This document shows, piece after piece, positions 1 through 32,067 of a DNA stretch of 32,067 nucleotides. The notes beneath the pieces are model-generated. The model was not told where the DNA came from and made no database searches. It saw only the letters and a program-made list of their open reading frames with translations. The stretch lies in NCBI GenBank assembly GCA_947652925.1, contig CANTEW010000031.1:1-32067 (forward strand), in the 5' to 3' direction. The position numbers and the translations under genes are program-made. Every line of letters begins with the position of its first letter. Within the stretch, counting starts at the first letter, position 1. The DNA comes from an uncultured Lachnospiraceae bacterium. Its GTDB lineage: Bacteria > Bacillota > Clostridia > Lachnospirales > Lachnospiraceae.

Positions 1-1111
1 TAATACTTCCTTTTACTATTTCCTGATCAGAAACATCATCATTTATGATTGCATTATTTTCTTCTTTTCTGGCTTCTGTCAGCAAAAAAGAAACCTCTCT
101 TAATTGATGTGTTGTCAGAAGCTGTACAAAACGATGGATTTTGGTTTTACTTTCAACCCATACTTTACCATTGTAATAAAGATAGTCCGTTGCAGTAGAA
201 TAACGGACAACATCTTTAAATACCTTTACGAATACATTCGTCTGTCCTAAATCCGTAAAATCATTTGGTTTCAATGTTTCTGCTTTAGAAAACAATTCGT
301 ATAATTCCGGCGGAAGATAATCAGGACTGTTCTCCGTTTTTTCATGATAATGTTTACAAACACTTTTCCAGATACTGATTAGTTCTGTTTCCTCCATAGG
401 CGGTACACATTTTTTAATTTCGCTACAAAATGCGGAATATGCTTTATCAGATTCTCCCCAGCGTGTGACTACACGGGTCGCATAGTCAAAAAGTGTACTA
501 TGTCGTTTCCCATAAGGAATAATACTGTTATTTTCTGGAAAACTATTCTTATTAAATGATTCCTGAATATCTAGTTCAACTGTTTCCATAAAATCTGACA
601 ATACAATATCTCCATCCTGAAATTCTATCTGCGGATTTTCAACACCAAAGAAAAAACGGGCAGAATCCTTTGCATTAGCATCAAATGCTGTAAAATAGGC
701 GCATACTTTATTTTTCAGTTTTTGATATTCTGTACTGTTTTCAATCAGCCTGTCAGGAAAATATACATGGAACTTCGGACGTGCCGCCTTTCCATCTTTT
801 ATTTTCATGTGGTTTCTTGAAAATACAATATAAAAACATACATTCGGAAACTTCTCCTTAACATCAACAGGATATATCCAATCGGAAGGATTATCACTGT
901 CAGAATTGTCAATATCAAACATGGTACAATCTGAATGGATAAAATGCTCCTTTTTCCGGTGATTATTCTTGTACCTGGCACACACATGGTCATGAGATAC
1001 GGCTGTCTTTAAATCATTTTCGGAACTTATTTGTATCTCATTCGGATAAAACTGATTGCTTGCAGTTTGGCATGTGTTGCTGTAAAATAGTGTAAAATTG
1101 GTTTTTGTCAT
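1..1111 (-). CDS. Phage/plasmid-type primase (AEP + PriCT-like), 3' end outside window
   Basis: An uninterrupted frame of 370 codons runs leftwards from an ATG at 1111 to the window edge, preceded by AGGAGGT (1119-1125) 7 nt upstream. Seen: a DID motif at residues 66-68 (FDIDNSDSD) and an FHVYF motif with His115, matching the DxD and sxH motifs of archaeo-eukaryotic primases. Around residues 205-255 there is a helical segment (STLFDYATRVVTRWG..AYSAF, then ISIWKSV) typical of the PriCT domain, followed by a YYNGKVWVES stretch like the start of D5-type primase-helicase regions. From the family, such proteins prime replication of phages, plasmids and integrative elements, usually with a C-terminal SF3 helicase. 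That part lies beyond the edge and is inferred. The gene is AT-rich with A/T-ending codons, unlike all genes to the right, so it is probably acquired. Confidence 0.8.
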   Translation of the reverse strand, partial: MTKTNFTLFYSNTCQTASNQFYPNEIQISSENDLKTAVSHDHVCARYKNNHRKKEHFIHSDCTMFDIDNSDSDNPSDWIYPVDVKEKFPNVCFYIVFSRNHMKIKDGKAARPKFHVYFPDRLIENSTEYQKLKNKVCAYFTAFDANAKDSARFFFGVENPQIEFQDGDIVLSDFMETVELDIQESFNKNSFPENNSIIPYGKRHSTLFDYATRVVTRWGESDKAYSAFCSEIKKCVPPMEETELISIWKSVCKHYHEKTENSPDYLPPELYELFSKAETLKPNDFTDLGQTNVFVKVFKDVVRYSTATDYLYYNGKVWVESKTKIHRFVQLLTTHQLREVSFLLTEARKEENNAIINDDVSDQEIVKGSI

Positions 1112-1318
1112 CGTATTTACCTCCTATTTTCCATACAGAGAGATTGTCTCTGAAATTTTTGTATTTGAGGGCATAAAAAACAGCCATGTTGTTATCCCGA
1201 AAGATAACTAACATGACTGTTTTGCGTTAGTTTTTTAGAATTATGGCTTGTCCGGTCAATGATTACCGATATTCGACGGAATAAGCAGATTTCCCTGTCA
1301 TTTTGATGATCAACTCAT
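1112..1318. other. AT-rich intergenic stretch next to the element/chromosome junction
   Basis: This gap separates the primase from the truncated SpoIID-like gene. It holds the primase ribosome binding site, a short dyad CAGAGA-gattg-TCTCTG at 1136-1152, and a long hairpin at 1177-1223. I found no convincing promoter and no start codon with a ribosome binding site. A short open stretch in another frame on the minus strand, ending at 1263, is not assigned. Confidence 0.5.
1175..1223 (-). terminator. Long hairpin with T-tracts, probable terminator
   Basis: Left arm 1177-1196 and right arm 1203-1223 pair almost fully: GTTATC with GATAAC next to the 6-nt loop, then AACATG and CTGTTTT outward, with one bulged T and one C/A mismatch. 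On the minus strand the stem is followed by TTTTTT (1175-1180). On the plus strand it ends in TTTT and another T-run follows at about 1231-1236. It could therefore terminate in both directions. It sits between the chromosomal SpoIID-like fragment and the primase, so it may insulate the element from host transcription (inference). Confidence 0.6.
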
Positions 1319-2041
1319 TCAGCGTAAGGGCTTTACAACCCTGAACCACCGTGTATTCCGGTACCACTCCGTATAGACACGATTCAGTGTGAAAGACATG
1401 ATCGCCAGCACATTCGCGCGGATAGTATCCGCAGGCCAGGTAGCGTAGATCTCACTGGAGGCCACATTTTTGATATAATCTTTGTATCTGACATAATAAT
1501 CCCGGGCCGTATTGTCGGAAGGAACACCGTCATGGACCACCACATACTCCGGCACCACCACCCGGCTCAGCACGATCTCCCCGGTCTCGTCCATAGGTTT
1601 GATCTCTTCTTCCGGTATCTTAGGGGGATAATCCCCATACAGAGTATGCGCTGGGATCACCAGGTTATCGATCTGCTCCCCGGGTTCCTCTGGTTCAAGA
1701 TAAACAGACTGCAGCGCTGTGGCTGTCGGGAGTATCTCTACACCGCTGATATCAAAAGGCGTATAGCCAGGAGCCGTGACATTCAGCGTATATTCTGAAT
1801 AAGGCTGTATATCCCCTGGTTCCAGACTGTAATCCAACGGGGGTGCCGGCAGATCCAAGGACGGACTCTGCCCGGACTCATCTGTTGTGATCTCCTCAAT
1901 GACCTGTGTCGGATCTCCTGTATAAGATATCTGTATCTTGGCATCTCTGATCGGTACATTCCTGATCGTGGATTGTACATTGATCTGTAATCTTCCTGTG
2001 TCAGACTGGCTCCTCTCCATGATACGCATTTGATCGTTCAT
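1319..2041 (-). CDS. SpoIID-like spore peptidoglycan protein, truncated at its C-terminus
   Basis: 240 codons, ATG at 2041 with GGAGAG 6 nt upstream. Residues about 15-55 and 70-115 look like carboxypeptidase-regulatory beta-sandwich repeats (YTGDPTQVIEEITTDESGQ; YTLNVTAPGYTPFDISGVEI). Residues about 190-229 match the start of the SpoIID/LytB fold: YKDYIKNVASSEIYATWPA then IRANVLAIMSFTLNR, with the Glu that corresponds to the SpoIID catalytic Glu. From memory of Lachnospiraceae relatives, the protein continues well beyond EWYRN with more SpoIID sequence and a C-terminal peptidoglycan-binding domain. Here, after EWYRN (about 1355), an unrelated 11-residue tail runs to a stop at 1319. The loss coincides with the switch to AT-rich sequence, so the gene is probably interrupted by the element on its left and non-functional as it stands. 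The missing part may lie at the element's other end. Confidence 0.75.
   Translation of the reverse strand: MNDQMRIMERSQSDTGRLQINVQSTIRNVPIRDAKIQISYTGDPTQVIEEITTDESGQSPSLDLPAPPLDYSLEPGDIQPYSEYTLNVTAPGYTPFDISGVEILPTATALQSVYLEPEEPGEQIDNLVIPAHTLYGDYPPKIPEEEIKPMDETGEIVLSRVVVPEYVVVHDGVPSDNTARDYYVRYKDYIKNVASSEIYATWPADTIRANVLAIMSFTLNRVYTEWYRNTRWFRVVKPLR
1327..1342. repeat. Imperfect dyad at the element junction
   Basis: AGGGCTTTACAACCCT is an imperfect inverted repeat, perfect in its outer four bases on each side. It lies between the stop of the truncated gene and the point where SpoIID-like coding ends (about 1355). It could be part of a recombinase binding or attachment site. No second copy is visible in the window, so this is only a candidate. 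Confidence 0.3.
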
Positions 2042-2146
2042 CTTAATCTCTCCACTCGGGCATACATGCCCGGATCAAACTGATGTTATACCAATATATG
2101 GGATACAGCCACAAGATGGAACTTGTCCGATCCAATACCTTCGCAT
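2042..2146. other. Gap between the SpoIID-like gene and the rseP terminator
   Basis: About 100 bp holding the ribosome binding site and a palindrome (2057-2072) of the SpoIID-like gene. I looked for sigma-E, sigma-G or sigma-K type promoters. A CATATATT at about 2092-2099 on the minus strand resembles a sigma-E/K -10, but no convincing -35 goes with it. Confidence 0.35.
2057..2072. repeat. Palindrome upstream of the SpoIID-like gene
   Basis: CGGGCAT-AC-ATGCCCG is a perfect 7-bp inverted repeat with a 2-bp centre. It sits just upstream of the ribosome binding site of the gene starting at 2041. It could be an operator or a small 5' UTR hairpin. No -10/-35 pair near it convinced me. Confidence 0.35.
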
Positions 2147-2195
2147 ATAAAAACAGATCCATCTGTCAGGAAAAAAATATGCCTGACAGATGGAT
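2147..2195 (-). terminator. Rho-independent terminator of the pyrH-rseP operon
   Basis: A perfect 14-bp inverted repeat: ATCCATCTGTCAGG at 2157-2170 and CCTGACAGATGGAT at 2182-2195, with an 11-nt loop. On the minus strand it is followed by TGTTTTTATA. It starts 20 bp after the rseP stop and ends the operon. Confidence 0.9.
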
Positions 2196-2214
2196 GAGCC
2201 TCCAGCTTTCTCTG

Positions 2215-3498
2215 CTATAACATCCTCACGATATCATGGTACATGACCACAAACATCAACGCCATCAACAGGACAAACCCAGCCATATGGATCATAGCCT
2301 CTGCCTGGCGGTTGACTGGCTTTTTCCGTATTGCCTCGAGGAACAGGAAGATCAGCCGCCCTCCATCCAATGCCGGGATCGGGAGCAGGTTCATCACCCC
2401 TAAGTTGGCAGAGAGCAATACAGCGATGTTGAGCATACTGGCCCACAGGATCATACTGCCTTCCGGTTTTGCCGCTTCATAAGTATCCCCGATCACATCC
2501 ACCACGCCTACCGGACCTGACAGATCTTTGATCCCAAACTGGCCTGTGAACAATTTTGACAGACTCATCACTGTAGTCCGGATCCAATATTTTACTTCAC
2601 AGGCAGCATATCTCAATACATTCCAGGAAGAGGCCTTCTCACGGCCCACATTATAATGAAAGCCCAATGTCACCTGTGTGTGGCTGGCCGGGGTCACTGT
2701 GACCTCTCTGCGCGTCCCTTTATGCTCATAAGTGATATCCAGCGGCTCCTTTTCCAAAGGATGTTCCTGGATATACGTTTCATAGTCTCCCTGTGTGTCG
2801 ATCGCTGTCCCGTTGATCTCCACGATCACATCTCCCGGCTGTATGCCGGATCTTTCTAAAGGCATCCCTTTCATCAGTGAAGCCACTTCCAGTCTCTCTG
2901 TATCTGCACGGTTAAAGCCCATGAGATATTTCTCATATGTCTCTGGCTGATAGGATATCTCCTGTTTTTTCCCATCCCTTTTGACTGTCATCTCGATAGG
3001 CGCATCTTCCAGTTCATTGAGAGCGAGCCATGTGTTCAGATCCTGTCCTATATCGATGGCATAACCCTGGAATCTCGTGATCTGGTCACCCGCCCGCAGG
3101 CCAGCCTCATAGGCCGGTGAATCTTCCGGCACGTCCAGCACCCTGGAAGGCACATACCCCATCATGGCCACGATGATCACAGACAAGACAAAGGCCATGA
3201 TAAAATTAAAGACAGGGCCCGCCGCGATCACAGCGATCCGTCCCCACACAGATGCAGAATTAAAAGACCCCGGCACCTGGCTGTCTTCGTCCTCACCCAG
3301 CATCATACAGGAACCGCCCAGGGGCAAAAGCTTCAGGCAATACTGGGTCTCCCCTCTTCGTGTACTTATGAGCGTCGGTCCCATCCCAAGCGAGAACTGC
3401 TGGACTACAATGCCGTTTTTCTTCGCAAGGAGAAAATGTCCCAATTCATGAAATAAGACCAAAACACTGAATATGATAAGAGCAATGAGAATCTTCAA
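2215..3498 (-). CDS. rseP: RseP/RasP-type site-2 zinc metalloprotease
   Basis: A 427-residue intramembrane protease of the M50B family. It cleaves membrane-bound anti-sigma factors and remnant signal peptides inside the cytoplasmic membrane. Seen: an N-terminal membrane helix with the zinc motif HELGH at residues 17-21; PDZ-like stretches around 110-165 (SPAYEAGLRAGDQI) and 200-270 (ERSGIQPGDVIVEINGTAI); and a C-terminal NLLPIPALDGG motif (LDG about 377-379) supplying the third zinc ligand, followed by membrane helices. The start is TTG at 3498 with AGGTGG just upstream, inside the end of dxr. Only one base separates the dxr stop from this start, which suggests translational coupling. It is the last gene of the operon. 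Tandem PDZ-like regions are usual for RseP; B. subtilis RasP has one. Confidence 0.95.
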   Translation of the reverse strand: MKILIALIIFSVLVLFHELGHFLLAKKNGIVVQQFSLGMGPTLISTRRGETQYCLKLLPLGGSCMMLGEDEDSQVPGSFNSASVWGRIAVIAAGPVFNFIMAFVLSVIIVAMMGYVPSRVLDVPEDSPAYEAGLRAGDQITRFQGYAIDIGQDLNTWLALNELEDAPIEMTVKRDGKKQEISYQPETYEKYLMGFNRADTERLEVASLMKGMPLERSGIQPGDVIVEINGTAIDTQGDYETYIQEHPLEKEPLDITYEHKGTRREVTVTPASHTQVTLGFHYNVGREKASSWNVLRYAACEVKYWIRTTVMSLSKLFTGQFGIKDLSGPVGVVDVIGDTYEAAKPEGSMILWASMLNIAVLLSANLGVMNLLPIPALDGGRLIFLFLEAIRKKPVNRQAEAMIHMAGFVLLMALMFVVMYHDIVRML

Positions 3499-3499
3499 A

Positions 3500-4642
3500 T
3501 CACCACCTGCTTTCCAACCATTGATCTGTATCCGCCTGGATCTCCAGGATCTCTTCCAGTGAAGGTGCTTTTTTTACCTGATGCCGTTCCATGGAACTGC
3601 GGATCACCTCATAGATATCCAGGAAACGGATCTCCCCCCGCAAGAATCTGCGGACTGCCCATTCATTGGCTGCGTTGAACACTGTAGGCATACTCCCGCC
3701 TGCCCTGGCTGCTCCCATCGCCAAAGCCAGACCCTGGAACGTATCCATATCCGGTCTTTCAAAAGTCAGCGTACCCAGAGTAAAAAGATCCAGCCTGTCA
3801 CCGGGCAAAAACCTGCGTTCCGGGTAATAAAGCGCATACTGGATAGGCAGTCTCATATCCGGCGTTCCCAGCTGTGCCATCACTGCCCCATCCTCAAATT
3901 CTACCATGGAATGGATCACACTCTGGGGCTGCACCACCACCTGTACTTGCTCCAGATCCGCCTGGAACAGCCAGCATGCTTCCATGACCTCCAGGCCTTT
4001 GTTCACCAAAGTGGCAGAATCCACCGTGATCTTCTGCCCCATGACCCAATTGGGATGTTTCAGTGTATCTTCCAGTGTCACTTTCGCCAATCTCTTTTTG
4101 TCATATCCTCTGAAAGGCCCGCCGGACGCCGTGAGCAGAAGACGTTTAAATGTACGGGGATGTTCCCCATGGAGACATTGGAAGATCGCGCTGTGTTCAC
4201 TGTCCACAGGAAGGATGGAGACACCGCGCTCCTGTGCCAGCGGCATGATGATATGCCCGGCGGTGACCAGTGTCTCTTTGTTCGCCAATGCAATATCTTT
4301 GCCCGACCGGATGGCTTCCATCGTAGGACGGATCCCGATCATCCCCACAACAGCCGTCACTAAGATCTCCATATCCGCAAGGACAGCCAGCTCCAGCATC
4401 CCGTCCATACCGCCGGTCACCCTCGTCCCTGTATCCTGTATACGCACTGCCAATTCTCTGGCCTTTCCCTCATCCATGACCGCCGCCAGCTCCGGCTTGA
4501 ATTCCCGGATCTGCTTTTCCAACAGGTCGATATTAGAACCTGCTGCCAGTCCCAGCACCTGGATATCACTGTTGTGCCTGACCACTTCCAATGTCTGTGT
4601 CCCTATAGAACCTGTCGAACCTAAGATCCCGATCTTTTTCAT
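3500..4642 (-). CDS. dxr: 1-deoxy-D-xylulose 5-phosphate reductoisomerase
   Basis: A full-length 380-residue cytosolic enzyme. It converts DXP to 2-C-methyl-D-erythritol 4-phosphate with NADPH, the committed step of the MEP isoprenoid pathway. Seen: the NADPH-binding GSTGSIG at residues 8-14; LANKETLVTAG around 119-129; VDSEH at 146-150 with metal-ligand Asp and Glu; LTASGGPFR; and HPNWVMGQKITVDSATLVNKG followed by EVMEACWLF. The ATG at 4642 is preceded by GAGGGGG at good spacing. It lies 13 bp after cdsA and 1 bp before rseP. The isoprenoid made here feeds UppS, two genes upstream in the same operon. Confidence 0.97.
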   Translation of the reverse strand: MKKIGILGSTGSIGTQTLEVVRHNSDIQVLGLAAGSNIDLLEKQIREFKPELAAVMDEGKARELAVRIQDTGTRVTGGMDGMLELAVLADMEILVTAVVGMIGIRPTMEAIRSGKDIALANKETLVTAGHIIMPLAQERGVSILPVDSEHSAIFQCLHGEHPRTFKRLLLTASGGPFRGYDKKRLAKVTLEDTLKHPNWVMGQKITVDSATLVNKGLEVMEACWLFQADLEQVQVVVQPQSVIHSMVEFEDGAVMAQLGTPDMRLPIQYALYYPERRFLPGDRLDLFTLGTLTFERPDMDTFQGLALAMGAARAGGSMPTVFNAANEWAVRRFLRGEIRFLDIYEVIRSSMERHQVKKAPSLEEILEIQADTDQWLESRW

Positions 4643-4655
4643 AAGTATCCCCCTC

Positions 4656-5444
4656 TTATCCCATAAGTATGACCAGAAAATATATGACTGGAGCAGTAAA
4701 GATCACACTGTCAAACCGATCCAGGATACCTCCATGTCCCGGGATCAGCTTTCCATAATCTTTGATCCCTGTCTGCCGTTTCACTGCAGAAGCCGCCAGA
4801 TCGCCCACCATAGACCAGAGTGCGCCCACTGCACAGATCAGGGCATGACCCGCCAGACCGCTCTCTGTAAGATATGCATAGAGGACACCCAAAAGAGCAG
4901 CGCCTGCCACTCCTCCCACAGCCCCCTCCACAGACTTTTTGGGACTCAATATAGGCGCCATCTTATGCCTGCCAAACAACACGCCCACACAATATGCACA
5001 GGTATCACACCCCCAGGAACACAGGAAGATCAGCCATACATGGTAAAGACCGCCCTCTAACTGGCGTGTCAGATAGATATAAGAGAGCATCACGGCCACA
5101 TAGACCACCCCGAAAAGTGCGGACATCACCTGGCCGGCCTGGTATCTGGGATAAGTAAAAACATATACAGACATCAGGAGAGCTAGAGCCGCCACCACCG
5201 CCAGCAGACCATATCTCTCCACTCCACACCAGAGCGCCGCCTCATACAACAGAGCGCCGCCATAGCCAGCCAGCCCCAAGATCCCTGTCCTGCCCTGACC
5301 GACTCCCGTCGCCTGATAAAATTCCCTCATCCCGATCAGGGAGACTGCCACCACAGTCCCGTACAAAACGACCCCTCCACGGGATATGACAAGGAAGACT
5401 GCCAGCACCAGTATGATCCCACTGATCAGCCGTGTCCTAAACAT
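4656..5444 (-). CDS. cdsA: Phosphatidate cytidylyltransferase (CDP-diglyceride synthase)
   Basis: An integral membrane enzyme that makes CDP-diacylglycerol from phosphatidic acid and CTP for phospholipid synthesis. I place the start at the ATG at 5444 (262 residues, MFRTRLISGII), because GGAGG lies about 6 nt upstream and it overlaps the uppS stop by 8 bp. Upstream in-frame ATGs lie within uppS and would add a non-membrane extension. Seen: about seven to eight hydrophobic segments and the C-terminal family signature (SAVKRQTGIKDYGKLIPGH, then GGILDRFDS). It is coupled to uppS by overlap and followed closely by dxr. Confidence 0.93.
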   Translation of the reverse strand: MFRTRLISGIILVLAVFLVISRGGVVLYGTVVAVSLIGMREFYQATGVGQGRTGILGLAGYGGALLYEAALWCGVERYGLLAVVAALALLMSVYVFTYPRYQAGQVMSALFGVVYVAVMLSYIYLTRQLEGGLYHVWLIFLCSWGCDTCAYCVGVLFGRHKMAPILSPKKSVEGAVGGVAGAALLGVLYAYLTESGLAGHALICAVGALWSMVGDLAASAVKRQTGIKDYGKLIPGHGGILDRFDSVIFTAPVIYFLVILMG

Positions 5445-6153
5445 CCTTTTCCTCCTTAACGCCTCCGTACCTTCTATCTCTTTTATTATATTGCTCGATG
5501 GCTTTGACCAATTCCTCTCGGTCAAAATCCGGCCAGTGGACATCTGCAAAATAAAATTCAGTATACGCCAGCTGCCACAAAAGGAAATTGGAGAGCCGCA
5601 GTTCCCCGCTCGTACGGATCAGAAGATCAGGATCTGGGAGTCCCGCTGTATCCAGATGATCACCAAGTCTTTCTTCCGTGATATCATCTGGTCGTAGTTT
5701 CCCTTCCTGACATTCTGTCAGCAGCTTTCTCACACCCCGTACGATCTCATCTCTGCTCCCATAATTCAACGCGAGCTGGAAATGCAGTTTATCGTACTGG
5801 CTGGAAAACTCCTCCAGCGTACGCACACTGTCCTGGATATCTTTGTCAAAGGCAGAGACCTCACCGATCACCCGGACTCTCATCTGCCATTTTTTCGAGA
5901 TCTTGATACATTTTTTCAGATAATCCCGAAAAAGTTTCATCAAGCCATCCACTTCCTCCCGGGAACGCTTCCAGTTTTCTGTGGAAAAAGCATAGACTGT
6001 GAGATATCTCACACCCAGCTCACGGGCATATTCACAGACTTTCTCCAGATTTTCACAACCTTTCACATGCCCGTATCCCCTGGGCATGCCCTTTTGTTTT
6101 GCCCACCTGCCGTTGCCATCCAGGATAATGGCGATATGCCTGGGTACATTCAT
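5437..6153 (-). CDS. uppS: Isoprenyl transferase (undecaprenyl diphosphate synthase)
   Basis: A 238-residue cis-prenyltransferase that builds the C55 lipid carrier used in peptidoglycan and wall polymer synthesis. Seen: the N-terminal HIAIILDGNGRWAKQKG with catalytic Asp12; VRYLTVYAFSTENWKR; and the C-terminal DLLIRTSGELRLSNFLLWQ and EFYFADVHWPDF, diagnostic of the family. I chose the ATG at 6153 because AGGAG lies 7 nt upstream. An ATG at 6171 falls inside that ribosome binding site. An 80-bp gap after frr contains a terminator-like hairpin. The 3' end overlaps cdsA. Confidence 0.96.
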   Translation of the reverse strand: MNVPRHIAIILDGNGRWAKQKGMPRGYGHVKGCENLEKVCEYARELGVRYLTVYAFSTENWKRSREEVDGLMKLFRDYLKKCIKISKKWQMRVRVIGEVSAFDKDIQDSVRTLEEFSSQYDKLHFQLALNYGSRDEIVRGVRKLLTECQEGKLRPDDITEERLGDHLDTAGLPDPDLLIRTSGELRLSNFLLWQLAYTEFYFADVHWPDFDREELVKAIEQYNKRDRRYGGVKEEKDV

Positions 6154-6175
6154 AATAAATCTCCTCTCCATCCAG

Positions 6176-6199
6176 AAAAGGAGCCTTCCACAAGGCCCC
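6176..6199 (-). terminator. Intra-operon hairpin between frr and uppS
   Basis: On the minus strand GGGGCCTT and AAGGCTCC (6192-6199 and 6180-6187) pair with one G-U wobble around a 4-nt loop, followed by TTTTC (6175-6179). It looks like a weak terminator or an mRNA processing/stability hairpin. It could lower expression of uppS-cdsA-dxr-rseP relative to pyrH-frr (inference). Confidence 0.5.
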
Positions 6200-6233
6200 T
6201 TCTGCTATTGGATCCATCAGCGGCCTGCCCTGC

Positions 6234-6785
6234 CTATACGGTCAAGATCTCTTTGGATTTTTCCTCCACAGCGGCGTCCACCTTTTTCACATATTGATCT
6301 GTCATCTTCTGCACTTTATCTTCCAGCTCTTTGATCTCATCCTCTGAGATATCACCTTTCCCCAATTTTTTCAGGGTATCGTTGGCATCCCTGCGGATAT
6401 TCCTGAGAGCCACTTTCGCAGCTTCCCCACGCTTCTTGATATCTTTTACCAGCTCTTTTCTGCGCTCCTCCGTCAGCTCCGGGAACACCAGGCGGATCAC
6501 TTTTCCGTCATTGGTGGGATTGATCCCCAGATCGGATGTGAGGATCGCTTTCTCGATCTTCTTTACCATATCTGGTTCCCATGGCTGTATCTGGATCATC
6601 CTGGCCTCCGGTACACTCACATTCGCCACCTGCTGGATAGGGGTCGGCGCACCATAATAATCTACGCTCAGGCGGTCTAATACCCTTGGATTGGCTCTCC
6701 CAGCACGGATCGAGGCATACTCTGCGCCCAGATTATCAAGGGTCTTGGTCATCTTCTCATCATACTTTTGAATTCTCTCATCCAT
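6234..6785 (-). CDS. frr: Ribosome recycling factor
   Basis: Full length at 183 residues. With EF-G it splits the post-termination ribosome. Seen: the conserved SIRAGRANPRVLDRL, YYGAPTPIQQVANVSVPEAR, IEKAILTSDLGINPTNDGK and LTEERRKELVK, with the long helical C-terminus (EELEDKVQKMTDQYVKKVD type). The ATG at 6785 has GGGAG about 8 nt upstream. It lies 24 bp after pyrH, the order conserved in most Firmicutes. Confidence 0.97.
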   Translation of the reverse strand: MDERIQKYDEKMTKTLDNLGAEYASIRAGRANPRVLDRLSVDYYGAPTPIQQVANVSVPEARMIQIQPWEPDMVKKIEKAILTSDLGINPTNDGKVIRLVFPELTEERRKELVKDIKKRGEAAKVALRNIRRDANDTLKKLGKGDISEDEIKELEDKVQKMTDQYVKKVDAAVEEKSKEILTV

Positions 6786-6809
6786 TTGTCATTCTCCCTC
6801 AACATTTTT

Positions 6810-7505
6810 TCATACCAGTACTTTTGTACCGTGAAGTTTTCCTTGTGCCGTATGGATGATACTGTCCTTCTCATTCAGGCCAAATACCAACATGGGCATA
6901 CGGTTTTCCATACACATGATCGAAGCTGTCAGATCCACCACTGCCAGCTGCTCATGGATCACATCCTGGATGTGTATCTCATCGTAGCGCACTGCATCCG
7001 GGTTGTCCTTGGGATCGCTGTCGTAGACCCCATCCACCGCCTTGGCCAGCAATATAGCCTCCGCCTCGATCTCGACCGCCCGCAGGACCGCTGTGGTATC
7101 CGTAGAAAAATAAGGATGCCCTGTGCCGCCGGCAAAGAATACCACTTTTCCCTCCTCCAGACATCTTACAGCCCTGTCCTTGGAAAACAGTTCCGTAAAA
7201 GCCCCGCATGAAAACGGCGTGAACACCTCCGTCTGCAATCCGGTATGACGGCACATCTCCGATACATAGATCGAATTCATGACCGTAGCCATCATCCCAA
7301 TCTGGTCTGCCTTGGTCCGGTCCATCCCGCCGCCGGATCTCCCTCTCCAGAAATTCCCTCCGCCAATGACGACGCCTACCTGGACGCCTCCATCCGTAAT
7401 GGCTCTCACCTGTCTCGCCACATCCGCAACAGTATCTTCGTCAAAACCTGTCTTCTTGTCTCCCGCCAGAGCCTCTCCGCTCAGCTTAAGTAATACCCTC
7501 TCCAT
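6810..7505 (-). CDS. pyrH: UMP kinase
   Basis: 231 residues of the amino-acid-kinase fold. It phosphorylates UMP to UDP with ATP in pyrimidine synthesis. Seen: VLLKLSGEAL at residues 4-13; GGGNFWRG at 48-55; the DQIGMMATVMNS helix; GTGHPYFSTDTTAVLRA; and LAKAVDGVYDSDPK. The ATG at 7505 has AGGGTGA 4 nt upstream. It lies 19 bp downstream of a lipoprotein gene and is probably co-transcribed from that gene's promoter, because no other promoter is obvious in the gap. Confidence 0.97.
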   Translation of the reverse strand: MERVLLKLSGEALAGDKKTGFDEDTVADVARQVRAITDGGVQVGVVIGGGNFWRGRSGGGMDRTKADQIGMMATVMNSIYVSEMCRHTGLQTEVFTPFSCGAFTELFSKDRAVRCLEEGKVVFFAGGTGHPYFSTDTTAVLRAVEIEAEAILLAKAVDGVYDSDPKDNPDAVRYDEIHIQDVIHEQLAVVDLTASIMCMENRMPMLVFGLNEKDSIIHTAQGKLHGTKVLV

Positions 7506-7524
7506 CCTTCACCCTTTCTGTATA

Positions 7525-8565
7525 TCACCATATCCCTGTGACGGTCTGTCCTCCGTCTTCACCTTCCACAGTAGAGACTGTGAAGCCGTCGTAATAATGA
7601 TAAACGATCGTATCACCTGTGGCGTCATCGGTCCCATACTCTGTAGCATTGGCCGTGCCGACCTCACCTACCAGATCGTCCATATCATCGCCCACATATC
7701 CCTGGGCCGTATCACGCATATCCTGGCCCTGTCCGTCATCCAGCCCCGGAGGGATCACATCGCCATCATCCCCAGGATCTGTCGTCGGCTGCGTCGTGCC
7801 TGGATCTGCCGGCGTAGTCGTTGTCGTCCCATCCGCAGGATCATCCCCCGCAGCCGGATCCGTGGCCGAAGGCTGGCTGGACGACCCTGTGGTCGTGCCT
7901 GTATTTGTATTTTTATCTACAGTGGATGTAGTCCCTGTGGACTGCCCCCGCCCAGAAGACTTGTCTGTGCTATTGCCGCTGGTATCCAGGGCCTCCAGCC
8001 CCATCCGCTCCCTGGCCGCTGACAGGGTGGATACCTGCTGTTTTGTGGACAGGCTCTGGTATCTCACATAGGGAACGCCGTCCTCGATATTCAAGGAGAG
8101 TTCCTGGATATCACTCAACGTGAGTTCTCTGAAATAACAATCATCCATCTGGCTGGACTCCGCAAAAGAGACCATCAGGTCATATCTCGCCGCATCTTTC
8201 TCATAGTAGAGCAGCGCTCTATCGTTATTTTTCAGCGTAAATCTCCCCGCTATCTGATCATCTCCCCAATCTTCTCCATCTGAAGACTTGGCATAAAATG
8301 CACTGATCTCATCCCCTGTCAGGTTGGTGATCACCAGATCGCTGGTCGTAGCTGTCTGTGTACCCATTATATTTGTGATCTTACTTTTATCTATCTGACT
8401 GCCCTGCTGCATCTCAACTACCTGGCCGGACACACTGTCTTCCTTCGTGATGATCGTAGGCTCTTCGGAAGTAGAAACCTTGTCAGCATCTTTCTTTTTC
8501 TTGCATCCCCCCAGCATACAACAGACTGCCAGTATGCCGATGAGCAATAAATACTTTTTCTTCAT
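7525..8565 (-). CDS. Lipoprotein with low-complexity linker, head of the pyrH operon
   Basis: 346 residues from the ATG at 8565 (GGAGGG 7 nt upstream; an ATG at 8580 overlaps that site). Seen: a lipoprotein signal, MKKKYLLLIG then CCMLGGC, with lipidated Cys21; a domain around residues 65-165 containing LVITNLTGDEISAFYAKSS, WGDDQIAG and an LLYYEK..YDLMVSF beta pattern, seen in several secreted Firmicute proteins; a Thr/Ser/Gly/Asp/Pro-rich linker (about 190-285); and a C-terminal segment (YVGDDMDDLVGEVG, VYHYYDGFTVSTVEG) resembling BamE/SmpA-like small folds (inference). The function is unknown; it would be anchored outside the membrane. Its position at the front of an essential operon, 19 bp before pyrH, is unusual. 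Confidence 0.85.
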   Translation of the reverse strand: MKKKYLLLIGILAVCCMLGGCKKKKDADKVSTSEEPTIITKEDSVSGQVVEMQQGSQIDKSKITNIMGTQTATTSDLVITNLTGDEISAFYAKSSDGEDWGDDQIAGRFTLKNNDRALLYYEKDAARYDLMVSFAESSQMDDCYFRELTLSDIQELSLNIEDGVPYVRYQSLSTKQQVSTLSAARERMGLEALDTSGNSTDKSSGRGQSTGTTSTVDKNTNTGTTTGSSSQPSATDPAAGDDPADGTTTTTPADPGTTQPTTDPGDDGDVIPPGLDDGQGQDMRDTAQGYVGDDMDDLVGEVGTANATEYGTDDATGDTIVYHYYDGFTVSTVEGEDGGQTVTGIW

Positions 8566-8641
8566 GAACAATCCCTCCATTCCATCTAAACTCCTGCCGC
8601 ATGCCGATAGACATGTACAGTATATTTAGTCCTACCTTTTC

Positions 8642-8669
8642 ATTATATATTGTCTTTCAGACTTGTCAA
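8642..8669 (-). promoter_or_regulatory. Consensus sigma-A promoter for the lipoprotein-pyrH-rseP operon
   Basis: On the minus strand TTGACA (8664-8669) and TATAAT (8642-8647) are separated by 16 bp. Both hexamers match consensus perfectly. The -10 lies about 77 bp upstream of the lipoprotein ATG. Confidence 0.85.
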
Positions 8670-8719
8670 CCGATATCTCAGGAATTTATGGAAGTTTAAG
8701 ATTAATCCAACAGTAACAC

Positions 8720-8748
8720 TTGCATTTCTGTGAAAAATCATGTATCAT
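8720..8748 (+). promoter_or_regulatory. Probable promoter of the CNNM/CBS gene
   Basis: TTGCAT (8720-8725), 17 bp, TATCAT (8743-8748), about 100 bp before the TTG start at 8848. It diverges from the strong promoter at 8642-8669. The match is moderate. Confidence 0.5.
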
Positions 8749-8847
8749 TTTCCAATAAGATATACAACAGGCAGCATCCAGACAGATACTGTCTGTCCGT
8801 ATATCATCCATATCAGACAAACGAGTAATAAAAAGGAGTGAACACAA

Positions 8848-10146
8848 TTGGACTCGAGTGACGGTATACAGATCGTCGTACTTTTGATGCTTATCCTTCT
8901 TTCCGCTTTCTTTTCATCCGCGGAGACTGCGATGACAACGGTGAACCGGATAAGGATCCAATCCCTTGCAGAACAGGGGAGCAAGAATGCACTGACCCTC
9001 ATCAAGATCATTGACAATTCCGGTAAGATGCTCAGCACTGTGCTGATCGGGAACAACATCGTCAATATCTGTGCTTCTTCTCTGATGACTACATTCGTCA
9101 TCCGGAGATTTGGTAATATCTATGTAGGTGCAGGTACGGGGATCTTGACACTGGTCGTGCTGATCTGGGGAGAGATCATCCCCAAAACCCTTGCCACTAT
9201 CCATGCGGAGAGATTTTCCCTGGCCTATGCCCGGATCATCTATCCACTGATGGTCATCCTGACACCTGTGGTCTTCCTGGTCCAGCGTCTGGCCACCGGG
9301 TTTATGCTGCTCTTGCGGATAGACCCCAATGCCAAGCCCAACACCATGACAGAACATGAGCTGCGCACCATCGTAAACGTGAGCGAACAGGACGGGGTCA
9401 TTGAAAACGAAGAGAAGCAGATGATCTACAACGTTTTCGACTTCGGCGATTCCTCCGCCAAAGATGTGATGGTCCCTCGTATCGACATGACTTTTGTGGA
9501 TGTAGACAGCACTTATGATGAGCTGATCGAGATCTTCCGCAAAGACATGCACACCCGTTTTCCGGTCTATGAAGAGACCACTGACAACGTGATCGGCATC
9601 ATCAATATGAAAGATCTTCTGCTCCTGGATCCCGAACAGCCTTTCACACTCCGCGAACATTTAAGGGACGCTTACTTTACTTACGAACATAAGAGTACTG
9701 TCTCCCTTCTCTTGGAGATGCGGGAAGCTTCCTATAATCTTGCCATCGTATTGGACGAATACGGGGCTACTGTCGGGCTGGTATCTCTGGAAGACCTCCT
9801 GGAAGAGATCGTCGGGGAGATCCGGGATGAATACGACACGGAAGAAGAAGAGGACATCACAGAGATCGTGCCGCAGACAGAATATCTTTTCCTGGGTTCT
9901 GCCCGGATCGACGACATAAATGAAAAACTGCATCTGGGACTGGATTCTGAAGACTATGATTCTATCGGCGGATATATCATCGAACAACTGGACAGCCTGC
10001 CAACGGAAGGACAGACCATTGACTTGGAAAACGGCATCCGCTTTCTGGTCGAACATATTGACAAGAACCGGGTAGAAAAAGTCAGAGCCTACATTCCAGA
10101 AGATTTTTATAAAGACATAAATACTGAAAAAGACTTAGGGGATTAA
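8848..10146 (+). CDS. CNNM/CorC (hemolysin C) family transporter with CBS pair
   Basis: 432 residues from the TTG at 8848, with AAGGAG 9 nt upstream. Seen: an N-terminal CNNM (DUF21) membrane domain, residues about 5-175, with LILLSAFFSSAETAMTTVN and WGEIIPKTLA; a linker (TEHELRTIVNVSEQDGVIE); two CBS motifs around 205-325 (MVPRIDMTFVDVD; IINMKDLL; AIVLDEYGATVGLVSLEDLL; EEIVGEIRDEYD); and a C-terminal CorC_HlyC domain (about 345-420, GSARIDDINEKL, YDSIGGYI). Family members are implicated in Mg2+/Co2+ efflux or cation homeostasis and bind ATP-Mg at the CBS pair. The old name hemolysin is misleading. It is a lone plus-strand gene, and its stop overlaps the stop of the opposing DUF218 gene. Confidence 0.93.
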   Translation: MDSSDGIQIVVLLMLILLSAFFSSAETAMTTVNRIRIQSLAEQGSKNALTLIKIIDNSGKMLSTVLIGNNIVNICASSLMTTFVIRRFGNIYVGAGTGILTLVVLIWGEIIPKTLATIHAERFSLAYARIIYPLMVILTPVVFLVQRLATGFMLLLRIDPNAKPNTMTEHELRTIVNVSEQDGVIENEEKQMIYNVFDFGDSSAKDVMVPRIDMTFVDVDSTYDELIEIFRKDMHTRFPVYEETTDNVIGIINMKDLLLLDPEQPFTLREHLRDAYFTYEHKSTVSLLLEMREASYNLAIVLDEYGATVGLVSLEDLLEEIVGEIRDEYDTEEEEDITEIVPQTEYLFLGSARIDDINEKLHLGLDSEDYDSIGGYIIEQLDSLPTEGQTIDLENGIRFLVEHIDKNRVEKVRAYIPEDFYKDINTEKDLGD

Positions 10147-10160
10147 ACCTCTAAGTCTTT
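10129..10160. terminator. Bidirectional hairpin over two convergent stop codons
   Basis: AAAGACTTAG (10129-10138) and CTAAGTCTTT (10151-10160) pair perfectly around a 12-nt loop that contains both stop codons (TTAA at 10143-10146). Flanking A and T runs supply short U-tracts in both directions, so it probably ends transcription of both convergent genes. Confidence 0.7.
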
Positions 10161-10790
10161 TATGATATCATAAAATTGTCCCCCGCAGCGCTCCACCTCG
10201 CCCAGCACAGCCTCGATACCTTTCTTTGATCTGTACCAGTCGCAGCGGCTGATACCTTCCGTATCGCTGGGCGATACATAAAACTGCGTATCCGGGAACA
10301 ACAGCTGATAATAGAGCAGACACCGGCGCGCATGATAACTCTTACAGCATAGGATACCTTTCTCGATCACCAATCCCATCTCATCTGTACACTGCCTTGA
10401 GTATATAGCATTTTCGTAAGTATAGGATGCCCGGTCCTCTTTCAATATACAGCGCTCATCCACACCGTTCTCCAGCAGCACCTCCCGCAAAAACATCCAC
10501 TCTGTATCATAACTGCCCGTATATTTCCCGCCCTTATCCAATACACCTGAAAATCCCTCTGCACAGATACTGTATCTGCCGCTGGGGAGTACATAAGGCG
10601 CCATCCCCTGTTTCCAGAGCCCCGCTGCCTGTTCAGCCATCTGTGGATAGCCATTCCCCGGCACGAAGATCATATCTGCCCGCTCCACCGGCGTCTCCAC
10701 AAAGATAAACTCTGTGATCTGATCCAAAAAACGTTCATACATACCCATTTCCCCATCCACTGAAAGACGCCCTGCCGCCTTTTTTATCAT
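10143..10790 (-). CDS. DUF218 (YdcF/SanA/ElyC-like) family protein
   Basis: 215 residues. Seen: ADMIFVPGNGYPQMAEQAAG near residue 38, the nucleotide/Rossmann-like start typical of DUF218; YVLPSGR; a conserved ENAIYSR-type segment after ILKEDRASYTY; and IEKGILCCKSYHARRCLLYY, like the YdcF signature in which a histidine follows a serine-containing turn. DUF218 proteins have poorly defined roles. Some (SanA, ElyC) are tied to envelope integrity and lipid-carrier use, but those have a membrane anchor that is absent here. Its ATG overlaps the stop of the upstream SEDS gene (10787-10790), implying translational coupling and a possible wall-related job (inference). Confidence 0.8.
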   Translation of the reverse strand: MIKKAAGRLSVDGEMGMYERFLDQITEFIFVETPVERADMIFVPGNGYPQMAEQAAGLWKQGMAPYVLPSGRYSICAEGFSGVLDKGGKYTGSYDTEWMFLREVLLENGVDERCILKEDRASYTYENAIYSRQCTDEMGLVIEKGILCCKSYHARRCLLYYQLLFPDTQFYVSPSDTEGISRCDWYRSKKGIEAVLGEVERCGGQFYDIIKDLEV

Positions 10791-11959
10791 ACTTCTTCCT
10801 GGAACCTGATGCGCCTGGCCACGCTCAGCGCGATCCCCATCTCACTCATCAAAAATAATATGGATGTCCCTCCGTAGCTGAAAAAAGGCAGTGTGATCCC
10901 CGTCGTAGGTATGACATTCGTCACCACACAGATATTTAAGACGACCTGGAGGGCGATGTGGACAAAGATCCCGCTCACCAGCAGGGAACCGAACATATCC
11001 GGCGCATTCTGGGCGATGAACACCAGCCTGTAGAGCAGATAGGCAAATAAGAGCAGGATGACCGAAGCCCCGAAGATCCCTAATTCTTCACAGATAACAG
11101 AAAAGATCATATCATTCTGTGCTTCCGGGATCCAGCCCAGCTTCTGCGCACTGTTGCCCAGACCCTTCCCAAAAAAGCCTCCGGAACCGATCGCATACAG
11201 GGACTGCATGACCTGGTACCCCCCGGATGCAGAATACTCCTCCGGCCGGAGCCATGTGAGCAGCCTGCGCACACGGAAATTACTGCTCGTATCTATATTT
11301 GCCGCCAAGATCATCACCCCGGCCACAGATACTGCCACCAGACAGATAAAGCCCAGCACAAAAGGCCTGGTCTTCGGATGTGCGATAAAGATCAGGACAC
11401 CTGTGATGCCCCAGATGATGATCGCCGTACTCAGGTTATCTGTAAAGACGAGCGTCACCAACCCCAGCAGACCCCCGGTCCCGGCCAGTATGCCCATACC
11501 TTTCGGGCTTACCGCCCGCTTCCCCATTTTTACCACCATAAATGAGATCACCACGATCGCAGCGATCTTAGCGATCTCCGCTGGCTGGAACTGTATACCT
11601 CCCAGCCTCAGCCATCTCTTCGCGCCATTGACCTCCACACCAAAAGGCGTGACCCTCACCATGACCATGAGGACCATGGCCGCTGTATAGATCAAAGTAG
11701 GGATCTTCCCCAACAGATGATAATCAAACTGCGAGATGCATAAGGCCAGCCCCACGCTGACAGCACTGATCATCGCCTGCTTCCCAAAGTAAAACATATC
11801 GTCACCCTGGTGCAGCTGAGCCACATAAGAACTGGTGCTATAGAGCATGATCAGGCCAAATACGATCAGCAATATGATCACAGCGACCAGACTGTAATCA
11901 TAGTAAGCTTCCCTGTCCCGTGCCCTGGGGATCATTTTTTTTGCGCCAACATTTAACAT
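10787..11959 (-). CDS. SEDS-family peptidoglycan polymerase (FtsW/RodA/SpoVE)
   Basis: About ten membrane segments. Seen: LIMLYSTSSYVA; WLRLGGIQFQPAEIAK; the large extracellular loop with LTWLRPEEYSASGGYQVMQS; GKGLGNSAQKLGWIPEAQND, then FSVICEELG; and the C-terminal TTGITLPFFSYGGTSI, all diagnostic of SEDS glycosyltransferases that polymerise lipid II. I chose the ATG at 11959 (390 residues), because GGGAG and GGTGG precede it; the ATG at 11983 lacks a ribosome binding site. FtsW, RodA and SpoVE cannot be told apart by sequence alone, and no partner PBP gene is adjacent. It is coupled to a DUF218 gene. Confidence 0.93.
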   Translation of the reverse strand: MLNVGAKKMIPRARDREAYYDYSLVAVIILLIVFGLIMLYSTSSYVAQLHQGDDMFYFGKQAMISAVSVGLALCISQFDYHLLGKIPTLIYTAAMVLMVMVRVTPFGVEVNGAKRWLRLGGIQFQPAEIAKIAAIVVISFMVVKMGKRAVSPKGMGILAGTGGLLGLVTLVFTDNLSTAIIIWGITGVLIFIAHPKTRPFVLGFICLVAVSVAGVMILAANIDTSSNFRVRRLLTWLRPEEYSASGGYQVMQSLYAIGSGGFFGKGLGNSAQKLGWIPEAQNDMIFSVICEELGIFGASVILLLFAYLLYRLVFIAQNAPDMFGSLLVSGIFVHIALQVVLNICVVTNVIPTTGITLPFFSYGGTSILFLMSEMGIALSVARRIRFQEEV

Positions 11960-12027
11960 CCACCACTCTCCCATAGGATCCATTTTCTAGAGCGTGTCAT
12001 ACTAAACCGTTACTATATTAGTCTCTT

Positions 12028-12057
12028 ATTATATCATGATCTTTCCAAAGACCACAA
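12028..12057 (-). promoter_or_regulatory. Possible promoter of the SEDS-DUF218 pair
   Basis: On the minus strand TTGTGG (12052-12057), 18 bp, and a perfect TATAAT (12028-12033), about 70 bp before the start. The -35 is weak. It is divergent from the amidohydrolase promoter. Confidence 0.5.
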
Positions 12058-12110
12058 CATATATCTTCCATCTTTTTTTAAAACATCAAAGGCCCTCCCC
12101 CAGATCGCCC

Positions 12111-12139
12111 TTGACAGAAAAAAGTACAGCGTATATGAT
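12111..12139 (+). promoter_or_regulatory. Sigma-A promoter of the amidohydrolase gene
   Basis: TTGACA (12111-12116), 17 bp, TATGAT (12134-12139), followed by AAGGAGG and an ATG at 12163. A near-consensus match. Confidence 0.8.
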
Positions 12140-12162
12140 GATCTAAAAAGGAGGTCTGATCA

Positions 12163-12972
12163 ATGATCATCGATATACATACACATATCTTTCCGGATGA
12201 GGTAGCAAAAAAAGCCATCCCAAAACTAGCCGCGACCATCAACCTGCCCCCCAGTATGGACGGCACATCTGAAGGGCTGCTCGCTTCCATGGCAGACGCC
12301 GGCATCCGCATCAGCGTGATCCTGCCCGTGATCACCAATGTAAAGCAATTTGACTCTATCATCCGTTTCGCCCACGCCCTCAACGAGCGGGTATATCCAA
12401 AAGACGGGCCGCGGCTCCTCTCCATCGCAGGGATCCATCCGGACATGCCCGACTACAGGGAAAGACTGACACAGATCCATGATATGGGATTTAAGGGCAT
12501 CAAGCTGCACCCAGACTACCAGGAAGTATATTTCGACGATGTCCGCTACATGCGCATCTTAGACAAAGCTTCCGAATTAGGATTATTTACGATCACCCAC
12601 GCCGGGTACGACCCCGTCTCCCCCCAGCGCTCACATTGTACTGCCTCCCGCGTACGCCGTGTGATAGAAGAAGTGGCTCCCAAAGATCTGATCTTGGCCC
12701 ACATGGGCAGCAATGCGTTTTATGACGAGTCTGAGGAGATTCTGGTGGGACAGGATATCTATTTTGACACAGCCTATTCCATCTGCCATATGGAAAAAGA
12801 ACAGCTCACGCGCATGATCAAAAAACACGGTCCGCACCGTATACTCTTCGGTTCCGACACCCCCTGGGCAGACCAGAAAAAAGCCCTGGCCATCTTTCGC
12901 TCCCTGCCTCTCACAACAGGAGAACAGGAACAGATCCTCTGGAAAAACGCCGCCGCATTGTTAGATATCTAA
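12163..12972 (+). CDS. Amidohydrolase family (TIM-barrel metal-dependent hydrolase)
   Basis: 269 residues, ATG at 12163 after AAAAGGAGG. Seen: the metal-binding HTH at residues 6-8; GIKLHPDY with Lys114/His115; ITHAGYD with His146; LAHMGS with His180; and LFGSDTPW with Asp232. This order fits the amidohydrolase-2 group, which includes decarboxylases and hydrolases of small carboxylates and amides. The substrate is unknown. It stands alone in its own transcription unit, with a near-consensus promoter and a hairpin after the stop, so the neighbours give no pathway hint. Confidence 0.85.
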   Translation: MIIDIHTHIFPDEVAKKAIPKLAATINLPPSMDGTSEGLLASMADAGIRISVILPVITNVKQFDSIIRFAHALNERVYPKDGPRLLSIAGIHPDMPDYRERLTQIHDMGFKGIKLHPDYQEVYFDDVRYMRILDKASELGLFTITHAGYDPVSPQRSHCTASRVRRVIEEVAPKDLILAHMGSNAFYDESEEILVGQDIYFDTAYSICHMEKEQLTRMIKKHGPHRILFGSDTPWADQKKALAIFRSLPLTTGEQEQILWKNAAALLDI

Positions 12973-12975
12973 AAG

Positions 12976-13002
12976 GATCCCCCTGGAACACACAGGGGGA
13001 TC
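12976..13002. terminator. Hairpin between convergent genes
   Basis: GATCCCCCTG (12976-12985) and CAGGGGGATC (12993-13002) pair perfectly around a 7-nt loop. On the minus strand TTTT follows (12971-12974); on the plus strand no T-run follows. It probably ends the XRE gene and perhaps also the amidohydrolase gene. Confidence 0.6.
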
Positions 13003-13045
13003 TTGCAGATCTGTCTATGTATCATACCGCCGGCCCACAGCTCTA

Positions 13046-13627
13046 TCAGATCATATCAAAGAGGATACCCATCAGCACCGCGACGACCAGTGTGATCAGC
13101 GCTGTCGCCGCTGCCAGCAAAACCTTTTGATACGGGCGTTTTCCTTCCTCTTTCGCTTTCGCGATCTCATCCATCCTCTTTCCCTCGGTAAACGCCACGA
13201 TCTCTTTATAACTCTGTATATCGAGCGCCTTTTTCTCTTTCTCCACCTCATGCGCCGCCCAAAATGCAACGAGGGTCAGGACCGCCCATATGCCGATACC
13301 CACATACCCCAGATAATGCAGCAACGGGACCGGCGTCAAGATCGCCGCCACAAACAAGACCATAAAGATGTTGCTCATTTTCTTAAAACGCTGCCTGTCT
13401 TCCTGTTTGATCTCTTCTTTCATCTCGTCTATGTCTCCTTTTATCAAAATGTCAATGGAGACATGAAAGACCTCACTCAGATGGAGCAGGCTGTTGATAT
13501 CCGGATAACTTTTTCCATTCTCCCAATTGGATATAGTCTGTCTGGAAACATATATCTTTTCCGCCAGCGCATCCTGAGAGATCCCTAACCCGCTCCGATA
13601 TTTCTTGATCTGTTTTCCCAGTTCCAT
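13046..13627 (-). CDS. XRE-family regulator with C-terminal membrane segments
   Basis: 193 residues. Residues about 3-60 form a helix-turn-helix of the XRE/Cro type (GISQDALAEKIYVSRQTISNWENGKSYPDINSLLHLSEVF). A charged linker follows, then two hydrophobic segments (about 85-128), a helical stretch, and a final membrane segment (VLLAAATALITLVVAVLMG). This puts the DNA-binding domain at the membrane, a common Firmicute layout for small sensory repressors whose signals are unknown. AGGAG is about 12 nt upstream of the ATG. Two operator-like dyads lie 50-110 bp upstream, suggesting autoregulation. Confidence 0.88.
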   Translation of the reverse strand: MELGKQIKKYRSGLGISQDALAEKIYVSRQTISNWENGKSYPDINSLLHLSEVFHVSIDILIKGDIDEMKEEIKQEDRQRFKKMSNIFMVLFVAAILTPVPLLHYLGYVGIGIWAVLTLVAFWAAHEVEKEKKALDIQSYKEIVAFTEGKRMDEIAKAKEEGKRPYQKVLLAAATALITLVVAVLMGILFDMI

Positions 13628-13680
13628 CTTATGTCATATCTCCTTTCCCGTCTATTTTGACCGGATCCACAGACCTTGTC

Positions 13681-13733
13681 TATCAAAAACCTTTGACATC
13701 CCCATGTTTTATGCCTGTCAAAAGTCTTTGACA
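13681..13733. promoter_or_regulatory. Twin operator-like dyads upstream of the XRE gene
   Basis: Two copies of one pattern, centres 35 bp apart: TATCAAA-4-TTTGACA (13681-13698) and TGTCAAA-4-TTTGACA (13716-13733). The second is a perfect 7-bp inverted repeat. Both share the flank TTTGACATCC. They sit between the XRE gene and the symporter gene, so they could be binding sites for the XRE protein. I see no clear promoter hexamer pair here. Confidence 0.6.
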
Positions 13734-13786
13734 TCCATTAAAAAAGGAGACCCCCTTACTCAAGAGCAAGAGGATCTTGAACAGAC

Positions 13787-15319
13787 TTAAGCCTCATCCG
13801 GCAGAGATGTCTTCTTACGCACAGACACTGCCTCATCATAGCAGGCGAAGATCTCCTCTACTTTCTCTTTATCAGGCGCCGGCGTCAGCAGGCTCACCAC
13901 AGGCACGACCACCAGCCCGGCGATCATAGCCACCGCCCCCGCATTGATCGGAGACTGGATAAAATGTATGGACATATTCAGCACTGTGATACCCACGCCG
14001 CAGATAAAACTGGCCCACACAGCCGGACGGGTGACTCTCTTCCAGTACGATCCATAGAGGAAAGGTGCCAGGAATGCCCCGGCCAGAGCACCCCAGGAGA
14101 TGCCCATCAGCTGGGCGATAAAAGTCGGCGGGTCTAACGCCAGGACCACCGAGACCGCGATAAAAAACACGATCAGCACCCGCATCACCAACAGCTGGAG
14201 CTTATCGCTCATATCTCTCACAAGATTCCCCTTGATGAGATCCAGCGTCAGCGTAGAGCTGGACGTGAGTACCAGTGAAGACAGTGTGGACATGGACGCG
14301 GAAAGTACGAGGATGATCACGATACCGATCAGGATGTCCGGCAGCCTGGACAACATCAAAGGGATGATCGAATCATAAACGACCGTACCCTCCGGCCCGT
14401 AGATCGCAGCATCCTCAAACAGCCGTCCAAAGCCGCCCAGGAAATAACAGCCCCCCGAGATGACCAGTGCAAAAAATGTGGAGATGACCGTCCCCGCTGT
14501 GATCGCCTTCTCATCCTTGATCGTATAAAATTTGTGTACCATCTGGGGCAGTCCCCAGGTGCCCAGTGAAGTCAGGATCACCACACCCAGCAGATTCAGG
14601 GGATCCGGGCCGAAAAACGAGGTAAAAGCCCCCGGCTGGCCCGCCGTGACCGGCACATCGCTCTCCAGCTGGGCCAGTCTCGCCACTGCCTCCATAAAAC
14701 CTCCCTGCCCGTTCAGCACCGCCCCGATCACAGCCACGATACCGCCCAGCATGATGATCCCCTGGATAAAGTCATTGATCGCCGTGGCCATATATCCGCC
14801 CAGGATCACATAAATCCCGGTCAGGACCGCCATGATGATCACACAGACCGTATAGGGGATGTCAAAAGACATACCGAACAGACGGGACAATCCATTGTAC
14901 AGAGACGCCGTATAGGGGATCAAGAACACGAAGGCGATCGCCGACGCTGCGATGCGCAGCGCATTACTGTCAAAACGCTTCCCGAAGAGATCCGGCATGG
15001 TCGCCGCTCTCAGATGATCAGCCATGATCCGGGTCCTCCGACCTAAGATCACCCAGGCCAGGAGACTCCCGATCAGCGCGTTCCCGATCCCGATCCACGT
15101 GGACGCCAGCCCATACTTCCAGCCGAACTGCCCCGCATACCCCACAAAGACCACCGCTGAGAAATAAGAAGTCCCATAGGCAAACGCCGTCAGCCAGGGG
15201 CCCACCGAACGCCCGCCCAGCACAAAATCATCCACGCTCCCCGCGTGTTTCCTCGAATAGAGGCCAACTCCCACCATCACACCGAAAAAGATGGCGAGCA
15301 AAAAAAGTTTGATGCCCAT
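13787..15319 (-). CDS. Sodium:solute symporter family transporter
   Basis: 510 residues with about 13 membrane segments. Seen: GLYSRKHAGSVDDFVLGGRS at residues about 19-38; a SSS family stretch LGGYMATAINDFIQGIIM; WGLPQMVHKFYTIKDEKAI; and SASMSTLSSLVLTSSSTLTL, which contains the conserved Ser/Thr residues of the Na+ site. The family includes proline, pantothenate and other carriers. Substrate cannot be read from sequence here. The C-terminus ends in a charged tail. AGAGGAG precedes the ATG. It lies 31 bp after nrdD on the same strand, so read-through from nrdD is possible. I see no clear terminator after its stop. Confidence 0.92.
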   Translation of the reverse strand: MGIKLFLLAIFFGVMVGVGLYSRKHAGSVDDFVLGGRSVGPWLTAFAYGTSYFSAVVFVGYAGQFGWKYGLASTWIGIGNALIGSLLAWVILGRRTRIMADHLRAATMPDLFGKRFDSNALRIAASAIAFVFLIPYTASLYNGLSRLFGMSFDIPYTVCVIIMAVLTGIYVILGGYMATAINDFIQGIIMLGGIVAVIGAVLNGQGGFMEAVARLAQLESDVPVTAGQPGAFTSFFGPDPLNLLGVVILTSLGTWGLPQMVHKFYTIKDEKAITAGTVISTFFALVISGGCYFLGGFGRLFEDAAIYGPEGTVVYDSIIPLMLSRLPDILIGIVIILVLSASMSTLSSLVLTSSSTLTLDLIKGNLVRDMSDKLQLLVMRVLIVFFIAVSVVLALDPPTFIAQLMGISWGALAGAFLAPFLYGSYWKRVTRPAVWASFICGVGITVLNMSIHFIQSPINAGAVAMIAGLVVVPVVSLLTPAPDKEKVEEIFACYDEAVSVRKKTSLPDEA

Positions 15320-15350
15320 CGCTCCTCTCCCTCACTACTAAACGTCCGTA

Positions 15351-17723
15351 TCATCTCTGCTCCCGTATGTATCTCTGTATAGCGGACGTGTTATCATACA
15401 TATACATCGTCTCTCCGTTTTCCACCACCAGGGTAGGCGCCTGTCTGATGCCGAACCTGCGCGCCATCTCCGGATGTTCCTCCGCATCGATCACTTCCAC
15501 CTCCACTTTCCCATCCGCCAGCATGGCTTTTGCGACTTTACAATTGGGACAGGTGCTGGTGGTGAACAGATATCTGATCCCCGTGACAGGCTGGATCTCC
15601 ACGTCGTCCTGGGTGATCGTGACCATATGGCTGCTGGCTTTCTCTTCCCGCAGATATTTTATATCATAGAGTTTTCTGTTCTTATATTCCTGGCTCTTCC
15701 CGTCGTTCCAGTTCTGTACCGGACGGTAATAACCTGTGATGCGGCTGTACACTTCCGCCGGAGCCCCGCAGGTAGGACAGGTAAAATGTTCCCCCGTGAT
15801 GTATCCATGCTCCGCACACACAGAATATGTAGGCGAGATCGTATAATAGGGGAGCTGATAATTCTCCGCGATCTTCCGCACCAGGGAAGCCGCCGCTCTC
15901 CAATCCGGGAGTTTCTCGCCGATGAACCCGTGGAACACAGTCCCGGAAGTATACAGTGTCTGCAGCTCATCCTGGATATCCAACGCTTCGAAGATATCTT
16001 CCGTATAGCCCACAGGGAGATGGGAACTATTCGTATAATAAGGCGTATCGCCCTGCTCTCCTGCCGTCCTGATATCTGGCCACTGCTCCCGGTCATGTTT
16101 TGCCAGACGGTAAGCCGCGGACTCTGCAGGTGTAGCTTCCAGATTGAACAGTTCGCCATACTGCTCCTGGTAGTCCGAGAGTTTTTCCCGCATATGGTTT
16201 AACACATCCTTTGTAAATCTCTGGGTCCGGATATCCGTCATGCTGCCCCCCAGCCAGCAGGCATTTAAGCCCGCCTCATTCATACCCACCAGCCCGATGG
16301 TTGAAAAATGATGGTCAAAATCCCCCAGATACCGCTTCGTATATGGATAGAGCCCTTCATCTAAAAGTTTCGTGACCACTTCCCTCTTGATATGCAAAGA
16401 CCGGGCGGACAGATCCATGATCCTGTCCAAACGCCTGTAGAACTCCTCTGGTGTTTTAGACAGATAGGCGATCCGGGGCATATTGACCGTCACAACGCCG
16501 ATAGAGCCTGTACTCTCCCCAGAACCGAAAAATCCCCCCGTCTTCTTGCGCAGTTCACGAAGATCCAGACGCAGCCTGCAGCACATGCTGCGGATATCGC
16601 TGGGCTGCATATCACTGTTGATATAGTTAGAAAAATAAGGCGTCCCGTATTTGGACGTCATCTCAAAGAGCAGACGGTTATTCTCCGTATCGGACCAGTC
16701 AAAATCCCTGGTGATCGAATAGGTGGGGATCGGATACTGGAAGCCCCGTCCTTGTGCATCCCCTTCCACCATCGTCTCTATGAAAGCCTTATTGATCATG
16801 TCCATCTCTTTTTTGCAGTCTTTATAGCAGAAATCCATCTCTTTTCCGCCCACGATAGCCGGGAGTTCCGCCAGATCATCCGGCACCGTCCAGTCCAGTG
16901 TGATATTGGAAAAAGGCGCCTGCGTCCCCCACCGGCTGGGCGTATTGACCCCGTAGATAAAAGATTCGATACACTTTTTCACCTCCGGATAGGAAAGATC
17001 ATCCGTCCTCACAAAAGGAGCCAGATAGGTGTCAAAAGATGAAAATGCCTGTGCGCCCGCCCACTCATTCTGCATGATCCCCAGAAAATTCACCATCTGG
17101 TTGCACAATACACTCAGATGCTTTGCCGGGGAAGACGTGGTCTTGCCGCTGATCCCTCCCAATCCTTCCTGGATCAGCTGTTTCAAAGACCAGCCTGCAC
17201 AGTACCCGGTGAGCATGGACAGATCGTGGATATGGATGTCCGCATCCCGGTGTGCCTGGGAGATTTCCGGGTCATACACCTCTGACAGCCAGTAATTGGC
17301 CGTCACAGCTCCGGAATTATTTAAGATCAGCCCACCCACGGAATACGTGACCGTAGAGTTTTCCTTCACTCTCCAGTCTTCCACTCTCACGTAACTGTCC
17401 ACGATCTCCTTGTAGTCTAAGATCGTAGACTTCATATTGCGGATCTTCTCCCGCTGTTTCCTGTACAGGATGTACGCCTTTGCCACATCCGCATAGCCAG
17501 TCTGGATCAGCACATTCTCCACGCTGTCCTGGATATCTTCCACTGTGATCTGCCCGTCTTTTATCTTGTCCTGGAAATCAGCTGTCACACGGAGTCCCAA
17601 GAGTCCCAGTATATCATCCCCATACTGCTTCTGCTTCGCCTCAAAAGCCTTGCGGATCGCCTCGTTGATCTTATCCAATTGGAATCCTACGACCTGTCCG
17701 TCCCGTTTGATCACTTGAAACAT
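15351..17723 (-). CDS. nrdD: Anaerobic ribonucleotide reductase with C-terminal thioredoxin-like domain
   Basis: 790 residues from the ATG at 17723 (GGGAGG 6 nt upstream). An upstream extension to 17858 would cross the promoter. It reduces ribonucleotides to deoxyribonucleotides without oxygen. Seen: an N-terminal ATP-cone (about 1-95, QVIKRDGQVVGFQLDKI) that senses ATP/dATP; the class III barrel (NTPSRWGTQAPFSNITLDW; FFGSGESTGSIGVVTVNMPR); a zinc site C636-x2-H639...C649-x2-C652; and the glycyl-radical motif RITGYY with Gly664. After YKNRKLYDI a 76-residue redoxin domain follows (about 715-790) with TSTCPNCK (725-728), a cis-Pro-type APTL, and a helical end. This may be the built-in electron donor (inference). 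The activase NrdG is not adjacent. Confidence 0.95.
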   Translation of the reverse strand: MFQVIKRDGQVVGFQLDKINEAIRKAFEAKQKQYGDDILGLLGLRVTADFQDKIKDGQITVEDIQDSVENVLIQTGYADVAKAYILYRKQREKIRNMKSTILDYKEIVDSYVRVEDWRVKENSTVTYSVGGLILNNSGAVTANYWLSEVYDPEISQAHRDADIHIHDLSMLTGYCAGWSLKQLIQEGLGGISGKTTSSPAKHLSVLCNQMVNFLGIMQNEWAGAQAFSSFDTYLAPFVRTDDLSYPEVKKCIESFIYGVNTPSRWGTQAPFSNITLDWTVPDDLAELPAIVGGKEMDFCYKDCKKEMDMINKAFIETMVEGDAQGRGFQYPIPTYSITRDFDWSDTENNRLLFEMTSKYGTPYFSNYINSDMQPSDIRSMCCRLRLDLRELRKKTGGFFGSGESTGSIGVVTVNMPRIAYLSKTPEEFYRRLDRIMDLSARSLHIKREVVTKLLDEGLYPYTKRYLGDFDHHFSTIGLVGMNEAGLNACWLGGSMTDIRTQRFTKDVLNHMREKLSDYQEQYGELFNLEATPAESAAYRLAKHDREQWPDIRTAGEQGDTPYYTNSSHLPVGYTEDIFEALDIQDELQTLYTSGTVFHGFIGEKLPDWRAAASLVRKIAENYQLPYYTISPTYSVCAEHGYITGEHFTCPTCGAPAEVYSRITGYYRPVQNWNDGKSQEYKNRKLYDIKYLREEKASSHMVTITQDDVEIQPVTGIRYLFTTSTCPNCKVAKAMLADGKVEVEVIDAEEHPEMARRFGIRQAPTLVVENGETMYMYDNTSAIQRYIREQR

Positions 17724-17748
17724 ATAATGCCTCCCATCCTCTTGTTTT

Positions 17749-17815
17749 AGCATACAAGATATTGTAACAAGATCATACGGCTCCGTCAAGCTTATGGTAC
17801 AATATCTTGTATGCT
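17749..17815. repeat. 18-bp perfect inverted repeat around the nrdD promoter
   Basis: AGCATACAAGATATTGTA (17749-17766) recurs as its exact reverse complement at 17798-17815, 31 bp apart. Each arm contains a smaller palindrome TACAA-4-TTGTA, resembling NrdR boxes. A third related sequence (ACAATATCATGT, 17831-17842) matches 11 of 12 bases of the upstream arm. Box centres are about 45 and 32 bp apart. Confidence 0.85.
17761..17789 (-). promoter_or_regulatory. nrdD promoter overlapped by an NrdR-like box
   Basis: On the minus strand TTGACG (17784-17789), 17 bp, TACAAT (17761-17766). The -10 is the first half of the palindrome at 17753-17766, and the second palindrome (17798-17811) is just upstream of the -35. 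Bound repressor would block polymerase directly, as expected for NrdR, the ATP-cone repressor of ribonucleotide reductase genes. Naming NrdR is inference from motif similarity. Confidence 0.75.
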
Positions 17816-17854
17816 CTCCACATGTGCAAAACAATATCATGTGGATCCATTTGA

Positions 17855-18892
17855 TCAACGGCTCTGCAGAAAAGCAGACTCCCTCTGAGCATCTTCATCA
17901 TCAGGGAAACGCATCAGATACTCTGTGATCTTGCTCTTGGCCGTGGCCAGATCCCGTTTGTATTCATAGGCCACTACTTCATTATACAAGAGTTCCTGTA
18001 CATCCTCCTGTCCGGCAGCCCCCAGGCCGCTCTCTATATTCGCCAGAGCTCCGTCGTAGTTCCCTTCTGCCATGTCGCAGAGCGCAAGGCCATTATATGC
18101 TCTTGCCCCATTGCCGCCTTCCTGGGCATACTCCTGGTACATGGCCCGGGCGCTGGCGGGATCTTGCTGTTCCAGGTATATCTTCCCCAGGTACAGCCGG
18201 GCATCCCCTTCCCCTTTCTCCGCCGCTTTCAAAAGTTCTGTCTGGGCATTTGGGATATCTCCCATAAAATAATAGATGCGCCCTCTCTGGTAATGATCCC
18301 CGCCGCTGCCGGGACTCAATGCCAAAGCCCTGGACAGATAGGCTTTTCCGTCCGCATCCATATCTTTCTCCCCGTACGCCTGGTAGATATCCAGGAACAT
18401 GGCATAACTCGTATCTTTTTCAACCGCCATGTCAAAATTACTCTTGGCAGCATCATACTGATCCAGCTGCAGCCCGATCTTCCCGATCATATAGTAACAG
18501 GACGCATCTGCCCCGTACTCTTTGATCTTCTCACAACTGGCCAGGGACTCTTTCATCCGTCCGCTCTCATACTCAGCGACAGCCTTATAAGACAGTACAT
18601 CCTTCTGGAATCTCTTACTGTCCTCCCCTTCCAGCGCTTCCTCGAAAGAGCTGATCGCCTGTCCATAGTCCCCAAGCTTCAGCCAGGCGATCCCGATCCC
18701 CCGCTGACAGTAGGGGACTTTCACCTCACGGATCACCGATTCCTGGAAGCCTTTCAACGCCTCTTCATACTTTCCCTGTCCCAGGCTCTCACACGCCTGT
18801 TCATAGGCACTCTGTTTCTTTGCACCACAGGCCGTCAGGGTCACTAGAGACCCCAGAGCCAGCGCTGCCAGTAAGATCTTCTTTCTTTTCAT
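17855..18892 (-). CDS. TPR-repeat lipoprotein
   Basis: 345 residues. Seen: a lipoprotein signal peptide, MKRKKILLAALALGSLVTLTAC, with Cys22, then about seven degenerate tetratricopeptide repeats across residues 30-335 (for example GKYEEALKGFQESV, GDYGQAISSFEEAL, QYDAAKSNFDMAVEKD, GDIPNAQTELLKAAEKG, GNYDGALANIESGL). Such proteins are surface-anchored scaffolds; no partner is known here. The ATG is 4 bp after the glmM stop, and the ribosome binding site is weak, so translation may be coupled. It is the last gene before the nrdD promoter region. No clear terminator is seen after it. Confidence 0.87.
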   Translation of the reverse strand: MKRKKILLAALALGSLVTLTACGAKKQSAYEQACESLGQGKYEEALKGFQESVIREVKVPYCQRGIGIAWLKLGDYGQAISSFEEALEGEDSKRFQKDVLSYKAVAEYESGRMKESLASCEKIKEYGADASCYYMIGKIGLQLDQYDAAKSNFDMAVEKDTSYAMFLDIYQAYGEKDMDADGKAYLSRALALSPGSGGDHYQRGRIYYFMGDIPNAQTELLKAAEKGEGDARLYLGKIYLEQQDPASARAMYQEYAQEGGNGARAYNGLALCDMAEGNYDGALANIESGLGAAGQEDVQELLYNEVVAYEYKRDLATAKSKITEYLMRFPDDEDAQRESAFLQSR

Positions 18893-18896
18893 GGAC

Positions 18897-20243
18897 TTAC
18901 TCTACCGCCAATCCCTCTTTCCTTAAAACCTGTACCACGTCCTCCACATATTTCCTGCACTCGTCCTGACTGGACGCTTCCACCATCACACGGATCAGAG
19001 GTTCGGTGCCGCTCTCCCTGACCAGGATCCGCCCCTCTTTACCCAGAGCTTTTTCCACCTGCGCGATGGCTTCCTGCACTTTCGGATCTTCCCGGGCGGC
19101 CTTTTTATCGGAGACCCGCACATTCTGTAAGATCTGGGGATAGATCTTCACCTCATCCGCCAGGTCCTTGAGCGCGGCTTTCTTCTCCATCAGAGCTTCC
19201 ATCAGCATCAGCGATGTGAGTATGCCGTCCCCGGTGGAAGCGTGACGGCTGAAGATGATATGGCCCGACTGTTCCCCGCCCAGGCTGTGGCCGTTGGCCA
19301 TCATATTCTCACACACATACTTATCCCCCACCGCAGTCTTCTCATAGGCTATCCCTTCCCTGTCCAGGGCTTTGTACAGACCCAGATTGGACATGACTGT
19401 TGTCACGATGGTATCGTTTGCCAGTTTCCCCTGCTCTTTCAAGTATTTTCCGCAGATATACAGGATCTTATCTCCGTCCACCACGTTTCCCTGGTGATCC
19501 ACCGCGATACACCGGTCTGCATCCCCGTCGTAGGCAAATCCCACATCCAGCTGGTTATCTTTGACAGATCTCTGGAGGACTTCGATGTGGGTGGATCCGC
19601 AGTCTGTATTGATATTGGTCCCGTTGGGCTCATTGTTGATCACATAGGTCTTCGCCCGCAGAGCATCAAACACACTCTTCGCGATGGAAGAGGCGCTCCC
19701 GTTGGAACAGTCCAGACCTACCTTCATATTTTTAAAAGAATGGGCCGGTATGGACATCAGATAGCCGATATATCGGTTCCTGCCCGCCGTAAAATCTACC
19801 GTCCGTCCGATACGCTCTCCCGTGGCCAGAGGGATCTCAGGATGTTCCCCGTCAATATATCTCTCGATCTGTTCCTCCACAGCCGCCTCGATCTTCTGCC
19901 CCATGCCGTTGATGATCTTGATCCCATTGTCATAGAACGGATTATGGCTGGCAGAGATCATGATCCCACAATCAAAGTCTTCTGTCCGCACCACGTAAGA
20001 GACACTGGGCGTGGTCGTCACATGGAGCAGAAAAGCATCCGCGCCTGATGCTGTGAGCCCCGCCGCCAAAGCGTACTCGAACATATAGCTGCTCCTCCTG
20101 GTGTCTTTGCCTATGGCGATCTGCGCCTTCTTATCCTTACCGTAATACCACCCCAGGAAACGTCCCACACGGAATGCATGTTCTGCAGTCAGGACCACAT
20201 TGGCCTCCCCGCGGAAACCGTCCGTACCAAAATATTTTCCCAT
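18897..20243 (-). CDS. glmM: Phosphoglucosamine mutase
   Basis: Full length at 448 residues. It converts glucosamine-6-phosphate to glucosamine-1-phosphate for UDP-GlcNAc and cell wall synthesis. Seen: YFGTDGFRG at residues 4-12; the phosphoserine loop ISASHNPFYDNGIK with catalytic Ser99; the metal-binding DGDADR at 238-243; the sugar-binding GGEQSGH; and the phosphate-binding RESGTEPLIRV near the C-terminus. AGGAG is 8 nt upstream of the ATG. It lies downstream of a nucleotidyltransferase gene in the same run of genes. Confidence 0.96.
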   Translation of the reverse strand: MGKYFGTDGFRGEANVVLTAEHAFRVGRFLGWYYGKDKKAQIAIGKDTRRSSYMFEYALAAGLTASGADAFLLHVTTTPSVSYVVRTEDFDCGIMISASHNPFYDNGIKIINGMGQKIEAAVEEQIERYIDGEHPEIPLATGERIGRTVDFTAGRNRYIGYLMSIPAHSFKNMKVGLDCSNGSASSIAKSVFDALRAKTYVINNEPNGTNINTDCGSTHIEVLQRSVKDNQLDVGFAYDGDADRCIAVDHQGNVVDGDKILYICGKYLKEQGKLANDTIVTTVMSNLGLYKALDREGIAYEKTAVGDKYVCENMMANGHSLGGEQSGHIIFSRHASTGDGILTSLMLMEALMEKKAALKDLADEVKIYPQILQNVRVSDKKAAREDPKVQEAIAQVEKALGKEGRILVRESGTEPLIRVMVEASSQDECRKYVEDVVQVLRKEGLAVE

Positions 20244-20269
20244 CGTACCGCTCCTTTTCTACTGATCTT

Positions 20270-21184
20270 CTACAATCTCTCCGGGTACGCCCCTTTGCGG
20301 ATCAATCCCCGGAAAGCTTCCCGGACAATATACTTATCTTCCTGATATGTGACCCCAAACCAGGTATCTTCTGTCTTTAAGACAGACACCCGGGCCTGCC
20401 CGCTCCTGACCAGGCCGTCCACGATATCCGGCAGCAGATATTCCTTTTTCAGATCGTCCGGGCCGCACTGAGCCAAAAATCTCCGGAACCCTTTTTCCAG
20501 CACATCCATAAATGCCGGCGTCAGCCCCCACATATTCATGGACACAAGAGCTTTCGGGTCAAGCTCCCTCTCTGATCCATCGGGCAGGAGCGCACTGGCG
20601 CCCTTGGGCGTTTTCTTTATATTCCTTGTCTCGTCCACCCCCAGGAGGTTGCCCGCACCGTCCACGGAACAGATCCCACGGGTCACAGTGCCGTATTCGC
20701 TCAGAGTATTCCCAAGGACAAACCCGGCCATGCATATGTCCAGACAGCCGGAAGGCGCCCTCTCACTTACAAGGTATTCATGTACTTTCACAAATGCCTC
20801 TTTTCCATAATGATCATCCGCGTTGATCACCACGAATGGCTCATCCAGAAGATCTCTGGCCGCCAGGACCGCCTGCCCCGTCCCCCAGGGTTTCGTCCTG
20901 TCCGGCGGGCAGGTAAGGCCATCCGGGAGGCTGTCCAGTTCCTGGAATGCATACGCCACCTCCGCCCGCTCCTCGATCCGGTTCCCGATCATCGCTTTGA
21001 AATCTGCCTCCAGATCCTTCCGTATGATAAAAACGATCTTGTTGAATCCCGCCTGCAGGGCATCATAAATGGAATAATCCATGATGATCTCTCCGTTGGG
21101 GCCTACCGGCTCCAGCTGCTTGATCCCTTTACCAAACCGACTCCCAATGCCGGCTGCCATGATAACCAACGATGTCTGTTTCAT
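20270..21184 (-). CDS. Nucleotidyltransferase family protein (sugar-1-phosphate type)
   Basis: 304 residues. Seen: the nucleotide-binding MAAGIGSRFGKGIKQL at residues 9-24; PWGTGQAVLAA; the metal-binding VVINADDHYG; and a C-terminal DTWFGVTYQEDKY. This is the Rossmann-like core of NTP-dependent sugar-1-phosphate transferases (GlmU/RfbA relatives), but it lacks the left-handed beta-helix domain of GlmU. The substrate is unknown. Placement next to glmM suggests an aminosugar or wall precursor role, which remains inference. The start is ATG with AAGGAT upstream. It lies 47 bp after prfA. Confidence 0.87.
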   Translation of the reverse strand: MKQTSLVIMAAGIGSRFGKGIKQLEPVGPNGEIIMDYSIYDALQAGFNKIVFIIRKDLEADFKAMIGNRIEERAEVAYAFQELDSLPDGLTCPPDRTKPWGTGQAVLAARDLLDEPFVVINADDHYGKEAFVKVHEYLVSERAPSGCLDICMAGFVLGNTLSEYGTVTRGICSVDGAGNLLGVDETRNIKKTPKGASALLPDGSERELDPKALVSMNMWGLTPAFMDVLEKGFRRFLAQCGPDDLKKEYLLPDIVDGLVRSGQARVSVLKTEDTWFGVTYQEDKYIVREAFRGLIRKGAYPERL

Positions 21185-21231
21185 CTGTACTGATCCTTTC
21201 TCTCTGTTCCCATTGTATCCATCATATGTCT

Positions 21232-22305
21232 TTACTCCTCGTTCAAACGGCTCAGACGCATGGCCTGGTCAGCCGCAGTGAGGCTGTCGATCACCTCTTC
21301 CAGGTCCCCGCCCAGGATAGCTTCCAGACGATGCAGGGTCAGCTTGATCCTGTGGTCCGTCACCCGTCCCTGCGGGAAATTATACGTGCGGATCTTCTCT
21401 GATCGGTCTCCGGTCCCCACCTGGCTCCTCCTGGCCTCCGCCTCCGCGTCATGCTGTTTTTCCAGTTCCATCTCGTAGAGCCTGGAGCGCAGGACTTTTA
21501 ATGCCTTCTCTTTATTTTTCAGCTGGGACTTCTCATCCTGGCAGGAGATCACGATCCCTGTGGGGATGTGGGTGAGCCGTACAGCCGAATCTGTGGTATT
21601 GACACACTGGCCGCCGTTACCCGACGCACGGAACACATCGAATTTACAATCGTTCATATCCAGCTGGAAATCGATCTCCTCAGCCTCCGCCATGATCGCC
21701 ACCGTGATCGTGGATGTGTGGATACGGCCCCCGGATTCCGTCTCCGGCACCCTCTGCACCCGGTGTACGCCGCTCTCGTATTTGAGCCGGGAATACGCCC
21801 CATTCCCATTGATCATGAAGATGACTTCTTTGAATCCCCCGATCCCACTCTCATTCACACTGAGCATCTCTGTCTTCCAGCGTTTGCTCTCTGCGTATTT
21901 CACATACATCCGATAGATATCTGCGGCGAAGAGGGCAGCCTCGTCGCCCCCCGCCCCGGCGCGGATCTCCACGATCACGTTCTTGCTGTCGTTGGGGTCT
22001 TTGGGCAGGAGCAGGATCTTCAGCTGTTTTTCCAGCTCCGCCATGTTCTTTTTGGACTCTGACAGCTCTTCTTTTAACATCTCCCGCATCTCTTCGTCGG
22101 ATTCTTCTTCCAGCATGGATAGACTGTCCGCTTCCGTCTGCCTGCATTCTTTATATTTCTGATAGGTATCCACGATGGGCTGCAGGTCGCTCTGCTCTTT
22201 CATCAGCTTCTGAAAGCGTTCCTGGTCGCCCGCCACGTCTGGCTCACCCAGTTCCCCTAAGACCTCCTCAAAACGGATCAGCAGATTTTCTAATTTGTCA
22301 AACAT
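21232..22305 (-). CDS. prfA: Peptide chain release factor 1
   Basis: 357 residues. It reads UAA and UAG and triggers peptide release. Seen: the codon-recognition tripeptide region [18 protein letters not shown] (Pro-Glu-Thr at 187-189, fitting the RF1 P-x-T pattern rather than the RF2 SPF); the catalytic GGQ at 231-233 in [16 protein letters not shown]; and [28 protein letters not shown] precedes the ATG. It lies 9 bp after prmC, whose product methylates the GGQ glutamine, so enzyme and substrate are encoded together. Confidence 0.97.
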
Positions 22306-22314
22306 TCTCTCCTC

Positions 22315-23178
22315 CTAAACACTCCTATATCCCAAGACAACCCGGTCAAGGCCGGCCAGATCTTTGATGACCTGTACACGCTCATAACCCAGCTCTTCCA
22401 TATACGCCCGCACCCATCTTCCCTGGGGAGCGCCGATCTCTAAGAGCATCACCCCGCCCGGCGTCAGATACGCCCGCCCGTCCCGGATCAGCCTCCGGTA
22501 AAAGTCCAGCCCATCCTCACCGCCATCCAGAGCCAGATGGGGATCATACACACGTACTTCCTCCATCAGAGAAGGGATCTCACCGCTGGGGATGTAAGGC
22601 GGGTTGGATATGATCATCTGGGATCTGCCCTCCACCCGCTCAAACAGGTCGCTGCATATAAATCCCGCCGGGATATCCAAAAGCCGGCTGTTCTCACTGG
22701 CTACCTCAAGAGCCTCTCCCGAGATATCCACGCCGATACCTTCTGCCTCAGGATGGTGATAGAGCAGGCTCAAAAGGATACAACCGCTCCCCGTACACAT
22801 ATCCAGTACGCGAAAACCCGCCTGTATCCTCTTTGCCGCCTCTTCCACCAGGACCTCCGTATCCTGTCTCGGTATCAGCACACGGCGGTCAACAGCGAAC
22901 CGCAATCCCATGAACCATGCGTACCCCAGTATATGCTGGAGGGGCTCCCGGCGGCCTCGTCTCTGTAAGAAAAGCCCGTACTGTTCCAGTCTTCCTCTCT
23001 CCTCATCCCTATCCACAGGATCATCCCTGTGGGCATAAAAGAAAGAACGCTCCACCTGCCAGACCTGTTCCATCAGATACCAGGCATCCAGGCCCGCATC
23101 AGGCACATTTTTCTCTTCCAGCAAGGCTTTCCCCCGCTCCCATATCCGCCCCAGAGTGAGCGGCTGCTCCTCCATCAT
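22315..23178 (-). CDS. prmC: Release factor glutamine methyltransferase
   Basis: 287 residues. It transfers a methyl group from S-adenosylmethionine to the GGQ glutamine of release factors. Seen: an N-terminal helical domain; REPLQHILGYAWFMG (about 78-91), typical of PrmC; the SAM-binding VLDMCTGSGCILLSL (124-138); and the catalytic NPPY at 192-195. The start (two consecutive ATGs) overlaps the DUF1385 stop, implying translational coupling. It is directly followed by prfA. Confidence 0.95.
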   Translation of the reverse strand: MMEEQPLTLGRIWERGKALLEEKNVPDAGLDAWYLMEQVWQVERSFFYAHRDDPVDRDEERGRLEQYGLFLQRRGRREPLQHILGYAWFMGLRFAVDRRVLIPRQDTEVLVEEAAKRIQAGFRVLDMCTGSGCILLSLLYHHPEAEGIGVDISGEALEVASENSRLLDIPAGFICSDLFERVEGRSQMIISNPPYIPSGEIPSLMEEVRVYDPHLALDGGEDGLDFYRRLIRDGRAYLTPGGVMLLEIGAPQGRWVRAYMEELGYERVQVIKDLAGLDRVVLGYRSV

Positions 23179-24182
23179 ACAGAAACTTCCCCTCCGCTCC
23201 CTTCTCCCAGCTCCATCTCTCCCCTCTTGACAGACGTATCCTCCTCGCCTGCCAGGTACGCGCGCCAGTCAAACACCGCTTCCACAGCACGGATCGCAAC
23301 CTCTGCCATGTCCGGCTCAGGCTCACGGGTGGTCAGCTTCTGCAGAGCCAGCCCCGGCTTGCTCAACAGACAGATGATCCCCTGGTCGCTGCTCCCCGCC
23401 CAACGGATAAATTCATAAGAGATCCCAGCGATCAAAGGCAGCAGCACGATCCGCAGCAGCACCTGCATCCATTTCGTCTCTATGGGGAGCAAGGTGATGC
23501 CAAAGTGGATGATCACACTCACCACCATCACGAACAGCAGAAAACTGGTCCCGCACCTTTTGTGCTGCCGCGAACTCTCCATCACATTCTCCACATTGAG
23601 CTCCCAGCCGTTTTCCACGCAATTGATGCATTTATGTTCTGCCCCATGGTACATGAACACCCGCTGGATATCTTTCATACGGGAGATCAGCACCAGATAG
23701 ACTAAGAAGATCAAGATCCGGACCACAGCCTCCGCCGCGGCAAAAGCCATATCTGACTGGGTAAAAGTCCGCACCGCCTGCGCCGTCCAATAGGGCAGCA
23801 CCATGAACAGCCCCACCGACAACACCAGTGAGATGACCACCGTGGCATACATGAACAGACTCTCCATGCGCTGCTGTCCCGTCTCCCGCGCCTGCTCCTC
23901 TTCCCCGGAGAGTCCCTGCGTCTGCTCTCCTTCCTCTTCCTCGAAAAAAGAGGCCGAATACATCAGGCACTTGGTCCCCACCACCAGAGAATCCACGAAA
24001 CTGACCACACCGCGCAGGAGCGGCCATTTCATCCATCTATGTTTTCCAAAGACACTTTTGTGATCCTCGACTTTGACTTCGATCTCCCCATCCGGCTTGC
24101 GCACACCAACGGAATATACATCCCCGTGGCGCATCATGATCCCTTCCATCACAGCCTGTCCGCCGATATTTGATGATTTCAT
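23175..24182 (-). CDS. DUF1385 family membrane protein
   Basis: 335 residues from the ATG at 24182, which has GGAGG 5 nt upstream (a TTG four codons earlier is within that site). Seen: the DUF1385 start SSNIGGQAVMEGIMMRHGD; RWMKWPLLRGVVSFVDSL; several membrane segments (about 110-190 and 225-270); VFMYHGAEHKCINCVENG with conserved His and Cys residues; and QHKRCGTSFLLFVMVVSV. The family is widespread in Firmicutes next to rpmE, prmC and prfA, but its biochemical role is unknown to me. His/Cys-rich conserved motifs suggest metal or substrate binding (inference). It overlaps prmC. Confidence 0.9.
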   Translation of the reverse strand: MKSSNIGGQAVMEGIMMRHGDVYSVGVRKPDGEIEVKVEDHKSVFGKHRWMKWPLLRGVVSFVDSLVVGTKCLMYSASFFEEEEGEQTQGLSGEEEQARETGQQRMESLFMYATVVISLVLSVGLFMVLPYWTAQAVRTFTQSDMAFAAAEAVVRILIFLVYLVLISRMKDIQRVFMYHGAEHKCINCVENGWELNVENVMESSRQHKRCGTSFLLFVMVVSVIIHFGITLLPIETKWMQVLLRIVLLPLIAGISYEFIRWAGSSDQGIICLLSKPGLALQKLTTREPEPDMAEVAIRAVEAVFDWRAYLAGEEDTSVKRGEMELGEGSGGEVSV

Positions 24183-24195
24183 CCCTACCTCCAAA

Positions 24196-24228
24196 CGAAA
24201 AATAGGGCGAGATCATACACCTCACCCT
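24196..24228 (-). terminator. Terminator-like hairpin between rpmE and the DUF1385 gene
   Basis: On the minus strand AGGGTGAG (24221-24228) pairs with CTCGCCCT (24204-24211) with one U-G wobble and a 9-nt loop, followed by ATTTTT. It ends only about 4 bp before the GGAGG of the next gene, leaving no room for a promoter there. It probably reduces rather than stops read-through. Confidence 0.7.
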
Positions 24229-24250
24229 GTCATTCCACTATATACACCTT

Positions 24251-24451
24251 TTACTGAATACCATATTTCTTATTAAATTTGTCGATACGCCCACGTGCCT
24301 GCGCAGCTTTCTGCTGTCCGGTGTAGAACGGGTGGCATTTAGAACAGATCTCCACATGGATGTCTTCCTTCGTTGAACCTGTGGTAAATGTATTCCCGCA
24401 GTTACAGGTCACGGTCGCCTGATAGTATTCTGGATGGATGCCTTCTTTCAT
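24251..24451 (-). CDS. rpmE: 50S ribosomal protein L31, zinc-binding type
   Basis: 66 residues from the ATG at 24451, chosen because GAGGTGA is 8 nt upstream and the length and start ([10 protein letters not shown]) match other L31 proteins. A longer frame to 24475 is unlikely. Seen: the zinc ligands Cys16, Cys18, Cys36 and Cys39 (TCNCGN and EICSKCHPF), the C+ form, and the C-terminal [11 protein letters not shown]. It sits after rho, a conserved order, with its own promoter. Confidence 0.96.
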
Positions 24452-24515
24452 GATCTTCACCTCTGTCCGTTTCATAGATTTTTTCTTATATTTATCTCAT
24501 ATAAATGCTTCATGG

Positions 24516-24544
24516 ATTATAGCATGTTTTATATAGAAATGCAA
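24516..24544 (-). promoter_or_regulatory. rpmE promoter
   Basis: On the minus strand TTGCAT (24539-24544), 17 bp, a perfect TATAAT (24516-24521), just beyond the rho stop and about 65 bp before the rpmE ATG. Confidence 0.75.
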
Positions 24545-24549
24545 GATAT

Positions 24550-25899
24550 TTAGATAAATTTCTGTTTCTTGACGATCTGCACAAACTCATTGTTTGTCTT
24601 TGTCTTGGCAAACATATTCAAGATCTGCTCCACAGCCTCCTCAGCTTTCAGGCCATTCAAGGCTTTACGCATATTGTAGACGGCCTCCTGCTCTTCCGGG
24701 CACAGGAGCAGGTCTTCCCTCCTCGTCCCGGATTTGGCGATATCGATCGCCGGGAACACGCGCCGCTCCTGCAGCTTCCGGTTCAGGACCATCTCCATAT
24801 TCCCAGTCCCTTTAAATTCTTCATAGATCACATCATCCATCTTGCTGCCTGTATCCACCAGCGCTGTGGCGAGGATCGTAAGGCTCCCGCCTTCCCGCAT
24901 ATTCCTGGCAGCCCCGAAGAACCGCTTGGGCATATGCAGAGCTGCCGGATCGAGACCGCCGGACAGCGTCCTGCCGCTGGGAGGGATCGTCAGGTTATAA
25001 GCCCTGGCCAGACGGGTGATACTGTCTAAAAGGATGGTCACGTCTTTTTTATGTTCCACAAGCCGTTTCGCCCTCTCAATGACCATCTCGGACACCCTCT
25101 TATGGTGTTCTGGAAGCTCATCAAATGTGGAATAGATGACCTCCACATTTTTGCCCACGATAGCCTCCCGGATATCTGTGACCTCTTCCGGACGTTCATC
25201 GATCAGCAAGATGATCAGATGCATATGCGGACTGTTTTTCAACAGGGACTTGGCCACATCTTTCAATAGAGTGGTCTTCCCTGCCTTCGGCGGGGATACG
25301 ATCATCCCCCTCTGGCCTTTTCCGATCGGGTTGACCAGATCCAGGATCCGCATGGCCATACTCCCTCCCGGCCTTTCCATCACCAAGCGCTCATTGGGGA
25401 AGATCGGAGTCATATCTTCGAAATTATAACGCCGCATATCGTTGGGCGCGATCCCGTTGATAGATGTCACATATAAAAGCGCGCTGAATTTTTCGGATTG
25501 TGTCTTGATGCGTATGTTCCCCTGCAGGATATCCCCTGTCTTCAGACCGAATCTGCGTATCTGGGAAGGAGACACGTAGACATCGTTCTCACCCGGCAGA
25601 TAATTGGCACAACGGATGAACCCATATCCATCCGGCATCACTTCCAGGATACCGTCCGCTTTCTGCCCGCTGTCTAATTGGGCAGTATCCACGGGGATCT
25701 TCTCTTCCGCCCTGCCCATATCTTTACCCACAGTCTTTTCCTCTGTCCTTATATCTTCTTTTCCTTTATCTTTCTCATCTTCTTCCAACATCGCTTCTAC
25801 CAACTGGCTTTTTTTCAGGGAAGAAATACCTTTAAGTCCTCTTTTTTTTGCCAGATCCCGCAAAGCCGCTACCGACAGGGATTCATATTTTTCTCTCAT
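24550..25899 (-). CDS. rho: Transcription termination factor Rho
   Basis: 449 residues from the ATG at 25899 (AGAAGG about 4 nt upstream). An in-frame extension to 25980 runs through leader structure and has no support. It is a hexameric RNA helicase that ends transcription. Seen: an N-terminal Rho-N helical domain (about 5-40); a short Lys/Glu-rich insert (40-70); the cold-shock RNA-binding domain with DGYGFIR at 90-96; Walker [11 protein letters not shown] at 201-210; Walker B with LIDERPEEV at 232-240; and C-terminal ATPase motifs ([20 protein letters not shown]). It is the first gene before rpmE. The long structured leader suggests post-initiation control, and Rho autoregulation is known in other bacteria. 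Confidence 0.97.
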
Positions 25900-25933
25900 G
25901 ATCCTTCTCTTTCTCTTAAAACTTGACCGACAT

Positions 25934-25982
25934 GTCTGCGCACACAGACGAGTGCCTGCCTGCGCAGACTCGCCCGGCACTC
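25934..25982 (-). promoter_or_regulatory. Interleaved inverted repeats in the rho leader
   Basis: Reading the mRNA: GAGTGCC (25976-25982), GTCTGCGCA (25961-25969), GGCACTC (25950-25956), TGCGCAGAC (25934-25942). The first pairs with the third and the second with the fourth, so the order is a-b-a'-b'. They can form either of two mutually exclusive hairpins or an H-type pseudoknot. A smaller hairpin, GTCTG-6-CAGAC, also fits within the last part. No U-tract follows. Confidence 0.65.
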
Positions 25983-26108
25983 AACTGCTTGACAATATTT
26001 CATGATGATATACCAAATGACTACATGGGTGATCTGTCCGAAGTGACAGTGAATGTATCGTTGACATCCGCCCAATACCGACCTGAACGGCAGATGGATG
26101 ATCTACGG

Positions 26109-26137
26109 AATATAACCATATTATCACACAATAACAA
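26109..26137 (-). promoter_or_regulatory. Probable rho promoter
   Basis: On the minus strand TTGTTA (26132-26137), 17 bp, TATATT (26109-26114). This implies a 5' leader of about 200 nt before the rho ATG. The -35 lies in the U-tract of the preceding gene's terminator. Confidence 0.6.
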
Positions 26138-26160
26138 AAAAAGAAAGCCCTACTTTCTTT
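26135..26160 (-). terminator. Terminator of the polytopic membrane protein gene
   Basis: On the minus strand AAAGAAAG (26153-26160) and CTTTCTTT (26140-26147) pair around TAGGG, followed by a T-run. The stem begins in the last codons and the loop contains the stop codon at 26150-26152. Confidence 0.8.
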
Positions 26161-27664
26161 TTCCCAGATAATAAAAGAAAAAACTCTCTTCAAGATCATA
26201 CGCAAAAAACTGATCGCGGCAGATCTGCAGGATATTTTCATTATCTGTGGCAAATTTCTGAAAACTATAGACTGTCTCCACCGGTCTGGCCCCCTGCAGC
26301 GCCGTGGTAGTGACGCTGCGGTAGATCTCTGAAAACGGAGTGACCGCCCCTGTCACAAGGACAAGCGTCACCGCCCACCTTGTCCACTTTTTCCGGCACT
26401 CCAGAACATAACGGATCAGGCTGACTGACAGGATCGATAATGCGGGTATGGATGCCCGCATGACAAAATCATTTGCCCCGGTCATCTTATACGCTGGTAT
26501 GAGCGCCAACTCAATGAGCGCCAGCCCCAGATACGCATATTTTTTTAGGCATCTCCTCAACAACAGCAGATAGATCCCCACCTCTGATACAAAAAACACC
26601 AGGTAAGGCACCACCAGTTCTCCGACCTGATGATACTCAAAGATCCATCCATTCACCGGCAGGCTGTCTGCATTGGACAGATAAAAACTCCCAAAGACCA
26701 GCAGCATGAGCAGAGGGAGGAGTACATTTTCCCAGGTGACCACCTTTTTCCTACCCCGTATATCCCTGAAAACAGAATGAGCGGCCAGGGGTATCATCCC
26801 AAGCGTGGCAAAGGGCGAATAGGCGAACATCAGGGCGCTGAAGCCCGCACAGGACCTGTCGCCGCGCATATCCAGAAAGATAGACACGATCAGCCAGACT
26901 GGGATCGCCTGATTGAACACCCAATACAATAACGTAGTATTAGAGGAATACTGGAAATATGTACACCACCATTCCAGATGCGTCCCCAGCCCAAAATCTC
27001 CCTTTAAGAACCGATAACCTATAGCGTCAAAACCTCCAAAAAAAATAAAGATCCCTGGTATCACCCAAGAACACCTCTTCAAATGCCGGTGTATCTGGTA
27101 CAGGACCAGCATCACGCCCAGATATGCCCACAGCAGCAAAAAAATATCTGCCAAAAGCTCCCCGCCCCCAAATACTCTGGCCAGCAATGCCGGCGGCAGC
27201 CAGAAACAGAAATAATATACAAAAGCCACTGTCCCGCTCCCCACCACGGCCTGTACAGCCTCTCTCTGGGAAGACAGATCATAAAACACCGGCCAAGGCT
27301 GACCCACCAGATCCCTGTAGATCGGATTGCGCACAAAATAGTCACTGTTCTGATATGAAAAACCGCCGATACCGCTGAACAGGACCCATATAAAGACGAC
27401 CACACACAGAGTGACCCAATATCCGGGTCTGTGACAGAGTCCCACACGGCATTTTTTTACACACAGGCTTTGGCTGATACGTGCAAAAAGCCAGAACAAG
27501 AGCAGACATAAGAAGATCGCCAGGGGAAGTCTGAGCCAGCCAAGAAAAAAAAGGAAGACAGGAACAAAAACATATAAGAGCGACAAAGCCATGTACTTAT
27601 CATGCCACAGTCCTTGTCCCCATCTTTTCGTTATCTCTATAGATCTTTTTAACTTCTCATCCAT
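26150..27664 (-). CDS. Polytopic membrane protein, not recognised
   Basis: About 504 residues from the ATG at 27664 (GAGAG 4 nt upstream; a TTG one codon earlier is possible). Seen: an amphipathic N-terminus, about 11 hydrophobic segments, and a first large external loop with SYQNSDYFVRNPIYRDLVGQ. An acidic residue in the first loop and the overall layout recall GT-C-fold glycosyltransferases or O-antigen-ligase-like proteins, but I see no decisive motif. The C-terminal part is soluble and aromatic-rich. It has its own promoter and terminator and stands between rho and rpsT without functional neighbours. Function unknown. Confidence 0.75.
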   Translation of the reverse strand: MDEKLKRSIEITKRWGQGLWHDKYMALSLLYVFVPVFLFFLGWLRLPLAIFLCLLLFWLFARISQSLCVKKCRVGLCHRPGYWVTLCVVVFIWVLFSGIGGFSYQNSDYFVRNPIYRDLVGQPWPVFYDLSSQREAVQAVVGSGTVAFVYYFCFWLPPALLARVFGGGELLADIFLLLWAYLGVMLVLYQIHRHLKRCSWVIPGIFIFFGGFDAIGYRFLKGDFGLGTHLEWWCTYFQYSSNTTLLYWVFNQAIPVWLIVSIFLDMRGDRSCAGFSALMFAYSPFATLGMIPLAAHSVFRDIRGRKKVVTWENVLLPLLMLLVFGSFYLSNADSLPVNGWIFEYHQVGELVVPYLVFFVSEVGIYLLLLRRCLKKYAYLGLALIELALIPAYKMTGANDFVMRASIPALSILSVSLIRYVLECRKKWTRWAVTLVLVTGAVTPFSEIYRSVTTTALQGARPVETVYSFQKFATDNENILQICRDQFFAYDLEESFFFYYLGKRK

Positions 27665-27721
27665 CAAACTCTCTGATCATCCTCCCTATCGACCATGCAT
27701 TCCGAAACACGATTGTTTTGT

Positions 27722-27750
27722 ATTCTACCAGATACTGGAAAGATTTGCAA
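27722..27750 (-). promoter_or_regulatory. Promoter of the membrane protein gene
   Basis: On the minus strand TTGCAA (27745-27750), 17 bp, TAGAAT (27722-27727), about 58 bp before the ATG. Divergent from the rpsT promoter. Confidence 0.65.
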
Positions 27751-27796
27751 ACATTTTATAAATAACACGATCTTATGCGGGATCTGAGCTTATCTA

Positions 27797-27825
27797 TTGA
27801 CAAAGCAGATTTTCCTATATATAAT
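27797..27825 (+). promoter_or_regulatory. Perfect consensus promoter of rpsT
   Basis: TTGACA (27797-27802), 17 bp, TATAAT (27820-27825). Both hexamers and the spacer are consensus, as expected for a ribosomal protein gene. The leader is about 95 nt. Confidence 0.9.
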
Positions 27826-27836
27826 GATAAAGTATG

Positions 27837-27871
27837 TTTTCGGTGGGATGTCCGTGTCTGTCCGCCGAAAA
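27837..27871 (+). promoter_or_regulatory. Hairpin in the rpsT leader
   Basis: TTTTCGGTGG (27837-27846) and CCGCCGAAAA (27862-27871) form a 10-bp stem with one G-U wobble and a 15-nt loop, close to the expected 5' end of the mRNA. A direct repeat ATAATATCCAA follows at about 27874 and 27891. It could be an S20 feedback site or a 5' stabiliser (inference). Confidence 0.5.
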
Positions 27872-27924
27872 AGATAATATCCAATATCTATAATATCCAA
27901 AGCGCAAAATGGGAGGTGCAACAG

Positions 27925-28188
27925 TTGGCTAATATCAAATCCGCAAAAAAAAGGATCTTAGTGAACAGGACAAGGGCTGCCAGGAATAGATCGACCAGGT
28001 CTGCTGTAAAGACTTCTATCAAGAAAGTATACGCAGCCATTGACCAGAAAGATAAAGAAGCTGCAGTCACAGCTTTGTCGAACGCCGTTTCTACGATCAA
28101 CAAGGCGACATCGAAAGGTGTTTATCACAAGAACACTTCATCCAGGAAGATCTCCCGCTTAACGAAAGCGGTCAACGCTCTTAGCTGA
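27925..28188 (+). CDS. rpsT: 30S ribosomal protein S20
   Basis: 87 residues. The start is a TTG at 27925 with GGGAGGTG 6 nt upstream, giving M-ANIKSAKKRI, the normal S20 start. A longer frame to 27775 runs through the promoter. Seen: a Lys/Arg-rich helical protein with NRTRAARNRSTRSAVKTSIK, and GVYHKNTSSRKISRLTKAV at the C-terminus, diagnostic of S20, which binds 16S rRNA at the body of the small subunit. S20 genes start with UUG in E. coli too, where this supports autoregulation. It is monocistronic, with a promoter and terminator. Confidence 0.97.
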   Translation: MANIKSAKKRILVNRTRAARNRSTRSAVKTSIKKVYAAIDQKDKEAAVTALSNAVSTINKATSKGVYHKNTSSRKISRLTKAVNALS

Positions 28189-28203
28189 TCTGTAAGATAT
28201 CAT

Positions 28204-28246
28204 GAGAAGGACAGCCTTACCCTCTGAGGCTGCCCTTCTCTTTTTT
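28204..28246 (+). terminator. Terminator of rpsT
   Basis: GAGAAGGACAGCCT (28204-28217) and AGGCTGCCCTTCTC (28227-28240) pair with one mismatch around a 9-nt loop, followed by TTTTTT. It lies 15 bp after the rpsT stop and 5 bp before the 3' end of the opposing holA gene. Confidence 0.93.
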
Positions 28247-28250
28247 GCAC

Positions 28251-29234
28251 TCATATAGCCGAACTGTACTGCACGATCAAAAGTTCCACGCTCAGCCTGT
28301 CTCCAAGACGCCCTGTTTTTACATCTTCCTCAGCCTCTGTAAGATCTTCTACAGCTTTCTTAAGTCTCTCTTTCTCATAGTCTCTCACACAGCTCACATA
28401 ATTTCTGACTGCAAAGCTTGGAACGCCTAATGTCTTACTGATCTCCTGCTGCCCTTTGCCCTCTTCCAGCATCTCCTTCGTCTGCATCAACTGCCTGAAT
28501 TGACGGGCCAGGAGATAGAGGATCCTCATGGGCGGCTCTCGCAGCGCCAGAAGATCTTCATATAGATCCAATGCCCTTTTCTGGTCTCTCTGCGCCACAG
28601 CCCGCACCATCTCAAAGATCTTGTTGGTTATCTGCGTGACACATACGGCCTCGATATCCTGCGCAGTGATCCTGTCGCTGCCCATGGTGTAACAGATCAG
28701 TTTCTCCGCCTCCTGATAGATATTCCCCATATCCGTACCCACTCTGGACATAAATGAACCCATATCTTTCCTGGTGATCCGTCTGCCCGCCCTGGAAAAT
28801 ATCCCCAGGACCCACTGCATCAGAGCCTTCTCATCCTGGACAGCAAACTGGACAGCCCTGCCCGCTTTTCCCACCGCTTTATACATACGGCTGCGCTTGT
28901 CTACCTGGTCTTCTACGAAGACCATACACAGATAGTCGGGCATCTCTTTCATATAATCCGCCAGCCGGTCGCATTTATTCTTAAAAAACCCGCTGTCCTC
29001 CACCACGATGATCCTTCGCTCGGCTAAAAAAGGCATCGTCTCCGCCAGCTCGATCAGCGGGCCGATCTCTATATCTTTCCCCTGGTAGACCGCCGTATTC
29101 ATCGTATCCCCCTCCGGATCCAACGCCTTCAGCAGCCTTTTTTTATATTCCTGTTTCAGAAAAGCCTCTTCTCCATACAATAAATATGCGTTTTTAAACT
29201 CCCCCGTCTGGATATCCTGCTGTAAACTTTTCAT
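28251..29234 (-). CDS. holA: DNA polymerase III subunit delta
   Basis: 327 residues of the clamp-loader delta family, which opens the beta clamp. Seen: AYLLYGEEAFLKQEYKKRLL at residues about 16-35; a typical LAETMPFLAERRIIVVEDS segment; a central helical lid (GTDMGNIYQEAEKLICYTM); and a collar domain (KRALDLYEDLLALREPPMRILYLLARQFRQLMQTK, LGVPSFAVRNYV). GGAGGG precedes the ATG closely. It lies 25 bp after comEC, an order common in Firmicutes, and convergent with rpsT. Confidence 0.94.
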   Translation of the reverse strand: MKSLQQDIQTGEFKNAYLLYGEEAFLKQEYKKRLLKALDPEGDTMNTAVYQGKDIEIGPLIELAETMPFLAERRIIVVEDSGFFKNKCDRLADYMKEMPDYLCMVFVEDQVDKRSRMYKAVGKAGRAVQFAVQDEKALMQWVLGIFSRAGRRITRKDMGSFMSRVGTDMGNIYQEAEKLICYTMGSDRITAQDIEAVCVTQITNKIFEMVRAVAQRDQKRALDLYEDLLALREPPMRILYLLARQFRQLMQTKEMLEEGKGQQEISKTLGVPSFAVRNYVSCVRDYEKERLKKAVEDLTEAEEDVKTGRLGDRLSVELLIVQYSSAI

Positions 29235-29259
29235 AAACCCTCCATCTTATCCTGTTTCC

Positions 29260-31503
29260 TCAGTGCAGATATGTATCGACACGGATCATCCCATCCTCTA
29301 CCTCTAAAGTAACTGCTCCGCTGTCTTTTGTCAAGAAGACACGGCACCCGTTTTTCTCCAGGCGTCCCAGCGTATCCGGATGGGGATGTCCGTAAGTATT
29401 CGTAGCGCTCGCAGAGGCCACGGCTATCTCCGGGCATACCTCCTTCAGAAACTTGTCCCCCGTGGAATACCGGGATCCATGATGGGCCACTTTCAGAAAG
29501 TCACAATCCATCAGATGCCCTGCTAATCTCTCTTCCTGCTCCTCTCCGATATCTCCTGTGAACAATCCTTGGAACTCCCCCGCTCCCAGCAAGAGTACCA
29601 GAGAGTTTTCATTGATATCCCCGCTCCCCTGCCCCTCCTGCAGGGGAGAGATAGCTTCCCACTGTACATCCGCCCCGGTCACTCTCTCCCCTGCACACAT
29701 GTACTCCACCGCCGCTCCTGCCTGCTCCGCCAGAGCTGCCAGTCTCTCCTGTCCCGCATCCTCCTCTCTTGATCGAGGAAATACCAGACGATCGATCTTC
29801 AGCGGAGTCCGTCCAGACCGGATGAGTGTAAGGATCTCCTCGATCCCGTTGACATGATCTGCATCCGTATGGCTGACAAATACCGTATCCACCCGGGATA
29901 TTCCCTTACTCTTTAGAAATGGCAGGATCTTATACTGCCCCACCTTTTTCTGACTGCTGCTGCCCCCATCTACCAAAAAACATTCCTTTTGGGGTGTGTA
30001 CACCACCGCAGCATCCCCCTGTCCCACATCCAGACATGTGATCTCCAGGGATCTGTGGGAACGGCTGCACAACAAAACGACCCCTAAAGCCCAGCACCCC
30101 AAAAACACAGCCGCACCCAGACCCTTCCATCGGATGTGCGCAGCTCCTTTCAGTCTCCTCCCTGCCCAAAGACCACCCGCCAACAGACCATAATAGAGTA
30201 TCACCTGCCACATCTGAGGCTTTCCTACGATCAGCAGCGCACCTGGGAGGCTTTTCACAGCCCCGCATATGGATAGATAAGACCGGATCAGCAGACATGC
30301 CGGCATCACCAGATATCTTGCCACTGGTGCCAGCCATAGCCCGGCCACCGCGCCCAGACACCCGGATACCAGCACCACGCCCAGCGTGGGCACAGCCAGC
30401 AGATTGACCAAGACCCCATACAGAGGGATCTCATAATAAAACCACAAGATCAAAGGAAGGGTCAGCATCTGGATAGACACGCCCATCTGCAGCGTCTCCC
30501 CTGTTTTTCTCAGATATTTCCTGTCCAGACCGTCCAGGGGGAATATCTGCCCGATCTGCGGGAGGATCCCTCCCACTGCACAGATACAGCCGCAGGAGAG
30601 GAGAAACCCGCTGTAATACAGATAGACAGGCTCACCCAATAACAAGATGATGACAGATAGAGACAGGGCGCTGAACAGATCGTAGCTCCTGCCCGCCGCT
30701 CTCGCCGCCATAGCCAGCCCGAACATCCCCAACGCGCGCATAGTGGCAACGCTCTCGCCCACCAGGATCCCATAGAAGATCATCAGAGCGGCCGCAAGGA
30801 CAGCAGCCGGCCGGAGCCCCAGCCGGAGCCGCTGGAATAGATGAAAACACAAGATACCCAATAGACTCAGATGCATGCCTGAGATGGATATGATATGGGA
30901 GAGAGAACCCACAGACAACAGATCTTTTTCTTCCTGTCCCAGCAGGCTCTTGTCCCCGATGACCATGGCAGAAAGGATCCCTGCCTGCTCTGGCGCTGCT
31001 CTTTCCAGAGAATCAGCCAATCTCCTGCGCAGCTTCCGTGATCCTTCCCGCAGATGCCAGACCTGTCCTCCGTACGCCGTCAGCTTCTGTCCGCTCATCC
31101 TGTAATAGATCTTTTTTGTCTGATGATAGAGGCGGCTGTCAAACTCCCCCGGATCCCTGGGCGCTCCGATTTCATCGATCTTCCCTTCCACCCGCACCCA
31201 GGTCCCCAGAGGCAGTGCATCCCCTGGATCTTTCTGCATATATACGAGCACACGCCCCAAAAGTTCTTTTGAAATATCCTCGACTTGAGATCTCAGATAG
31301 ACATCTCTCAGACAGATGCCCATAGAATTTTCTGAATAGTCATACTGATAGATCCGTCCAAAGACCACTGCCTGTCCTTTGTGGCCTACGAAGTCCCCGT
31401 CCAGCTGTATATCCGGCGACCGGACAGGCATCACCCCCGTCCGGTCGCCCAGCCAGATCGCCGCCATGAGTAACAGGCACAGCCAACACATGGGCCGTTT
31501 CAA
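29260..31503 (-). CDS. comEC: ComEC/Rec2-type DNA uptake channel protein
   Basis: 747 residues in three parts: an N-terminal membrane helix plus OB-like DUF4131 region (about 40-150); the Competence core with many membrane segments (SHIISISGMHLSLLG at 202-216; GESVATMRALGM at 249-260); and a C-terminal metallo-beta-lactamase-like domain with DVGQGDA (492-498), SHTDADH (544-550) and a KVAHHGS motif. From the family, it forms the channel passing single-stranded DNA during transformation, and the C-terminal domain is a proposed nuclease. The start is a TTG at 31503 with AAAGGA about 12 nt upstream, so it is less certain; an ATG at 31491 is the alternative. No other competence gene is in view, so natural transformation cannot be inferred. 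Confidence 0.93.
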   Translation of the reverse strand: MKRPMCWLCLLLMAAIWLGDRTGVMPVRSPDIQLDGDFVGHKGQAVVFGRIYQYDYSENSMGICLRDVYLRSQVEDISKELLGRVLVYMQKDPGDALPLGTWVRVEGKIDEIGAPRDPGEFDSRLYHQTKKIYYRMSGQKLTAYGGQVWHLREGSRKLRRRLADSLERAAPEQAGILSAMVIGDKSLLGQEEKDLLSVGSLSHIISISGMHLSLLGILCFHLFQRLRLGLRPAAVLAAALMIFYGILVGESVATMRALGMFGLAMAARAAGRSYDLFSALSLSVIILLLGEPVYLYYSGFLLSCGCICAVGGILPQIGQIFPLDGLDRKYLRKTGETLQMGVSIQMLTLPLILWFYYEIPLYGVLVNLLAVPTLGVVLVSGCLGAVAGLWLAPVARYLVMPACLLIRSYLSICGAVKSLPGALLIVGKPQMWQVILYYGLLAGGLWAGRRLKGAAHIRWKGLGAAVFLGCWALGVVLLCSRSHRSLEITCLDVGQGDAAVVYTPQKECFLVDGGSSSQKKVGQYKILPFLKSKGISRVDTVFVSHTDADHVNGIEEILTLIRSGRTPLKIDRLVFPRSREEDAGQERLAALAEQAGAAVEYMCAGERVTGADVQWEAISPLQEGQGSGDINENSLVLLLGAGEFQGLFTGDIGEEQEERLAGHLMDCDFLKVAHHGSRYSTGDKFLKEVCPEIAVASASATNTYGHPHPDTLGRLEKNGCRVFLTKDSGAVTLEVEDGMIRVDTYLH

Positions 31504-31530
31504 TAAATATACACATCCTTTGACTGCTGA

Positions 31531-32067
31531 TCATCTTGTCTTATCGATCAGCTCTCCGTTTTTTTCATAAGACCGATCCAACCGCATCTGTTCCCCATAT
31601 GTGATATCCGTCACCCCATCGATGGACAACTGTACTTTCCCTACATGACAGGTATCTATAAGAGAATCCACGATCGAATAGATAGGGATCTCTTCTTTTA
31701 GGGGCAGCTGCTCGCCCAGAAAGCCTTTACTGAAGTTCACATAACAGACATCATCCATCGTGGTCACAGACACGATCTTCGCATTGGGCGAGATCGTGGG
31801 CTGCCCCGATCCTCTCGGCCCTTTTAACAATTGTTCTACGACCACAGTCTCCAACGTCAGATTTCTGTCAAAATAAACCTTTCTCTCCTCTTTGACAAGC
31901 CTTTCCCCATCTTCGCTGGCAAAATATAGGACTATATCTGCCGCCTGATAAGAGTTCAGGTCTTCCCCAGAACTCTCCAGGAAACTCTCCTCATTCATGA
32001 TCCCCATCGGTTTCTTATTTGGATCCAGGAAAGGCTCTCCATCTACCTGGAACTTCACATATTCAAT
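31531..32067 (-). CDS. GerMN-domain lipoprotein, 5' end outside window
   Basis: The frame is open to the right edge (179 codons visible). The first in-frame GTG (32058) lacks support as the true start. Seen: a GerMN/SpoVM-like domain with AADIVLYFASEDGERLVKE, LTLETVVVEQLLKGPRGSG, SPNAKIVSVTTMDDVCYVNF, and SIVDSLIDTCHVGKVQLSIDG, typical of spore germination/sporulation lipoproteins such as GerM. The N-terminal signal and lipobox, if present, are beyond the edge. It lies 27 bp upstream of comEC and is probably co-transcribed. Confidence 0.85.
   Translation of the reverse strand: MEYVKFQVDGEPFLDPNKKPMGIMNEESFLESSGEDLNSYQAADIVLYFASEDGERLVKEERKVYFDRNLTLETVVVEQLLKGPRGSGQPTISPNAKIVSVTTMDDVCYVNFSKGFLGEQLPLKEEIPIYSIVDSLIDTCHVGKVQLSIDGVTDITYGEQMRLDRSYEKNGELIDKTR

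What the first reader, a model, noticed from the sequence alone, without database searches (positions are those of the whole stretch)
1224..2041. Integrative element breaks into a SpoIID-like sporulation gene, possibly a developmentally excised insertion
The SpoIID-like protein loses its homology within the fold, right after EWYRN (about 1355), where sequence turns AT-rich and leads into an element-type primase. Known spore-forming bacteria carry elements in sporulation genes (sigK skin, spsM, spoVFB) that excise in the mother cell and restore the gene. If the missing 3' part sits at the element's other end in frame, this would be a new host gene for such a switch. Seen: truncation and composition change. 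Inferred: element identity and excision.
Basis: partly seen in the sequence, partly recalled or inferred. Interest (0 to 1): 0.75.

Follow-up and report, generated by a model that had tools for sequence, protein, structure and literature searches.

The report
Split germination gene with excisable insert
In this gut spore-former the gene for SleC, the enzyme that opens spores at germination, is cut in two by a mobile element, and many relatives have the same gene cut at the same codon by related elements, so the gene is probably stitched back together only in cells that are making a spore.

Summary
The window holds its 5' part. The 3' part lies on contig C27, right after the C-terminal part of a large serine recombinase. 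A same-genus relative has the empty site; the two ends share a 10-bp core (window 1356-1365) and join in frame. In an even sample of the family I count 42 interrupted genomes among 261 with a SleC-family match, at one of three sites; two genomes have sleC cut twice. Two distant recombinase clades serve sites A and B. All 37 split genes that I joined (36 sleC, one paralog) read through, and 13 measurable pairs with split genes show the same purifying selection as intact pairs. Inserts range from 1.9 to 41 kb; a 146-kb phage contig carries a site-A recombinase beside an apparent attP. All 31 interrupted genomes tested have spoIVA. Most likely mechanism: skin-like, mother-cell-specific excision that rebuilds sleC. 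Excision was not observed, and a promoter test for mother-cell control was uninformative. Nine literature searches listed no report of sleC as such a host gene. It is a new, unusually widespread host gene for a known kind of switch.

The parts
1363..2041 (-). 5' part of sleC (about 226 codons up to the crossover in ...VYTE-WY...)
   Evidence: Homology to intact relatives and to PDB 9h68 ends here; blastn synteny with L031 from 1356
1356..1365 (-). attL core GGTACCGGAA, also present at attR on contig C27 (GT at C27 1041-1042); crossover dinucleotide GT at window 1363-1364
1..1362 (.). left end of the inserted element, cut off by the contig edge
   Evidence: AT-rich; no match to the empty-site relative; same sequence class at the same site in L039
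2..1111 (-). 5' part of a phage-type helicase/primase gene inside the element, runs off the contig
   Evidence: PHROG 1883 DNA helicase, E 5.7e-108; D5_N only below its cut-off; 96.8% identical copy at the same place in L039
1319..2041 (-). chimeric 240-aa frame: sleC 5' part plus about 12 residues read from the element
2215..3498 (-). neighbour upstream of sleC, membrane protease-like ORF (name rseP recalled, not from a call), shows the chromosomal side
   Evidence: ORF list; syntenic with L031

Best explanation
The window holds the left junction of a mobile element integrated by a large serine recombinase into sleC, the gene for the spore cortex-lytic enzyme. In vegetative cells sleC is split. 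During sporulation the recombinase, helped by a directionality factor (candidate: the small protein encoded just upstream of it in relatives), recombines attL with attR at the GT core in the mother cell, releases the element as a circle and rebuilds a full-length in-frame sleC whose product goes into the spore. The mother cell then dies, so the spore chromosome keeps the element. Shown: interruption, both halves, core repeat, recombinase, open joined frames, purifying selection, recurrence. Inferred: that excision happens, its timing and cell type, and the role of the small protein.
For: Both halves and the empty site in a relative; only one copy of each half in the genome. Recombinase domain protein abuts attR. 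37 of 37 joined genes open, one of them needing two joins. dN/dS of pairs with a split gene 0.020-0.044 (13 of 15 pairs measurable) against 0.009-0.040 in intact pairs (8 of 11). Element ends show dyad symmetry about GT: 15.7 of 30 against 6.1 in the empty sites and 7.0 in shifted controls. 42 interrupted genomes in a sample with 261 SleC-family carriers (recount 88), against two-piece spoIVA in 5 of 261 carriers of the same sample. spoIVA in 31 of 31 interrupted genomes tested. sleC is a sigma-K gene, essential for germination, in C. difficile (PMC3789822, passages). sigK is itself split in 4 of the 31. Minimal inserts of 1.9-3.4 kb persist.
Against: No excised junction was seen; no reads or expression data were available. 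The sigma-E-like promoter scan was uninformative, its positive control failing too. Joins were placed at the core found by homology, so they test for stops and frameshifts, not for the act of joining. The comparison partners of dN/dS may have split before the insertion, and many dS values are near saturation. The own recombinase lacks its N-terminal part in the assembly, so its integrity is unknown. In 2 of 23 interrupted genomes the 3' part was not found. The element moves between genera, so some insertions are recent and decay would not yet show.
Confidence: 0.8

Rival explanations
1. Ordinary prophages or integrative elements use sleC as a harmless landing place; insertion inactivates sleC in lineages that can spare it, with no programmed excision.
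For: Some elements are recent arrivals: recombinases of L005 and L037 are near-identical in different hosts, and the own element's primase is 96.8% identical in a Dorea MAG whose SleC part is 63% identical. A 146-kb phage contig carries the same recombinase family. Low dN/dS can reflect the time before insertion.
Against: No stop or frameshift in 37 of 37 joined genes; genes cut twice with three selected pieces (G432); inserts reduced to a recombinase and a small gene persist; all three members of the L059/L065/L090 group are split yet show dN/dS 0.029-0.044 between them.
Confidence: 0.13
2. Excision is not developmental but happens at random in a small share of growing cells; only those cells make functional SleC, as bet-hedging or simple leakiness.
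For: The yin element of C. botulinum is found both integrated and excised within one culture (PMC10747680, abstract and passages). No sporulation-specific promoter could be shown here.
Against: Free excision during growth would tend to lose an element that has no way to return; minimal inserts without visible transfer genes persist in several genera.
Confidence: 0.05
3. Assembly artefact: the break is a wrong join or a contig edge.
For: The genome is in 100 contigs and the window starts at a contig edge.
Against: The same core recurs at the same codon in many genomes, including single-contig assemblies (G345, G426) and named isolate records (Hespellia stercorisuis DSM 15480, Faecalicatena orotica, Mediterraneibacter massiliensis, [Ruminococcus] torques ATCC 27756).
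Confidence: 0.01

Closest known systems
skin element in sigK of Clostridioides difficile (recombinase CD1231, directionality factor CD1234; PMC5025042, passages seen)
   Same: Large serine recombinase element splits a mother-cell sporulation gene; small protein needed for excision; precise in-frame rebuilding (shown there, inferred here).
   Different: Host gene is sleC, a germination enzyme, not a sigma factor; recombinases at sleC sites A and B form clades apart from the four sigK recombinases taken here from related genomes (CD1231 itself was not compared).
SP-beta in spsM of Bacillus subtilis (PMC4191935, passages) and vfbin in spoVFB, vrin in spoVR (named there)
   Same: Phage or phage-derived element interrupts a mother-cell gene and is kept in the spore genome.
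   Different: Those papers describe one site per gene; here one gene has three sites and is sometimes cut twice.
gin in gerE of Bacillus cereus ATCC10987 (PMC5595907, passages)
   Same: Intervening element without phage genes, with serine recombinases; precedent for non-phage cargo.
   Different: Different host gene; gin is 28.6 kb with three recombinase genes, against inserts here down to 1.9 kb with one.
yin in yabG of Clostridium botulinum (PMC10747680, abstract and passages)
   Same: Clostridial element in a sporulation gene on the same pathway: YabG processes pre-pro-SleC in C. difficile.
   Different: Its authors found it in one strain only; sleC inserts occur in 42 genomes of the sample.

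Membership tests
Sporulation-gene intervening element (skin type) | Splits the coding region of a sporulation gene whose halves lie at the two ends | tested here: met
   relatives
Sporulation-gene intervening element (skin type) | Short direct repeat at both ends; joining at it gives one open frame | tested here: met
   10-bp core; 37 of 37 joined frames open
Sporulation-gene intervening element (skin type) | Element encodes a site-specific recombinase | tested here: met
   C-terminal 352 residues at attR in the own genome; full-length with Resolvase, Recombinase and Zn-ribbon in relatives (Zn-ribbon below cut-off in L059)
Sporulation-gene intervening element (skin type) | Host gene is expressed in the mother cell | not testable with these tools
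   Known for C. difficile sleC (PMC3789822); not measured here
Sporulation-gene intervening element (skin type) | Excision occurs during sporulation, in the mother cell | not testable with these tools
   No reads, no expression data
Sporulation-gene intervening element (skin type) | Recombinase or directionality factor under mother-cell control | tested here: inconclusive
   sigma-E-like scan of 15 regions not informative; control failed
SleC (spore cortex-lytic enzyme) | Collinear with known SleC over the whole length | tested here: met
   Intact relative L002 against 9h68, residues 16-420, E 9.1e-127; PG_binding_1
SleC (spore cortex-lytic enzyme) | Cortex-lytic activity in spores | not testable with these tools
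   needs an assay
Stage II sporulation protein D (SpoIID) | Reaches the curated score of the SpoIID models | tested here: not met
   TIGR02870 12.7 and 19 bits against 234.75; PF08486 16.1 and 19 against 23
Temperate phage (own element) | Phage structural genes in the element | tested here: inconclusive
   Only a phage-type helicase is in view on the truncated contig; relative L213 has a tail fibre gene

The most novel reading that the evidence does not exclude
sleC is the centre of a family-wide system of programmed DNA elimination: separate recombinase lineages have specialised on different codons of one germination gene, some lineages need two excisions to make the enzyme, and inserts have become a home for ordinary growth-phase genes (nucleoside-type uptake genes with the genome's only thymidine kinase, chemotaxis CheC/CheD) that the mother cell discards, like germline-limited DNA in a bacterium.
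Probability: 0.35. Interest if true: 0.88.

Novelty: new variant of a known kind. Interest (0 to 1): 0.76.

Why it matters
Sporulation-time gene rebuilding is described for sigK, spsM, spoVFB, spoVR, gerE and yabG in the papers seen. If true, this adds the enzyme that starts germination, makes the phenomenon common in one family of gut spore-formers (42 interrupted genomes in a sample with 261 carriers), and shows repeated independent targeting of one gene by two recombinase clades. It would tie germination, and so the spread of gut commensals, to correct excision of mobile DNA, and it offers a natural series from a 146-kb phage contig to a 1.9-kb remnant for studying how a parasite becomes a switch. 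It also warns annotators that a split sleC should not be scored as loss of germination.

Tried and rejected
Sigma-E-like promoter scan upstream of 15 small genes: two of 15 had P below 0.15 (0.02 and 0.11) and 13 did not; the spoIVA control also failed (P 0.4), so the scan says nothing. Pattern for the own element's rejoined ends in viral contigs: no match. Small upstream protein: no match under E 0.004 in Pfam (6 proteins), PHROGs or NCBIfam. Own contig C85 carries a recombinase that falls inside the site-B clade, but the contig ends about 300 bases after it and no host gene could be named.

Not counted as interruptions: G239 (adjacent pieces, frameshift), G140, G091, G143, G233, G364 (full-length hits), G131 (a 37% paralog), G141 (contig edge); G438 (gene continues past the site), G118 and G443 (contig edges), G120 (contig edge); L027 (contiguous) and L066 (contig end). 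The 49 genomes were picked by eye (best E weaker than about 1e-148), so the count is a lower bound and the 261 include carriers of paralogs. Prevalence was not taken, whose patterns included the element-encoded tail of the own ORF and so favour similar junctions. Of 25 site-B genomes, 13 were checked in sequence (G174 and G421 on one side only) and 12 rest on residue boundaries (list). All 17 site-A genomes were checked in sequence (G369's left side only by the join; G437's right side is odd, its 3' piece reaching back to residue 197). In six genomes only one half was seen (G089, G184, G202, G238, G097, G261). G341 and G067, G436 and G064, and G202 and L039's genome are taken as the same by identical coordinates or contig length.

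Full report
What is there. The window is a complete contig of a 100-contig genome. Its left end is AT-rich and carries the start of a phage-type helicase/primase gene that runs off the edge. From 1356 rightwards it is syntenic with a same-genus relative, L031, for more than 9 kb. The 240-aa ORF at 1319-2041 (-) matches proteins of 419-421 residues in the three same-genus genomes with a hit, up to EWYRN, and then departs. The intact protein is collinear with the solved pre-pro-form of the spore cortex-lytic enzyme (PDB 9h68, E 9.1e-127) and ends in a peptidoglycan-binding domain, so the gene is sleC. SpoIID models stay under their cut-offs.

The missing half. A search of the own genome with the relative's C-terminal 192 residues finds one place, contig C27 at 1048-1620, 95% identical. 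Directly before it an open frame of 352 residues carries the Recombinase and zinc-ribbon domains of a large serine recombinase and runs across the junction into sleC in another frame. In L031 the match of the window ends at 10683 and that of C27 begins at 10674: the ten shared bases are the core GGTACCGGAA. The N-terminal part of this recombinase is not in the assembly, so the element's size and full content are unknown.

Recurrence. Among 110 loci, 14 besides the own one are cut at the same codons (site A) and nine about 65 codons further on, in CP(N/G)WM (site B). The 3' part was found in 21 of 23 of these genomes (misses G063 and G073). In 13 of 13 site-A pairs the ends share GT at the same place. 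Element ends set side by side show dyad symmetry centred on it, as expected of a serine-recombinase attP: mean 15.7 of 30 positions over 19 elements (range 10-22), against 6.1 for the empty sites and 7.0 (sd 2.2) for shifted controls. For prevalence I used an even sample of 396 genomes of the family, of which 261 have a SleC-family match at E 1e-30. Following up 49 with weak or split matches, adding five already known and checking sequences, I count 42 interrupted genomes: 17 at site A, 25 at site B and two at a third site near the PEYV codons (G313, G228), with G421 and G432 cut at both A and B (recount). In the same sample 261 genomes have a spoIVA match, 254 over the cut-off and 5 in two pieces. 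In G341 (the same genome as G067) a second sleC-like gene with another C-terminus is also cut at site A, by a 1.9-kb insert.

Function is kept. Joining the parts at the core gives one open frame in 22 of 22 cases, in 14 of 15 and, for the one script failure, G387, in a separate script: 37 of 37, of which 36 are sleC and one the paralog. G432 needs two joins and gives 420 codons. The join was placed at the shared core by homology, so what is tested is the absence of stops and frameshifts. Pairs that include a split gene have dN/dS of 0.020-0.044 in the 13 of 15 pairs with a measurable value, against 0.009-0.040 in 8 of 11 intact pairs; many dS values are near saturation and part of the divergence may precede insertion. 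The trio L059, L090, L065 (89.5-96.4% identical SleC) is split in every member, with dN/dS 0.029-0.044. The recombinases of L059 and L090 are only 57% identical and none was found for L065, so occupancy by descent is not proven. All 31 interrupted genomes tested have spoIVA over its cut-off. SigK is whole in 26 of the 31, the own genome included, split into two separated pieces in four (G036, G028, G075, G250), and not seen apart from paralogs in G313.

The machinery. In a tree of 42 recombinases the 22 site-A rows, the 15 site-B rows and the four from split sigK each lie on one side of a branch with 100/99 support, separated by long branches. One site-A row (phage L213) and one site-B row (viral L287) were labelled by similarity, not by location, and the own C85 recombinase, whose site is unknown, falls inside the site-B clade. 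So two lineages target sleC independently, and the site-B clade may use other sites too. In 15 of 20 site-A elements a small gene with a shared core, roughly VxLEFP followed by IxxEIKxIL, lies upstream of and close to the recombinase; two of the 15 are only weakly alike, L005 and L037 are near-copies, and my motif filter may have missed others. It matches no family in the three libraries tried. By position and size it is a candidate directionality factor, like CD1234 of C. difficile (PMC5025042, passages); this is inference. Inserts run from 1.9 kb, and several of 2.4-3.4 kb that hold little more than the recombinase and a small gene or two, to 41 kb. A 145.7-kb viral contig (L213) has a site-A recombinase followed by a core with inverted arms, read by eye as an unsplit attP, and phage genes. 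The own element's primase is 96.8% identical to one at the same site in a Dorea MAG (L039) although the SleC parts are 63% identical, so the element moves between genera.

How it most likely works. In C. difficile sleC is a sigma-K gene and SleC is called essential for germination (PMC3789822, passages). A mother-cell gene is a safe place for a passenger that leaves only in the mother cell: the spore chromosome keeps it and the enzyme is still made (the argument made for SP-beta in PMC4191935, passages). The evidence fits programmed excision better than simple inactivation, because minimal and double inserts persist beside intact, selected halves. Excision itself, its timing and the small protein's role are not shown, and the promoter scan was uninformative.

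Known or new. Hosts of such elements named in the passages seen are sigK, spsM, spoVFB, spoVR, gerE and yabG. Nine full-text searches listed no paper on an interrupted sleC; I opened passages of seven papers and saw the rest as listings only. The library holds only open-licence papers and no preprints. I file the finding as a new variant of the skin kind: same logic, new host gene, recombinase clades apart from the sigK ones compared, several sites in one gene, and high frequency. Membership in the excising class is not proven until excision is seen.

Noticed in passing
L096:10779-16372; L147:8964-13931; L169:1489-2617; L157:1136-3709: Inserts in sleC carry ordinary host-type genes: PnrA-like ABC transporter plus thymidine kinase (the only match in that genome), a nucleoside phosphorylase and a metalloenzyme-family protein (a 62% copy exists elsewhere), CheC and CheD, a GH3 enzyme.
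   Followed up: partly
G036:C1, G028:C62, G075:C5, G250:C5 (L289-L293): sigK is also split in 4 of 31 genomes with split sleC; the G028 insert looks, by eye, to carry a peptide-type transporter operon and a 66-aa gene before its recombinase.
   Followed up: partly
G341:C64 = L179 (also L136): A sleC paralog with a different C-terminus is cut at site A by a 1.9-kb insert of one recombinase and a 51-aa gene, in the same genome as a split sleC.
   Followed up: partly
L213:4968-6800: 145.7-kb phage contig with a site-A recombinase beside an apparent unsplit attP.
   Followed up: partly
L212 and L287, same viral contig IMGVR_UViG_3300035327_000291: Carries both a site-A recombinase next to a sleC 5' part and a site-B-clade recombinase, like the doubly cut G432.
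   Followed up: partly
L214-L288: 75 viral-contig loci encode relatives of the site-B recombinase, many close to a contig end as if trimmed at a host border; attachment sites not examined.
   Followed up: no
G000:C85:4690-6117 (L188): Own genome has a second recombinase inside the site-B clade, not in sleC, at the edge of a 6.4-kb contig.
   Followed up: partly
L144:1845-3092: The insert of Faecalicatena orotica (L056) contains a reverse-transcriptase-family gene (PHROG 1423).
   Followed up: no
G313 (L178), G228 (L184, L185): Third insertion site in sleC near the PEYV codons; the G313 insert has two smaller serine recombinase-like ORFs (only the larger matched), unlike sites A and B.
   Followed up: partly
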